DNA of 64,000 nt from Sphingomonas bacterium (GCF_028289855.1 NZ_JAQGKZ010000058.1:1-64000), one strand, 5' to 3'. Positions 1-64,000 are shown, counted from the first letter of the stretch. The notes: a model not told the origin generated them from the sequence alone. Made by a program: numbers and translations.

Positions 1-728
1 ATTATGAGAACAATACGGTGAAGAGCCGCTCCTTGATCGAGAGCGCGGTCAAAGGCGGGGTGCGTCACTTCATCTTCTCCTCGACCGCGGCGACCTACGG
101 CATTCCCGATGCGGTGCCGATCGACGAGGATGCGCGCACCCGGCCGATCAACCCCTATGGCTGGTCCAAGCTGATGACCGAGCAGAAGCTCGCCGACACC
201 AGCTTCGCTTTTCCGATCAACCATTGCGCCCTGCGTTATTTCAATGTCGCAGGCGCGGATCCGCAGGGCCGTTCGGGCCAGTCGACCGCCGGCGCCACCC
301 ATCTGATCAAGGTCGCGGTCGAGGCTGCGATCGGCAAGCGCAGCCATGTCTCGGTCTACGGAACCGATTACGGCACTCCGGACGGCACCGGAGTGCGCGA
401 CTATATCCATGTCAGCGATCTCGCCGCGGCCCATGTCGACGCGCTCGACAAGCTCATCGCGACTCCGGACCAATCCTATGTGATGAATTGCGGCTACGGC
501 CGCGGATTCTCGGTGCTCGAAGTGCTCGACGCGGTCGACCGGGTCACCAACCTGCACATCGAGCGCAAAATGGAAGGGCGCCGCGCCGGCGACCCCGCCG
601 AACTCGTCTCCGACAACCGCAAAATCCTCGCCACGCTGCCGTGGCGGCCCAAACACGACGATCTCGACGCGATCGTCCGCGACGCGCTGGCGTGGGAGCG
701 CAAGCTTGCCGAGCGGGGTGACGCCTAG
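1..728 (+). CDS. galE: UDP-glucose 4-epimerase, C-terminal part (truncated at window edge)
   Basis: Reading frame open from base 3 (YENNTVKSRSLIES...), Rossmann/SDR-type motifs such as FSSTAATYG and YGWSKLMTE, GVRDYIHVSDLAAAH. Confidence 0.9.
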   Translation, partial: YENNTVKSRSLIESAVKGGVRHFIFSSTAATYGIPDAVPIDEDARTRPINPYGWSKLMTEQKLADTSFAFPINHCALRYFNVAGADPQGRSGQSTAGATHLIKVAVEAAIGKRSHVSVYGTDYGTPDGTGVRDYIHVSDLAAAHVDALDKLIATPDQSYVMNCGYGRGFSVLEVLDAVDRVTNLHIERKMEGRRAGDPAELVSDNRKILATLPWRPKHDDLDAIVRDALAWERKLAERGDA

Positions 729-2869
729 AAGCTCTTGCTCACCCCCACGAAGAACGCCCTGCGCTGGCCGAACTGCGGCGCGCCGACGCCGATACCCGAA
801 CCGTCGCGGATTTCGTAGATATGATCTCCTATGTTGAAAATATCGGCGCGGATGTCGATGCCGGGCCGCTTGAAGGTGTGGCTGAGCGTCAGGTTGAACA
901 CCGCATAAGGAGGCAGCTTGCCGCCATTGGGCACCGCGCCATCCTTTCGCAGACCAGATCCGTAAATCATGCTGCCGCCGATATTGGTTCCCGCCAGCAC
1001 GCCGCCGTCGAAGCGGTACGATAGCCCGGCCGACCCCGTGTAGGTCTGATCGTGGTCGAGATAGATGAAATGGTTCTGGATATAAGCGAGGTCGGCCGGA
1101 TCGAAATTGAACTGGCCCGACACGATGTTTTCGCCCTTGGCCTTGGCGTAGGAGAAATTGGCGTACGCCAACAATGGCCCTTTTTTGTAATTGATGTTGC
1201 CCTCGATCCCGTCGATCCGCCCCTTGCCGTAGTTGAACGGCGTCAGGATGATCGGTGCGCCGAACTGGCCTTCGTCGATCAGGTTGCGCGAGCGGCGGTG
1301 ATACGCATCCAGCCCGATCAGGATCGATTCGCCGATTTTCTGCTGAAAACCGACGTCGAAATAATCCTGGCGCTCGGCATAGGGCGTGTCGCCGGTCAGG
1401 CCGGGCGCGGCGGCGCTGGTGCCGACGAACTTGGCGACGCTGGTCGCCGCGATATTGGCAAACGGCGGCGGCGAGAAATAACGCGCATAGCCGACGTGCA
1501 GCGTGGTCCCGCCGCTCGGTTTCCAGACCGCATTGATCCGCGGGCTGAATTGCTGCTCCGACCGGAACCCCGTGTAGCGATCGAACCGGCCGCCAAAATT
1601 GATCGTCACGCCGGCAAGCGGATTCCATTCGTCCTGTAAGTAGGCGCTATAGGTCCATTCGGTCGCGGCGCCGTTGTCGACGATGGTGAATGGCTGGCCG
1701 GTCTGGTTGCCGCCGGCATCGACCGGGAAAACCTGGGTCGATGTGCGGCTGATGCCGCGATCGCGCGTTATGACGATCCCGCCGCGCAGCGTGTGCGCGC
1801 CACTCAGCTTATAGACGCCTTCGATCTGGCCGCCGGTGGTGAAATCGCGCTTGGTGGCGCGTTGTGCCAGCCCGTTGAACAACAGTTCGCCGAGCGTATC
1901 GGGGAAATAGTCGAGCGTCGAATATCGCGCGAACAACGATCCCTGCACGGTAAATGGTCCGGCGCTGTGGAGCAGGCTGAGGATGCCGAACCCGGTGCGC
2001 TCGTTCTGGCGTTCGTTCAGGTCGTCGCTTAGAAAGTCTGTGCGTCCACCGACATTGTAGGTGCCGTCGGGTTGGAGACCGCGCGGGTTGGGAATCTGGA
2101 ACCGCTGGCTCGAATAGCCGCCGATCAACGACACACGGTCGTTATCGCCAATCGTCTTGTCGGCATAAGCGAACGCCTGATATTGATCGGTACGGTTGTG
2201 CAGCGAGGTGCGCCCGGGATCGACCGCCTCGATGCCGAGGTCGCTGCGCTTGTAGCTGCCGGTCAGGAAGTAGTTGGTCGTGCCGGTCGACCCGCCATAT
2301 TCGATACTCGGCTCGATGGTATTGTTGCTACCGCCGTAGATTGAGACGTCGCCGCCGTTCTTGAACCCGGTCTTGGTCGTGATATCGACGATGCCAGCCG
2401 TGCGCAGGCCATATTGCGCCGGGAGAGCGCCGGTCCTGAGGTCGAACTGGTCGACTAGCTGCGGCGACAGCGTCTGGCCGAACACCGCAACGCCTTCGGG
2501 CAGAATCGTGCCGTTGATGCGATATTGCAGATTGTTGTGATCGGCGCGGACATGGAACTGGCCGAACCCGTCCTGCACGACGCCGGGCAGTTGGAGCAGG
2601 ATCTTGTTGAGCTGCTGCTTGTCGCCACCGGGCAGCTCGGTAATCGTTTCATTCGAGATCGTGTAGGTGGTCGCGCCCAAGCTTGGCTGGATCGAGGCAC
2701 GCGCCTTGTCGAGGTGCCCTGTGATGACGATGTCGCCGGCGGCCGGGGCGGTGGCGGTGGCAGTCGGGGCAGTCGCCGGCGGCGGAGGCGCGGCGGGTGC
2801 GTCCTGAGCGTAAGCCAGCGCGGGCGCCAGCGCCGCGATGGCGGCGCCGATCAACAATGTATTTCGCAT
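725..2869 (-). CDS. TonB-dependent receptor
   Basis: Signal peptide MRNTLLIGAAIAALAPALAYAQ, plug-domain and beta-barrel sequence, C-terminal aromatic residue (VGVSKSF). Confidence 0.9.
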   Translation of the reverse strand: MRNTLLIGAAIAALAPALAYAQDAPAAPPPPATAPTATATAPAAGDIVITGHLDKARASIQPSLGATTYTISNETITELPGGDKQQLNKILLQLPGVVQDGFGQFHVRADHNNLQYRINGTILPEGVAVFGQTLSPQLVDQFDLRTGALPAQYGLRTAGIVDITTKTGFKNGGDVSIYGGSNNTIEPSIEYGGSTGTTNYFLTGSYKRSDLGIEAVDPGRTSLHNRTDQYQAFAYADKTIGDNDRVSLIGGYSSQRFQIPNPRGLQPDGTYNVGGRTDFLSDDLNERQNERTGFGILSLLHSAGPFTVQGSLFARYSTLDYFPDTLGELLFNGLAQRATKRDFTTGGQIEGVYKLSGAHTLRGGIVITRDRGISRTSTQVFPVDAGGNQTGQPFTIVDNGAATEWTYSAYLQDEWNPLAGVTINFGGRFDRYTGFRSEQQFSPRINAVWKPSGGTTLHVGYARYFSPPPFANIAATSVAKFVGTSAAAPGLTGDTPYAERQDYFDVGFQQKIGESILIGLDAYHRRSRNLIDEGQFGAPIILTPFNYGKGRIDGIEGNINYKKGPLLAYANFSYAKAKGENIVSGQFNFDPADLAYIQNHFIYLDHDQTYTGSAGLSYRFDGGVLAGTNIGGSMIYGSGLRKDGAVPNGGKLPPYAVFNLTLSHTFKRPGIDIRADIFNIGDHIYEIRDGSGIGVGAPQFGQRRAFFVGVSKSF

Positions 2870-2956
2870 GATATCTCCAATCTTCACGAGCCTGGGTCGG
2901 TCGGCGGGATAACCGTCGACCAAGCGGCAGTCGGGACTGCCGCAATCGTCTGTCGG

Positions 2957-3358
2957 TCAGGTCGTGAAGATGGGTGGTGCGCGACTTCGCCACGCGTGCG
3001 ACGACGCGTGAAGCGCGAGTGGCGGCAAGGAGGCCGCCGCATAGTGGTACGCCACGCCGACGGGCGCGACGATCGTGATCGATCCACTCAGCAAATAGGC
3101 GCCGAACAGCGCCTTTTCTTCGCATAGCGGGCAGGCCGGAGCGGCCGGATCCTGCTTTTGGCCATCCACCGCCACGGTGGCTACGCTTGTCGATGCAGCC
3201 GCAGCCGACGTGCGATCCACACCGAAGTGCGCGTGAGTCTGGGTCGCAAACCCCTGGAAGAGCAGCGCAACGACAAGCCACAGCAGCGCGAACCGCCGCC
3301 CGGGTCGGGCAAACCGCCCGGCGAAGGGCTCAGGTAAAGAGGCGATCGACTGCGTCAC
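2957..3358 (-). CDS. DUF2946-like small protein (start uncertain; GTG start assumed)
   Basis: N-terminal TM segment, His-rich THAHFG, CPLCEE motif; directly upstream of the TonB receptor on the same strand. Confidence 0.6.
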   Translation of the reverse strand: MTQSIASLPEPFAGRFARPGRRFALLWLVVALLFQGFATQTHAHFGVDRTSAAAASTSVATVAVDGQKQDPAAPACPLCEEKALFGAYLLSGSITIVAPVGVAYHYAAASLPPLALHASSHAWRSRAPPIFTT

Positions 3359-3421
3359 TCCGGAGCCCGTTATGATACATTGTCTCTGACGACAACCCCT
3401 CCATGCCGGAAAGGGCACTGG

Positions 3422-3494
<73 letters not shown>

Positions 3495-3512
3495 GCACCA
3501 GAGCCGCGGCGC

Positions 3513-3986
3513 TTACGCGAGGCGCGCGCGCCGGGTCAACCGCGCGGCGATCTGGCGCACGATCAGGCCGGTCAGCGGGTCTCGCCAGCCAGGGGCGATC
3601 TGTACCAGCGGATCGAGCACGAAGCGGCGTGCGCGAAACGCCGCATGCGGGATCGTCAGGCGATCATCGTTCCAGACGCCCTCGGACCACAGAATGATGT
3701 CGAGGTCGATCACCCGGTCGCCCCAGCGTCGGCCCCGGCGGCGCCCGAAGTCCGCCTCGATCGCCTGGAGCCGGTCGAGCAGGGCGAGCGGGTGTTCGTC
3801 GCTATCGATCAACGCCGCGGCATTGACGAAGCGCCGCAACGACGGGCCGAGCGGTGCGGTGCCGATCATCGCCGACACCGCGACAACCCCGCCGATCGCC
3901 GCCAGCGCGGCGCGCACCTCGTCGGCCGGGCCGCCGTGGCGGCCGCGCCGGTTCGATCCCAAGGCAATGACAAAACTGGACGGCAT
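3513..3986 (-). CDS. folK: 2-amino-4-hydroxy-6-hydroxymethyldihydropteridine diphosphokinase
   Basis: VIALGSNRRG N-terminus, RRWGDRVIDLDIILW and IPHAAFRARRFVLDPL motifs. Confidence 0.9.
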   Translation of the reverse strand: MPSSFVIALGSNRRGRHGGPADEVRAALAAIGGVVAVSAMIGTAPLGPSLRRFVNAAALIDSDEHPLALLDRLQAIEADFGRRRGRRWGDRVIDLDIILWSEGVWNDDRLTIPHAAFRARRFVLDPLVQIAPGWRDPLTGLIVRQIAARLTRRARLA

Positions 3987-4012
3987 GACGCCACAGCGCC
4001 TACCGCTAAGCC

Positions 4013-4669
4013 GTGAACTTTGCATCCAGCCCGTTGCCCCACACCGAACCGCCGCACGATTGCCCTTTATGCCTGCGGCTGGTGGCGTTTCGCGAGGAAC
4101 TGCGTGCCGAGCATCCCGATTGGTGGAACGCGCCGGTGCCCGCGTTCGGCGACTCGGACGCATGGCTATGCGTCATCGGCCTCGCGCCGGGCAAACACGG
4201 CGCCAACCGCACCGGGCGGCCGTTCACCGGCGACTTTGCCGGCGACTTGCTGTTCGCGACGCTGGCAAAGTTCGGGCTGTTGACGGGGAGCTATGCCGGC
4301 ACGCCCGACGACGGGGTCGGGCTGACCGGCGCGATCATCTGCAATTCGGTCAAGTGCTTGCCGCCCGCGAACAAGCCGGTACCGGCCGAGATTCACGCCT
4401 GCCGCCCGTTCCTCGCGAGCCAGGTCGCGGCATTGCCCAACGCGCGCGTCTTCATCGCGCTCGGCCAGATCGCGCATCAATCGGCGGTCAAGGTGCTCGG
4501 CGGCAGGCTGCCCAAATGCCGTTTTGGACACCTCGCCGAACATCGCATGCCCGACGGCCGCATGCTGATCGATAGCTACCACTGCTCGCGCTATAACCAG
4601 AATACCGGTCGGCTGACGGCCGAGATGTTCGAAGCAGTGTTCGCGCGCGCGATGGAATTGCGCCTTTAG
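4013..4669 (+). CDS. Uracil-DNA glycosylase (family 4/5-like)
   Basis: VIGLAPGKHGANRTGRPFTGDFAG, ICNSVKCLPPANKPVPAEI and DSYHCSRYNQNTGRLT motifs. Confidence 0.85.
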   Translation: MNFASSPLPHTEPPHDCPLCLRLVAFREELRAEHPDWWNAPVPAFGDSDAWLCVIGLAPGKHGANRTGRPFTGDFAGDLLFATLAKFGLLTGSYAGTPDDGVGLTGAIICNSVKCLPPANKPVPAEIHACRPFLASQVAALPNARVFIALGQIAHQSAVKVLGGRLPKCRFGHLAEHRMPDGRMLIDSYHCSRYNQNTGRLTAEMFEAVFARAMELRL

Positions 4670-5529
4670 ATGTCCTCGATCAACCGCCCGTACAGATCGG
4701 GCCGGCGGTCGCGGAAGAAGCCGAATGCGGCGCGGTGGCGCTTGACGCGATCGAGGTCGAGGCCCGCGACGATGACGCCTTCCTCCTCGCGGTCGAGTTC
4801 GGCGAGGATGTCGCCGCGTTCGTCGGCGATGAAGCTGGTGCCGTAAAAGGTCTGGCCGTGCTCCACCCCGACGCGGTTGGCGGCGACAATCGGGACCACG
4901 TTCGACACCGCATGCCCGACCATCGCCCGCCGCCATAATCGCGCCGTATCGAGGCTGGTGTCGTGCGGCTCGCTGCCGATCGCGGTGGGGTAGAATAGAA
5001 CGTCCGCGCCCATCAGCATCATCGCGCGCGCGGTTTCGGGATACCATTGGTCCCAGCAAACCCCGACGCCCAGCGTCGTGGCGTCGGGGCCGTCCCACAC
5101 CTTGAACCCGGTATTGCCGGGGCGGAAATAGAATTTCTCCTCGTACCCCGGCCCGTCGGGGATGTGGCTCTTGCGGTAGACGCCGGCGACCTTGCCGTGG
5201 GGTCCCACCATCGCGAGACTGTTGTAATGGTGCGGCCCGTCCGCCTCGAAGAAGCTGGTCGGGATCCATACCTTCAGCTCGGCGGCGAGCGCCTGCATCG
5301 CCACGACCGACGGATGCTCGGCGGTGGGTTTGGCATTGGCGAACAGCCCCTCATCCTCGATTCGGCAGAAATATTCGCCTTCGAACAGTTCGGGCGGCAG
5401 GATCACCCGCGCGCCCTGGGCATGCGCCTCGCGCACCAGGCGCGCGACGTTGGCGATGTTGCGCTCGGTGTCGGTGGTAAAGCCGAGCTGGAGCGCGGCG
5501 ACGGTGATCTGGGTCATGATCGTTGTCAT
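4666..5529 (-). CDS. aguB: N-carbamoylputrescine amidase (carbon-nitrogen hydrolase)
   Basis: Nitrilase-family motifs PPELFEGEYFC, GVGVCWDQWYPE. Confidence 0.88.
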   Translation of the reverse strand: MTTIMTQITVAALQLGFTTDTERNIANVARLVREAHAQGARVILPPELFEGEYFCRIEDEGLFANAKPTAEHPSVVAMQALAAELKVWIPTSFFEADGPHHYNSLAMVGPHGKVAGVYRKSHIPDGPGYEEKFYFRPGNTGFKVWDGPDATTLGVGVCWDQWYPETARAMMLMGADVLFYPTAIGSEPHDTSLDTARLWRRAMVGHAVSNVVPIVAANRVGVEHGQTFYGTSFIADERGDILAELDREEEGVIVAGLDLDRVKRHRAAFGFFRDRRPDLYGRLIEDI

Positions 5530-5585
5530 AGCCTCGGCGCGGTCAAAGTGGCAGTCCCCCCGACAGTGTTGACGGGAGACGGGCG

Positions 5586-5987
5586 ATGGAACGGCTATTT
5601 GAGACGGTAGCGGGCAAGGTATCCGGTTGGGCCGGACGTCCCCCCGCATTCATTCTGGCGCTGTCGGTGATCATCGTCTGGGGCGTAACGGGTCCGATCT
5701 TCCATTATTCGGACACATGGCAGCTGATCATCAATACCGGCACCACCATCGTCACCTTCCTGATGGTGTTCCTGATCCAGAATGCGCAGAACCGCGACGG
5801 ATCGGCGATCCAGGCCAAGCTCGACGAAATCATCCGCGCGACCACCGACGCGCGCAACGGCTTTATCGGGATCGAGAATCTGATGCAGGAGGAGCTCGAG
5901 GAGCTCAAGGTCGCGCTCAAGAAGGAATGCGGCGACGACGAAGGCGGCAACCACGAATCGGTCGAGCGGCTGCTCAATCGGCTTTAG
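5586..5987 (+). CDS. Low-affinity iron permease family protein
   Basis: FLMVFLIQNAQNRDGSAIQAKLDEIIRA motif typical of this family. Confidence 0.85.
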   Translation: MERLFETVAGKVSGWAGRPPAFILALSVIIVWGVTGPIFHYSDTWQLIINTGTTIVTFLMVFLIQNAQNRDGSAIQAKLDEIIRATTDARNGFIGIENLMQEELEELKVALKKECGDDEGGNHESVERLLNRL

Positions 5988-7201
5988 ACGGTCAGCCCTG
6001 CGAGCAATTTGGGCAAGGCGCCCGATTCGCCCCGCGCTTCGCGGATGAAGCGGTCCTTGAGTGCGGGCGAGCGCTGCACCGCCGACAGGCCAAAACGCCG
6101 CGCGGCATTAGCCGTCTCGCCGGGGATACCGAACAATCGCGTCAGCCCGTCGGTCGCGAGACTCACCATGAACGTGTCGAGGCTCCGCCAGCGCTGGTAG
6201 CGTTTGAGCAAGGCAGGATCGCCCGGATCGAGCCCGATGCGCTTGCCGTCGACCAGCACCTCGACCAGCGCCGCGACGTCGCGGAATCCGACATTGACGC
6301 CTTGCCCCGCGATCGGATGGATACCGTGCGCGGCGTCGCCGACCAGCGCCAGCCGCTCTGCGGTGATCGTTGCGGCATGATGGAAGCCGAGCGGATAGCC
6401 GAAGCGCGGGCCTAGCCAGGTCAGTTCACCCAAAAACCCGCCCATCTTGCGCGTCAGTTCGGCGAGATAGCCGCGCTCGCCCAGTTTCTGCATGCCCGGA
6501 GCTTGGCGCGTGCGTACCGACCAAACGATCGCCGAGCGATGCCCACGATCGTCATCGACCAGCGGTAGGATCGCGAACGGCCCCTCGGGGTAGAAAATCT
6601 CGTAGGCGACGTTTTCGTGGCTGCGCTCGTGGCCGATCGAGGTGACCAGCGCGACATGGTCGTAGCTCCAGCGCGCGACGTTTAGCCCTGCCGCCTCGCG
6701 CGTCGGCGAATTGCGTCCCTCCGCCCCGATCAGCAAGCGCGCGCGGACCTGGCCGCCATCGCTGAGCGTCGCGCGAACTCCGGAGTCGTCTCGCACGACT
6801 TCGAGCGCGCGGATTTTCATGCGTAGATCGACATGCGGCGCGGCGTTCGCGGCATCGAGCAACGCCGCGCGCAAGTCGCGATTCTCGACCATCGTCCCCA
6901 GCGCGTCTTCGCCGTCCTGCGGCACGAAATCGAGCGCACCGGGCTTCAGTCCGTCGCTGACGCGAATTCCCTCGATCGGACAACCCTTGCCGGCCAACCG
7001 TTTGGCCACGCCGATCGCTTCGAGCATCCGCATCGGCGCGCTGGCAATCGCCGAAGCGCGCCCATCGAACCCCGCCGCGGTCACCACCGCCGGATCCGCA
7101 GGATCGACGACGATACTGGTCAGCCCGTGCGCGTCGAGCGCCACCGCCAGCGCGCTGCCGACCAGTCCGCCGCCGAGGATGAGGATGTCCGCCTGACTCA
7201 T
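5984..7201 (-). CDS. UbiH/UbiF/VisC/COQ6-family FAD-dependent monooxygenase
   Basis: DILILGGGLVGSALAVAL FAD-binding motif, LVGDAAHGIHPIAGQGVNVGFRD motif. Confidence 0.9.
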   Translation of the reverse strand: MSQADILILGGGLVGSALAVALDAHGLTSIVVDPADPAVVTAAGFDGRASAIASAPMRMLEAIGVAKRLAGKGCPIEGIRVSDGLKPGALDFVPQDGEDALGTMVENRDLRAALLDAANAAPHVDLRMKIRALEVVRDDSGVRATLSDGGQVRARLLIGAEGRNSPTREAAGLNVARWSYDHVALVTSIGHERSHENVAYEIFYPEGPFAILPLVDDDRGHRSAIVWSVRTRQAPGMQKLGERGYLAELTRKMGGFLGELTWLGPRFGYPLGFHHAATITAERLALVGDAAHGIHPIAGQGVNVGFRDVAALVEVLVDGKRIGLDPGDPALLKRYQRWRSLDTFMVSLATDGLTRLFGIPGETANAARRFGLSAVQRSPALKDRFIREARGESGALPKLLAGLTV

Positions 7202-7318
7202 GCCCGCCGCCCTAGCGCGCGTCCGCGCCGCCCACAATCACGACTGCTTGACGCGGGACTCGCCAGGCGCGAGAATCTAGCGCGAACGAACAGCGGACAT
7301 TTCGGGGGTATATCGATC

Positions 7319-9598
7319 ATGGCGAGCCGCGCGCAGCCGCCGCTCTGGCGCGAGACAGTGAAGGCCGGCGCCGCGCGCGGCTGGGCGATGGTCGGCGCGA
7401 TCGCGGTTTTGGCGCTGACGCTGGCGCTGGCCGCCGCACTCCTGACGTATCATTCGGGCGACCCATCGCTGAGCACTGCCGCGGGCGGCCCCGCCGAGAA
7501 TCTGCTCGGTACGCCCGGCGCGTTCGTCGCCGACCTCGCTTTCTCGATCCTCGGCCTGCCCGTCGCCGGGCTGCTCGCGGTCGGCGCGCTCTGCGGCTGG
7601 CGGTTATGGCGCGACGAACCGGTCGGGCGCTGGGGACGAATGCTGGTCATCGCCACGGCCGGCGCCGCCTTGGTCGCGACCGCGCTCGCTTTCTATTCGA
7701 CCGCCGCGTCGCTGCGCTGGCCGGCCGGGCTCGGCGGCGTGGTCGGGATGGCGATCGCGGGCGGGCTCGATTGGCTGATCACGCTCATCGGCAATGCCAC
7801 CGCAATCCTGTGGACCGAACGGCTGGTTGCGCTCGCGCTCGGCATCGCCGGCGTGGTGGTCTGGTTCACCAGTCTCGGCATCGGGTTGCCCCGCCTACCG
7901 CGAATCGAGCGGCGTGCGGCCAAAACCGAATTGCTGACCGATCAACGCGCGGTTCCCGAACAGCTTATCCGCCAGCCGCGCGCGGTCGCCTTGCCCGACA
8001 ATCGACCCGGCCCGGTGATCGCCGAGCGCAATGCCGCCGTGGTTCAGCCCAAGCCGGCGCGTGGACCCAAGCAGACCAGCCTCGATCTGCGCGACAATTA
8101 CCGCTTGCCGACGATCGACTTGCTCAAGCCGCCGCCCCCCGCCGCCGGCGGCCCGATTGATCGGGCCGCGCTCGAACGCAACGCGCGGCTGCTGGAGACC
8201 GTGCTCGACGATTTCCACGTCAAGGGATCGATCATCGAAGTGCGACCCGGCCCGGTGGTGACGATGTACGAGCTCGACCCCGCGCCGGGCATCAAGGCGA
8301 GCCGCGTGATCCAGCTCGCCGACGACATCGCACGCAACATGTCGGCGATCTCGGCCCGAGTCGCGACCGTCCCAGGGCGCACGGTGATCGGGATCGAATT
8401 GCCCAATGCCAAGCGCGAAACCGTAAGCCTGCACGAAATGGTCGCGAGCGACACGTTCGAGGACCAGTCAGCGTCGCTGCCGCTGATCCTCGGCAAGAAC
8501 ATCGCCGGCGATCCCGTCGTCGTCGATCTCGCGCCAATGCCCCACCTGCTCGTCGCTGGCACCACCGGGTCGGGCAAGTCGGTCGGGCTCAACTGCATGA
8601 TCCTGTCGCTGCTCTATCGGCTGACCCCCGACCAATGCCGGCTGATCCTGATCGATCCCAAGATGCTCGAGCTGAGCATGTACGAGGATATCCCGCATCT
8701 GCTCGCCCCGGTCGTGACCGATCCGGCCAAGGCAATTCGCGCGCTCAAATGGGCGGTCGAGCAGATGGAGGAGCGATATCGCCAGATGTCGTCGGTCGGC
8801 GTGCGCAGCCTCGCCAGCTTCAACGACAAGGTGCGTGCGGCCAAGGCCAAGGGCCAGCCGCTCGGGCGCAAGGTCCAGATCGGGTATGAAAACGGCAAGC
8901 CGGTGTACGAGGAGGAACAGCTCGACTTCTCCCCGCTGCCGCAGATCGTCATCGTCGTCGACGAACTCGCCGATTTGATGATGACGGCGGGCAAGGAAGT
9001 CGAATTCCTGATCCAGCGGCTGGCGCAGAAAGCGCGCGCCGCCGGCATCCACCTGATCATGGCGACTCAACGGCCGTCGGTCGATGTCATTACCGGCGTG
9101 ATCAAGGCCAATTTGCCGACGCGGATCAGCTTCAACGTCACCAGCAAGATCGATTCGCGCACGATCCTGGGCGAGCAGGGTGCCGAGCAACTGCTCGGCA
9201 AGGGCGACATGCTGTACATGGCGTATGGCAAGCAAATCAGCCGCGTGCACGGGCCGTTCGTGTCCGATGACGAGGTCCGCGCAGTTGCCGATCACTGGCG
9301 CGCGCAGGGACAACCCGATTACGTCCAGTCGGTCACCGAGGAAAACGACGACGGCTTCGCGCTCGACGGTGCGCCGCTCGGCGAGGATTCGGCCGAGGAC
9401 CAGCAATATCGCGGGGCGATCCAGCTAGTGGTCGAAAGCCAGAAAGCCTCGACCTCATGGCTCCAGCGCCAGATGCGGATCGGCTATAACTCGGCCGCGC
9501 GGCTCATCGAACGGATGGAAAAGGATGGCATTGTCGGGCGACCCGATCACGTCGGGCGGCGCGAAGTGCTGCGCGACCGGGATGGCAACCCATTATAG
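7319..9598 (+). CDS. ftsK: DNA translocase FtsK
   Basis: N-terminal TM segments, Walker A VAGTTGSGKSVG, RILGEQGAEQLLGKGDMLY, C-terminal gamma-like winged helix. Confidence 0.96.
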   Translation: MASRAQPPLWRETVKAGAARGWAMVGAIAVLALTLALAAALLTYHSGDPSLSTAAGGPAENLLGTPGAFVADLAFSILGLPVAGLLAVGALCGWRLWRDEPVGRWGRMLVIATAGAALVATALAFYSTAASLRWPAGLGGVVGMAIAGGLDWLITLIGNATAILWTERLVALALGIAGVVVWFTSLGIGLPRLPRIERRAAKTELLTDQRAVPEQLIRQPRAVALPDNRPGPVIAERNAAVVQPKPARGPKQTSLDLRDNYRLPTIDLLKPPPPAAGGPIDRAALERNARLLETVLDDFHVKGSIIEVRPGPVVTMYELDPAPGIKASRVIQLADDIARNMSAISARVATVPGRTVIGIELPNAKRETVSLHEMVASDTFEDQSASLPLILGKNIAGDPVVVDLAPMPHLLVAGTTGSGKSVGLNCMILSLLYRLTPDQCRLILIDPKMLELSMYEDIPHLLAPVVTDPAKAIRALKWAVEQMEERYRQMSSVGVRSLASFNDKVRAAKAKGQPLGRKVQIGYENGKPVYEEEQLDFSPLPQIVIVVDELADLMMTAGKEVEFLIQRLAQKARAAGIHLIMATQRPSVDVITGVIKANLPTRISFNVTSKIDSRTILGEQGAEQLLGKGDMLYMAYGKQISRVHGPFVSDDEVRAVADHWRAQGQPDYVQSVTEENDDGFALDGAPLGEDSAEDQQYRGAIQLVVESQKASTSWLQRQMRIGYNSAARLIERMEKDGIVGRPDHVGRREVLRDRDGNPL

Positions 9599-9665
9599 GC
9601 TGCCGCGTTCAGAGCGGGTTCAAGCCCGTACCGCCAAGGCATGCGGCATCTTCAGGAGAATTCTC

Positions 9666-10274
9666 GTGACGTCTCGCGCCCTTGCGCTGCTTTCCCTCCC
9701 CGCGCTGATCGCCGCGGCACCATCAACCTCGCCCGAGCTCGCCAAGGTTCAGGCGCATTTGTCGGCGGTACAGTCGATGACCGCGGCATTTACTCAGACC
9801 GACCGCAACGGGAAGATGCTGACCGGCACGTTGTCGCTCAAACGTCCGGGCAAGATTCGCTTTCAGTATGAAAAAGGCGTGCCAATCCTGGTTGTCGCCG
9901 ATGGCAATTCGCTGTGGTTCCTCGATTATTCGGTGAAGCAGAAGCAGCGTTGGCCAATCGGCGGCTCGCCGCTGGGCGTGTTGCTCGATCCGAGCAAGGA
10001 CATCGGCCGCTTCGCTAAGGTGGTGCCGACCGCCGATCCGTCGATCCTGTCGGTTGAGGCGAACGATCCCAAGCATCCCGAATATGGGCGGATCACGATG
10101 ATCTTCGAAAAGAACGGATCGGCCCCCGCCGGGCTGATGCTGATCGGCTGGGTCGCGCTCGACGCTCAGAACAACCGCACGACGATCCGGCTGTCGGGAC
10201 AGAAGTTCAACGTGCCGATTTCCGATGGAACGTTCCGCTTCAACGACCCGGCGCCTGCGGGTCCGCGAAAATAA
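9666..10274 (+). CDS. lolA: LolA-family outer-membrane lipoprotein carrier protein (GTG start)
   Basis: Signal peptide, FTQTDRNGKMLTGTLSLKRPGKIRFQYEKGVPILVVADGNSLWFLD. Confidence 0.88.
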   Translation: MTSRALALLSLPALIAAAPSTSPELAKVQAHLSAVQSMTAAFTQTDRNGKMLTGTLSLKRPGKIRFQYEKGVPILVVADGNSLWFLDYSVKQKQRWPIGGSPLGVLLDPSKDIGRFAKVVPTADPSILSVEANDPKHPEYGRITMIFEKNGSAPAGLMLIGWVALDAQNNRTTIRLSGQKFNVPISDGTFRFNDPAPAGPRK

Positions 10275-10432
10275 CAAGTCCGTTCATCTGGGCGACAGCT
10301 TTGCCCGACTAATACAGTCCTCGCGGATGTGGGGCGGTTCGGGATTTTCCCCCTGTTGCCTGAAACGGCCCATCTCCCGCCTGCGTGACGAACGCTAGGT
10401 CGGCCCTCGCTCCATGCCCCCGGAGCGGGGGC
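10275..10432 (+). ncRNA. Candidate structured RNA, 6S-like
   Basis: Intergenic lolA-xthA segment with nested pairing by eye: GGGCGAC (5') with GTCGGCCC (3'), GGTTCGGG with CCTGAAAC, central GATGTGGG/CCCATCTC partial bubble, followed by a GCCCCCG-GAG-CGGGGGC hairpin. Not folded or searched. Confidence 0.4.
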
Positions 10433-10575
10433 CTTTCCATGCGCAGGGCGAACGGCGGCCACGCCGCCAATCTTGCCCAAGCACGACCGGCGCTGCTGCG
10501 CAGCGTCCGACGACGCGGCTTTGCCGCGGCGCCTTGAGGGTGACGAACCGCTCCCGACCCCCTAAGTCCTTTCCC

Positions 10576-11358
10576 GTGAAGATCGTCTCCTGGAACATCA
10601 ACTCGGTCCGCTTCCGCATCGAGATCGTCGAACGGTTCCTGCGCGAGGTCGCGCCCGACATATTGTGCCTCCAGGAAACCAAGGTGATCGACGAGGATTT
10701 CCCGCAGGAAGCGTTTCGGCGGCTCGGCTACAAGACGATCATCCTGCACGGGCAGAAGATGCACCACGGCGTCGCAATCCTGAGCCGCGTGCCTTTGGCC
10801 GAGGACGATCGGTTCGACTGGCAAGCCAATCGCGAAGCGCGGCATGTCGGCGTGAGGCTAGCCAATGGCGTGCGGCTGGAGAACGTCTATGTGCCCGCTG
10901 GCGGTGACGTGCCCGACCGTGAGGCGAATCCGAAATTCGGCCAGAAGCTCGATTTCGTCGAGCGGATGACAGCGTGGTCGGCGACGCTCGATTGCCCGAC
11001 GATTCTGGTCGGCGACCTTAACATCGCGCCGCTTCCCGCCGACGTGTGGAGCCACAAGGCGTTGCTCAAGGTCGTCAGCCACACGCCGGTCGAGGTCGAC
11101 GCGCTCAACCGGCTCAAGGATTCGAACTCGTGGGTCGATCTCGGCCGGCATTTCCATCCCGCGCCCGCGCGGCTGCACACATGGTGGAGCTATCGTTCGC
11201 CCGACTGGACGGTCAACGATCGCGGGCGGCGGCTCGATCATATGTGGGCGACCGCCGATGTCGCGGCCACCGCGACCGCGCACACGGTATTCGAGTCGTG
11301 CCGCAACTGGCTCAAGCCGTCGGACCACGTCCCGATCCTGACCGAGTTCGATTTGTGA
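10576..11358 (+). CDS. xthA: Exodeoxyribonuclease III (GTG start)
   Basis: KIVSWNINSVRFR, DILCLQETKV, GDLNIAP, RRLDHMWA, SDHVPI motifs. Confidence 0.93.
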   Translation: MKIVSWNINSVRFRIEIVERFLREVAPDILCLQETKVIDEDFPQEAFRRLGYKTIILHGQKMHHGVAILSRVPLAEDDRFDWQANREARHVGVRLANGVRLENVYVPAGGDVPDREANPKFGQKLDFVERMTAWSATLDCPTILVGDLNIAPLPADVWSHKALLKVVSHTPVEVDALNRLKDSNSWVDLGRHFHPAPARLHTWWSYRSPDWTVNDRGRRLDHMWATADVAATATAHTVFESCRNWLKPSDHVPILTEFDL

Positions 11359-12407
11359 GCGCGCGCGACGTTGCCCGGGCGATCGATTCGCTGCGGCGCG
11401 GTTGGCCGATCGCGATTCGCGGGGCGGGCAAGCCTGTGGGGCTGCTGGCGATCGAGACCGCCGATGCCGGACGGCTCGTTGCGTTCGACCCAGCAGGCAA
11501 TTCGCCGATCTTGCTGTCGGCGGGGCGCGCCGCCACGCTGAAGCTCGCCAACCAGATCGAGGCCGCCATCCCCGATTCGCCGGTGTTGGTCGAGCGCACT
11601 TTCTGGATCGATTTCGACTGCGCGGTGGCGCTCGCCGACCCGCAGCTCGACATGGCGACCCCGATGAAGGGGCCGTTCCGCGCAATCCCCGTATCCGACC
11701 GCGACGTCATGGCGGCGGCGCTGGGATTGGCGCGGACCGCGGGCGTGCTCCCCGCCTTTTTTGTCGGCGCAGCGCCCGCCGAAATTGTATCCATCGCCGA
11801 CATTGAGGACTTCGAAGACCCGATCCATCTCACCATCTCCGCCCGGGCCAAGCTGCCGGTCGCGGGATCGGAAAAATCCGAGATCGTCGCCTTCCGCTCG
11901 CCCGATTCGCCTGGCGAGCACATTGCGCTGATCGTCGGTCGGCCCGACGGCAACCCGCCGCTCGTCCGCCTTCACAGCGAATGCCTGACCGGCGACGTAC
12001 TCGGCAGCCTCAAATGCGATTGCGGACCGCAGCTCCACGCCGCGATCCATGCGATGGAGGGGACCGGCTGGGGAATCCTGCTTTATCTGCGGCAGGAGGG
12101 CCGCGGGATCGGGCTGGTCAACAAATTGCGCGCCTATGCGTTGCAGGACCAAGGGTTCGACACGGTCGATGCCAACACGCGCTTGGGGTTCGCGGTCGAT
12201 GCGCGCGATTTCCGCGTCGCGGCGCGGATGCTCGATTTGCTCGGCCAGACGCGGATTCGGTTGCTGACCAACAACCCGGAGAAGGTCCGGGTGCTTGAGC
12301 AGGCGGGAATCGCCGTTACCGAACGCGTGCCGATCGCGCTGCCGCCCAACCCGTTCAATGCCAAGTATCTCGCGACCAAGCGCGATCGCACCGGACATCA
12401 ACTCTAG
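11355..12407 (+). CDS. ribA: GTP cyclohydrolase II (GTG start overlapping xthA stop)
   Basis: RLHSECLTGDVLGSLKCDCGPQL and LRQEGRGIGLVNKLRAYALQD motifs. Confidence 0.93.
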   Translation: MSARDVARAIDSLRRGWPIAIRGAGKPVGLLAIETADAGRLVAFDPAGNSPILLSAGRAATLKLANQIEAAIPDSPVLVERTFWIDFDCAVALADPQLDMATPMKGPFRAIPVSDRDVMAAALGLARTAGVLPAFFVGAAPAEIVSIADIEDFEDPIHLTISARAKLPVAGSEKSEIVAFRSPDSPGEHIALIVGRPDGNPPLVRLHSECLTGDVLGSLKCDCGPQLHAAIHAMEGTGWGILLYLRQEGRGIGLVNKLRAYALQDQGFDTVDANTRLGFAVDARDFRVAARMLDLLGQTRIRLLTNNPEKVRVLEQAGIAVTERVPIALPPNPFNAKYLATKRDRTGHQL

Positions 12408-13066
12408 GCGATAAACCGCGTGACCTCGGCAAAGTCGCTCGCGACGATATCGACGCCGACCGCGCGCAATCGCTCGGCATGGTCGGGCGCGCAATGCGAG
12501 CCGGCGCACAGCCCGATGACATAGCCGCCCGATGCCACCGCCCCCGTCGCACCGACGATCGAATCCTCGATGATCGCACAGTCGGCGATCGCGACGCCGA
12601 GCCGGTCGGCAGCGTAGAGGTAGAGGTCGGGGGCGGGCTTGCCGCGCGTGACATGCTCGCGGCCGCTATAGACGTGATCGCCGAACGCATCGGCTAGGCC
12701 GATATGGTCGAGGTGTCGGCGGATCCACTTGGTCGAACTCGACGATACCACCGCCTTGGGCAAATCGGCGGGGAGCGATTCGACGAAATCGACTGCGCCG
12801 GCGACCTCGCCGATCCCCTCAGCCATGACACGCTCGTCCTCGGCGGCGCGCGCGGTGTGGAAGTCTTGCGGTAACGGCCGGTCGATCCACGCCTCGACCT
12901 TGGCCAAGAAATCGACCCCAGCATAACCCATGAAATTGGCCATCGACTGTTCGGGCGTGGTCGGGTGGCCGATCCGCGTCAAATATTCCGCGATCTGCTT
13001 GTTGCCGATATATTCGCTCTCGATCAGCACACCATCGAAGTCGAAGAGCAACGCCTTAAATCTCAT
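12404..13066 (-). CDS. HAD-family hydrolase
   Basis: ALLFDFDGVLIESE motif I, VVSSSSTKWI motif II, KPAPDLYLYAA motif III. Confidence 0.92.
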   Translation of the reverse strand: MRFKALLFDFDGVLIESEYIGNKQIAEYLTRIGHPTTPEQSMANFMGYAGVDFLAKVEAWIDRPLPQDFHTARAAEDERVMAEGIGEVAGAVDFVESLPADLPKAVVSSSSTKWIRRHLDHIGLADAFGDHVYSGREHVTRGKPAPDLYLYAADRLGVAIADCAIIEDSIVGATGAVASGGYVIGLCAGSHCAPDHAERLRAVGVDIVASDFAEVTRFIA

Positions 13067-13728
13067 GCGCGTGCGCCGAACAGCGCCGACCCGACGCGCA
13101 CATGCGTCGCGCCAAGCGTCACGGCAGTGTCGAAATCGCTCGACATCCCCATACTGAGCCCGGCCAGGCCATGATAGCGCGCCAGCTTGGCGAGCAGCGC
13201 GAAATAGGGTGCTGGCTCGACGCCGGCCGGCGGCAGCGCCATCAGCCCCGCGAGCGGAAGGTCGGCAGCGCGCGCTTCCTTCAACAACGCAGGCAGGTCG
13301 CCAACCAGCGCACCGCCCTTTTGTGACTCGTCGCCAATATTGACCTGTACGAAACAGGCTGGTCGCTTGTCCGCCGCGTCCATCGCCCTGGCCAGCGCGG
13401 TCACTAACGACGCGCGGTCAACCGAGTGAATCTCGTCGAACAGCGCCACTGCCTCGGCTGCCTTGTTCGATTGCAATTGACCGATCAGCGCGAGGCGGAT
13501 GCTGGGATGTTGCTCGCATAAGGCGGGCCACTTCGCCTGCGCTTCCTGCACGCGATTCTCGCCGAACACGCATTGCCCGGCGGCGATCAGGGGCTCGATC
13601 GCCTCGACGGGATGCGTCTTGGATACCGCGATCAGTTCGACCGCGTCGCTGCGGCTGGCGAGCCTTTGCGCGCGCTGGATCTGATCGTGGACGCCGGCGA
13701 GCCGCGCGGCGGGGTCGTCGGTCGTCAT
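13063..13728 (-). CDS. YggS-family pyridoxal phosphate-dependent protein
   Basis: ELIAVSKTHPVEAI, FGENRVQEAQAKW, LIGQLQSNKA, GLSMGMSSDFDTAV. Confidence 0.94.
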   Translation of the reverse strand: MTTDDPAARLAGVHDQIQRAQRLASRSDAVELIAVSKTHPVEAIEPLIAAGQCVFGENRVQEAQAKWPALCEQHPSIRLALIGQLQSNKAAEAVALFDEIHSVDRASLVTALARAMDAADKRPACFVQVNIGDESQKGGALVGDLPALLKEARAADLPLAGLMALPPAGVEPAPYFALLAKLARYHGLAGLSMGMSSDFDTAVTLGATHVRVGSALFGARA

Positions 13729-13729
13729 A

Positions 13730-14272
13730 GTGCGCGCTATAGGCAGGGTCGTGCTGCGCCGCCAACCCCTCCCACGCCTATGGTTGATGACCGACGAGCG
13801 CCAGGGCGACGATTTATGGCGCGCGCTCGCGCGACTGCCGCGGGGAAGCGGTGTCGTGTTTCGGCATTATGCCACGCCCGCATCCGAGCGACGACGGGTG
13901 TTCGCGCGGGTGGTGCGGATCGCGGGGGTGCGCCGGCTGGTGGTGGTGCGCGCGGGCGACTGGTGCGGGCTGGGCGCGGATGGGGTGCATAACGGACGCG
14001 GACGCGGGTTGCGAACGGCATCGGTGCATTCGCGGGCCGAGGCGGTCGAAGCGGTGCGCCGCGGGGCGGAATTGGTGTTCGTGTCGCCGGTGTTCGCGAC
14101 TCGGTCGCATCCGGGGGCGACCGCGCTGAGCGCACGAGGCGCGCAGGATATTGCTCGCGGATTGCGGGTAGTCGCGATTGCGCTTGGTGGGATGAATGCA
14201 AAGAATTTTCGACGACTAGCCGGCTTTTATGGCTGGGCCGCGATCGACGCCTGGGGCAGCGACGCGAAATAA
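13730..14272 (+). CDS. Thiamine phosphate synthase/TenI-like protein
   Basis: SVHSRAEAVEAVRRGAELVFVSPVFATRSHPGA and ALGGMNAKNFRRL motifs. Confidence 0.8.
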   Translation: MRAIGRVVLRRQPLPRLWLMTDERQGDDLWRALARLPRGSGVVFRHYATPASERRRVFARVVRIAGVRRLVVVRAGDWCGLGADGVHNGRGRGLRTASVHSRAEAVEAVRRGAELVFVSPVFATRSHPGATALSARGAQDIARGLRVVAIALGGMNAKNFRRLAGFYGWAAIDAWGSDAK

Positions 14273-14309
14273 ATTCGCGTCGTCGGCCGAGCCGTAGGCT
14301 CGCCGGCCG
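14262..14309. terminator. Two consecutive hairpins followed by a T-run after the thiamine synthase-like gene
   Basis: GACGCGAA-ATAAA-TTCGCGTC (14262-14282) then CGGCC-GAGCC-GTA-GGCTC-GCC-GGCCG (14284-14309), then ACTTTTTCTG. Confidence 0.6.
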
Positions 14310-14360
14310 GACTTTTTCTGCTTTGTCGCTATTTAGCTACCGCTAAGTCGCGGCAGAAAG

Positions 14361-15059
14361 TCAGAACTTAAACGTCGTCCCGACATAGACCGCCTGGCTG
14401 TCACCGCGACGATCATCGACCAAGGGCGCCAAACGGTCACGATCCTGCGCCTTGTAACGCACCCCGGCGGTCACATCGATGTTGCGGCGGAGCGAATAGG
14501 CGCCGCCGACATTGATCATCTGGGGCGTATCGGTGACCAACCCGGCATCGGTCGGCGGACGGTCGGTCACGGCCTTCAGCTTCGACGGCTTGCTCAGATT
14601 GAAGCCCGGCTCGATCCGACGCCCGCTGGGCGAAGTGCCGAGGTCCACCTTTGGCGCGTCGCCGGGGACGCTGAGCCGCTTGGCGGCGGTGGTCGCGGCG
14701 AGGTTGTACGCGATCGGCGCGACGCCGACCGACGGCGGCGCGACGTCGCCGCCCAGCCCACGCAGCGTAACGATTCCCGCCTTGGGCGTATTGATTTGCA
14801 ACGCGGTCGCCACCGGACGGCGTCCGCCGCTGGTATCGGCGGGGGTGAAGCGGAATGCCGCATTGCCAATCCCGTTGCGCGCGATCAACGCGGCCAGTTT
14901 GGGATCGGCCGACGCCGGGGTAAAGAAAATACGCTGCGGAAGGAACGACTTGGGCGTACGATGCGCCGTATCCGGCGTGCCGAATGCAGGCATCGCGAAC
15001 GCGCCGGCGACGGCAAGCGCCCCGACCATCGTTCCGACAATTACCCGCTTTGCGACCAC
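14361..15059 (-). CDS. Putative exported/outer-membrane protein of unknown function
   Basis: Signal-peptide-like N-terminus, beta-rich C-terminus ending ...VYVGTTFKF. Confidence 0.55.
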   Translation of the reverse strand: MVAKRVIVGTMVGALAVAGAFAMPAFGTPDTAHRTPKSFLPQRIFFTPASADPKLAALIARNGIGNAAFRFTPADTSGGRRPVATALQINTPKAGIVTLRGLGGDVAPPSVGVAPIAYNLAATTAAKRLSVPGDAPKVDLGTSPSGRRIEPGFNLSKPSKLKAVTDRPPTDAGLVTDTPQMINVGGAYSLRRNIDVTAGVRYKAQDRDRLAPLVDDRRGDSQAVYVGTTFKF

Positions 15060-15264
15060 AACGAATCCCTGCGACTCTTATTTGAGACTCGCTGTATCAC
15101 GGATCGTTCCGCCGCCGCCACCGCAGATACGCGTTTTCGCAGAGAGTGTTGCATCATGTCCACATGACGGGCGCCGGGCGCGGCCACTTTATGCGCGCTT
15201 GCGGCGCGGCCTTGAGCATCTATAGAAGCACGGGCATCCCTTGTCTGTGTCAGGAACCCCGTCG

Positions 15265-15702
15265 ATGACCCGTTTGCGCTACGCCGCGTATCTGGCCCTG
15301 CTGCTGCCGCTCGCCGCCTGTGGCGGCGGGAACAAGTCGCGCATGAAGGCGGATATCGCCGCGTCCAAAGTGACCACGATCGGCGTCAACGCCGATCTGT
15401 GGCGCGCCAGCCTCGACACGCTGAGCTTCATGCCGCTGGTCCAGACCGACTCGAACGGCGGCGTCATCGTCACCGACTGGTACGTCAATCCGTCGTCGCC
15501 GGCCGAGCGGATGAAGGTGACCGTGACGATCCTCGACCAGGATCTGCGCGCAGATGCGGTGCTCGTCGCGGCGCTACGACAAGTCAACCAGGGTGGCCAG
15601 TGGGTCGCGGCCCCCGTCCAGGCGGCGACCGTCCAGAAGCTCGAGGACATCATCCTTACGCGCGCGCGCGACCTGCGTCGCGCCGCCGTTACGCCTCAAT
15701 AA
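15265..15702 (+). CDS. DUF3576-like lipoprotein
   Basis: Lipobox LLPLAACGGG; IGVNADLWRASLDTLSFMPLVQTDSNGGVIVTDWY. Confidence 0.8.
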   Translation: MTRLRYAAYLALLLPLAACGGGNKSRMKADIAASKVTTIGVNADLWRASLDTLSFMPLVQTDSNGGVIVTDWYVNPSSPAERMKVTVTILDQDLRADAVLVAALRQVNQGGQWVAAPVQAATVQKLEDIILTRARDLRRAAVTPQ

Positions 15703-15753
15703 AGAGAACAACCCCGGTGGGCGGGTAATGCCCGCCCAACAGGAACAACGATC

Positions 15754-18246
15754 ATGTCACGCTTCAATCCACTGAAGGCCGACGCCCAGTGGCAAAAGGT
15801 GTGGGACGAGCGCCAGACGTTCGCCGCGCGTGACGATAGTCCGAAGCCCAAAAGCTATGTGCTCGAAATGTTTCCGTACCCCTCGGGACGGATCCATATG
15901 GGGCACGTCCGCAACTACACGATGGGCGACGTGCTGGCGCGCTACCGCCGGATGAAGGGGATGGAAGTGCTCCACCCGATGGGGTGGGACGCGTTCGGCA
16001 TGCCGGCCGAGAACGCCGCGATGGAAAAGGGCGTCCATCCCGGCGGCTGGACCCGGCAGAATATCGCAACGATGAAGGCGCAGTTGAAACGGCTGGGCTT
16101 CGCGCTCGACTGGAGCCGCGAGCTGGCGACATGCGAGCCCGGTTATTACGGCCACGAACAGGCGCTGTTCCTCGACATGTTCGCGCACGGGCTGGTCTAT
16201 CGCCGCGAATCGTCGGTCAATTGGGACCCGGTCGACATGACCGTGCTGGCCAACGAGCAAGTCATCGACGGGCGCGGCTGGCGGTCGGGCGCTTTGGTCG
16301 AGAAGCGCAAGCTGAGCCAGTGGTTCCTCAAGATCACGCAATTCGCCGACGAACTACTGGCCGGTTTGGGCGAGCTCAAGCATTGGCCCGACAAGGTACG
16401 GCTGATGCAGGAAAACTGGATCGGCAAGAGCCAGGGGTTGCAGTTCCGCTGGACGATGAGTGACGGCGGCGAGGTCGAGGTGTTCACCACGCGCCCCGAC
16501 ACGATCTTCGGCGCGAGCTTCGTCGCGGTCGCGGCGGACCATCCGATCGCGCAGGCGGTTGCGGCGGGTAATGCCGAAGCCGCCGCGTTCATCGAGCTGT
16601 GCAAACAGGGCGGGACCACCGCCGCCGAGCTCGAGACGCAGGAAAAACTCGGCTTCGACACCGGGCTGACCGTCGTGCATCCGTTCGATCCCGCGATTCG
16701 CCTGCCAGTCTACATCGCCAATTTCGTGCTGATGGACTACGGGACCGGCGCGGTGTTCGGCGTGCCGGCGCACGACCAGCGCGACTTCGAGTTCGCCAGC
16801 AAATACGGTCTCACCATCCGCCGAGTCGTGTCCGACGGTGACAAGACCGATCCCGGCTTTGCCGAGGCCGAAGCCTGGTCGGGTCCGGGCACGCTGGTCA
16901 ATTCGCATTTCCTCGATGGGATGGATGTCGAGGACGCCAAGCGCGAAGTGATTACCCGCGCCGAGGCCGGCGGCTGGGGGCACGGCACCACCGTGTTCCG
17001 CCTGCGCGACTGGGGCGTCAGCCGTCAGCGTTACTGGGGCACGCCGATCCCCATCGTGCATTGCGGCGCGTGCGGCGCGGTGCCGGTGCCGCGCGATCAA
17101 TTGCCCGTATTGCTGCCCGAGGACGTGTCGTTCGACATTCCGGGCAATCCGCTCGACCGCCATCCGACGTGGAAGCACGTTGCGTGCCCGTCGTGCGGCG
17201 GCGAAGCGCTGCGCGAGACCGACACGCTCGACACGTTCGCCGATTCGTCGTGGTATTTCATCCGCTTCGCCAGCCAGCCCAAGGACAGAGCGTTCGACCG
17301 CGCGGTTGCCGAGCAATGGCTGCCGGTCGGGCAATATATCGGCGGGGTCGAGCATGCGATCCTGCACTTGCTCTACGCGCGCTTCTGGACGCGCGCGCTC
17401 AAGCATATGGACATGCTCGACGTGGCCGAGCCGTTCGCCGGGCTGTTCACGCAAGGGATGGTGACGCACGAAACGTACAAGTCGGCCGAGGGCAAATGGC
17501 TTGCTCTGGGCGAAGTACGCGACGGCAAGGAAATTTCTACCGGCAAGCCGATCACGGTCGGCCGCATCGAGAAGATGTCGAAGTCGAAGAAGAACACGAT
17601 CGATCCCGAGCCGATCGTCGACCAATACGGTGCTGACGCGACGCGCTGGTTCATGCTCTCCGATTCGCCGCCCGAGCGCGACCTGCAATGGTCGGAAAGC
17701 GGGATCGAGGGCGCGTGGCGTTTCACGCAGCGGCTGTGGCGGCTGGTCGAAGCGATCGAGGATGCGCAAGGCACCGATGCCGCGCTCGACCGCAAGCTGG
17801 CGCAGACCATCGCCGGCGTTGCGACCGACATCGAAGGGCTGCAGTTCAACAAGGCGGTCGCCAAGCTGTACGAACTGGTCAATGCGATCGAGAAGGCCGC
17901 GCCGTCCGCGTCGCGCACCGCGGCGACCAAGGCGCTGGTCCGATTGGTCGCGCCGATGACCCCGCATCTCGCTGAGGAAGCTTGGGCCGCAATGGGCGGC
18001 GCGGGGCTGATCGCCGACGCCGATTGGCCGGTGTATAACCCCGCCTTGCTGGTCGAAGACGAAGTGACGATCGCGATTCAGGTCAACGGCAAATTGCGCG
18101 ATACGCTCGTCATGCCAAAGGGTAGCGACAAGGCGGTGGTCGAAGCTGCAGCACGCGCCAACACGCATGTGATTCGCGTTCTCGACGGCGCCGAACCGAA
18201 GAAGGTGATTGTCGTGCCCGATCGTCTGGTCAATCTGGTGGCATGA
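15754..18246 (+). CDS. leuS: Leucine--tRNA ligase
   Basis: [15 protein letters not shown] (HIGH) and [10 protein letters not shown] (KMSKS) motifs, full length 830 aa. Confidence 0.98.
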
Positions 18247-18734
18247 AGCGACTCGCCATCCTCCTCGCCCTCGCACTCCCCGCCTGCGGGCTGCACCCGC
18301 TCTACGAAGGCGGGGGATCGGGGACGGTCGCGCGCGGGCTCGCGCAGATCGAGGTCGCGCCCATCGCCGGCAAGTCGGGCTACCTGATGAGCAATGCGCT
18401 CCGCGACCGACTACCCAACCGCGGCGACGGCGCGGCGAAATACCGGCTCGAAATCAAGCTCGACGATTCGATCGTCGGGCTCGGCGTGCGCAGCGACAAT
18501 ACCATTACGCGCGAGCGCCGGTCGCTGCGCGCGCGCTATCAACTGGTCGACGCCGCGACCGGCGAGACGTTGCTCGACGCGACCGCCGGGTCGGACGCCG
18601 GGATCGACGTCGTCAGTTCGGAATATGCGACGATCGCCGCCGAAAACACCGCGCAGGAAAACCTGTCCAATATCGTCGCCGATCAGATCGTGACGCGCAT
18701 CGCGATCTATACGCGCCGCACCGCGGACAAGTGA
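18243..18734 (+). CDS. lptE: LPS-assembly lipoprotein LptE
   Basis: Lipoprotein signal [13 protein letters not shown]; position between leuS and holA. Confidence 0.85.
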
Positions 18735-19750
18735 AAGCTTCGGAGAATCAATTAGTTAACGCGCTCGACGCGGCCTCGCCCGCGATCCGGTTGTACGTGC
18801 TGCACGGCCCCGATGAGTCGGGCGCCGCCGAACATGCCGCCCGGCTCGGCCGCGCGCTCGGCACCGATGCGGAGAAGGTCGCGATCGACGGGTCGGCGCT
18901 GAAGGGCGATCCCGGCCGCGTGACCGACGAGGCGCGCTCGCTCGCGCTGTTCGGCGGGCGGCGCTGGATCCTGGTGAGCGGTGTCGGCGACGATGCGCTC
19001 GAGGCGGCGCGGTTGCTGATCGCCGAGCCGCAGGTCGAGCACCCGGTGGTGATGCTCGCGCCCGGATTGCGCACGACGTCGAAGCTGACCCAGTTCGCGG
19101 TCGCCGAGCCCGCCGCGATGAGCTTCGCCTGCTACGTCCCCGACGGCGCCAACGCCGAGCGAATGGTCGCGGGAATCGCGCGCGAGCACGGGTTGCGCCC
19201 GACCCAGAACGCGGCGCGGCGGCTGATGAGCGCGTCGAACGGCGACCGCGCGGTGATTGCGCGCGAAGTCGAGAAGCTCGCGCTGTACCTCGATGCCGCC
19301 GCCGATCGCCCGCGCGAGCTGGACGAGGATGCGCTCGACGCCTTGGGGGCCGAGCTGGGTGACGCGCAGATGTCCGACGTCATCGACGCCGCGCTCGAGG
19401 GCCGCGTCCGCGATATCGCGCGCGCGCTCGGCCGGTTCGCCGATTCGGGCGGCGCGGCGATCCCGTTGCTGCGCCAGACGGTCCGCAAGCTGATGGCGCT
19501 CGCGGCGATGCGCGGCGAGGTCGAGAGTGGCAAGTCCGCCGCCGCCGTCGTCAAGGCGCGCCACGTCCATTTCCGCGAAGTGGCGGGAACGGTGCGTCAG
19601 GTCGAACGCTGGAAGTCGGCCGAGATCGCCGCGGCGATCGACCGGCTGCGCCGCGCCGAACGCGCGCAGATGGCGTCGGGCGGCGCCGGGGAAATATTGT
19701 CCGACGTGGCGATCACCGAGACCACGCGCGCCGCCGCAAGAGCGCGGTAG
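18731..19750 (+). CDS. holA: DNA polymerase III subunit delta (GTG start)
   Basis: LYVLHGPDESGAAEHAARLG, conserved leuS-lptE-holA order. Confidence 0.9.
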   Translation: MKASENQLVNALDAASPAIRLYVLHGPDESGAAEHAARLGRALGTDAEKVAIDGSALKGDPGRVTDEARSLALFGGRRWILVSGVGDDALEAARLLIAEPQVEHPVVMLAPGLRTTSKLTQFAVAEPAAMSFACYVPDGANAERMVAGIAREHGLRPTQNAARRLMSASNGDRAVIAREVEKLALYLDAAADRPRELDEDALDALGAELGDAQMSDVIDAALEGRVRDIARALGRFADSGGAAIPLLRQTVRKLMALAAMRGEVESGKSAAAVVKARHVHFREVAGTVRQVERWKSAEIAAAIDRLRRAERAQMASGGAGEILSDVAITETTRAAARAR

Positions 19751-19759
19751 ATCAACGGC

Positions 19760-20644
19760 TTAGAGCGGTTCGCCGGTCAGCCGCTGACACACCATATCGA
19801 GCTGGTCGAGCGTCGAATAGCTGACCGTCAACGTTCCGCCCTTCGGGCCGTAGCCGATCTTCACGCCAAGCCCGATCACGTCGCTCAATTGGCGTTCGAG
19901 CGCGGCGATATCGGCGTTGCGCCCGCTGCCGCCACTATTCGATCCGCCCCCAGCGTCGCTATTTTTGGCCGACCGCGCCAGCCGCTCGGTGTCGCGGACC
20001 GATAGCCCCTTGGCGACGACCTCGGCGGCGAGCCGCTCGACATCGGGCGCGCCGATCAATGCGCGGGCGTGCCCCATGTCGATCCGCCCATCGACCAGCA
20101 GCGCCAGGACGCTTTCGGGAAGGTCGAGCAATCGCAACAGGTTGGCAATGTGACTACGCGATTTATGGACCAGTTTGGCGAGCGCGTCCTGGGTATGCCC
20201 GAACTCGGTGATCAGCCGCTTGTAGGCGTCGGCTTCTTCGACTGCGTTGAGGTCGCGGCGCTGGATATTTTCGAGCAGCGCGATCTCGAACGTCTCGGCA
20301 TCGTCGAGCTCGCGCACGATGACCGGCACCTCGTGGAGCCGCGCGCGTTGCGCCGCGCGCCAGCGCCGCTCGCCGGCGACGATCTGGTAGTAGCGGCCGT
20401 GTGGACGTACGAGGATCGGCTGGAGCACCCCGCGCACCGCGATCGATTGCGACAGCTCGTCGAGCGCGGCATCGTCGAACGCGCGGCGCGGCTGGCCCGG
20501 CTGCGGGGTCAGCGCGCCGACCGGCATCATGCGAATCCCTGCAGATGCGTCGCCGCTCGTCGGCACCGGTTCGGCGGCGATATCGCCAAGCAAGGCATTG
20601 AGCCCGCGACCGAGGCCGGGACGGGGCTTGCGCGCTTCGCTCAT
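19760..20644 (-). CDS. parB: Chromosome partitioning protein ParB
   Basis: RPGLGRGLNALLGD, QPRRAFDDAALDELSQSI, GERRWRAAQRA, LLENIQRRDLNAVEEA, HTH region. Confidence 0.97.
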   Translation of the reverse strand: MSEARKPRPGLGRGLNALLGDIAAEPVPTSGDASAGIRMMPVGALTPQPGQPRRAFDDAALDELSQSIAVRGVLQPILVRPHGRYYQIVAGERRWRAAQRARLHEVPVIVRELDDAETFEIALLENIQRRDLNAVEEADAYKRLITEFGHTQDALAKLVHKSRSHIANLLRLLDLPESVLALLVDGRIDMGHARALIGAPDVERLAAEVVAKGLSVRDTERLARSAKNSDAGGGSNSGGSGRNADIAALERQLSDVIGLGVKIGYGPKGGTLTVSYSTLDQLDMVCQRLTGEPL

Positions 20645-21426
20645 GCCGCGATCGCCGGCTGGGCAGGGGGCAAGCGCGTGATCAGCTCGCGCGCGAGCGC
20701 CATATACGCCTCCGACCCCGAGCAGCGATAATCGTAGATCAGCGCCGGCACGCCGTGGCTCGGCGCTTCGGACAAACGCACGTTGCGCGGGATCACCGTG
20801 TCGAACACCACCTTGCCAAGCACCGCACGGACGTCCGACGACACTTGCTCGGTCAAACGGTTGCGGCGGTCGTACATCGTCAACGCGACGCCGAGGATGG
20901 CGAGCCCCGGATTGAACCTCGAGCGGATCCGTTCGACGGTGCTCAACAGCTGGCTAAGCCCTTCCAAAGCAAAGAATTCGCACTGCAGAGGGACCAACAG
21001 AGAATCGGCGGCGACCATCGCGTTGATCGTCAGCAGACCTAGCGACGGCGGACAATCGATCAGCACGACGTCCCAGCGATCGTCGGTCGCCGACAGCGCA
21101 TGGTCGAGCCGATGCGTGCGCTCCTCATAATCGACCAGCTCGATTTCGGCGCCCGAGAGGTCGACGGTGGCCGGTACGATGTCGAGCTTGGGCACCGCGG
21201 TCGCGATTACCGCATCGGCAACGCTGGCTTGGCCGATCAGCACTTCATAACTCGAAATCGTCCGCGCTACGCGATGAATGCCGAGCCCGGTCGAGGCATT
21301 CCCCTGCGGATCGAGATCGACGATCAACACCCGCTTGCCGGTCGCGGCGAGCGCGGTGCCGAGGTTGATCGCGGTCGTCGTCTTGCCGACCCCGCCCTTC
21401 TGATTGGCGACGGCGATGACCGTCAT
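20641..21426 (-). CDS. parA: Chromosome partitioning ATPase ParA
   Basis: VIAVANQKGGVGKTTTAINLG deviant Walker A, VDLDPQGNASTGLG. Confidence 0.97.
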   Translation of the reverse strand: MTVIAVANQKGGVGKTTTAINLGTALAATGKRVLIVDLDPQGNASTGLGIHRVARTISSYEVLIGQASVADAVIATAVPKLDIVPATVDLSGAEIELVDYEERTHRLDHALSATDDRWDVVLIDCPPSLGLLTINAMVAADSLLVPLQCEFFALEGLSQLLSTVERIRSRFNPGLAILGVALTMYDRRNRLTEQVSSDVRAVLGKVVFDTVIPRNVRLSEAPSHGVPALIYDYRCSGSEAYMALARELITRLPPAQPAIAA

Positions 21427-22031
21427 CGCCGCCTCACGCCGCGCGCGACGACGATCGCTGAATCGGGGTTGGTGATGCTCTGTTCCACGTGGAACACTCC
21501 ATGCCACGTCCGCCGCGCCTCCGCCACCTCCTCGTCCGCGCTCTTTCCCTTCGGCAACAGCCAGATCGTCTCATTATTGGCGCATTGCGCGGCGGAGACG
21601 AACAAGGAATCGATCCGTGAAACGGCGCGCGCGGAGATGACCTTGGCCTTGTCGCGCACCGATTCCACCCTGGCCGCGATCACCGTGACCTCTTTCAGTC
21701 CGAGCGTGACGGCTGCATCACGCAGGTAATCCGCCCGCAATCGGCGCGGCTCGATCAATATCATTTCGCGCGCGGGTTCGACCGCCGCGACGGCCAGTCC
21801 GGGGAAACCCGCGCCGCTGCCGACATCGATCCACACGCCTTCCGGTCCCAAGGCCACCAGTTGCAGCGAATCGACGATGTGCCGCGCCCAGATCGTATCG
21901 AGCGTCGATCGCGCGACGAGGTTCTGGCGTTCGGCTTCTGTGGTGACGATTGTCGCCAATCGCTCGAGCCGGTTCATCGCCGCCGAATCGAACCGCGCCG
22001 CGGCCCATGTGCGAGCCTCGTCCTCAGTCAC
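21423..22031 (-). CDS. rsmG: 16S rRNA (guanine(527)-N(7))-methyltransferase
   Basis: [16 protein letters not shown] motif, gidA-gidB-parA order. Confidence 0.93.
21481..21496. promoter_or_regulatory. parS site (ParB-binding palindrome)
   Basis: Perfect 16-bp palindrome TGTTCCACGTGGAACA inside the 3' end of rsmG, next to parAB. Confidence 0.9.
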
Positions 22032-23860
22032 GCAGCGCGCCGATTGGCATGGAGTAGGATCGCGGTCAGCGCTGCCGGTGTGATTCCCCGGACTCGACCC
22101 GCCGCTGCCAGCGTCGCCGGTCGCGCGACGGCCAAGCGCTCGACCATTTCGGCCGAAAGGCCGGGGATCGCGGCGAAGTCGACATCGCCGTCAAGCACGA
22201 CACGTTCGCTGGCGCGCAATTCGGCGACCTCGGCCTCCTGCCGCTCGACATACGGCGCATAACGGGCGTCGTCGATCGCCTCCGCCACGATTGGCGTCAT
22301 AGCGTCGGCCAGATCGGGGACGACATCCGCCAGTTCGACGGAAGCGAAGCGCAGCCATTCGCGCGCGCTGCGGCGCGCGCCGTCCTGCGCAACGCCGGCA
22401 TGCACAAGCTGACTAGCGGTCAGCTGCGCGGCAAGAGCTTGGTCGACCGCTTCCCGCTCGGCGCCGCGCGCCCGGACATGGCGGAGCCGTTCGTCGCCGA
22501 GCAATCCGGTCGCTTCCGCACTCGGTGACAGCCGTGTCTCGGCATTGTCGGCGCGCAGCCGCAGGCGGAATTCGGCGCGTGCGGTCAGCATGCGATAGGG
22601 TTCGGTGACCCCCTGCAGCACCAGATCGTCGATCATGACGCCAAGATAGCTTTGGGTGCGGTCGGGGAGGAACGGGCGGAGCCCAAGGGCCAGCGCCGCG
22701 GCGTTCGCCCCCGCGACGAGACCCTGCGCCGCTGCTTCCTCATAGCCGGTCGTACCGTTGATCTGTCCCGCGCAGAACAGGCCGGGCAGCGCAGCCAGTT
22801 CGAGCCGGTGGTCGAGCGCGCGCGGATCGAGATGATCATATTCGACTGCATAGCCGAACGCCGTGATCGACGTTCTCTCCAGCCCCGGGATTGATGCGAT
22901 CAGCGCGGTTTGCGCATCGGCGGGGAGTGAGGTCGAGATGCCATTGGGATAGACGGTCGAGTCGTCGAGTCCCTCGGGCTCGAGGAATATCTGATGCCCA
23001 TCACGGTCGCCGAACCGGTGCACCTTGTCCTCGATCGACGGGCAATACCGTGGCCCCACGCCCTCGATCGCCCCGGCGAACAACGGCGATCGGTCGAGCG
23101 CGGCGCGAATGATATCATGCGTCCGCTCGGTGGTTCGCGTGATCGCGCAGGCGAGCTGGGGGAGGGGTCGGCCGCGCGACAGCGGCGACATCGTCCAAGG
23201 ATCGTCGTCGGACGGCTGGCGCTCGAGCCGCGCCCAATCGATTGTCTTGCCACCCAGCCGTGGCGGCGTGCCGGTCTTGAGCCGTGCCATCGGCAAGCCG
23301 AGCGCGCGCAATTGGGCCGCCATCGCGGTCGCGGCGCGCGCTCCCAGCCGACCGCCGGTTTCACGGTCATCGCCACGAAACATCCGCCCCCCAAGAAAGG
23401 TCCCGGTGGCGAGCACGACCGCTGGCGCCGTAATGCCGGTGCCGTCAGCAAGCACGACACCAGCCACTGCATCGCGCCGGATGATCAAGGTTGCCACTTC
23501 GCCGGCAATTAGTTCGACCGATTCATGGGCTTTGAGCAGTGTGCGCACCGCCGTCGCAAAGCGTTTGCGGTCGGCTTGTATGCGGGGGCCGCGGACTGCC
23601 GCTCCCTTGCTGCGGTTGAGCATGCGATAATGGATCGCCGCCGCGTCCGCCGCTCGCGCGATAATGCCGTCGCAAGCATCGACCTCCCGAACCAGATGAC
23701 CTTTGCCAAGTCCGCCAATGCTGGGATTGCACGACATCGCGCCGATATTGCTGGCGTCGAACGTTACCAATGCCACACGCGCGCCGCGCCGCGCCGCCGC
23801 TGCGGCGGCCTCGACGCCGGCATGGCCGCCGCCGACAATAATGACATCGAACCCGTTCAT
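22028..23860 (-). CDS. mnmG: tRNA uridine-5-carboxymethylaminomethyl(34) synthesis enzyme MnmG
   Basis: [34 protein letters not shown], full length; alternative GTG start at 23896 within the parS region. Confidence 0.97.
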
Positions 23861-23879
23861 GCCGGCGCAGCTAGCAGCT

Positions 23880-23895
23880 TGTTCCACGTGGAACA
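23880..23895. promoter_or_regulatory. parS site (second copy)
   Basis: Perfect 16-bp palindrome TGTTCCACGTGGAACA just upstream of mnmG. Confidence 0.9.
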
Positions 23896-23903
23896 CTCAT
23901 TTT
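23896..23903. repeat. Target-site duplication, left copy
   Basis: CTCATTTT immediately outside the left inverted repeat; identical copy at 27394-27401. Confidence 0.92.
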
Positions 23904-23995
23904 CGGCATTATGTAGCAAACGCACCAAGATGAAGGCACTAGCCCTCATCGTCGCACTGTTTGTCATCGTTTGCGGTGCAGGGAGCGCGCGGGCG

Positions 23996-24835
23996 TTAGG
24001 TGTAGCACCAAAAGGGGTGGTCCAAGGGTATCAGCCGCTCAACCGATGGCTCATACCGTTGTACAAGACGGTGGACGTGGGCACGTCCGTCGGAATCGAC
24101 GTAGTTAATCTGCCAAAATACGAGCATATCGGCCTCATCAGCCAAAACCTCGGCAACCCTGCCAGCGGGCAATGGTACATCGTTGGGGGCGGTGCTGCCC
24201 CAGCCCCGCTCAGGCGCGACATTCCAATTTACCGGGCGGAGTTCAATGACGGCGGGAAGGCCATGGTCATCCTCTTTGTCGAGAATGCGTACCAAGACGC
24301 CCCATTCTTTCAGCCACGCGGGCCCTTTCCCAAAATTTCCCCAATTGAACTCATATCCGTACCCCTCAAGGTTCGGCTCTTTGAGGTTTATCGAACTCTG
24401 GGTAAGCAACATATGAGGGCGATCCGCGCCCTCTATGGCTTTCTCAGCGGCAAGAGCGCTGCGTTGAGCGGCTTCAGTGGCCCGCAACGTCAAAATGATC
24501 GTGGCACCCAGACCCATGATGCTGACGAGACCAACCCAGAACCCACGTTCTGTCCACAGGGCGCTGCTTTCAGCGGCCCGCGCTGCCTTCCATTGAGCGC
24601 ACAGATCGGATTCCTCGCGCCCCTTTGGCTGTGTGCATGGCTCGCGATATTCAACGGGCTTGGCCTTATCGGCAAGCGCCGCATTAGCGGCCTCTGGATC
24701 GCCGGGGGCATAGCGGTAGGACTGATACCGCTCTTGCTCGGGATAATTTAGCGCAGTGATGTAAGCGCCCGTACAGAACGCAACGAACGCTAGTCCGATA
24801 GCTGCAAAGAGTGCGCCCCAATAGCGGCTAGACAT
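23996..24835 (-). CDS. Hypothetical membrane protein (transposon passenger)
   Basis: Two predicted TM segments (YWGALFAAIGLAFVAFCTGAYITAL; FWVGLVSIMGLGATIILTLRA) plus soluble C-terminus. Confidence 0.7.
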   Translation of the reverse strand: MSSRYWGALFAAIGLAFVAFCTGAYITALNYPEQERYQSYRYAPGDPEAANAALADKAKPVEYREPCTQPKGREESDLCAQWKAARAAESSALWTERGFWVGLVSIMGLGATIILTLRATEAAQRSALAAEKAIEGADRPHMLLTQSSINLKEPNLEGYGYEFNWGNFGKGPAWLKEWGVLVRILDKEDDHGLPAVIELRPVNWNVAPERGWGSTAPNDVPLPAGRVAEVLADEADMLVFWQINYVDSDGRAHVHRLVQRYEPSVERLIPLDHPFWCYT

Positions 24836-25014
24836 TGGACCAGGAACACTGCTGTAAACTTGCCACGAGCAAGCTTGTTACGGATGTTAGGTTCGGAGTC
24901 CACTACGCCGACCGCTGCCAGCTTTTCGACCAATCCGGCATAGGTGACGTTTCGGCGTTTCAACTCCGCCTTGAGCAGCCCCTTTACCTTCGCTTCCCAA
25001 ACCGTATCGCTCAT
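24790..25014 (-). CDS. DUF6471-like small protein (transposon passenger)
   Basis: MSDTVWEAKVKGLLKAELKRRNVTYAGLVEKLAAVGVVDSEPNIRNKLARGKFTAVFLVQCLAAIG; overlaps the next gene's start. Confidence 0.75.
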   Translation of the reverse strand: MSDTVWEAKVKGLLKAELKRRNVTYAGLVEKLAAVGVVDSEPNIRNKLARGKFTAVFLVQCLAAIGAHSLQLSD

Positions 25015-25114
25015 TTGCCACTCCATTCGTCGCAAATGCACTCATATACGATACATTTGCCCTTGCCAAGAGTACACCGTTGCCACTATATCCGATGCAT
25101 AAGCACTGGATACG

Positions 25115-26077
25115 ATGACAATGCAACACTTCCTCCTTTCCGCAGCCGCCCGCACCTTGAGCCTCAAGGCTGTTTTCAAGATGGGCGAGGATGCTGCCTA
25201 TCAGGCGTTCTGCGAGCTGCGTTGGCCCGAAACGGACGGCGAAGCGGTGTGCCCGCAATGCGGCTGCTGCGAGACGTACAACATCACGTCGCGCCGTCGT
25301 TACAAGTGCGTCGGCTGCTATCACCAGTTCAGCGTCACCAGCGGGACGATCTTCGCCAGCCGCAAGCTGTCGTTTACCGATCTGCTGGCGGCAATCGTGA
25401 TCTTCGTGAACGGCGCTAAGGGCGTGTCGGCGCTGCAAGTCAGCCGCGATCTGGACGTGCAGTACAAGACGGCCTTCGTCCTGTCGCACAAGCTGCGCGA
25501 AGCAATGGCGCTAGAGGATGCCGGTCAAAAGCTGTCGGGGACTGTCGAGGTCGACGGTGCCTATTTCGGCGGCTACGTGAAGCCCGCCAACGTCAAGGAT
25601 CATCGCGTCGATCGCCGCTACAAGCTGAACCAGTCAGGCAAGCGCCAGAACGTCGTGGTCGTTCGCGAGCGCGGCGGCGATATGCTGACCTTCGTCGGCA
25701 AGAGCGAAGGCGAAGGCGTTGCCCACGTTGCCCGCGTCGTGGAACCCGGAACGGTCGTTCATGCCGACGAAGCGAGCCATTGGGATGCCCTGCACGGTCG
25801 TTACGAGACGTTCCGCATCAATCACAGCGAAGCGTACTCACTGGACGGCGCTTGCACCAATCAGGCGGAAAGCTTCTTCTCGCGCCTTCGTCGCGCCGAA
25901 GTCGGTACGCACCATCATATCGCGGGTCCGTACCTGTACGCCTACGCTGGCGAAATGGCTTGGCGCGAGGATAACCGCCGCGTTCCCAATGGCGATCAAA
26001 CCGCGATGGTCGTTCGGTCGGCAATGGTGTCGCCAGTGTCGCGCAAGTGGGCGGGGTACTGGCAGCGCGGAGCCTAA
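25115..26077 (+). CDS. IS1595-family transposase
   Basis: CPQCGCCETYNITSRRRYKCVGCYHQFSVTSGTIF zinc ribbon, VEVDGAYFGGYVKP, HADEASHWDAL, TNQAESFFSRLRRAEVGTHHHI DDE domain. Confidence 0.93.
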   Translation: MTMQHFLLSAAARTLSLKAVFKMGEDAAYQAFCELRWPETDGEAVCPQCGCCETYNITSRRRYKCVGCYHQFSVTSGTIFASRKLSFTDLLAAIVIFVNGAKGVSALQVSRDLDVQYKTAFVLSHKLREAMALEDAGQKLSGTVEVDGAYFGGYVKPANVKDHRVDRRYKLNQSGKRQNVVVVRERGGDMLTFVGKSEGEGVAHVARVVEPGTVVHADEASHWDALHGRYETFRINHSEAYSLDGACTNQAESFFSRLRRAEVGTHHHIAGPYLYAYAGEMAWREDNRRVPNGDQTAMVVRSAMVSPVSRKWAGYWQRGA

Positions 26078-26532
26078 GCTAGCCTCAACTCAAAATCACC
26101 TGTGCGGTCGAACCGCAGATCGAAGCGCTCCAAGACGTCCATGCCTAAGATCGCGTCGAAGTTTTCATTGTTCGCGATGTCGATAATCTCGGTGGGATGA
26201 GGCAGGCCAAAATAGGTTCGCGTTTCGCTCACATCGGTATCGGTCCCGTTGGCGAAAAATCCAATTGTGGCCCAATAGAGATAATGGCGCGCTTCGTTGT
26301 GGACGTTTTGGATGAACCTCTTGCCGTGACTTTTTAGACTTTCGATTCCGATTACCCGGCGCGTGAGACAGGTTCTCTGCGCACCGGTATCAAGCAAGGC
26401 GCGATAGCCTTGAATCGGTATTTCAATCGAACGTTGCTCAGGTTCGACCGCTAGGATTTGCGGGACAAAAGCCTGAAAACCTATCTCTACTATCGCCTGT
26501 CGCCGTTCAAGCCTGCCCCGAGCCACCAGCAT
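26074..26532 (-). CDS. Retropepsin-like aspartic protease (transposon passenger)
   Basis: ALLDTGAQRTCL active-site motif and C-terminal FDAILGMDVLERFDLRFDRTGDFEL motif. Confidence 0.8.
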   Translation of the reverse strand: MLVARGRLERRQAIVEIGFQAFVPQILAVEPEQRSIEIPIQGYRALLDTGAQRTCLTRRVIGIESLKSHGKRFIQNVHNEARHYLYWATIGFFANGTDTDVSETRTYFGLPHPTEIIDIANNENFDAILGMDVLERFDLRFDRTGDFELRLA

Positions 26533-26764
26533 ATGAGTAGAATCCTAGGTTGTCGCGGTCAGTAGTGACCTCTTGGACTGAAAAGCGGCCTTCCCCAAAG
26601 CGCTTCACGCCCTCGATCATCGCTGCCAAGGCGTTTCCGCAATACGCTACTATATTGCGGTCGTGCATGACTGCGTACTGCCCACGGTGCTGCGGTAGGA
26701 TCTCGGGAAGCTGTTCAAGGAACGCTTCATAGTTCCGATCAATTTCGGCTATCTCGTTCGACAT
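26507..26764 (-). CDS. DUF5678-like small protein (transposon passenger)
   Basis: NYEAFLEQLPEILPQHRGQYAVMHDRNIVAYCGNALAAMIEGVKRFGEGRFSVQEV; 26-nt overlap with the protease gene. Confidence 0.65.
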   Translation of the reverse strand: MSNEIAEIDRNYEAFLEQLPEILPQHRGQYAVMHDRNIVAYCGNALAAMIEGVKRFGEGRFSVQEVTTDRDNLGFYSYAGGSGQA

Positions 26765-26827
26765 ATCCACGCCTCCACCCTTGCCGGTGTACGCTATCAT
26801 TGCGTTCCGAGTCGTGTCACGCGTTTT

Positions 26828-27307
26828 CTATATTGACTCCGGACCCGAATCGAGTCCGTGTGCCGAGACTCGCCATGCTGACAGACTCCAGCGCCCCGGA
26901 TGAGTCGAGGCATCGTAAATTACCGCGCCGTCCCTGCGCCGGGTGAAGGTGCTGAAAATGGTATTTGCCAGCATACCGCGCGACTCTGGCGTCACCGCCT
27001 TGCCAAGCCTTGTCAGTACTCGGCCAGCTATCTCGCTGGCAGTAAGCGGCTCGCCAGCCTCTCGCAGTACCGTGAGGGCTTCTCGGCTTCCCGCGCCCCT
27101 GCGAGTCCCGGCGGGGTTTTTCGAGAAGCTACGCTTCGGCAGTATGCCGTTCACGTCATAGCCGGGCCGGAACATCTTGATGACAGCATCAAGATTCGCA
27201 CGTTCAACCTCAAGCCTCATAATCTGAAAGCGTCGGTTCAGGATTTCCCCGTCGATGCGGGCGCGCTTGTCGATTAGCGCCGTCATAACGTGAGTTTCCG
27301 CCATCAC
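26828..27307 (-). CDS. Hypothetical protein with winged-helix-like C-terminal half (transposon passenger)
   Basis: SREALTVLREAGEPLTASEIAGRVLTRLGK...MLANTIFSTFTRRRDGAVIYD reads like a wHTH domain. Confidence 0.6.
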   Translation of the reverse strand: MMAETHVMTALIDKRARIDGEILNRRFQIMRLEVERANLDAVIKMFRPGYDVNGILPKRSFSKNPAGTRRGAGSREALTVLREAGEPLTASEIAGRVLTRLGKAVTPESRGMLANTIFSTFTRRRDGAVIYDASTHPGRWSLSAWRVSAHGLDSGPESI

Positions 27308-27393
27308 TCTGCCTATGCATCCGATACGATGGCATAGCGCACTCTTGCCGGTGGCATCTACCCACGTCTTGGTGCATCTGCTACATAATGCCG

Positions 27394-27401
27394 CTCATTT
27401 T
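27394..27401. repeat. Target-site duplication, right copy
   Basis: CTCATTTT immediately outside IRR; contains the mnmE stop codon (rc TGA, 27395-27397). Confidence 0.92.
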
Positions 27402-28675
27402 CCGATGCAGAACTTGCCAAACATGGCATCAAGCATCGCTTCGACCCCGACATCGCCGGTGATCCGTGCGAGCGCAGCGTTGGCACGACGCAGGGCGTCG
27501 GCGACGACCAGCTCGTCAGCGCAATCAATATCCCCCAGAGCATCGAACGCCATGCTGCAATGCCCGGCTTGCCGGGAATTGAGTGCCACATCCCCCGGCT
27601 TGGGGATCAGGACCGACGCATGGTTGGCGATGATCTCCCAAAGTGCCTCCACCGTCTCACCGCGTTGCGCGGATACCGACACGATCGGCCCCTCTCTTGG
27701 TTGTCCGCGACCGGGCAGATCGGCGCGAGCGTGGAGCCATAGCATGTGCGGAGCCGGTGGCGCATCGTCACCGAGCCACAATACGATATCGGCACCGGCG
27801 ATCGCCTCATCCGCGCGGGCGATACCGATCTGTTCGATTGCGTCGTCGGTTGTGTCGCGCAGTCCCGCGGTGTCGGTCAGCACGAATGGGATGCCTTCTC
27901 GCCCGACCGACACCTCGATCCGGTCGCGCGTGGTGCCGGCGATCGGCGAAACGATCGCAGCGTCGCGGCGCGAAAGCGCGTTGAGCAATGTCGATTTGCC
28001 GCTATTTGGCGGCCCGGCCAATACAACGCGCACGCCATCACGCAAGCGCTCCACCGTTGGTGCAGCGAGCGCCGCCGCCATCTCAGCCGCCACAGAACTT
28101 GCTCGCTCACGGATGTCGCCAAGTAATGCTGGAGGAACATCGGCCTCGTCGGCGAAATCGAGCGAAGCCTCGATCTGCGCGGCTAAGTCGAGCAATGCCG
28201 CCCGCCACCCTGCGATGCGCCGCGACAGAACGCCGTCAGCCATTGCCAGCGCGGCGCGGCGCTGCAATTCGGTCTCGGCTGTCAGTAGATCGCTGAGCCC
28301 TTCGGCTTCAGCGAGGTCGATCCGGCCGTTTCCTAGCGCGCGCCGCGTAAATTCGCCGGGCTCGGCACGACGCAGGCCGGGCTGCGCGCTCAGCGACGCC
28401 TCGACCGCCGCCACCACGGCACGGCCACCATGCAAATGGAGCTCGACTAGATCTTCGCCGGTCGCGGAGGCGGGTCCGGGAAAGACCAAAACGATCGCGC
28501 GGTCGAGATGATCACCGCTTTCCGGATCGCGAATCGTGCGCACGCGCGCTTCACGTGGAGCAGGGAGATCGCCGACAAGCGCGCGTGCCGCCGTCAGCGC
28601 TGCCGACCCGCTGATCCGCACGATGGCAATCGCCGCGGGCGGGGTCCCAGTTGAGGGCGCAAAGATCGTTTCCAT
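27395..28675 (-). CDS. mnmE: tRNA modification GTPase MnmE
   Basis: GPPNSGKSTLLNAL, GTTRDRIEV, DTAGLRDT, C-terminal MFGKFCIGK. Confidence 0.97.
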   Translation of the reverse strand: METIFAPSTGTPPAAIAIVRISGSAALTAARALVGDLPAPREARVRTIRDPESGDHLDRAIVLVFPGPASATGEDLVELHLHGGRAVVAAVEASLSAQPGLRRAEPGEFTRRALGNGRIDLAEAEGLSDLLTAETELQRRAALAMADGVLSRRIAGWRAALLDLAAQIEASLDFADEADVPPALLGDIRERASSVAAEMAAALAAPTVERLRDGVRVVLAGPPNSGKSTLLNALSRRDAAIVSPIAGTTRDRIEVSVGREGIPFVLTDTAGLRDTTDDAIEQIGIARADEAIAGADIVLWLGDDAPPAPHMLWLHARADLPGRGQPREGPIVSVSAQRGETVEALWEIIANHASVLIPKPGDVALNSRQAGHCSMAFDALGDIDCADELVVADALRRANAALARITGDVGVEAMLDAMFGKFCIGK

Positions 28676-28703
28676 GCCGTCAGTCGCCCTCGACCGCTTG
28701 GCG

Positions 28704-28943
28704 TCAATCCTTCGTCTTACCGGCCGCGTTGTCGAACAGGCCCCGCCAGAACGCCATACTCGAGTCACCCATCGGCATCCAGTTTTTCATCATGTTTTCA
28801 AGGAGTTCAGGCTTAATCGCGGTGCCATCCATCGCGCCCATGATCGATTGGATATATTTATCGTGGATCGGCGAGAGATCGGGCAGGCCGATCGCGCGGC
28901 GTGCTTCCTCGGGGGTGCAATCCACCTCGACATTGAACTTCAT
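28704..28943 (-). CDS. DUF6489-like small protein
   Basis: MKFNVEVDCTPEEARRAIGLPDLSPIHDKYI... Confidence 0.8.
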   Translation of the reverse strand: MKFNVEVDCTPEEARRAIGLPDLSPIHDKYIQSIMGAMDGTAIKPELLENMMKNWMPMGDSSMAFWRGLFDNAAGKTKD

Positions 28944-29032
28944 CGCAAACCTTCCGCTTGAGCAGCGTCGGGGTGCTGCTACCTTGACGCCTATATGCCC
29001 CTTTATCGCGACGCCTAGCAAGGAGAGCGACC

Positions 29033-29731
29033 ATGACCGCCACCATCAGCATCGCCACATTCGATGGCGACGGTGCGTTCGATGCGTATCTCGCTGAGCC
29101 GGCGGGCGGCAACGCCGGCTCGGCGATCGTCGTCATTCAGGAGATTTTCGGAGTCAACGCGGGGATCCGCCGCAAATGCGATCAGCTTGCCGAGGCGGGC
29201 TATCTCGCGATCGCGCCCGACCTGTTCTGGCGGCTCGGGCCGGGGATCGAACTCGACCCCGACATTCCCGACCAATTCCAGGCTGCGCTCGGCTGGATGG
29301 GCAAGTTCGACCAGGATCTGGGGATCCGCGACATCGAGGCGACGATCCGCGCGGCCCGTGGCAAGGTCGGCGGCGGCAAGGTCGGCGCGGTCGGTTACTG
29401 CCTAGGCGGGCGACTGGCCTATATGACCGCGGCGCGGACCGACGTCGATGCGAGCGTGGGCTATTACGCGGTCGGCATCGACGGCCTGCTCGGCGAAAAG
29501 CATGCCATCGCACGACCGCTAATGCTGCACATCGCCGGGGCCGATCATTTCGTCATGCCGGATGTTCAGGCCGCAATGCATGCTGGGCTCGACGACCATC
29601 CCAAAGTCACGTTGCATGACTATCAGGGGGTCGATCATGGCTTCGCTACCGAATTCGGCAAGCGTCGGGCCGATGGCGCGGCCAAGCTCGCCGACGAACG
29701 AACGATGGGGTTCTTTCGCGATAATATCTGA
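29033..29731 (+). CDS. Dienelactone hydrolase family protein
   Basis: VIVIQEIFGVNAGIRRKCDQLAEAGYLAIAPDLFWR, VGAVGYCLGGRLAY nucleophile elbow. Confidence 0.92.
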   Translation: MTATISIATFDGDGAFDAYLAEPAGGNAGSAIVVIQEIFGVNAGIRRKCDQLAEAGYLAIAPDLFWRLGPGIELDPDIPDQFQAALGWMGKFDQDLGIRDIEATIRAARGKVGGGKVGAVGYCLGGRLAYMTAARTDVDASVGYYAVGIDGLLGEKHAIARPLMLHIAGADHFVMPDVQAAMHAGLDDHPKVTLHDYQGVDHGFATEFGKRRADGAAKLADERTMGFFRDNI

Positions 29732-29744
29732 TAATATCAGGGAA

Positions 29745-30398
29745 CTAGATCAAACCGAACCACCGCCCGACGCCGATCTGCGGATCGACGAAGCCTTCGT
29801 GGATCATCTTGCCCGCGACGTAGAGGATCACTGCGAGGCCGAGATAGATGATCCAGCGGAACCGCTCGATCAGCCGCGCGACGATGTTGGCAGCGAGCCC
29901 CATCAGCGTCACCGATAGTGCCAGCCCGATGAACAGCACCGCGGGATGATCGCGCGCGGTGCCGGCGACCGCGAGCACGTTGTCGAGGCTCATCGACAGG
30001 TCGGCGATCGCCACCGACACGATCGCGCGGCCGAAATTGCGCGTCGATGGCGGGCCTTCGATCGCCGGCGTGTCCGGATCATCGACCGCGGCGGGGGTGC
30101 TGGCGGGGTGAAGCTCGCGAAACAGCTTCCACGCCACCCACAATAGCAACAACCCACCGGCGAACAGCAGCCCGACGATACTGAGCAATTGTGTCGCGAC
30201 CAGTGCAAACCCAATCAAAAAGACCATCGCGATACCGACGCCAATGCCGAGGATTCGCTTGCGCTGCGCTGGCGGGAAGCCGGCCGCGAGCGTGCCGAGC
30301 ACGATGACGTTGTCGCCGGCGAGCGTGAGGTCGATCAGGATGACTTGGCCAAGCACGGCGAGGCCGGCGGGCGTGAAGATGTCGGCGAAATCGAACAT
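29745..30398 (-). CDS. TerC family integral membrane protein
   Basis: ILIDLTLAGDNVIVLGTLA and ADLSMSLDNVLAVAGTA motifs. Confidence 0.92.
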   Translation of the reverse strand: MFDFADIFTPAGLAVLGQVILIDLTLAGDNVIVLGTLAAGFPPAQRKRILGIGVGIAMVFLIGFALVATQLLSIVGLLFAGGLLLLWVAWKLFRELHPASTPAAVDDPDTPAIEGPPSTRNFGRAIVSVAIADLSMSLDNVLAVAGTARDHPAVLFIGLALSVTLMGLAANIVARLIERFRWIIYLGLAVILYVAGKMIHEGFVDPQIGVGRWFGLI

Positions 30399-30448
30399 GG
30401 GGTGTGCGCCTAACGCTTTGGCGTAGCTAAAGCGAGGCCCAGCGCGCA

Positions 30449-30570
30449 TCGGTCGGACTCGCTCAAGCGAGGACCGACGGCGCTTTGCCGCGGCGGGTCG
30501 TGGGGATTTGGGATAACAAGAGGCGTGGGCAGAGCCCACGCCGTCGGCCGGGCTTTCAGCCCGCCGGCCG
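30449..30570. repeat. Cluster of intergenic hairpins (terC-rho)
   Basis: TCGGTC-gga-CTCGCT-ca-AGCGAG-GACCGA; CGGC-gcttt-GCCG; GGCGTGGGC-aga-GCCCACGCC; CGGCC-GGGCT-ttc-AGCCC-gcc-GGCCG. Confidence 0.8.
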
Positions 30571-30615
30571 TCCGGTCGCGAGTCCTGAATTAGCTTCGCT
30601 AATCCAGGCCGCTCC

Positions 30616-31872
<1,257 letters not shown>

Positions 31873-32019
31873 TTCGGGCGTGTCCGGGAATATTTTCGGG
31901 GAAGTTCGAGCGTCTGTCTGCGAAGGAACGCGACAATGCCGGAGGAAAGGCGGAAGCGGACCCCGGAAGGGTCACTCGCCGACGGGACTTATGGACGCGA
32001 GCCGGTCAAGTCAAGACGA

Positions 32020-32457
32020 TCAGAACGGTTTGACCACCACGAGAATGACGATCAGCGTCACAAATAAGGCAGGCAGTTCATTGACCAGGCGGAGCTGCTT
32101 CGAGGTCAGTCGCGCATTTCCTACCGCCAGCTTCTTGGCATAGCCGACCATCCAGCCGTGATAACCGGTCATCAGCACGACCAGCAGCAGCTTGCTGTGG
32201 AGCCAGGGCTGATCCCACCAATGCCCGGCCGTGGCGATCGTCAGACCGAACGCCCAGACCAGGATCATCGAGGGCGTCATGATGATGCGGCGCAATTTGC
32301 CCTCGCGCTCGACCCATTTGTCGGCCTCGGGCGTCCCCAGCGATTCCTGGTGATGGACGAGATAGCGCGGCAGCATGAACAGGCCCGCCATCCAGAAGAT
32401 CACGAAGATGACGTGCGCCGCCTTCAGCCACAGATAGATCGAGGCGAGGAAGTCCAT
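32020..32457 (-). CDS. hemJ: Protoporphyrinogen oxidase HemJ (CopD-like)
   Basis: LWLKAAHVIFVIFWMAGLFMLPRYLVHH, WLHSKLLLVVLMTGYHG, LRLVNELPALFVTLIVILVVVKPF. Confidence 0.9.
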   Translation of the reverse strand: MDFLASIYLWLKAAHVIFVIFWMAGLFMLPRYLVHHQESLGTPEADKWVEREGKLRRIIMTPSMILVWAFGLTIATAGHWWDQPWLHSKLLLVVLMTGYHGWMVGYAKKLAVGNARLTSKQLRLVNELPALFVTLIVILVVVKPF

Positions 32458-32829
32458 CCTTGGTCCCTTACGATAGTCAGCCGATATGCCCGATCGGGGC
32501 GACCGACACGGCTTTCCCGCAAATCGGGCCGGGTTCAAGAGTCATATAGAATATATAGAAAAAGGTTGTTGAAGCTGTTGGCGCGTGGATGCCGGGGTTT
32601 ACGCAGCTGTCCCATAACCGCCCACAGCTTGACCGCAGCTACTCCACGCAAACCCGCCGATTCGCCGCTGCCGTCCCCGTTTTTCACAGGCTGTGCGGGG
32701 AACGATTGACTGTTGGCGGGGCTGTGGACAGCGGGGCCGCTTTTCCACGGCGCAGCATCGCTTGGCGGCGTCGGCGGGTTGCGCTAGCGGTTTTGCCGAT
32801 GTTGCCCACAGGGTTCGGCTCGCGCTGAT
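32458..32829. other. Candidate chromosomal replication origin (oriC)
   Basis: AT-rich tract 32541-32570; perfect TTWTNCACA box TTTTTCACA 32680-32688; near-match boxes 32723-32731 (rc CTGTCCACA), 32741-32749 (TTTTCCACG), 32802-32810 (TTGCCCACA); gene context hemJ/rho/mnmEG/parAB on one side and ppsR-maf-aroE-coaE-dnaQ on the other. Confidence 0.75.
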
Positions 32830-33642
32830 ATGCGTTTGCATCTGCACCTCCTCTCCGACTCGACCGGCGAGACGCTGGAGAATATCGCCAAGGCGGCGCT
32901 CGCGCAGTTCGACGATGTCGAGACGATCCGCCATTTCTGGCCGATGGTGCGTAGCGAAGCCCATCTCGAGCGGATCCTGCAGGAGATCACGCACAATCCG
33001 GGGCTCGTGCTGTTCACCCTGGTGTCGAGCGAGATGCGGCGGTCGCTCGAGACGCGGTGCCGCGCGCTCGGCCTGCCCGCCGTCGCGCCGCTCGACCCGG
33101 TCAACGACGCGCTCACGAACCTGCTCGGGCAGCAGGCCAAAGCGCGCCCCGGACGCCAGCATGTCTTGGATGCGGCCTATTTCCAGCGAGTCGATGCCAT
33201 CCAGTTCACGATCGCGCATGACGACGGGGTCAATTGGGAGAATTGGGAGGAAGCCGACATCGTTCTAGCCGGCGTGTCGCGCACGTCGAAGACGCCGACG
33301 TCGATCTATTTGGCCAATCGCGGGTTCAAGACCGCCAACATCCCGATCGTGCCCGAATCGCCGCCGCCCGCAAAGCTGTTCGAACTGAAAAACCCGCTGG
33401 TCGTCGGGCTGACCACCAGCGCCGACCGCTTGATCCAGGTGCGGCGCAACCGGTTGCTGTCGCTCAACCAGAACCCCGAAACCGCCTATGTCGATCAGGA
33501 AGCGGTGACGCGCGAAGTCGCCTATGCGCGCCGGATGTTCGCCGACAACGACTGGCCGGTGATCGACGTCACCCGGCGATCGATCGAGGAAACCGCGGCG
33601 GCGATCATCGGCATGGTCAACGACCGGACCGGTGATCAATGA
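32830..33642 (+). CDS. ppsR: Pyruvate, phosphate dikinase/PEP synthase regulatory protein (kinase/pyrophosphorylase)
   Basis: LHLLSDSTGETLENIAKAAL, LAGVSRTSKTPTSIYLANRG, SLNQNPETAYVDQEAV. Confidence 0.95.
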   Translation: MRLHLHLLSDSTGETLENIAKAALAQFDDVETIRHFWPMVRSEAHLERILQEITHNPGLVLFTLVSSEMRRSLETRCRALGLPAVAPLDPVNDALTNLLGQQAKARPGRQHVLDAAYFQRVDAIQFTIAHDDGVNWENWEEADIVLAGVSRTSKTPTSIYLANRGFKTANIPIVPESPPPAKLFELKNPLVVGLTTSADRLIQVRRNRLLSLNQNPETAYVDQEAVTREVAYARRMFADNDWPVIDVTRRSIEETAAAIIGMVNDRTGDQ

Positions 33643-34229
33643 CGCTGATTCTCGCCTCCCAAAGCGCCTCGCGTCGGGCGATGCTCGACGCGGCGGGCGT
33701 CGCGTATACCGCGCAACCCGCGTGGGTCGATGAGGATGGCGTCAAGGCGGCGATGGTCGGGCAATTGCCGCGCGATATCGCCGACGCGCTCGCCGAACTA
33801 AAGGCGATCAAGGTGTCGCAGGCACATCCAGCTGCACTGGTATTGGGCAGCGACTCGCTCGTTGCGCTCGCTGACGGGACATTACTCGACAAACCGGTGA
33901 GCCGGGAGGATGCCGCCGATCATTTGCGCGCGATGGCGGGCGGTACGCACGATTTGTGGAGCGCGGCGGTCATCGCCGAGGCTGGGCGCCCGGTATGGCG
34001 GCATGTCGAGCGCGCGCGGCTGGTAGTGCGGGCGCTGTCCGAGGATTTCATCGGATCGTATCTTGATGCCGAATGGCCCGCGATTGCCGGTTGCGTCGGT
34101 TGCTTCCGGATCGAGGGGCCGGGGGTGCAATTGTTCAGCAAAATCGACGGCAGCCACTTCACCGTGCTCGGCATGCCGCTGCTTCCGGTGCTCGATTATC
34201 TGCGGGTGCGCGGGGAGTTGGCGTCATGA
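33639..34229 (+). CDS. maf: Maf-like nucleoside triphosphate pyrophosphatase
   Basis: LILASQSASRRAMLDAAGV, LGSDSLV, Maf-family length and context. Confidence 0.92.
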   Translation: MTLILASQSASRRAMLDAAGVAYTAQPAWVDEDGVKAAMVGQLPRDIADALAELKAIKVSQAHPAALVLGSDSLVALADGTLLDKPVSREDAADHLRAMAGGTHDLWSAAVIAEAGRPVWRHVERARLVVRALSEDFIGSYLDAEWPAIAGCVGCFRIEGPGVQLFSKIDGSHFTVLGMPLLPVLDYLRVRGELAS

Positions 34230-35029
34230 AATATGCGGAAGTGATCGGCGATCCGATCGCGCACTCGAAATCACCGGTGATCCACGGTTTCTGGCTCGAC
34301 GCGTTGGGGATCGCTGCCGAGTATCGCGCGACGCATGTCGTGGCCGAGGGGCTGGCCGACTATTTCAGCGAGCGCCGCGCCGATCCCGATTGGCTGGGGT
34401 GCAACGTCACCATCCCGCACAAACTGGCGGCGCTCGATTTCGTTGAGGATCGCGGCGATGTGCGGTCGTCGATCGGCGCGATCAACACCGTGTTTCGCGA
34501 TTCGGGCGCGCTGATCGGCACCAATACCGACGCCGCGGGCTTCTATGCGCCGATTTCGGGGATGGAGCTCGCCGGCGAGCCGGTCTTGGTGATCGGCGCT
34601 GGCGGCGCGGCACGCGCCATCCTGTTCGCGCTGGCGCGGGTCGGGGTCGGACGCGTGACATTGCTCAACCGCAATCCGTTGAAGGGCGCGGCGTTGCTCG
34701 CCAGCTTCGGGCTCAAGGGCGACGCGTTGAAGCTCGATGCGCCGATCCCGCCTGCGGCGCTGTTGGTCAACGCTACCTCGCTCGGCATGACCGGCCAGCC
34801 ACCGTTCGACCTCGATCTGTCGCCGCTGCCCGACGAGGCGGTGGTCTACGATATCGTCTATGCACCGCTCGAAACCGGCTTGCTGAAGGCGGCGCGGTCG
34901 CGGGATCTCGCGACGGTCGACGGCTTGGAGATGCTGATCGGCCAGGCCGCCCTGGCGTTCGAACTGTTCTTCGGTGCCGCGCCGCCGCGCGAGCGCGACG
35001 ACGACCTGCGCGACTTGCTCACGAAATGA
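34226..35029 (+). CDS. aroE: Shikimate dehydrogenase
   Basis: VIGDPIAHSKSPVIHGFWL, GCNVTIPHKLAAL, VIGAGGAARAILFAL. Confidence 0.95.
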   Translation: MKYAEVIGDPIAHSKSPVIHGFWLDALGIAAEYRATHVVAEGLADYFSERRADPDWLGCNVTIPHKLAALDFVEDRGDVRSSIGAINTVFRDSGALIGTNTDAAGFYAPISGMELAGEPVLVIGAGGAARAILFALARVGVGRVTLLNRNPLKGAALLASFGLKGDALKLDAPIPPAALLVNATSLGMTGQPPFDLDLSPLPDEAVVYDIVYAPLETGLLKAARSRDLATVDGLEMLIGQAALAFELFFGAAPPRERDDDLRDLLTK

Positions 35030-35619
35030 AGACGATCGGCCTCACCGGATCGATCGGCATGGGCAAGTCGACCGTCGCAAAGATGTTCGAGGACGAAGGC
35101 GTCGCCGTGTTCGATTCGGATGCGGCGGTGCGCGCGTTGCAGGGACCGGCGGGACGCCTGGTCGGCGCTATCGAGACGGCATTTCCTGGCACTACCGGAC
35201 CCGGCGGCGTCGATCGTGCCGCGTTGGGCGCGCGCGTATTCGGCAACCCTGACGACCTCAAGCGGCTAGAGGCGATCGTGCATCCCGCGGTCGGCGAGGA
35301 ACGCGCCGTTTTTCTGGCACGGCATGCCAACGACGCGATGGTGGTGTTCGACGTGCCCCTGCTGTTCGAAACCGGCGGCGACCGCGCCGTCGATGTGACC
35401 GTCGTTGTTTCGGCCGCCGCCGCCGTCCAGGCCGAACGCGTCCTCGCGCGGCCGGGCATGACACAGGAACGCCTGACCGACATCCTCACCCGCCAAACGC
35501 CGGATGCCGAAAAGCGCGCGCGTGCCGACTATGTGATACCGACCGATTGCCCGATGGAGCAAACCCACGCCTCCGTGCGTCATGTCATCGCTTGCGTGTC
35601 GGCGAGCCAAGACCGATAA
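35026..35619 (+). CDS. coaE: Dephospho-CoA kinase
   Basis: IGLTGSIGMGKSTVAKMF P-loop, VFDSDAAVR, VVFDVPLLFETG. Confidence 0.95.
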   Translation: MKTIGLTGSIGMGKSTVAKMFEDEGVAVFDSDAAVRALQGPAGRLVGAIETAFPGTTGPGGVDRAALGARVFGNPDDLKRLEAIVHPAVGEERAVFLARHANDAMVVFDVPLLFETGGDRAVDVTVVVSAAAAVQAERVLARPGMTQERLTDILTRQTPDAEKRARADYVIPTDCPMEQTHASVRHVIACVSASQDR

Positions 35620-35627
35620 CGGGATCA

Positions 35628-36320
35628 ATGCGCGAGATCATTTTCGATACCGAGACGACCGGCCTGTCCTTTACCGCAGGCGACCGTATGGTCGAAATCG
35701 GCTGTGTCGAGATGATCAACCGGGTCGAGACCGGGCGCACGTATCACGCGTATTTTCATCCTGAGCGCCCGATGCCGGCCGAAGCGCAGCGCATCCATGG
35801 GCTGTCGGATGCCTTCTTATCGGACAAACCCAAGTTCCACGAAAAGGTCGAGGACCTGCTCGAATTTCTCGGCGATGCGATGCTCGTCGCGCACAATGCG
35901 AGCTTCGACTTCGGCTTCCTCAACGGCGAATTGAAGAAATTGGGACGGGAGATCATCGCGCTCGACCGGATGATCGACACCGTCGCGATGGCGCGCCAGC
36001 GCCACCCAGGCGCCAAGCATTCCCTTGACGCGTTGTGCACGCGCTACGGCATCGATCGTAGCCACCGCGTGCTCCACGGCGCGTTGCTCGACGCGCAATT
36101 GCTGTGTCAGGTCTATGTCGAGCTCACCGGCGGGCGCCAAATCGGCCTGACTCTGGTCAGCGACGAAGAAATCGCGGTTCCGATCCTCGACGAGGATCCG
36201 CGCGCGGCGCAGCCGCGGCCGATGCGGCTGTTTCATGCCAATGACGACGAACTGGCGCGGCATGCCGCCTTTATCGCAAAGCTGAAGAACCCGCTTTGGG
36301 GGGCCGACGCGTCCGGTTGA
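35628..36320 (+). CDS. dnaQ: DNA polymerase III subunit epsilon
   Basis: IIFDTETTGLSFTAGDRMVEIG, VAHNASFDFGFLN, HSLDALCTRYGID. Confidence 0.95.
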   Translation: MREIIFDTETTGLSFTAGDRMVEIGCVEMINRVETGRTYHAYFHPERPMPAEAQRIHGLSDAFLSDKPKFHEKVEDLLEFLGDAMLVAHNASFDFGFLNGELKKLGREIIALDRMIDTVAMARQRHPGAKHSLDALCTRYGIDRSHRVLHGALLDAQLLCQVYVELTGGRQIGLTLVSDEEIAVPILDEDPRAAQPRPMRLFHANDDELARHAAFIAKLKNPLWGADASG

Positions 36321-36375
36321 CGCGTGTGCATGGCCGAGCGTAGCAGCGCCGGCCCGGCCAGAATGGAGAATGAAG

Positions 36376-36969
36376 ATGGAAATCCGCGTATCGGGCCACC
36401 AGGTCGAAACCGGCGACGCGTTGAAAACCCAGGTCCAGACTCGTCTCCAGGGAATCGCCGACAAATATTTCGCCCGCGCGATCTCCGCGCAGGTGACCTT
36501 CGGCAAGGGACCGCATGACGCGGGATTCACCTGCGATGTCGTCGCACACGTGATGCAAGGGCTGGTGCTCAAGGCGCGCAACGACGGCTATGATGCGCAT
36601 GGTGCGTTTGACGGCGCCGCCGACAAGATCGAAAAACAGCTACGCCGCTACATGCGCCGGCTGAAGGATCGCAAGGCCGTCGCCACCGCCGTCACGGCGG
36701 CCGATGGCGATGCCGCGAATGGGTACGACAATGCCGGCTATACCCTGTTCCAGGAACCGACCGAAGACGAGCCCGCCGATGCCCCGCTGATCATCGCCGA
36801 AACGCGCGTCGACGTGCCCGACGCCAGCGTGTCGGACGCGGTGATGATGCTCGATCTGCGCAACACCCAGGCGCTGATGTTCCGCAATTCGGGGACCGGT
36901 GCGTACAACATGGTCTATCGCCGCGGTGACGGCACGATCGGCTGGGTCGAGCCGCACCGCGCGAACTGA
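36376..36969 (+). CDS. hpf: Ribosome hibernation-promoting factor (long form)
   Basis: MEIRVSGHQVETGDALKTQVQ..., C-terminal SVSDAVMMLDLRNTQALMFRNSGTGAYNMVYRRGDGTIGWVEP. Confidence 0.93.
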   Translation: MEIRVSGHQVETGDALKTQVQTRLQGIADKYFARAISAQVTFGKGPHDAGFTCDVVAHVMQGLVLKARNDGYDAHGAFDGAADKIEKQLRRYMRRLKDRKAVATAVTAADGDAANGYDNAGYTLFQEPTEDEPADAPLIIAETRVDVPDASVSDAVMMLDLRNTQALMFRNSGTGAYNMVYRRGDGTIGWVEPHRAN

Positions 36970-36979
36970 CGGACTGGAC

Positions 36980-37450
36980 ATGACCAACGATCTGTCGGAC
37001 CTGATCAGGCCCGAGGGCATTGCTGAAGGGCTGGCGGTGGTGAGCAAGAAGGCGCTGTTCCAACAGCTCGGTCAGCTTGCCGCCGCGGCCTATGGCATGG
37101 ATGCCAAGGCCGCGGCCGACGGGCTGGCGGTGCGCGAAAAGCTCGGGTCGACCGGGTTCGGCGGCGGCGTCGCGATCCCGCATGCGCGACTGATCGGGAT
37201 CGACGCGATTTGCGGTGTCATCGTCACGCTCGCCAAACCGATCGATGTCGATGCGGTCGATGAACTGCCGGTCGACCTGGTGGTGGCCTTGTTTTCACCG
37301 CCTGACGCGGGCGCTGACCATTTGAAGGCGTTGGCGCGGGTGTCGCGCGCGCTGCGTGACGCGAAATTCGTCGCCAAGTTGCGCGGATCGGGGTCGAAGG
37401 ACGCGATGTACGCACTGCTCGCTCCCGATGAGGCGCGCGATGCCGCCTGA
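36980..37450 (+). CDS. ptsN: PTS IIA-like nitrogen regulatory protein
   Basis: LGSTGFGGGVAIPHARLIGI active-site motif; downstream of hpf. Confidence 0.93.
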   Translation: MTNDLSDLIRPEGIAEGLAVVSKKALFQQLGQLAAAAYGMDAKAAADGLAVREKLGSTGFGGGVAIPHARLIGIDAICGVIVTLAKPIDVDAVDELPVDLVVALFSPPDAGADHLKALARVSRALRDAKFVAKLRGSGSKDAMYALLAPDEARDAA

Positions 37451-37892
37451 CGCCGGCGCGGCCGCGCACTTTCGCGCGCTCGAATCGCTTTATGCCGCCG
37501 CGCCGATCAACGGATTGTTCGAATCGCGGCTGGAGATCGTCGAAAGCGGGGTCGCGCGGATCGCGTTCTCGATCGAGCCGCGCCATTATCACGCCGGCGA
37601 TGCGGCGCACGGAACGAGCTATTTCAAGATGCTCGACGATGCGGCGTTTTATGCGTGCAACAGCCTGGTCACCGACCGATTCCTGCTGACCACCGCGTTC
37701 AACCTGCTGTTCACGCGGCCATTGAAGGCGGGGCCGGTGGTCGCCGAAGGACGCTGGGTAAGCGGTCAGCGCCGCGTGTTCGTCGGCGAAGCGCGGCTGA
37801 TCGATTCGGATGGCGAGGAAGCGGCGCGGGGCACCGGCACGTTCATGCGCTCGTCGATCCCGCTTGCCGGCTTGCCGGGTTACGGCAGCTGA
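37440..37892 (+). CDS. PaaI-family thioesterase
   Basis: Hotdog-fold pattern HYHAGDAAHGTSYFKMLDDAAFYACNSL. Confidence 0.8.
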   Translation: MPPDAGAAAHFRALESLYAAAPINGLFESRLEIVESGVARIAFSIEPRHYHAGDAAHGTSYFKMLDDAAFYACNSLVTDRFLLTTAFNLLFTRPLKAGPVVAEGRWVSGQRRVFVGEARLIDSDGEEAARGTGTFMRSSIPLAGLPGYGS

Positions 37893-38224
37893 CCGCGCGG
37901 CTGGCGAGCGGCGTGCTGGTCAACGCGTTGGTGCGGCGCGCCAACCGCGAAGGCGGGTTCGCGACGGTGCTAGCCAAGGGTGATGCGACTGCGGGCGCGA
38001 TCCTGATTATCGCGCAGGATCGTGGCGAACATGCACGAGCCTATGAGCGCGGGGTCGGCGCAAAAGGCGACACCGAACTGCTCCCGGTCGGCCCCGAGGG
38101 GGTTTCTCAGGAAGTCACCGACTACTGGATACGGCGTCGCCGTAACGATCCAGATCTATGGGTGGTGGAGGTGGATATCGCAGCGGCAGAACGATTCGTC
38201 GCTGAAACGATCCTCGACGGTTGA
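37889..38224 (+). CDS. DUF1491-like protein (CTG or GTG start)
   Basis: VNALVRRANREGGFATVLAKGDATAGAILII...PDLWVVEVD; no ATG available, CTG 37889 overlaps the upstream TGA or GTG at 37913. Confidence 0.75.
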   Translation: MTARLASGVLVNALVRRANREGGFATVLAKGDATAGAILIIAQDRGEHARAYERGVGAKGDTELLPVGPEGVSQEVTDYWIRRRRNDPDLWVVEVDIAAAERFVAETILDG

Positions 38225-38385
38225 CTTGCTGCACCGCACAATCCACAGGCAGCATCAATATCATGCGCGTTGTGCTGTGACGGGGTGCGATCCCTAACGG
38301 TTACGCAGTCGGGTGGTAGTCCGGACGGTCCCTTTTTCCTGCGACCGCATTATTTCCGCGCTCCAACCGCACTTTAGTCAGTTGA

Positions 38386-39051
38386 ATGTCGGTTTTCTCT
38401 CGCGCCGCGGGTCCCGTGGCGATTTCTGCTACACTTTTCGCGCTGCTCGGCATGAGCAGCCCGAGCAAGGCTTGGGATGTTGCGCGTGCACCGGTCGACA
38501 CCGTTACCACCGCTGTCCTTCCCGCTATTAACACACCGGGCACCGTCCCGGTTCCCAATTCCCCTCTGAAGCCGGCGACCGATCCGACTCCCGACGAGGT
38601 GTCGATCGCAAAGGCGCCACCGCCTGCCGTTGGTCTCTCCTACGCGAGCCTCGCTGCCGCTGTCGCGGCGCAGGACACGCCGCGTGAGATGGATTCCGAA
38701 CTGTCGTGCCTCGCAGGCGCAGTCTATTTCGAATCGAAGGGCGAGCCGCTGTCGGGCCAGCTCGCGGTCGCCAACGTGATCATCAACCGCACGACATCGG
38801 GGCGTTTCCCGACATCGATCTGCTCGGTGGTCAAGCAGCCGGGGCAATTCTCGTTCGTGCGCGGCGGCCGGATCCCGGCGGTCGGAGCGAACGCGCAATA
38901 TCGCACGGCGACGGCGATCGCGAAGATCGCGCTGGCCGATGCCTGGGCCGATCCCGCGCCCAAGGCGCTCTATTTCCACGCCCGCCGCGTCTCGCCAAAT
39001 TGGGGCAAGGCGCGCGTCGCGATGATCGGCAATCATATCTTCTTCCGCTGA
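38386..39051 (+). CDS. Cell wall hydrolase (SleB-like)
   Basis: CLAGAVYFESKGEPLSGQLAVANVIINRTTSGRFPTSICSVVKQPGQFSF. Confidence 0.93.
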   Translation: MSVFSRAAGPVAISATLFALLGMSSPSKAWDVARAPVDTVTTAVLPAINTPGTVPVPNSPLKPATDPTPDEVSIAKAPPPAVGLSYASLAAAVAAQDTPREMDSELSCLAGAVYFESKGEPLSGQLAVANVIINRTTSGRFPTSICSVVKQPGQFSFVRGGRIPAVGANAQYRTATAIAKIALADAWADPAPKALYFHARRVSPNWGKARVAMIGNHIFFR

Positions 39052-39092
39052 TCGGACTTTCCAGCGTTCGCCTAATGTTCTAAAGCGGGGAG

Positions 39093-39596
39093 ATGCTCGA
39101 TGCGTCTCCCCGCTGCCCCCCGATCGGTGACGAGGCGCTGTGCGCGGCGGATGTTGCGCGCGGCGTCATTCGCATGCTCGCGCGGCACGATCTGGCGGCG
39201 ATGACCGAGGTGGCGTTGGACGGCGGTCGCCGCGCCGACATCATGGCGATCGACGGACGTGGCCAGATCGTCATCGTCGAGATCAAGGTGTCGCGCGCCG
39301 ATCTGCTCGGCGATGGCAAATGGTTCGATTATCTCGATCATTGCGACCGTTTCTTCTGGGCGGTGCCGGCGGGGTTCGACCACGCGCCGTTGCACGGCGA
39401 GGCATTCCTGCCCGAGCGATCCGGCGTGATCATCGCCGATCGCTACGATGCGGCGATCCTGCGCGAAGCGGCGACACATCCTTTGAGCACCGCCGGGCGC
39501 AAAAAGTGTACATTGGCGTTTGCCAGGCGAGCGGCACGGCGCGCGAGCGGGCTGGCCGATCCCGAATTGGGGTTCCTGCTCAACGCGTCCGAATAG
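39093..39596 (+). CDS. MmcB-family DNA repair protein
   Basis: ADIMAIDGRGQIVIVEIKVSRADLLGDGKWFDYLDHCDRFFWAVP. Confidence 0.88.
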   Translation: MLDASPRCPPIGDEALCAADVARGVIRMLARHDLAAMTEVALDGGRRADIMAIDGRGQIVIVEIKVSRADLLGDGKWFDYLDHCDRFFWAVPAGFDHAPLHGEAFLPERSGVIIADRYDAAILREAATHPLSTAGRKKCTLAFARRAARRASGLADPELGFLLNASE

Positions 39597-39685
39597 CGCC
39601 ACGCCGTCAGACGAGACCAGCCATGCCGGTCCCGCTGCCCGCCGTGGCGTCTCGCGGACTGCTTGGGCAATCCGCGTGCGCCCGC

Positions 39686-41260
39686 TCAGTGCCGGAAGTG
39701 CCGCATCCCGGTGAAGATCATCGCCAGTCCCGCCTCGTCCGCCGCGGCGATCACCTCGTCGTCGCGGATCGATCCGCCCGGTTGGATCACGGCGGTGGCA
39801 CCGGCCTCGACGGCCGCTAGCAATCCATCAGCAAACGGAAAAAACGCATCGGAGGCGACCGCCGAGCCAGTCGTACGCGCCTCGCCCCAGCCAGCCTTGT
39901 CGGCAGCGTCCTTGGCCTTCCATGCTGCGATCCGCGCTGATTCGAGCCGGTTCATCTGCCCCGCGCCGATCCCGGCGGTGGCGCCGTCCCTGGCATAGAC
40001 GATCGCGTTCGACTTGATGTGCTTGGCCACAGTCCACGCGAAGCGGCAATCGGCCATTTCCTGCGACGTCGGCTGACGTTTGGTCACGACCCGCAAAGCA
40101 TTTTCATCGATCGAGCCATTGTCGCGCGACTGGATGAGCCAGCCACCAGCGATCGATTTGGCAGCGAGGCCGGACCTGCGCGGATCGGGCAGTTCGCCGG
40201 TCAGCAGCAAGCGCAAATTCTTCTTGGCCGCGAACAAGGCGACGGCCTCGGCATCGGCGTCGGGCGCGACGACCACTTCGGTGAAGATGCCGGTGATCGC
40301 CTGCGCCGTGGCGGCGTCGAGCGGTCGGTTGACCGCGATGACCCCGCCGAATGCCGATACCGTGTCGCATGCGAACGCCGCTTCATATGCTTCGGCCAGC
40401 GTTCGCGCGGTTGCGACCCCACACGGATTGGCGTGCTTGACGATGACGCAGGTCGGATCGGCGGTTCGAAACTCGGCGATCAGCTCGAGCGCGGCGTCGG
40501 CGTCGTTGAGGTTGTTGTAGCTGAGCGCCTTGCCCTGCACTTGGCGCGCTTGGCCGATCCCGCGCGTGGCTGGGCCGGTCGCGGCGTAGAACGCGGCGGC
40601 CTGGTGCGGGTTTTCGCCGTAGCGCAATTCGTCGCCCGACCGGTTGAGGATCAACGGCAAGGTCTGTGGGAAGCGCTCGCCCTGGTCGGCGAAGGCGAAC
40701 CAGCTCGCAATCATCGAATCGTAGGTCGCCGTGGCGGCGAATGCCTTGGCGGCGAGCTTCTTGCGCTCATCCAGCGTGGTTTCGCCGCGCGCAATGGCGT
40801 CATAATCGGCCGGATCGGTGACGATCGCGACGAAAGCGTGGTTCTTGGCCGCCGATCGCACCATCGACGGGCCGCCGATATCGATATTTTCGATGATCTC
40901 GTTGCGCTCCGCGCCTTTCGCGACGGTCGCGGCGAATGGGTAGAGGTTGACCACGACCAAATCGATGGCGCCGATGCCGTGGTTCTCCATCGCCGCGGCA
41001 TGCGCGGGATCGTCGCGCACCGCGAGCAATCCGCCATGGACCATCGGGTGGAGCGTCTTGACTCGCCCGTCCATCATTTCGGGAAAGCCGGTCAGGTCGG
41101 ACACGTCGCGGACCGTCAGCCCAGCATCGCGCAGCGCGGTCGCGGTGCCGCCGGTGGAGACCAGTTCGACACCCTTCGCCGCGAGCGCGGCGGCCAGGTC
41201 GACAATCCCGGTCTTATCGGACACCGAGAGCAATGCCCGCTCGATACGAATTGGATCCAT
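39686..41260 (-). CDS. purH: Bifunctional AICAR formyltransferase/IMP cyclohydrolase
   Basis: [55 protein letters not shown]. Confidence 0.98.
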
Positions 41261-41352
41261 GCCGGCGCCTTCCATGAAATCGGGGCCCGGTGGCAAGGGG
41301 CTAATTCGCCGCCGGCATATTATCGCCGCAGCGATCCGCGATCGTCACCGTA

Positions 41353-42162
41353 TCAAGCGGCGGTATCGTCGTCTTGCCCGATCGAGTTATCGCCGAGCTT
41401 GTAGCGGGGAAAGGTATTGCGAATGAACGACTTGAGCGTCGGATAGCCAAACCATACCCGCTTACTATTTTTGCCCACGCCCGTACGCTCGACGAACCCC
41501 TTCTTATAATCGACAAGTCGATTGCCGAGTTCGCCGAGCGGCTTGGTGCCGCCCTCTACATAGCCACGCACAACCAGGTCGATGGATTTGACCGTGTCGT
41601 CGTCGATTTCGATATGGCCGTCGCCGGGCGCCCGATCCGCTGCCGCGACATCCGGAGGCGCTTCGCCAGCCTGGCGAACGGCGTCGAGCTTGGCGCCGAT
41701 CCCGGTGAGATCGTCGTCGGCGGACAGCGATCTGTGCCGGATGTCCAGATCGGGAATGACGACCGATCCGGCAAAAACCGAAAAGTTGTAGACCGAAACG
41801 TCTTCGCCTTTGTAGCGGATCAGGCCGTCCTTGACGCCGCCATATTTGCGGTACGTGTCGTTGGAGAGGATCGGCCAGCCGTTCGCCAGCGCCGTTTCGA
41901 GCAGGAAAAGATCGGCCTCCTCACCGCTTGGCGCGATCTGGAAATATTCGCTGGTCCGTTTGGTCAGGCCGACGAAATCGGTCCGGGCCTGCGATTTTTC
42001 GTCGGTCCTGTAGCGAAAGGACGCGTCGAAGATCGTATAGGGCAAGGCCCGATGGGCGAGCAGGGCGTTCACGACCCGCGCCAAGCCGGCGAGCGCGGTC
42101 AACTTTCCCGAGCCGGCCCCGTACAAGCTGATATTGGACCCGTCGATCAAGACGCTACGCAT
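41353..42162 (-). CDS. NYN/PIN-like domain protein, putative ribonuclease
   Basis: MRSVLIDGSNISLYG, ADLFLLETALANGWPILSNDTYRKY acidic-residue pattern; novel-looking C-terminal region. Confidence 0.7.
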   Translation of the reverse strand: MRSVLIDGSNISLYGAGSGKLTALAGLARVVNALLAHRALPYTIFDASFRYRTDEKSQARTDFVGLTKRTSEYFQIAPSGEEADLFLLETALANGWPILSNDTYRKYGGVKDGLIRYKGEDVSVYNFSVFAGSVVIPDLDIRHRSLSADDDLTGIGAKLDAVRQAGEAPPDVAAADRAPGDGHIEIDDDTVKSIDLVVRGYVEGGTKPLGELGNRLVDYKKGFVERTGVGKNSKRVWFGYPTLKSFIRNTFPRYKLGDNSIGQDDDTAA

Positions 42163-42251
42163 GCGGCACTCCCATTCGATCAGCTTAGTGCGCCCGTATC
42201 GGGAGGCAAGATCGACCAAGTCCAGATCAGGGGTAACGGACTCGTTCGCGA

Positions 42252-43973
42252 TCAGGTCGCGCGCTTCAAGGCCCAGCCGATCGTTTCGCCGCCCGCCGTC
42301 GCTTCGCCACTGACGACGATCTGCTGAGTCGAGACCGGACGCCCGTCGGGGTCGATCCACAGGCTTTCCTCGATCGCCAGCACGCCGCCGCGGCAACGGA
42401 ATTGCCACAGCTTTCCCGACGGCAAACGGAGAAGTGCCGCCATGCCGTCGGCGGTCGGCGCGGCTTCGACGCCAGCGCCCAAATGGAAGCGGATCGCGAA
42501 GATGGCTGCGGCGCTTTTGCGGCGCTTGCCGGCGGGCAACAGCATATCGTCGCCGCGCAACTCGCGGCCATCGGCCGCGAGCAGCAACTGGCGGCGGTGG
42601 AGGAAGCCGAAGCGGCGGGCATAGCCGTCATGGCTCGCCTCGATCCGGCTGCCCGTGGCGCTTTCCTGCCGCGCCTGCTCGACCTCGGCGACGCCGCGGC
42701 CGAGCGTGCCGTCGGGATGGATCGCGGTCGAATTGCTGTCGCCGACGATCAGCGTCGAATGCGCGGCGGTGGTGCGAAGGCCATCCGCAAGCGCTTGCGG
42801 GATCTGTGCGATCGCCGCGCGCGCGCCACCGCAATTGACCACCAGCCGTTCCGCCCCGTCGGACATCTCGAACGCCAGTGTGGAAGCGCAGCCGCCCGCG
42901 GCCAGCCGCGCGATCGGCGGCGGCGCGGCGTCCACGATTACCACCGCGTCGCCCTGTGCGAGCCGCTGATACCCCCAGTCGCGCGCCTGGCGCAGCGGGC
43001 GCGCGCGCACGCCGGTCGCAGCGACGATCTCGTCGATCCGTTCGGGGCGAACCGGGCCCCCACCCTGCCAGCTCGACAGGCCGTGATCGGCATGACAGAC
43101 GCCCTGCAGCGCCGGCACCATCCGCCCCAGCGCTGCCGACAGCGCGGCGGGCGGGGCAAGGCGGCGGGCAGTGTACACCTCGCGCAGCATCGTCAGCAGC
43201 ATGATGATGTCGAGCTGAACCAATGGCGCGCGTGCGGCGACCCCGCCATCTTCGTGCACCGCTTGCTCGATCGCCCGGGTCAGACCGTCCTCGCCGATCT
43301 GGCGGCGCGGATCGCCGCCGGGGATCAGCAGCCCCGCCGCGATCACCCCGCACCACGCGGCGATCCGCGCCACCCCGGCGGGCGCCTTGTCGGCAGCACG
43401 GTCGAGATGCCGCGCCCCGCGCGCCAGCGTGTTGAGGACGAGGCTGCGATAGACAAGGTCGCTCGACGACAGGATCAGCGGGGCGTGCGCGGTCCAGTGC
43501 AGGATGCGGCGCCCCCACAGCTCGGCGCCCCAGGCGGGCTCGCTGACCTTTTCGGCGTGAACCGCGAGCCACGCGCGCATCAGCGCCTCGGCGATTGGCG
43601 CACCGATCGCGCGCGGCGCGACGGTCGACAGGTCGCGCAGCCAGGCGAAGCTGTGGAGATGCTCGCCGAACGGCGGCTTCCAATTGGGTTTCGCGAAGTC
43701 GAGATCGGCGAACGCGATGCTTTCGCCGCGAAACGCCATCCGTTCATCGAGCAAGGCATTGCCCCGGCGCGGGTCGCCGGCGAACGGATCTTCGGGCACC
43801 GCGATCAGCTTCAATGGATGCCGCCCGCGCAGGCGCAGCGCGTGGAACGGGGTGCGCCAGGCCAACCGGCGGAAGCGTTCGGACACGCGCTCGGCGAGCG
43901 ACAGCCCGCCGCTGCCGCCGTGGCGGATCAGCCGCTTGCCTTCCTCGATTTCGTCGGGCGTGTCGTCGCTCAC
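42252..43973 (-). CDS. Heparinase II/III family protein
   Basis: HSFAWLRDLS, LPQAL...AHSTLIVGDSNSTAI, RIEASHDGYARRFGFLHRRQLLLAADG. Confidence 0.88.
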   Translation of the reverse strand: MSDDTPDEIEEGKRLIRHGGSGGLSLAERVSERFRRLAWRTPFHALRLRGRHPLKLIAVPEDPFAGDPRRGNALLDERMAFRGESIAFADLDFAKPNWKPPFGEHLHSFAWLRDLSTVAPRAIGAPIAEALMRAWLAVHAEKVSEPAWGAELWGRRILHWTAHAPLILSSSDLVYRSLVLNTLARGARHLDRAADKAPAGVARIAAWCGVIAAGLLIPGGDPRRQIGEDGLTRAIEQAVHEDGGVAARAPLVQLDIIMLLTMLREVYTARRLAPPAALSAALGRMVPALQGVCHADHGLSSWQGGGPVRPERIDEIVAATGVRARPLRQARDWGYQRLAQGDAVVIVDAAPPPIARLAAGGCASTLAFEMSDGAERLVVNCGGARAAIAQIPQALADGLRTTAAHSTLIVGDSNSTAIHPDGTLGRGVAEVEQARQESATGSRIEASHDGYARRFGFLHRRQLLLAADGRELRGDDMLLPAGKRRKSAAAIFAIRFHLGAGVEAAPTADGMAALLRLPSGKLWQFRCRGGVLAIEESLWIDPDGRPVSTQQIVVSGEATAGGETIGWALKRAT

Positions 43974-44632
43974 CCGCCCCTCAGCGCGGCGATGTTGGCG
44001 GCGTAGGCGGACGGGCCGCCCTTGAAGGTCGCGGTGCCGGCGACCAACGCATCCGCGCCCGCGGCGATCGCGCGCGGCGCGGTGTCGCGGTCGATCCCGC
44101 CATCGACTTCGAGATCGACCGTCAGGCCTTGCTTGTCGATCATCGAGCGCACCGATTCGATCTTGCGCAGCGAGGACTCGATGAAGCTCTGGCCGCCGAA
44201 CCCAGGGTTGACGCTCATGATCAGCACCAGATCGACCTCTTCGAGCAGATAGTCGAGCGCCTTGGCCGGAGTCTGCGGCGTCAGCACCGCCCCGGCGCGC
44301 TTGCCGAGCGAGCGGATGTGGCGGAGGCTGCGATGCGTGTGCGGGCCGGCCTCGACATGGATCGAAATGGTGTCGGCGCCTGCTTCGGCGAACTGGTCGA
44401 GAAAATCATCGACCGGCGCGATCATCAGGTGAACGTCGAGCGGCTTGTCGGTGTGCGGGCGGATCGCCTTCACCACGGCGGGGCCGATCGTGATGTTGGG
44501 GACGAAATGGCCGTCCATCACGTCGACATGGATCCAGTCGGCGCCCGCCGCGTCGATCGCGCGGACTTCCTCGCCCAATTTGGCGAAATCGGCGCTGAGG
44601 ATCGAGGGGGCGATGCGGACCGGGTTGGGCAT
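43970..44632 (-). CDS. rpe: Ribulose-phosphate 3-epimerase
   Basis: IAPSILSADFAKLGEEV, WIHVDVMDGHFVPNITIG, VNPGFGGQSFI, EVDGGID. Confidence 0.97.
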   Translation of the reverse strand: MPNPVRIAPSILSADFAKLGEEVRAIDAAGADWIHVDVMDGHFVPNITIGPAVVKAIRPHTDKPLDVHLMIAPVDDFLDQFAEAGADTISIHVEAGPHTHRSLRHIRSLGKRAGAVLTPQTPAKALDYLLEEVDLVLIMSVNPGFGGQSFIESSLRKIESVRSMIDKQGLTVDLEVDGGIDRDTAPRAIAAGADALVAGTATFKGGPSAYAANIAALRGG

Positions 44633-44641
44633 GGTGGTTTG

Positions 44642-45904
44642 TTAGCCAGCCCGCGCGAATCGGGCAATGAAGAAGCCGTCGCAGCCGCCTTCCGCCTCAA
44701 GCGCGCCGGGCAGGATGCGGACCCAGCCCTTGGCTGTCGGCGCGATGGCGGCGGGAAGCTCGTCGGCGCGGACCGGATCCACAGCGAAATCCTTGTTGGC
44801 CGACAGGAAGGCTTCGGCCTGATCTTCACCCTCGGCGCGTTCGAGCGAGCAAGTGGCATAAACCAGCTTGCCGCCCTTCTTGAGCCAGCCCGCTGCGTGC
44901 GCGAGCAAATGACGCTGAAGATCGGTCATCTGCTCGATCGAGGCGGAATGGATGCGGTGGATGACGTCGGGGTGACGGCGGAAGATACCCGTCGCGCTGC
45001 ACGGTGCGTCGAGCAGGACGGCATCGACCGGCGCGGCCGGACTCCATTTGGTCGCGTCTTCCGCGATTATGTCCGCCGACAAATGCGTGCGGTCGAGATT
45101 GGCGCGAAGTCGCGCAAGACGACTTTCGGCGATATCGATCGCGATGACGTCCCAGCCAGCGGCGGCGAGCTGCATCGTCTTGCCACCGGGCGCGGCGCAA
45201 GCGTCGATCGCGGTGCCGGCGCCGGCGCCCAGCAGTCGCGCGGGAATCGACGCGGCGATGTCCTGCACCCACCACGCGCCCTCGCCGTAGCCGGGGAGTT
45301 CGGGGATCGCGGTGCCGCGCGGCAAGCGGCGGTGGCCGGGGAGCAGTTGCTGTCCCTCCGGGCCCTGCGCGCCGCGCAACGTCAGGTCGAGCGGCGGCGG
45401 GGTCGCCATCGCGCGCCGCGCCGCATCGACCATGTCGGCGCCCCATTGCTCGGCCCAGCGGCCGGCGGTGTCGGCGGGCAGCGCGGGCGGATCGGGCAAG
45501 GTCACGCCGCGCCGGCTGAGCGTGCCGAACACGCCATGAACCAGCTTGCGCGGGCCGCCGTCGACCAGCGGCAGCACGGTGGCGATCGCGGCATGGCTCG
45601 GCGTGCCGAGCGCGAGCATTTGCGCGAGCGCGATACGCAACACGAAACGGGCCTTGGCGTCATGCGGCAACGGACGCTGCGTCGCCGAATCGATCAGCGC
45701 GTCGATATCGGGGAGATGCCGCAGCACTTCGGCGGCGATCGCCCGCGCCAGCGCGCGGTCGTTATCGGCGCGAATACTGGCGAGCGCGCGGCCGCCGGCC
45801 TGTTCGAGCGTTTCGCCCCGCCGCAGCACCGCGTCGAGCAGCCGTAGCGCCGCCTGGCGCGCGGCGACGCCGGGCGGGAGCCCGCCAGCGTGGGGCTGGT
45901 TCAT
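44642..45904 (-). CDS. rsmB: 16S rRNA (cytosine(967)-C(5))-methyltransferase
   Basis: IDACAAPGGKTMQLAA, LLDAPCSATGIFRRHPDV, YATCSLERAEGEDQ. Confidence 0.92.
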   Translation of the reverse strand: MNQPHAGGLPPGVAARQAALRLLDAVLRRGETLEQAGGRALASIRADNDRALARAIAAEVLRHLPDIDALIDSATQRPLPHDAKARFVLRIALAQMLALGTPSHAAIATVLPLVDGGPRKLVHGVFGTLSRRGVTLPDPPALPADTAGRWAEQWGADMVDAARRAMATPPPLDLTLRGAQGPEGQQLLPGHRRLPRGTAIPELPGYGEGAWWVQDIAASIPARLLGAGAGTAIDACAAPGGKTMQLAAAGWDVIAIDIAESRLARLRANLDRTHLSADIIAEDATKWSPAAPVDAVLLDAPCSATGIFRRHPDVIHRIHSASIEQMTDLQRHLLAHAAGWLKKGGKLVYATCSLERAEGEDQAEAFLSANKDFAVDPVRADELPAAIAPTAKGWVRILPGALEAEGGCDGFFIARFARAG

Positions 45905-45982
45905 GCTTGAAGACCGGTCATCACCGGCCCATCTGGACGGTTGTGACGCGCATCGCAATTGCGCGCTGCTTTCGGAGGAACG

Positions 45983-46141
45983 ATGCCCCGCCCGCCGCAC
46001 GTCAAACCGCCCGCTTATCTGACCCCCAGCCCCCCTGTGCCTAAGCCCGAAAAGGCCGAGACGCCAAAGGACGACCCGCTCGGCCAGGATCCGACGCGCT
46101 ACGGCGACTGGACGCTCAAGGGCATCGCGGTCGATTTCTAA
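45983..46141 (+). CDS. DUF1674 / succinate dehydrogenase assembly factor 4-like protein
   Basis: DPTRYGDWTLKGIAVDF C-terminal signature. Confidence 0.88.
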   Translation: MPRPPHVKPPAYLTPSPPVPKPEKAETPKDDPLGQDPTRYGDWTLKGIAVDF

Positions 46142-46900
46142 CTACAACAACATACCCTGAAGATTGGGTCGCCCGACCGCCCCGCCGCCGCGCCGGCGGG
46201 CGACCTCGGTCTCTGCGGTGAATCGTACATCGGGATCGCGGTCGGTCAGGAATCCGGTCAGGCTGGCTACCGAAATCTCGGTCCAGTCCTTGCCGCGGTC
46301 GGGCCCCCAGCGGACGCGCGGCAATAGCCCGGGCTGGTTCGACCATTCGAGCAATTGCGCGACCAACGCTTCGTTGAGCATGTCGCGCAGGTGGAACGCC
46401 GTCACATAGGCATCGGGAAACGCGCGGTGCGCGGGCAGCCCGCGCTCGTGGTCGATCCCCTCGGGCTTGCGCCAGTAGCGCAGCACCTGGTTCGAAAAGC
46501 TCGGGCTGTCGGGCCACAGCCGCATCGCGCACTTCCACGTGCAGATCCAATCGGCGCCGTGAGTCATATTGGGGGTACAGAACTTCATCTCGAAATCGGC
46601 GCGGTGCGCGGCGAGCGCGAGGCGGCGCGGATAGGGGTCGAGCACCGGCCGCGCGGCGTCGAACCATAAGGGCGCGTCGGCGACTTGCTCATCGAGTATA
46701 TGATGGATCGCTTGGGTGACGGGGGGAATCGGCCGGCCAGGATTTATCAGCCGGCTGCCACCCTCGCCGTGCAATTCCCAGCGCCCGTCCTTGCCGAGCG
46801 CGACGTCCTGCCAGCCCACCTCGCACACCCCATGCGTGCCCGGGGTTTCGCCGGTGGTTTCGAGGTCGATAACGCGGATGATCGAGGGCGTGGATGCCAT
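46142..46900 (-). CDS. 3'-5' exonuclease (RNase T/DnaQ-like)
   Basis: IIRVIDLETTGETPGTHGVCEVG, AAHRADFEMKFC, AHRAFPDAYVT DEDD motifs. Confidence 0.85.
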   Translation of the reverse strand: MASTPSIIRVIDLETTGETPGTHGVCEVGWQDVALGKDGRWELHGEGGSRLINPGRPIPPVTQAIHHILDEQVADAPLWFDAARPVLDPYPRRLALAAHRADFEMKFCTPNMTHGADWICTWKCAMRLWPDSPSFSNQVLRYWRKPEGIDHERGLPAHRAFPDAYVTAFHLRDMLNEALVAQLLEWSNQPGLLPRVRWGPDRGKDWTEISVASLTGFLTDRDPDVRFTAETEVARRRGGGAVGRPNLQGMLL

Positions 46901-46938
46901 GACGATAAGATGGGCGCTCGGTCGCCGAAAAGCGACTC

Positions 46939-48321
46939 CTAGTGCCCCGCTTGCGGTCCGCGCTCCAGCCCGCTCGCCGCGAGCTGCGCATCGATCTGCG
47001 CGAGCAGGCGGTCGAGCGCGGGCTGGTCCGTGGCCTCGGCGCGCGCGACCAGCACGTCCTGCGTGTTCGACGCGCGGAGCAGCCACCAGCCATCGGGCGT
47101 GGTCACGCGCGCACCGTCGGTGCGGTTGACGTCGGCGCCTTCGGTCTCGAGCCGGTCGAGCACTTCGTCGACCACCGCGAACTTGCGCGCCTCGTCGACC
47201 TGGAAGCGCATCTCGGGCGTGTTGACCATCGCCGGCATCGCGCTTCTGATCTCGGTCATCGACTTGCCGATCATGTGGACCGCGCGGATCAGCCGGACCG
47301 CGGCATATTGCGCGTCGTCGAAGCCGTAGAATTCGTGCGCGAAAAAGATGTGGCCCGACATTTCGCCCGCGAGCGGCGACCCCGTTTCCTTCATCTTGGT
47401 CTTGATCAGGCTGTGCCCGGTCTTCCACATCAGCGGCGTGCCGCCGAGTTCGGCGATTCGGTCGTACAGCGCCTGGCTCGCCTTGACGTCGGCGATGATC
47501 GTCGCGCCGGGCAGTTCGCGCAGAACAGGTTCGGCCAGAATGGACAGAAGCTGATCGCCCCAGATCACCCTTCCCTCACCGTCGATCGCGCCGATGCGGT
47601 CGCCGTCGCCATCGAAAGCTACACCGAAATCGAGCTTCTTCTCGGCGACCAGCGCCTTGAGATGCGCCAGGTTCTTTTCCTCGGTCGGATCGGGATGATG
47701 GTTGGGAAAATTGCCGTCCACATCGGTGAACAGCAGATGATGCTCACCCGGCAGCAACTTGGTCAGCTTCTCGATCACCGGGCCGGCGGCGCCATTGCCT
47801 GCGTCCCACCCTATACGGTAGGCGCCGCCGGCATAACCCGCCATCAGCCGCCCGACATAGTCATCGACGATATCGACGTCGCTGGCGGTGCCGTCGCCTT
47901 CCTCCCAGTCGCCGTCCGCCGCCATGTGGCCGAGCTTCTGGATGTCCTCGCCGAAAAACGGGCGGTGCTGCAGGACCATCTTGAAGCCGTTATACTCGGC
48001 GGGGTTATGGCTGCCGGTTATCTGGATGCCGCCATCCACCTCCAGCTCGGCCTCGGCATAATATAGCTGCGGGGTCGGGCCCATGCCCGTGCGCACGACA
48101 TCGACGCCCGAAGCGAGCAGCCCTTCGACCAGCGCGACTTCCATATCGGGCGACGAGGTGCGCCCGTCGCGCCCGACCGCGACTCGCGTGCCGCCGGCGC
48201 GGCGCACGACGGTGGCGAAGCCGCGGCCGATCGCGCGCGCGTCGTCAACGGAGAGGGTTTTGCCGACGATCCCGCGGATGTCGTATTCGCGAAGCGAGCT
48301 GGGGTCGAAACGATGGGTCAT
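46939..48321 (-). CDS. Phosphomannomutase/phosphoglucomutase
   Basis: [45 protein letters not shown]. Confidence 0.95.
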
Positions 48322-48353
48322 GCGGCGTCCAATCGGCGAGCCGCGCGAAAAGT

Positions 48354-48656
48354 TCAATCCTGACGCTTCAACAGCGTATCGCGCGCGGCGTTGACGCGTT
48401 GCGCCAGGTCGGACGAGCCGCCATGGTCGGGGTGCACCGCGAGGAGCAGGCGGCGGTGGGCGGCACGGATGTCGGCGTCGCTGGCGCGCGCATCGAGCCC
48501 GAGCAATGTCAGCGCGGCGAGCTGGTCGGCGGGTTGCGGTACGGGCGGCGGCGGGCCTTGCGGGCGCTTGCCGGACGTGTGCACCTTTTTCGGTCCCTGC
48601 CACAGCCACCAGCCGGTAATGGCGACCGCCAGCGCGAGAAGCAGCTTGAACGTCAC
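48354..48656 (-). CDS. DnaJ-domain membrane protein (GTG start)
   Basis: N-terminal [52 protein letters not shown] domain (HPD). Confidence 0.85.
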
Positions 48657-49444
48657 GCGAAGAGCGGCAGGACCGGCTCGGGTAGCGCGAGCGCGGCCAT
48701 CATCTCGCGCAGTTCCTGGCGCGCGGCGACGTGGCTGAGGCCCATCTCGCCGAATTCGCGGCTGTCGATCATCGTCAGCCCCTTGGGGAACAGCTCGCGA
48801 TAGATCACGCGCTCGCCAAGGCCCGGGATGACGCGAAACCCGACGCGTTTCGCCAGCTGGTCGAGCGCGTCCGATACGCGGCGCATGTTGCGCGCCTCGA
48901 TATGCTGGAGCCGATTGCGGAGGACGACCCAGTCGATCGTCACACCGTCCGATTTGGCGCGGGCTTTGCGCGCGTCCCAGATCAACTCGGCGTAGAAGCT
49001 CGGTCGCGTGACCTTGAAGCTGTCGGGATCGACTTGGCCGATCAGGTCGAAATCGACGAAGCTGTCGTTCATCGGCGTGACCAAGGTATCGGCGCGTGCC
49101 GCCGCCATCCGCCCGAACCGGTCGTCGCGACCGGGGGTGTCGATCACCAGGAAATCGACATCCTTGTCGAGTTCGTCGAACACCTCGCCGAACCGCGCCA
49201 GGCTCTCGCCATCGTGCGCGGCGAATTTGGGGGTGGGCAGCTCGCGCCCGGTACGCTTTTCGGTCGCCAGGCGATTTTCGAAGTATCGCGTCATCGTGCG
49301 CTGGCGATGATCGAGATCGAACGCGGCGACGCGCGCGCCACGCGCCTGCAGCGCGATCGCGACATGGACCGCGGTGGTCGACTTGCCGGTGCCGCCCTTT
49401 TCGTTGGCGAAAACGATCGTGTGTGTCTTGCGGCCGTTCGCCAC
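48653..49444 (-). CDS. mipZ: Division plane positioning ATPase MipZ
   Basis: [50 protein letters not shown]. Confidence 0.93.
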
Positions 49445-49520
49445 GGATGTTGGACCTTATTGCCTGAACCGACCCCCGCCCGTTACAGGCTTGGCCTCCT
49501 CTACCGAAGGGTCTTTCGTC

Positions 49521-50354
49521 GTGCAAACCATGCATCGCCTGCCCGATTTGAGACGGTCGGTCGCTGACTTGCGGGCCGGCGGAGCGTGCGTGGCGCTGGT
49601 GCCGACGATGGGGGCACTCCATGCGGGGCATATGGCGCTGGTCGATGCAGCCAAGGCAACGGGCGCAAAGGTGGTCGCGTCGATCTTCGTCAACCCCAAG
49701 CAGTTCGGCCCTAACGAGGATTTGGCGCGCTATCCGCGACCCGCCGCGGCCGACAGCGCGTTGCTGACCGCGCACGGCTGCGATCTGGTATGGATGCCGG
49801 GGTTGGACGATATGTACCCGGCGGGGTTCGCCACCAACGTGTCGGTGTCGGGGGTCAGCGACGGCCAGGACGGTGCGGCGCGGCCGGGCCATTTCGACGG
49901 GGTCGCGACGGTGGTGGCGAAGCTGTTCAATCAAGTCCGGCCCGACGCGGCGTTCTTTGGCGAAAAGGATTTCCAGCAGCTCGCGGTGATCCGGCGGATG
50001 GTCGCCGATCTCGACTTCGGGTTGGAGATCGTCGGCGTGCCAACTGTGCGCGAGGCGGACGGTTTGGCGCTGTCGTCGCGCAATGCGTATCTTTCCGCTG
50101 ACGAGCGCGTGCGCGCGGTGGCGCTGCCGCGCGCGCTCGCAGAGGCAAAGCGGGCGATCGAGGCCGGAGAGGAAGGCGCGATCGCCGCCGCCATGACGTC
50201 GCTGGCCGAGGCCGGGTTCGTCACCGACTATGTCGAACTGGTGGATGCCGCGACACTTGGGGGCCCCGTGCCGGGCCAAGCACGCCGCCTGCTCGCCGCC
50301 GCCCGGATCGGGAGCACGCGGCTGATCGACAACCTTGCGATAAAACACGGTTAA
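49521..50354 (+). CDS. panC: Pantoate--beta-alanine ligase
   Basis: LVPTMGALHAGHMALVDAA, FVNPKQFGPNEDLARYPR, FFGEKDFQQLAVI. Confidence 0.96.
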   Translation: MQTMHRLPDLRRSVADLRAGGACVALVPTMGALHAGHMALVDAAKATGAKVVASIFVNPKQFGPNEDLARYPRPAAADSALLTAHGCDLVWMPGLDDMYPAGFATNVSVSGVSDGQDGAARPGHFDGVATVVAKLFNQVRPDAAFFGEKDFQQLAVIRRMVADLDFGLEIVGVPTVREADGLALSSRNAYLSADERVRAVALPRALAEAKRAIEAGEEGAIAAAMTSLAEAGFVTDYVELVDAATLGGPVPGQARRLLAAARIGSTRLIDNLAIKHG

Positions 50355-50360
50355 ATCGCG

Positions 50361-50376
50361 TTAACCATTTGTTGAC
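50361..50376 (+). promoter_or_regulatory. Candidate CtrA-type site
   Basis: TTAACCATTTGTTGAC = TTAA-N7-TTGAC, one mismatch to TTAA-N7-TTAAC, upstream of the SEL1-like gene. Confidence 0.35.
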
Positions 50377-50425
50377 CCCTGTCGCCCCACTCTGACCCCA
50401 GCCAAGGGAATAAAGGGGTGGCACG

Positions 50426-50722
50426 ATGGGCAGCAGCCTGAAGAATGCGCAGTTTCTGATCGAGAGCCGATTGCGCGATGCGATGCGCGGCGATCCGGAC
50501 GCTTATTACGAGCTCGGCGTGGTCTATTCGACCGGCACGTCGGGGGCGGACATCGACCTGATCGAAGCACACAAATGGTTCAACCTGGCGGCGGTTCGCG
50601 GCCACGAAGCCGCGCAATATTGCCGCGCCGAGGTCGCCGACGAAATGACCGCGCGCGAAATCGCGACCGCGCAGGCGGCGGCCCGGGCGTTCCTCAACGA
50701 GACGGCGCGCCGCGCTGCGTAA
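50426..50722 (+). CDS. SEL1-like repeat protein
   Basis: DAYYELGVVYSTGTSGADIDLIEAHKWFNLAAVRGHEAAQ. Confidence 0.85.
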   Translation: MGSSLKNAQFLIESRLRDAMRGDPDAYYELGVVYSTGTSGADIDLIEAHKWFNLAAVRGHEAAQYCRAEVADEMTAREIATAQAAARAFLNETARRAA

Positions 50723-50731
50723 TCCCCAACC

Positions 50732-50827
50732 CGTCATGCTGAACTCGTTTCAGCATCCATGCGAACCACCGGCGTCATGCTAGCGGATGCGGCTGCGCAT
50801 GGACCCTGAAACAAGTTCAGGGTGACG
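50732..50827. repeat. Head-to-head pair of REP-like hairpins
   Basis: 50732-50761 CGTCATGCTGAACTCGTTTCAGCATCCATG and rc of 50798-50827 CGTCACCCTGAACTTGTTTCAGGGTCCATG; stem bases covary. Confidence 0.88.
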
Positions 50828-50828
50828 C

Positions 50829-53345
50829 CTACTTCTTCGCCGCCGGTTTCTTTTTCGGCGCTTTCTTCTTCACCGGCGCCTTGCGCTTGCCCTTGGTGGG
50901 CGCCGCCGCTGCGCGCGCGTCGATCAGTTGCGCGGCCTCCTCGAGTGTCAGCGCATCCTTGTCGATCGACTTGGGCAAGGTCGCGTTGGTCGTACCGTCG
51001 GTGACGTACGCGCCGTAACGCCCTTCCATCAGCTTGATTTCGGCCTCGGTCCGCGGATGCGCGCCCAGCACCTTGAGGGGCGCTTGGCTGCCACGCGCGG
51101 GCCTTCCGCCGTTCGCTGCCGCCTCGGCCAGCTTGACCACGGCGGCATTCATGCCCGTTTCGAACACCTCGGCGGTCGAGGTCAGCCGCGCATATTTGCC
51201 GTCGTGCGCCAGATAGGGGCCGTAGCGCCCGATCGAGGCGGTGATCATATTGCCGCTCTCGGGATGCGCCCCCACCTCACGCGGCAGGCTCAGCAGTTTG
51301 AGCGCCCATTCCAAATCGAGTTCGGGAATATCCTTCGGGATCGACGCGCGCTTGGCGTCCTTGCCCTCGCCGAGCTGGATATACGGTCCGAACCGCCCCG
51401 ACTTGCGCTCGACTTCGAGGCCGGTCACCGGATCCTTGCCCAGCCCCTCGGGGCCGGTGTCTTCACCCTCGGCGCCGCCTTGCGCGAAGCGGCGGGTGTA
51501 TTTGCACTCGGGATAATTCGAGCAGGCGATGAACGCGCCGAACTTGCCGCCGCGCAGCGCCAATTGGCCCTTGCCGCAATTGGGGCACAGCCGCGCATCG
51601 CCGCCGTCGGCCTTTTCAGGGAAGAGGTAGGGCGCGAGGAAGGTATCGAGTTGTGCGGTCACTTCGGACGGCTTGAACTCCATCACTTCCGACGTGCGCG
51701 GCTTGAAATCCTTCCAGAACGCTTCGAGCACCGCCTGCCACTGCGCGCGACCGCCCGAAATCTCGTCGAGTTCGTCTTCGAGGCCCGCGGTATAATCGAA
51801 GCTGACATATTTCTCGAAGAAGCGTTCGAGGAATGCGGTGACGAGCCGGCCCGATTCCTCGGCGAAGAAGCGGTTCTTCTCGACGTGGACGTAGGCGCGA
51901 TCCTTGAGCACCTGGATCGTCGAGGCATAGGTCGAGGGGCGGCCGATGCCGAGTTCCTCGAGCCGCTTGACGAGGCTTGCTTCGGAGAATCGCGGCGGCG
52001 GCTGGGTGAAATGCTGCTCGGCGGTGACCTCGCGCTTCGCGGGCACATCGCCGTCGCGCAGCCGCGGCAAGCGGCGGCCGTCCTCGTCCTCGCTGTCGTC
52101 GGTGCCTTCCTCGTACAAAGCGAGATAGCCCGGGAAGATCACCACCTGCCCGGTCGCGCGCAGCCCGTGGCGGCCCGTCCCGTCGGCCAGGTCGATCGTC
52201 GTGCGCTCCATCCGCGCGCTCGCCATCTGGCTCGCCATCGCGCGTTTCCAGATCAACTCGTACAGCCGGCCATGGTCGCCCGATCCGGCGTGATCCTTCG
52301 AAAAATCGGTCGGCCGGATCGCCTCATGCGCTTCCTGCGCGTTCTTGGCCTTGGTCTGGTACAGCCGCGGCTTGTCGGGGACGTAGCTCGCGTCGTAGCG
52401 GTTGGTGATCGCATGCCGCGCGGCGGAAATCGCGCTGCCGTCCATCTGCACGCCGTCGGTGCGCATATAGGTGATCGCGCCGTCCTCGTAGAGCCCCTGC
52501 GCCACGCGCATCGTGTGGCTCGCCGAGAAACCGAGCTTGCGCGCCGCCTCCTGCTGCAGCGTTGAGGTGGTGAAGGGCGGCGGCGGATTGCGCGTCGCGG
52601 GCTTGGTCTCGACCGACTGGACGGTGAAGCGGCCATTCTCGACATCGGCCTTGGCCTTGAGCGCGTCGCCTTCGACGCCGATCGTCAAACGATCGATCTT
52701 GTCGCCGTTCCACTTGACCAGCCGCGCGGTGAACGGCGTGCCGTCCTGCTCGAGCGTTGCGGCGACCGACCAATATTCCTGCGCCCTGAACGCCTCGATC
52801 TCACGCTCGCGGTCGACGATCAGCCGCAGCGCGACCGATTGCACGCGGCCGGCCGACTTGGCGCCGGGTAGCTTGCGCCACAGCACCGGCGACAGCGTGA
52901 ACCCGACCAGATAGTCGAGCGCGCGGCGCGCGCGATACGCGTCGATCAGATCCTCGTCGAGCTGACGCGGATGCTTCATCGCCTCGGTCACCGTCGCCTT
53001 GGTGATCGCGTTGAACGTGACTCGCTCGACTTCCTTGGGCAGCGCCTTGCGGTTGCGGAGCACTTCCTGAACATGCCACGAAATCGCCTCGCCCTCGCGG
53101 TCGGGGTCGGTCGCCAGGATCAGGCGGTCGGCGGTCTTGGCAAGATCGGTGATCGCCTTGAGTTGCTTGGCCTTGTCGGCGTAATTTTCCCAATCCATCG
53201 CAAAGCCGTCATCGGGGTTCACCGACCCGTCCTTCGCGGGCAAGTCGCGGACGTGGCCGTAGCTCGCGAGCACGCGATAGTCCGACCCGAGATATTTCTC
53301 GATGGTTTTCGCCTTGGCGGGCGATTCGACGATGACTAATTGCAT
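50829..53345 (-). CDS. topA: DNA topoisomerase I
   Basis: LVIVESPAKAKTIEKYLG, ITYMRTDG, C-terminal zinc finger and Lys-rich tail. Confidence 0.97.
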   Translation of the reverse strand: MQLVIVESPAKAKTIEKYLGSDYRVLASYGHVRDLPAKDGSVNPDDGFAMDWENYADKAKQLKAITDLAKTADRLILATDPDREGEAISWHVQEVLRNRKALPKEVERVTFNAITKATVTEAMKHPRQLDEDLIDAYRARRALDYLVGFTLSPVLWRKLPGAKSAGRVQSVALRLIVDREREIEAFRAQEYWSVAATLEQDGTPFTARLVKWNGDKIDRLTIGVEGDALKAKADVENGRFTVQSVETKPATRNPPPPFTTSTLQQEAARKLGFSASHTMRVAQGLYEDGAITYMRTDGVQMDGSAISAARHAITNRYDASYVPDKPRLYQTKAKNAQEAHEAIRPTDFSKDHAGSGDHGRLYELIWKRAMASQMASARMERTTIDLADGTGRHGLRATGQVVIFPGYLALYEEGTDDSEDEDGRRLPRLRDGDVPAKREVTAEQHFTQPPPRFSEASLVKRLEELGIGRPSTYASTIQVLKDRAYVHVEKNRFFAEESGRLVTAFLERFFEKYVSFDYTAGLEDELDEISGGRAQWQAVLEAFWKDFKPRTSEVMEFKPSEVTAQLDTFLAPYLFPEKADGGDARLCPNCGKGQLALRGGKFGAFIACSNYPECKYTRRFAQGGAEGEDTGPEGLGKDPVTGLEVERKSGRFGPYIQLGEGKDAKRASIPKDIPELDLEWALKLLSLPREVGAHPESGNMITASIGRYGPYLAHDGKYARLTSTAEVFETGMNAAVVKLAEAAANGGRPARGSQAPLKVLGAHPRTEAEIKLMEGRYGAYVTDGTTNATLPKSIDKDALTLEEAAQLIDARAAAAPTKGKRKAPVKKKAPKKKPAAKK

Positions 53346-53463
53346 AAGACCGGAAAAAGCCCCTCACGTGTACGCGTGTAAGGTGGGGAGGGTTATCGGG
53401 CCGCGTCAAGCGCGGCGATTGCAAGCAGGGCTCGTTAACCTGGCAATGCCATAGGCAGGCCTC

Positions 53464-53886
53464 ATGCTGGATTATCATACCCTGATGGCGGAGCACGACC
53501 GGCTGGTTGTCCATGGTACGGCGCTCGATGCGGCGCTCGATGGCGGTGACGGCGCGGCGATCTACCATGCCTTCGCGACGTTGAGCACCGAACTGGTTGC
53601 GCACCTCGCCAAGGAAGACAGCATGATCTATCCGCGGCTGATCGCCGGGGACGACATTGCGACATCGGCCGCTGCGCAGGACGTGATCGACGAGTTTCGC
53701 GATCTTGCCGCCGACTGGACCGCGCTGGCCGGCTGGGCGGCGCCCGACACGATCGCCGCCGAGCCCGCGCGTTTCGCCGACGAGGCGCGGGGGCTGCTCG
53801 CGCGGTTACGCGGGCGAGTCCGCCGCGAAAACGAATTGCTCTATCCGCAAGCGTTGCGCGCCGCGCATATCAAGTTGCGCGGCTGA
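53464..53886 (+). CDS. Hemerythrin domain protein
   Basis: LMAEHDRLVVHGTALDAAL, LVAHLAKEDSMIYPRL. Confidence 0.85.
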   Translation: MLDYHTLMAEHDRLVVHGTALDAALDGGDGAAIYHAFATLSTELVAHLAKEDSMIYPRLIAGDDIATSAAAQDVIDEFRDLAADWTALAGWAAPDTIAAEPARFADEARGLLARLRGRVRRENELLYPQALRAAHIKLRG

Positions 53887-53889
53887 CCG

Positions 53890-54261
53890 TCAGGCGCGGC
53901 GGAGGCTCCGCCACGCGACGAAAAACGCGACCGCCAGCGCCAAGTCGCCGCACACCAGCGCGAAGGTACTCGTGGCGGTGCGGCCCATGCTCCACAGGAT
54001 TGCGGTCGGTACCCAGAAACTCAGCTTGGCGACCACGCCGAGCAGCATCAGCGGATGATAGTGGCGCGGGGCGCCGCCGATGATCCAGTAGAGAATCTGA
54101 AACGAGAGCGCCGCGCCGATGAAGCCGTAAAAATACTCCGGGGCGGCTAGCTTCGTGGCGGGCGCGGCGACGCGGCTTTCGAGGAAATAGATCGGCAGCA
54201 ACAGGATCGCGCCGTAGATCGCGGCGCCGCGAAACAACCAGCGCACATGCTTTTCGGTCAT
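53890..54261 (-). CDS. Hypothetical membrane protein
   Basis: Four TM-like segments. Confidence 0.65.
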
Positions 54262-55336
54262 GTCAGGCTCACCCTCCCCCCGGCGTGGCGTTCCAGCCGG
54301 CCCGCCAATTCGAGTTCGAGCAGGATCGTCGCGACGATCGCCGACGGCAACCCCGACTGACGGATCAATTCGTCGGTCGCGACGGGCACCGGGCCGAGCA
54401 AATCGGCGATGACCGCGCGGTCGCCGTCGCCGGGATCGGCGGGGGGCACGCCGGCGAAGTCGCTGCCCGGGCTGCGCACCATCGCGCGTCGATCGGGCGG
54501 ATCGATTCGAGGATGTCGGCGGCCGACTGGACCAACGTCGCGCCGTCGCGGATCAACTGGTTGCAGCCCTGCGCGCGCGGATCGAGCGGGCTGCCCGGCA
54601 CCGCCATGACGTCACGTCCCGCTTCATTGGCAAGTCGCGCGGTGATCAGCGAGCCCGATCTGGGCGCGGCCTCGACCACGACGGTGCCGAGCGCCAGTCC
54701 GGCGATGATTCGGTTGCGATGCGGGAAGTTGCGCGCCAGCGGCTCCATGCCGGGCGGCTGTTCGGCGATCAGCAGGCCCTCGCTCGCGACCTGTTCCTGC
54801 AACGCGCGATTTTCCGGGGGGAAGGAAATGTCGATCCCGCTGGCGATCACGCCGATCGTGCCGGTGGCGAGCGATCCGGTATGCGCGGCGGTGTCGAGCC
54901 CCCGCGCCAGACCGGACACCACCACCACGCCCTCACGCCCCAGTTCGACCGCTAGCCCACGCGCGAAGCGGCACGCCGCGGCCGAGGCGTTGCGCGCGCC
55001 GACCATCGCGACGACGGTGCGGCGGGTCAGCGCGATGTCGCCGCGCAGCGTTATCGCCGCGGGCGCATTGTCGAGCTCGGCGAGCAGCGGCGGATAGTCG
55101 GCATCGTCGAGGAACACGTAACGCGCGCCGAGCTTCTCGACCGCGGCGATCTCGCGTTCGACCGTGCCGGCGTCGATCACTCTGGGCGCCCGCCCGCCGC
55201 CGCGCGCGGCAATGTCGGGCAGTGCCTCGATCGCCGCCTCGGCGCTGTCGAAGCGCGCGAGCAACTGGCGATACGTGATCGGCCCGATCGTCGGCGTGCG
55301 GACCAGCCGCAGCCGCGCGATTCGCGGGTCGCTCAA
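54258..55336 (-). pseudogene. dprA: DNA-processing protein DprA, frameshifted near 54480-54485
   Basis: N-terminal/Rossmann frame 54365-55336 and C-terminal winged-helix frame 54258-54482 are in different phases; join needs +1 base between GCG CG and ATG. Confidence 0.85.
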
Positions 55337-55953
55337 TCTTGTGCCTCACTGGCCTTGCCCCCGCCGAAGCGCGGCTCGGTGCCCTGGAGCAGGCGGTCGA
55401 TATTGGCGCGATGTTTCCACAACACCAACAGCGCCAGCGCGATCAGCAGCGGGACGAGATCGAACCGTTCGAACCAGGCGGCGGCGAGCGGGGTCGACGC
55501 CGCGGCGGCCATTCCGGCGACCGACGAGATGCGCAACACCGCGAACAGCCCCAGCCAGACGACCGCGAACACGACGACGATCGGCCAGTGCAATGCTAGG
55601 CAGATGCCGATCAATGTCGCCACCCCCTTGCCACCGCGGAACCGCAACCAGATCGGGTATAGGTGCCCCAGCAGCGCGGCGGCCGCGGCGGGCACTTCGT
55701 GGCCGGGAAACAGCCAAGCGGCGAGCAATACCGCCGCGGCGCCCTTGGCGCCGTCCAGTACCGCCGTCGCCAATGCCAGCCCTTTACGCCCGGTGCGCAG
55801 GACATTGGTCGCGCCGATGCTGCCCGACCCGATGCTCCGCAGGTCGCCCGCGCCGAACGCGCGCGTCAGGATCACCCCGAACGGGATCGAGCCGAGCAGA
55901 TAGCCCAGCAGCATCGCCGCCGCGGGCGGCCCCCACAGATACTCGGTCGGCAA
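55333..55953 (-). CDS. plsY: Glycerol-3-phosphate acyltransferase PlsY (TTG start assumed)
   Basis: LLGYLLGSIPFGVILTR, GSGSIGATNVLRTGRKGLAL, FRGGKGVAT. Confidence 0.93.
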   Translation of the reverse strand: MPTEYLWGPPAAAMLLGYLLGSIPFGVILTRAFGAGDLRSIGSGSIGATNVLRTGRKGLALATAVLDGAKGAAAVLLAAWLFPGHEVPAAAAALLGHLYPIWLRFRGGKGVATLIGICLALHWPIVVVFAVVWLGLFAVLRISSVAGMAAAASTPLAAAWFERFDLVPLLIALALLVLWKHRANIDRLLQGTEPRFGGGKASEAQD

Positions 55954-56047
55954 AGCGTCACCCCCTGTCGTTGCGAATATAGAACAACCGACGTGGCACC
56001 GCCACTGATCTTGATCACACGCCAGGGCCGGTCCACAGCCCCGCGGC

Positions 56048-56842
56048 ATGAAAGACCGGCCGATCCTGTTGTTCGATTCGGGTGTCGGCGGGCTGTCGGT
56101 GCTTGGCGCGGTGCGCGACCTGCTGCCAAGCGCAAGCCTCGTCTACGTCGCCGATTCGGCGGGGTTTCCCTATGGCACCAAGGGCGAGGTGGAGATCGCT
56201 GCGCGCGTGCCGGCGTTGCTCGGCCGGCTGGCGGAGCGGTACGACCCGCGGCTGATCGTCATCGCGTGCAACACCGCCTCGACGATCGCGCTAAGCCACG
56301 TCCGCTCCGCGCTCGACGTCCCGATCGTCGGCACGGTGCCCGCGATCAAGCCCGCCGCCGAGATGAGCGTGACTCGCGTGATCGGCGTGCTCGGCACCGA
56401 TGCGACGGTGCGCCAGCCGTATGTCGATGACCTCGCGGCGCGATTCGCGAGCGATTGCCTCGTGCTGCGCCACGGCTCGGCGGTGTTGGTCGAATTGGCC
56501 GAGGGCGCATTGGCCGGCGTTGCCCCGTCACTGGATCGCGTGGCGGCGGAACTAAGCGGCCTGTTCGACCAGTCGGGCGGCGACCGGATCGACGTCGTGG
56601 TCAATGCCTGCACGCATTTCCCGTTGCTCGAAGAGGAAATGATCGCGGTCGCGCCACATCCCGTTCGCTTTATCGATGGCGCCGCCGGGATCGCGCGCCG
56701 CGTCGCGTACCTCACGCAAGATCAGGACTGGCCGGTGGCGCATCAGCCGGACCGGCTGGTGTTTACGCGCCTTGGCGATCGCGAGCGGCGAATAGCGTCC
56801 TTGCTTGCTGCACGCGGGTTCGGCGAGCCGGAAGCTCTTTAG
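56048..56842 (+). CDS. murI: Glutamate racemase
   Basis: ILLFDSGVGGLSVL, VIACNTASTIAL, VVNACTHFPLLEEE. Confidence 0.95.
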   Translation: MKDRPILLFDSGVGGLSVLGAVRDLLPSASLVYVADSAGFPYGTKGEVEIAARVPALLGRLAERYDPRLIVIACNTASTIALSHVRSALDVPIVGTVPAIKPAAEMSVTRVIGVLGTDATVRQPYVDDLAARFASDCLVLRHGSAVLVELAEGALAGVAPSLDRVAAELSGLFDQSGGDRIDVVVNACTHFPLLEEEMIAVAPHPVRFIDGAAGIARRVAYLTQDQDWPVAHQPDRLVFTRLGDRERRIASLLAARGFGEPEAL

Positions 56843-57012
56843 CCGACCGGCGGCATCGCCGGGCGAAGGCGCTCGGCATAGCGGTCTGCCAGCATCTCAT
56901 GGGCCCGGCGCGCGGCGGGATCGGGGGCATGCTCCGCAGCGGCGCGCTCCTGCGCTTCGCGGCGAGCGAGATAATCACGGTCATGGCCCGGCGAGTTGCT
57001 CTGATCGGTCAT
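56839..57012 (-). CDS. Small hypothetical protein
   Basis: MTDQSNSPGHDRDYLARREAQERAAAEHAPDPAARRAHEMLADRYAERLRPAMPPVG. Confidence 0.6.
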   Translation of the reverse strand: MTDQSNSPGHDRDYLARREAQERAAAEHAPDPAARRAHEMLADRYAERLRPAMPPVG

Positions 57013-57194
57013 CGTTCGGCTCCGGCAAGAATGGCGGGAGCAATCGCTCTCGGCCGGCCGCGCATTCGCCAGCCGACGACTCGATATAGCAGCGTAACAA
57101 GTCATTCTCACTGACGCAGAGCAATTCCGTCCGCGAATTTTGCACGGATAATCGATGGAAATGCGCGGCAAGGCGCGCTAACGGGCAAATCACC

Positions 57195-58436
57195 ATGAGC
57201 GATTCCGTCACTTCGCGCCCGGTCGATTACGCCCACGTCTTCTCGCAGGCGATCGACCGGTTGCATGCCGAGGGGCGGTATCGCGTCTTCGTCGACATCC
57301 TGCGCAACAAGGGCGCCTATCCCAATGCGCGCTGCTTTGCCGGGCACAACGGCCCCAAGCCGATCGTCGTATGGTGTTCGAACGACTATCTCGCGATGGG
57401 CCAGCATCCCAAGGTGATCGCGGCGATGGAGGAAGCGCTGCACGATGTCGGCGCGGGCAGCGGCGGCACGCGCAACATAGGCGGCAACACGCATTATCAT
57501 ATCGATCTCGAGCGCGAGCTCGCCGATTTGCACGGCAAGGAAGGCGCGTTGCTGTTCACGTCGGGCTACGTCTCGAACGAAGCGACGCTGGCGACGCTCG
57601 GCAAGTTGCTCCCGGGCTGCGTGATCTTTTCCGACGAACTCAATCACGCCTCGATGATTGCGGGCATCCGCAATTCGGGCTGCGAAAAGCGGCTGTTCCG
57701 GCACAACGACCTCGCGCATCTCGAGGAACTGCTCGCCGCCGAAGACCCCAACCTGCCCAAGCTGATCGCGTTCGAGAGCGTCTATTCGATGGAGGGCGAC
57801 ATAGCGCCCATCACGGCGATCTGCGACCTCGCCGGCCAGTACAACGCGCTGACCTATTGCGACGAAGTCCATGCGGTCGGGATGTACGGTCCCCGCGGCG
57901 GCGGCATCAGCGAGCGCGACGGCGTCGCCGACCGGCTGACGATCATCGAGGGCACGCTGGGCAAGGCGTTCGGAGTGATGGGGGGCTATGTCGCCGCCGA
58001 CCAGACCATAATCGACGTCATTCGCAGCTACGCGCCGGGGTTCATCTTTACGACCAGCCTGTCGCCGGTGCTGGTCGCGGGCGTGCTCGCGAGCGTGCGC
58101 CACCTCAAGGCCTCGGCCGCTGAGCGCGAGGCGCAACAGGCGTCGGCGGCGATGCTCAAGACGCTGTTCACGGACGCCGGCCTGCCGGTGATGCCGGGCG
58201 ACACGCATATCGTGCCGCTGATGGTGGGCGATCCGGTCAAGGCCAAGAAGATCAGCGACATATTGCTCGCCGAATACGGCGTGTACGTCCAGCCGATCAA
58301 TTACCCCACGGTGCCGCGCGGTACCGAACGGCTGCGCTTCACGCCAGGGCCGACGCATGACGAGGCGATGATGCGCGAATTGACTCAGGCGCTGGCCGAG
58401 ATCTGGGGCCGGTTGGAGTTGCGCAAGGCGGCGTGA
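57195..58436 (+). CDS. hemA: 5-aminolevulinate synthase
   Basis: [59 protein letters not shown]. Confidence 0.97.
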
Positions 58437-58463
58437 CGAGGCTCGCAACGACACACTTTCAGT

Positions 58464-58501
58464 CGTCATCCCCGCGAAAGCGGGGACCCATCTCCTGAAC
58501 G
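58464..58501 (+). repeat. Left arm of 38-bp inverted repeat (REP-like, internal hairpin CCCCGC-gaa-aGCGGGG)
   Basis: CGTCATCCCCGCGAAAGCGGGGACCCATCTCCTGAACG. Confidence 0.95.
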
Positions 58502-58507
58502 CACTGC

Positions 58508-58798
58508 ATGCGCGGCGGCTACGTATATATCTTGGCCAACCGCAAGAACGGCGCGCTCTACACCGGCGTCTGCGCGGACATCGGATCGTGGATGGTCCAA
58601 CATAAGGCGGGCACAGGCAGCAAATTCTGCGCGTAGTATGGGATCGACAAGCTGGTCTGTGTCGAACCGCACGACGAAATCGTTGGCGCAATTGCGCGCG
58701 AGAAGGCGGTCAAAAAGTGGGAGCGGGCGTGGAAGATTCAATTGATCGAGCGCGATAATCCCGATTGGCGCGATCTCTGGTTCGATCTCAACCGCTAA
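58508..58798 (+). pseudogene. GIY-YIG nuclease, internal TAG stop at 58634-58636
   Basis: MRGGYVYILANRKNGALYTGVCADIGSWMVQHKAGTGSKFCA*YGIDKLVCVEPHDEIVGAIAREKAVKKWERAWKIQLIERDNPDWRDLWFDLNR. Confidence 0.9.
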
Positions 58799-58808
58799 GT
58801 TTGTTGCA

Positions 58809-58846
58809 CGTTCGGGAGATGGGTCCCCGCTTTCGCGGGGATGACG
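58809..58846 (-). repeat. Right arm of 38-bp inverted repeat
   Basis: Reverse complement CGTCATCCCCGCGAAAGCGGGGACCCATCTCCCGAACG, 37/38 identical to left arm. Confidence 0.95.
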
Positions 58847-58855
58847 GTGGGGGCT

Positions 58856-59317
58856 TCAGTCCTTCCCCATTTCGCTCACGTTGCCCGCAAACTCCTCGAA
58901 ATCCCTAGCTTCGCTGAAATCGCGATAGACGCTGGCGAAGCGGATATACGCCACCGAATCGAGGCCCTTGAGCCCGTCCATCACCAATTCGCCGATCCGT
59001 TTCGACGATATCTCGGCCTCGCCCAACGTCTCCAGCTGGCGCTGGATGCCCGATACCAGCCGCTCGATCTGCACCGGCTCGATCGGGCGTTTGCGCGTAG
59101 CGATCTCGATCGAGCGGAGCAGTTTCTCGCGCTCGAACGGCTCCTTCTTGTTCTCGCTCTTCAGCACAACGAGGTCGCGCAACTGAATCCGCTCGAACGT
59201 CGTGAAGCGCGCCGCGCATCCCTCGCACTGCCGCCGGCGGCGGATCGCGGCGCCGTCCTCGGTTGGCCGCGAATCCTTTACCTGGCTGTCTTCATGTCCG
59301 CAAAACGGGCAACGCAT
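58856..59317 (-). CDS. nrdR: Transcriptional repressor NrdR
   Basis: [34 protein letters not shown] zinc ribbon and ATP-cone. Confidence 0.97.
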
Positions 59318-59360
59318 CTGGGGTCCGTATCCTAACTGCTAGAACACGGACCCTATCGGA

Positions 59361-59681
59361 TCACGCCTTCTTGGCGAAGCGGTTATACGCCATGATGCCG
59401 CCGCCGATGATCGCGCCGGTCGCCATCGAGATCGGCAAAAGGATCGCGGCCACCGCACCGATCGCGGCACCGCCGGCGATCTTCTGCGCATTCTCGTCCT
59501 TCATCAGCCCGCGCGCGGCCTGCTCGGCCTCGGCGGCGGTGTTCTTCACAAAGGCCTTGGCCGATTCGAGCGTGCTCTCGCCATCGCCCGCGACGAACGC
59601 GCCGCAGCTCGAGCAATATTTCGCGCCCTCGGCCAAAGCGGCGTCGCAATGCGGGCACATGCGGGTCAGATTCTCGGTCAT
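59361..59681 (-). CDS. Zinc-ribbon membrane protein
   Basis: CPHCDAALAEGAKYCSSCGAF zinc ribbon plus C-terminal hydrophobic segment. Confidence 0.8.
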   Translation of the reverse strand: MTENLTRMCPHCDAALAEGAKYCSSCGAFVAGDGESTLESAKAFVKNTAAEAEQAARGLMKDENAQKIAGGAAIGAVAAILLPISMATGAIIGGGIMAYNRFAKKA

Positions 59682-59683
59682 CA

Positions 59684-60997
59684 CTACAGTCCTTGATAGA
59701 TCGGGAAACGGTGACATAGCGTATTAACACGCTGCTGCACAACGGATTCTATCTGAGCATCGCCCTGCTCGCCATTTTTGGCCAGTCCGTCGAGCACATC
59801 GGCGACCATATTACCGATCTCGCGGAACTCTGCAGGCCCGAATCCGCGCGTCGTGCCGGCGGGCGAGCCGACGCGGATGCCGCTTGTCTTGACCGGCGGC
59901 AATGGGTCGTTGGGGATGCCGTTCTTGTTGCACGTGATGCCCGCGCGTTCGAGCGCTTCGTCGGCATCCTTGCCGGTGACGCCGAGCGGAGTGAGGTCGA
60001 CCAAGGCGAGGTGCGTGTCGGTGCCGCCCGAGACGAGGTTGCACCCGCGTTCCTTGAGCGTCGCCGCCAGCACCTTGGCGTTTTCGATGATCGCAGCCGA
60101 ATACAGCTTGAAATCGGGGCGCAGCGCCTCACCGAACGCGACCGCCTTGGCGGCGATGACGTGCATGAGGGGACCGCCCTGCAATCCCGGGAACACCGCC
60201 GAGTTGATCTTCTTGGCGATCGCCTCGTCGTCGGTCATCACCATCCCGCCGCGCGGGCCCCGCAGCGTCTTGTGCGTGGTCGTGGTGACGACGTGCGCAT
60301 GGCCGAACGGGGTCGGGTGGACCCCGCCCGCGACCAGCCCGGCGAAATGCGCCATGTCCACCATGAACAGCGCGCCCACTTCGTCGGCGATCGCGCGGAA
60401 CTTGGCGAAGTCGATCTGGCGCGGATAGGCACTGCCGCCGGTGATGATCAGCTTGGGGCGATGCTCCTTCGCCTTGGCGAGCACTTCGTCGAAATCGATC
60501 AGGTGCGTGTCGGCGGTGACGCCATATTGCACCGCGTTGAACCATTTGCCCGACATCGCGGCCTTGGCGCCATGCGTCAGGTGCCCGCCCGCATCGAGGC
60601 TCAGACCCATGATCGTGTCGCCGGGCTTGGTCAGCGCGAGCATCACCGCGCCGTTGGCCTGCGCCCCCGAATGCGGCTGGACGTTGGCGAAGCCGCAGTT
60701 GAAGAGTTGCTTGGCACGATCGATCGCCAGCTGCTCGACCTCGTCCGACGGGTGGCAGCCCTGGTAATAACGCTTGCCCGGATAGCCTTCCGCATATTTG
60801 TTGGTGAACACCGATCCTTGCGCTTCGAGCACTGCCTTGGAGACGATATTTTCCGACGCGATCAGCTCGATCTGGTTTTGCTCGCGCGCCAGTTCATGCT
60901 CGACCCCGGCGAACACCGCCGGGTCGGCTTCGGCGAGGCCGCGGGTGAAGAAACCGTCCGGCTGGACGTCGTGAAGTGCGGTTGGATTGGTGCTCAT
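59684..60997 (-). CDS. glyA: Serine hydroxymethyltransferase
   Basis: [51 protein letters not shown]. Confidence 0.97.
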
Positions 60998-61434
60998 ACG
61001 GGCTCCCTGGCCGACAATTTGTCGACGCGATGCTGGTGGCGGCCCCCGGCGAAGGGGGTGTCGAGAAAGGCTCGCAGACACGCGATTGCCATACCTTCGC
61101 CGGTCAGGCGGGCGCCCATCGCGAGGACGTTGGCATCGTTATGTTCGCGAGCCAGGCCAGCGGAAAGGGGTTCGCCGACTAGCGCGCAGCGGCACGCGGG
61201 CTCGCGATTGACCGCGATCGAAATGCCGATCCCCGATCCGCACAAGGCGATGCCGCGCTCGGCTTCACCAGCCGCGATCGCGCGCGCAAGCTGGTAACCG
61301 TAATCGGGATAATCGACGCTCGCGGTGTCGTGCGGGCCCAGATCGGCGACGTCGTGACCGGCGTCACGCAACCACGCGACGAGCGTCGCTTTCAAGGCGA
61401 CGGCGGCGTGATCGGACGCAATGGCGATGCGCAT
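60994..61434 (-). CDS. rpiB: Ribose 5-phosphate isomerase B
   Basis: [46 protein letters not shown]. Confidence 0.95.
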
Positions 61435-61495
61435 GAACGGGGTGCCAAGTCCTTCGGGCTGACGATGTGCGCTGCCCTTACGCCGAGCGCTGCGG

Positions 61496-62317
61496 TTATG
61501 CCACCCCCAGTTTGGGCTTGAGACGCAGCCAGCCGCGCGTCCGCACCGCCGCGACATGGCTGGCGCTAACCGGCAACCGCGTGCCGTCGGCGAGTACCAG
61601 CCGCCACACCCGACCCTCGCGCACCGCGCCGTCCACCGCCGACGCGGCCACCCACGCGCCGCGATGGATTTGTTCGCCGTCCACGCCGCCGAGTTCTGCC
61701 AGCACATCGGCAAAACGCGCGAGTATCAGCGGCTTCGCGCCACCCGCCAGATGAAGCCGGCAATAATGGTCTTCGGCGGTCACGTTCTGAACGGCGGCGA
61801 GATCGCGCACGCCGGCGCGAAACAGGATGCCATCCTCTGGTAGAGTGGCCGGAGCGGGATGCGCGCGGGCGAAAAACAGGACGATAAACAACGTCGCGCT
61901 AATCACCCCTGCCTCAATCCACGTGCGCGCCGGATCGATTTCGCCGGCGATGCCGAACAGCCACAACGCCGCCGGGATTTCGAGCGGGAGCGGCAGGTTG
62001 ACGACCACCGCCCCGATCGCGGCGGCGCGGCGCCAATCCTGCGGGCCACGGATCCACCAAGCAAACCACATCAGCCATTTGGCCATATTCCAGCCGATCA
62101 GCACGCTCCAGAAACCGAGCCGCGTGCCGAACGGCAGCTCGATCGTGCCGAACGCGCCCATGATCGTCGCCAGCACGATCGCCGCGCCGCCGCCGAGCAT
62201 CAGCATGGTGAAGCCGGGCAATGCGAGCGCGCTATCCACGAATTTTCGCGCAGGTTTGGCGAAGCCGCGGTTGCGGCGGCGACGGCGATCGGGCTGGTCG
62301 GGGGAAAGCGTCGCCAT
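61496..62317 (-). CDS. Membrane-anchored LytTR-type DNA-binding regulator
   Basis: Several TM segments then VTAEDHYCRLHLAGG...QIHRGAWVAASAVDGAVREGRVWRLVLADGTRLPVSASHVAAVRTRGWL LytTR pattern. Confidence 0.85.
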   Translation of the reverse strand: MATLSPDQPDRRRRRNRGFAKPARKFVDSALALPGFTMLMLGGGAAIVLATIMGAFGTIELPFGTRLGFWSVLIGWNMAKWLMWFAWWIRGPQDWRRAAAIGAVVVNLPLPLEIPAALWLFGIAGEIDPARTWIEAGVISATLFIVLFFARAHPAPATLPEDGILFRAGVRDLAAVQNVTAEDHYCRLHLAGGAKPLILARFADVLAELGGVDGEQIHRGAWVAASAVDGAVREGRVWRLVLADGTRLPVSASHVAAVRTRGWLRLKPKLGVA

Positions 62318-62353
62318 CGGGTGAGGCTGCCACGAACGAACGGGGAGTGCCAG

Positions 62354-62920
62354 ATGCGTAAAGTTTTGATCGCGGGATTGGGGCTGGCGATGATCGCCAG
62401 CATGCCGGGCGCGGCGCAAGTCGCCGACCCGCAAATGATCGCGGCCGAACGCGCTGCAGTAGCCAAGTTCGCCTGGATGGACGGCACGTGGCGCGGGCCG
62501 GCGGTGACCAAATTCCCTGGCGGCGAGCATCGCGTAACGCAGACCGAGCGGATCGGGCCGATGCTCGGCGGCACGGTGCGCGTGGTCGAGGGGCGCGGGT
62601 TCAACCCCGACGGGACCGTCGGTTTCAACGCTTTCGCGGTGATTTCGTACGACCCGGCCAAGCAGGCATACGACTTCCATTCCTATGCGCAGGGCCGCAG
62701 CGGCAGCTTCGTTATCACGCCGACCGCCGACGGGTACGTCTGGGAAATTCCGGCGGGGCCGATGACGATCCGCTACACCGCGACGCTCAAGGACAAGGTG
62801 TGGACCGAAATCGGCGAACGGATCGCGCCTGGGCAAGCGCCCGTACAATTCTTCGAAATGCACCTAACGCGGGTTGGCGACAGCGACTGGCCGAATGGCG
62901 GTGCCATGACGCCAAAGTAG
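62354..62920 (+). CDS. Exported DUF1579-like hypothetical protein
   Basis: Signal peptide MRKVLIAGLGLAMIASMPGAAQ; FAWMDGTWRGPAV... lipocalin-like pattern. Confidence 0.65.
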   Translation: MRKVLIAGLGLAMIASMPGAAQVADPQMIAAERAAVAKFAWMDGTWRGPAVTKFPGGEHRVTQTERIGPMLGGTVRVVEGRGFNPDGTVGFNAFAVISYDPAKQAYDFHSYAQGRSGSFVITPTADGYVWEIPAGPMTIRYTATLKDKVWTEIGERIAPGQAPVQFFEMHLTRVGDSDWPNGGAMTPK

Positions 62921-62964
62921 CGGAGCGTTGACAGGCGGGGCCGCGAGCGCGCAACCGCGCGGTC

Positions 62965-63684
62965 GTGACCGAGCAACCCGTCATCGTCCTGGTGCGCCCC
63001 CAACTGGGCGAGAACATTGGCAAGGCGGCGCGCGCCATGCTCAATTTCGGGCTGGCCGAACTGCGGCTGGTCAGTCCCCGCGACGGCTGGCCCAATCCAA
63101 GGGCAGGGCCGGCGGCATCGGGTGCCGACATGGTACTCGAACAAGCGCGCGTGTTCGACAGCGTGGCCGATGCGGTGGCCGACTGCGGGCATGTCTATGC
63201 GACCACGGTGCGTAAGCGCGGCGTGACTAAGCCGGTGGTGACGCCTGAGGTCGCGGCGCGAGACATCCATGCCGGCCCCGGCCGGTCGGCGATCCTGTTC
63301 GGTCCCGAACGCTCCGGGCTGGAAACCGACGATGTCGCGGTCGCGCGCAGCATCATCACGGTGCCGATCAATCCAGCGTTCGGCAGCATCAACCTCGCGC
63401 AAGCGGTGATCCTGGTCGCGTACGAATGGTCCAAGCACGTCGCACTCGCGCAACCGCCGGAAACCGATTTGCCGCTGCCGGCACCGCAGGAAGAGCTCGA
63501 CGGCATGATCGACCAGCTCGACGCAATGCTCGTCGCATCGGGTTTTTATTTCCCCCCCGACCGCACCCCAGTCACCCGGCGCACGCTACGCACGCTGCTC
63601 ACCAAGCCCGGCTGGTCGAGCCAGGAAGTGCGGACGGTGCGGGGCGTGTTGTCGGCGCTTGCTCATCCACGACAGCGAGGCTGA
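62965..63684 (+). CDS. TrmJ-family RNA methyltransferase (GTG start)
   Basis: IVLVRPQLGENIGKAARAMLNFGL, ILFGPERSGLETDDVA, VPINPAFGSINLAQAV SPOUT motifs. Confidence 0.93.
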   Translation: MTEQPVIVLVRPQLGENIGKAARAMLNFGLAELRLVSPRDGWPNPRAGPAASGADMVLEQARVFDSVADAVADCGHVYATTVRKRGVTKPVVTPEVAARDIHAGPGRSAILFGPERSGLETDDVAVARSIITVPINPAFGSINLAQAVILVAYEWSKHVALAQPPETDLPLPAPQEELDGMIDQLDAMLVASGFYFPPDRTPVTRRTLRTLLTKPGWSSQEVRTVRGVLSALAHPRQRG

Positions 63685-63753
63685 CGTTTTTCTACTTTCG
63701 CTACGTCGATGATAACGCTAGTATTAACGTATATTTGTTCGGGAGATGAATCC

Positions 63754-64000
63754 GTGAAGTTGTCGTTTGTCGTGCTTGCCGCCGTGTCGTTCGCCGTTGC
63801 CGCCCCCGCATTGGCGGACAATTCCTCGGATGCGGCCAAGCCGCCAAAGGAAAAGAAAATCTGCCGTCGTGAGACCGTGACGGGCTCGATCGTGCCCTTT
63901 AAGTCGGTGTGCCATACCAGGGACGAATGGGCGTCGATCGACTCCGCCAACGCGAGGAGCGTGGAGAGTACGCTGGGCAACGCTCGTCCATCGGGCGCCC
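63754..64000 (+). CDS. Small exported hypothetical protein, truncated at window edge (GTG start)
   Basis: VKLSFVVLAAVSFAVAAPALADNSSDAAKPPKEKKICRRETVTGSIVPFKSVCHTRDEWASID... signal peptide. Confidence 0.65.
   Translation, partial: MKLSFVVLAAVSFAVAAPALADNSSDAAKPPKEKKICRRETVTGSIVPFKSVCHTRDEWASIDSANARSVESTLGNARPSGA

Follow-up and report, generated by a model that had tools for sequence, protein, structure and literature searches.

Among DDE transposons, target choice programmed by a protein is known best in the multi-component Tn7-like elements. Passenger genes are known within the IS1595 family, and islands integrated by tyrosine recombinases at an att core occupy conserved chromosomal positions: SGI1-type islands the 3' end of trmE/mnmE, and others the ends of tRNA genes. 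A single transposase gene is the usual, not defining, organization of IS1595 members according to PMC8101967; the 2009 paper on this family by Siguier, Gagnevin and Chandler, as cited in PMC3281130 and PMC8101967, refers in its title to the frontier between insertion sequences and transposons. Both Tn6022 and Tsy are guided by TnsF into the Walker B region of comM (Faure et al. 2023, PMC10293859).

The window analyzed here, a stretch of 64,000 nucleotides from a Sphingomonas bacterium, contains a 3,490-bp element (23904-27393) at the mnmE stop codon (Table 1). The initial annotation described it as a complete IS1595-type transposon inserted between mnmE and mnmG, and its ends, 8-bp target-site duplication (TSD) and intact transposase bear this out. 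Re-measurement reproduced both the 27-bp terminal inverted repeats (TIRs), which match at 25 of 27 positions (93% complementary), and the perfect direct repeat CTCATTTT. The transposase covers the full DDE_Tnp_IS1595 profile (PF12762, positions 1-153 of 153), contains the Zn_ribbon_IS1595 domain, and scores over the cut-off of NCBIfam transpos_IS1595 (NF033547). Thus, the Zn-ribbon and DDE_Tnp_IS1595 transposase, the TIRs of about 25 bp and the 8-bp TSD are those of the IS1595 family, whereas a second conserved gene that tracks the target, and site-specific insertion, set the element apart. With the SGI1-type and tRNA-end islands it shares the same kind of benign sites (the mnmE 3' end and tRNA 3' ends), but it moves by DDE transposition and has TIRs and a TSD; neither ORF inspection nor Pfam revealed an integrase gene in the window element.

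The mnmE gene is unbroken because its stop codon falls within the TSD. The search for empty sites that had been proposed was positive: most of 23 congeneric genomes have an unoccupied site of the form mnmE-stop / TGTTYCACGTGRAAC, and in most of the 23 only a few bases, and no element, separate the mnmE stop from the palindrome TGTTCCACGTGGAACA behind it. The context ..TGAG/T.. is common to the congener loci L232, L238 and L239. A second perfect copy of the parS-like palindrome TGTTCCACGTGGAACA is located in the window at 21481-21496, in the parA/rsmG junction. The element is single-copy in its own genome (146 contigs), and its TIR consensus, CGGCATTATGTAGCAAACGCACC, was found again in approximately 80 elements. 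The existence of other copies with such ends, on which the initial annotation had made its reading depend, is thus confirmed, and since 80 relatives have the same type of ends, a chance origin of the ends and duplication is excluded.

Table 1. Features of the window element and its flanks (positions in the window).
Feature	Position	Strand	Details
parS-like palindrome TGTTCCACGTGGAACA	23880..23895		abuts TSD; host sequence, start of mnmG
Left TSD (CTCATTTT)	23896..23903		perfect, 8/8
Left TIR	23904..23930	+	25/27 with right arm
Putative membrane protein of 279 aa (slot 1 cargo; cluster 3)	23996..24835	-	in 25/81 elements
DUF6471 HTH-like protein, backbone	24790..25041	-	divergent from transposase; PF20075, E=2.2e-29
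IS1595-family DDE transposase	25115..26077	+	PF12762 2.4e-38, PF12760 1.2e-10, NF033547
Slot 2 cargo, retropepsin-like aspartic protease	26074..26532	-	D-T-G-A motif; PF13975 1.8e-4, below cut-off
Slot 2 cargo, 97-aa DUF5678-like protein	26507..26800	-	PF18929, E=0.078 only
Proposed target selector, mnmE-type wHTH protein	26828..27307	-	comparative analyses and AF2 model
Right TIR	27367..27393	-	27 bp, pairs with left arm
Right TSD	27394..27401		perfect copy of left TSD; includes mnmE stop codon (TGA, minus strand, 27395-27397)
mnmE, target gene	27395..28768	-	last codons (..FCIGK*) form the insertion site; ORF intact

Scanning of genome contigs with the window transposase, together with loci from genome searches, yielded 81 non-redundant elements with recognizable ends, 2.3-7.0 kb in size (median 3.9 kb), with a TSD of 8/8 in 79 elements and of 7/8 in two. 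The family is widespread and mainly alphaproteobacterial. Usually there is one element per genome: a single transposase match was found in 21 of 22 Sphingomonadaceae genomes, and the same pattern holds for the single winged-helix match in 43 of 44 genomes. Gene clustering revealed a constant layout: slot 1, DUF6471 (minus strand), transposase (plus strand), slot 2, and a coiled-coil/winged-helix protein of about 145 aa (wHTH; minus strand). The transposase and the wHTH protein occur together in 80 of 81 elements; among these 80, DUF6471 is present in 76, and in 77 wHTH comes last, beside the right end. The single-gene organization was thus not observed, as essentially all members, the compact ones included, possess a second conserved gene. 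The elements L261 (1543 bp), L263 (1594 bp) and L264 (1688 bp) contain only the transposase and wHTH genes within a clean 8-bp TSD; such two-gene elements of 1.5-1.7 kb with perfect TSDs reside on plasmids of Limimaricola, Rhodovastum and Skermanella. Two further compact elements are the two-gene L260 of Paracoccus yeei (1,537 bp), which is without a TSD, and L259 (1874 bp), in which the transposase is degraded. Because the wHTH gene is kept in two-gene elements, it is a part of the machinery and not cargo.

The same insertion site, which reads like an IS3-family transposase gene, is occupied by L260 (4910-6446) on a plasmid of Paracoccus yeei and by L261 (4908-6450) on one of Limimaricola; the wHTHs of these two elements are 82% identical. 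Two elements are composite: L090 (6529-11937), in which the wHTH gene and the right end are each present twice, and L060 (6675-13667), with two transposase copies; tandem or nested insertion is a possible origin of both.

The five non-transposase genes of the window element had all been taken for cargo. For three of them this holds: comparison across elements identified the left-end membrane protein and the retropepsin-like/DUF5678-like pair as variable, while DUF6471 and wHTH belong to the backbone (76/80 and 80/81 elements, respectively). No confident assignment was obtained for the window cargo by Pfam, NCBIfam and PADLOC: the slot 1 protein gave no match in any of the three, and the protease gave a weak PADLOC match (PDC-M08B, 0.003). 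The DUF5678-like gene overlaps the protease gene and is probably co-transcribed with it. Among 142 slot ORFs of the family, PADLOC and Pfam detected BstA, ShosA/ShosT, PsyrA and PDC-type candidates, as well as methyltransferase, Panacea, Fic and ParE/Phd-like proteins. A BstA-like protein is encoded in slot 2 of L072 (9318-10154), and several elements have defense- or toxin-antitoxin-like genes in the variable slots. The HTH-like DUF6471 protein is probably a regulator of expression. The motif GATACGATGnCA is repeated at 25091-25120, between the transposase and DUF6471 genes, and at 27310-27334, upstream of the wHTH gene, and is a possible candidate for a shared operator.

Insertion sites were read from reconstructed empty sites, with host-gene classes partly assigned by reading flanks. 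The main target, occupied by 43 of the 81 elements, is comM/yifB of the Mg_chelatase family, with insertions at (i) codon column 528 phase 0 (comM-A; LPxLxxxE/AL; 21 insertions), (ii) column 592 phase 0 (comM-B; LDELPE/F, Walker B; 21 insertions), and (iii) a position near the N-terminus (one insertion). Genes for GT2 glycosyltransferases contain 14 elements at five recurrent positions. Insertions in tRNA genes are exactly at the 3' end (Arg, Ser and Gln; in a later set Gln, Gln and Pro). The mnmE stop site is occupied at the same exact position by the window element and by L085 from a Rhodospirillaceae MAG. Elements lie in either orientation (8+/13- and 7+/14- at the two main comM sites), and the wobble positions around the comM sites, inspected for a footprint, show no extra conservation. 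Three distant elements, L193, L194 and L195 (transposases 43-49% identical to the set), are located exactly at tRNA-Gln/Pro 3' ends and have wHTHs of a divergent type.

Insertion is therefore not random. An ordinary IS1595 transposon with random passengers, for which mnmE was an accidental site or a preference of the transposase and the recurrence of sites is due to survivorship in dispensable genes, would agree with the IS1595-family elements with 8-bp TSDs already known and with some GA..TC-like bias in the TSDs. This explanation is very unlikely, as survivorship alone cannot account for the 42 insertions that fall on just two exact nucleotide positions of comM, and near-identical transposases are found at different sites and diverged transposases at the same site. 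Nor is the mnmE position incidental, because L085, from another order, is at the identical stop-codon position and carries the closest relative of the window wHTH protein.

In these sequence comparisons, the target site follows the winged-helix type and not the transposase type. Target labels change 28 times on the transposase tree vs 8 times on the wHTH tree; for the comM-A and comM-B labels, the respective numbers are 8 and 1. For elements with all three genes, 27 changes were counted for the transposase, 7 for wHTH, and 29 for DUF6471, with a shuffled mean of 35. In leave-one-out nearest-neighbor prediction, wHTH gave the exact site for 63 of 66 elements, the transposase for 24, and DUF6471 for 23. 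Where the transposases of two elements are identical to 80% or more, the median wHTH identity is 62% for the same target vs 32% for different targets. For instance, L031 in comM-B and L070 in a glycosyltransferase gene have transposases 93% identical and wHTHs 36% identical. The window element is the clearest case: its transposase is 85-87% identical to those of elements in comM-A or another gene, where the wHTH identity is 19-24%, whereas its wHTH is closest to that of L085 (41-44%), with a transposase identity of only about 66%.

Since wHTH adjoins the right flank (it is terminal there in 77 of 80 cases), elements that share a locus could recombine, and the protein would then track the site although it does not choose it. 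However, the left-end membrane protein, a control encoded at the equally exposed opposite end, predicted the exact site in only 3 of 20 cases; in L102, L105 and L124, the wHTH gene is internal and still tracks the target; and both orientations occur at the comM sites. We thus regard such hitchhiking as highly improbable.

Held-out elements were found through a wHTH profile and read independently, with target classes assigned by reading flanks; only elements that had a TSD of 8/8, shared 55% or more identity with their nearest wHTH and were not copies were counted. The wHTH protein correctly predicted 10 of 14 targets (L171, L176, L179, L180, L182, L185, L189, L191, L255 and L256) and failed for L173, L174, L178 and L254; the nearest transposase was correct for two (L171 and L176). 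Small wHTH proteins are often repressors, and the ligand of this one could be its own gene or nearby promoters, in which case it would be an auxiliary factor (a regulator or target-immunity protein) co-adapting to the locus after integration. This is unlikely: wHTH proteins from different orders still predict the target at identities as low as about 40-50%, benign sites (tRNA ends, for example) are predicted as well, and the persistence of wHTH in two-gene elements points to a function in transposition.

Specificity is incomplete, since some elements (L036, L044, L168 and L178), comM-A-type ones among them, occupy non-cognate sites while comM is intact in the same genome. Absence or occupation of comM was considered as a reason for the use of secondary sites and rejected, comM being intact in G765, G519, G043 and G156. 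In two genomes with comM-B-type wHTHs, G041 and G642, comM is broken. The idea of an occupied comM fits only the second copy of the nearly identical L081/L082 pair of Phenylobacterium sp. J426, one in comM-B and one elsewhere; this copy possibly represents secondary-site transposition once the primary site was filled. The comM-A-type element L036 (8156-11505) is inserted in a TraA/MobF-relaxase-like gene, with the chromosomal comM intact, and apparently resides on a conjugative element. Searches with the window wHTH found no relatives in viral contigs and one distant match in plasmids; among 385 class-level genomes, only distant matches to mnmE-type selectors were detected, and two of those read are comM-type.

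The window wHTH protein, for which Pfam and NCBIfam contain no family, consists of a coiled-coil helix (residues 2-46), a variable linker (47-71) and a winged HTH domain (72-150). In the AF2 model (pLDDT 87.5), the N-terminal part is one long helix, which a flexible linker joins to the wHTH; the best Foldseek match in PDB is weak (E 5e-3, a PadR-like regulator). Most target-informative columns are located in the linker (59-68), at residue 119 in the recognition helix, or in the wing. We suggest that the wHTH protein, probably a dimer formed via its N-terminal helix, binds conserved target DNA through the linker and wHTH, and that the DNA-bound protein would recruit the TIR-bound transposase, leading to insertion in either orientation with an 8-bp duplication. 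Exchange of the winged-helix gene, with the transposase nearly unchanged, would switch the target. The window element, with its proposed mnmE-type selector, is located exactly at the mnmE stop and leaves mnmE intact. Cargo is held in the two variable slots and includes, in several elements, genes resembling those of toxin-antitoxin or anti-phage defense systems. Since two-gene elements exist, an AAA+ intermediary is unnecessary within the element.

Exact sites in diverse genes also resemble those of guided systems, and the window element has short, chance-level matches to the 3' end of mnmE that could be read as traces of a nucleic-acid guide inside the element. This possibility is extremely remote: the longest element-interior match averages 9.81 bp for the own target vs 9.72 bp for other targets, and no guide RNA or DNA similarity between element and target was observed above background. 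As judged from sequence, this IS1595-type family very likely has a two-protein machinery composed of a DDE transposase and the coiled-coil/winged-helix protein of about 145 aa as a modular target selector. It is likely, at a somewhat lower confidence, that this protein alone, without an AAA+ ATPase or RNA, sets the exact site, and that natural swaps of it have many times switched IS1595 elements from one to another of the comM, glycosyltransferase, tRNA and mnmE sites.

By analogy, the IS1595 element would work like the Tn7-family selectors without being a Tn7-like member. Tn7-like elements have a dedicated swappable selector (TnsD/TniQ; TnsF of Tn6022), as is proposed for the wHTH protein, and they too have conserved-gene targets; here, however, an IS1595 transposase replaces TnsA/TnsB, the TSD is 8 bp, either orientation occurs, and the two-gene elements are without the AAA+ protein TnsC. 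No TnsA, TnsB, TnsC or TniQ domains were detected in the window element by Pfam, NCBIfam and PADLOC, and neither a TniQ nor a tyrosine-recombinase domain was found in the small proposed wHTH selector. The AbaR/Tn6022 islands of Acinetobacter are similar in their insertion into comM and their cargo, but have a different transposition machinery and selector. The TnsF target of Tn6022/Tsy and the IS1595 comM-B site are in the same Walker B motif, which is a case of convergence. In the open-access literature searched, we found no description of IS1595 in connection with comM/yifB, a target selector or DUF6471; within the literature searched, the target-selector role appears to be new for the IS1595 transposon family.

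The importance of the window feature is that the wHTH gene first called cargo most probably encodes a modular target selector. If so, modular selectors evolved independently within an IS family, in minimal form, which would explain a widespread family of small winged-helix proteins that lack annotation, as well as the recurrent inactivation of the natural-transformation gene comM among alphaproteobacteria. The convergence with TnsF on the comM Walker B region supports the view of conserved ATPase codons as general anchors of mobile elements, and a single-protein selector could become a compact tool for site-specific insertion.
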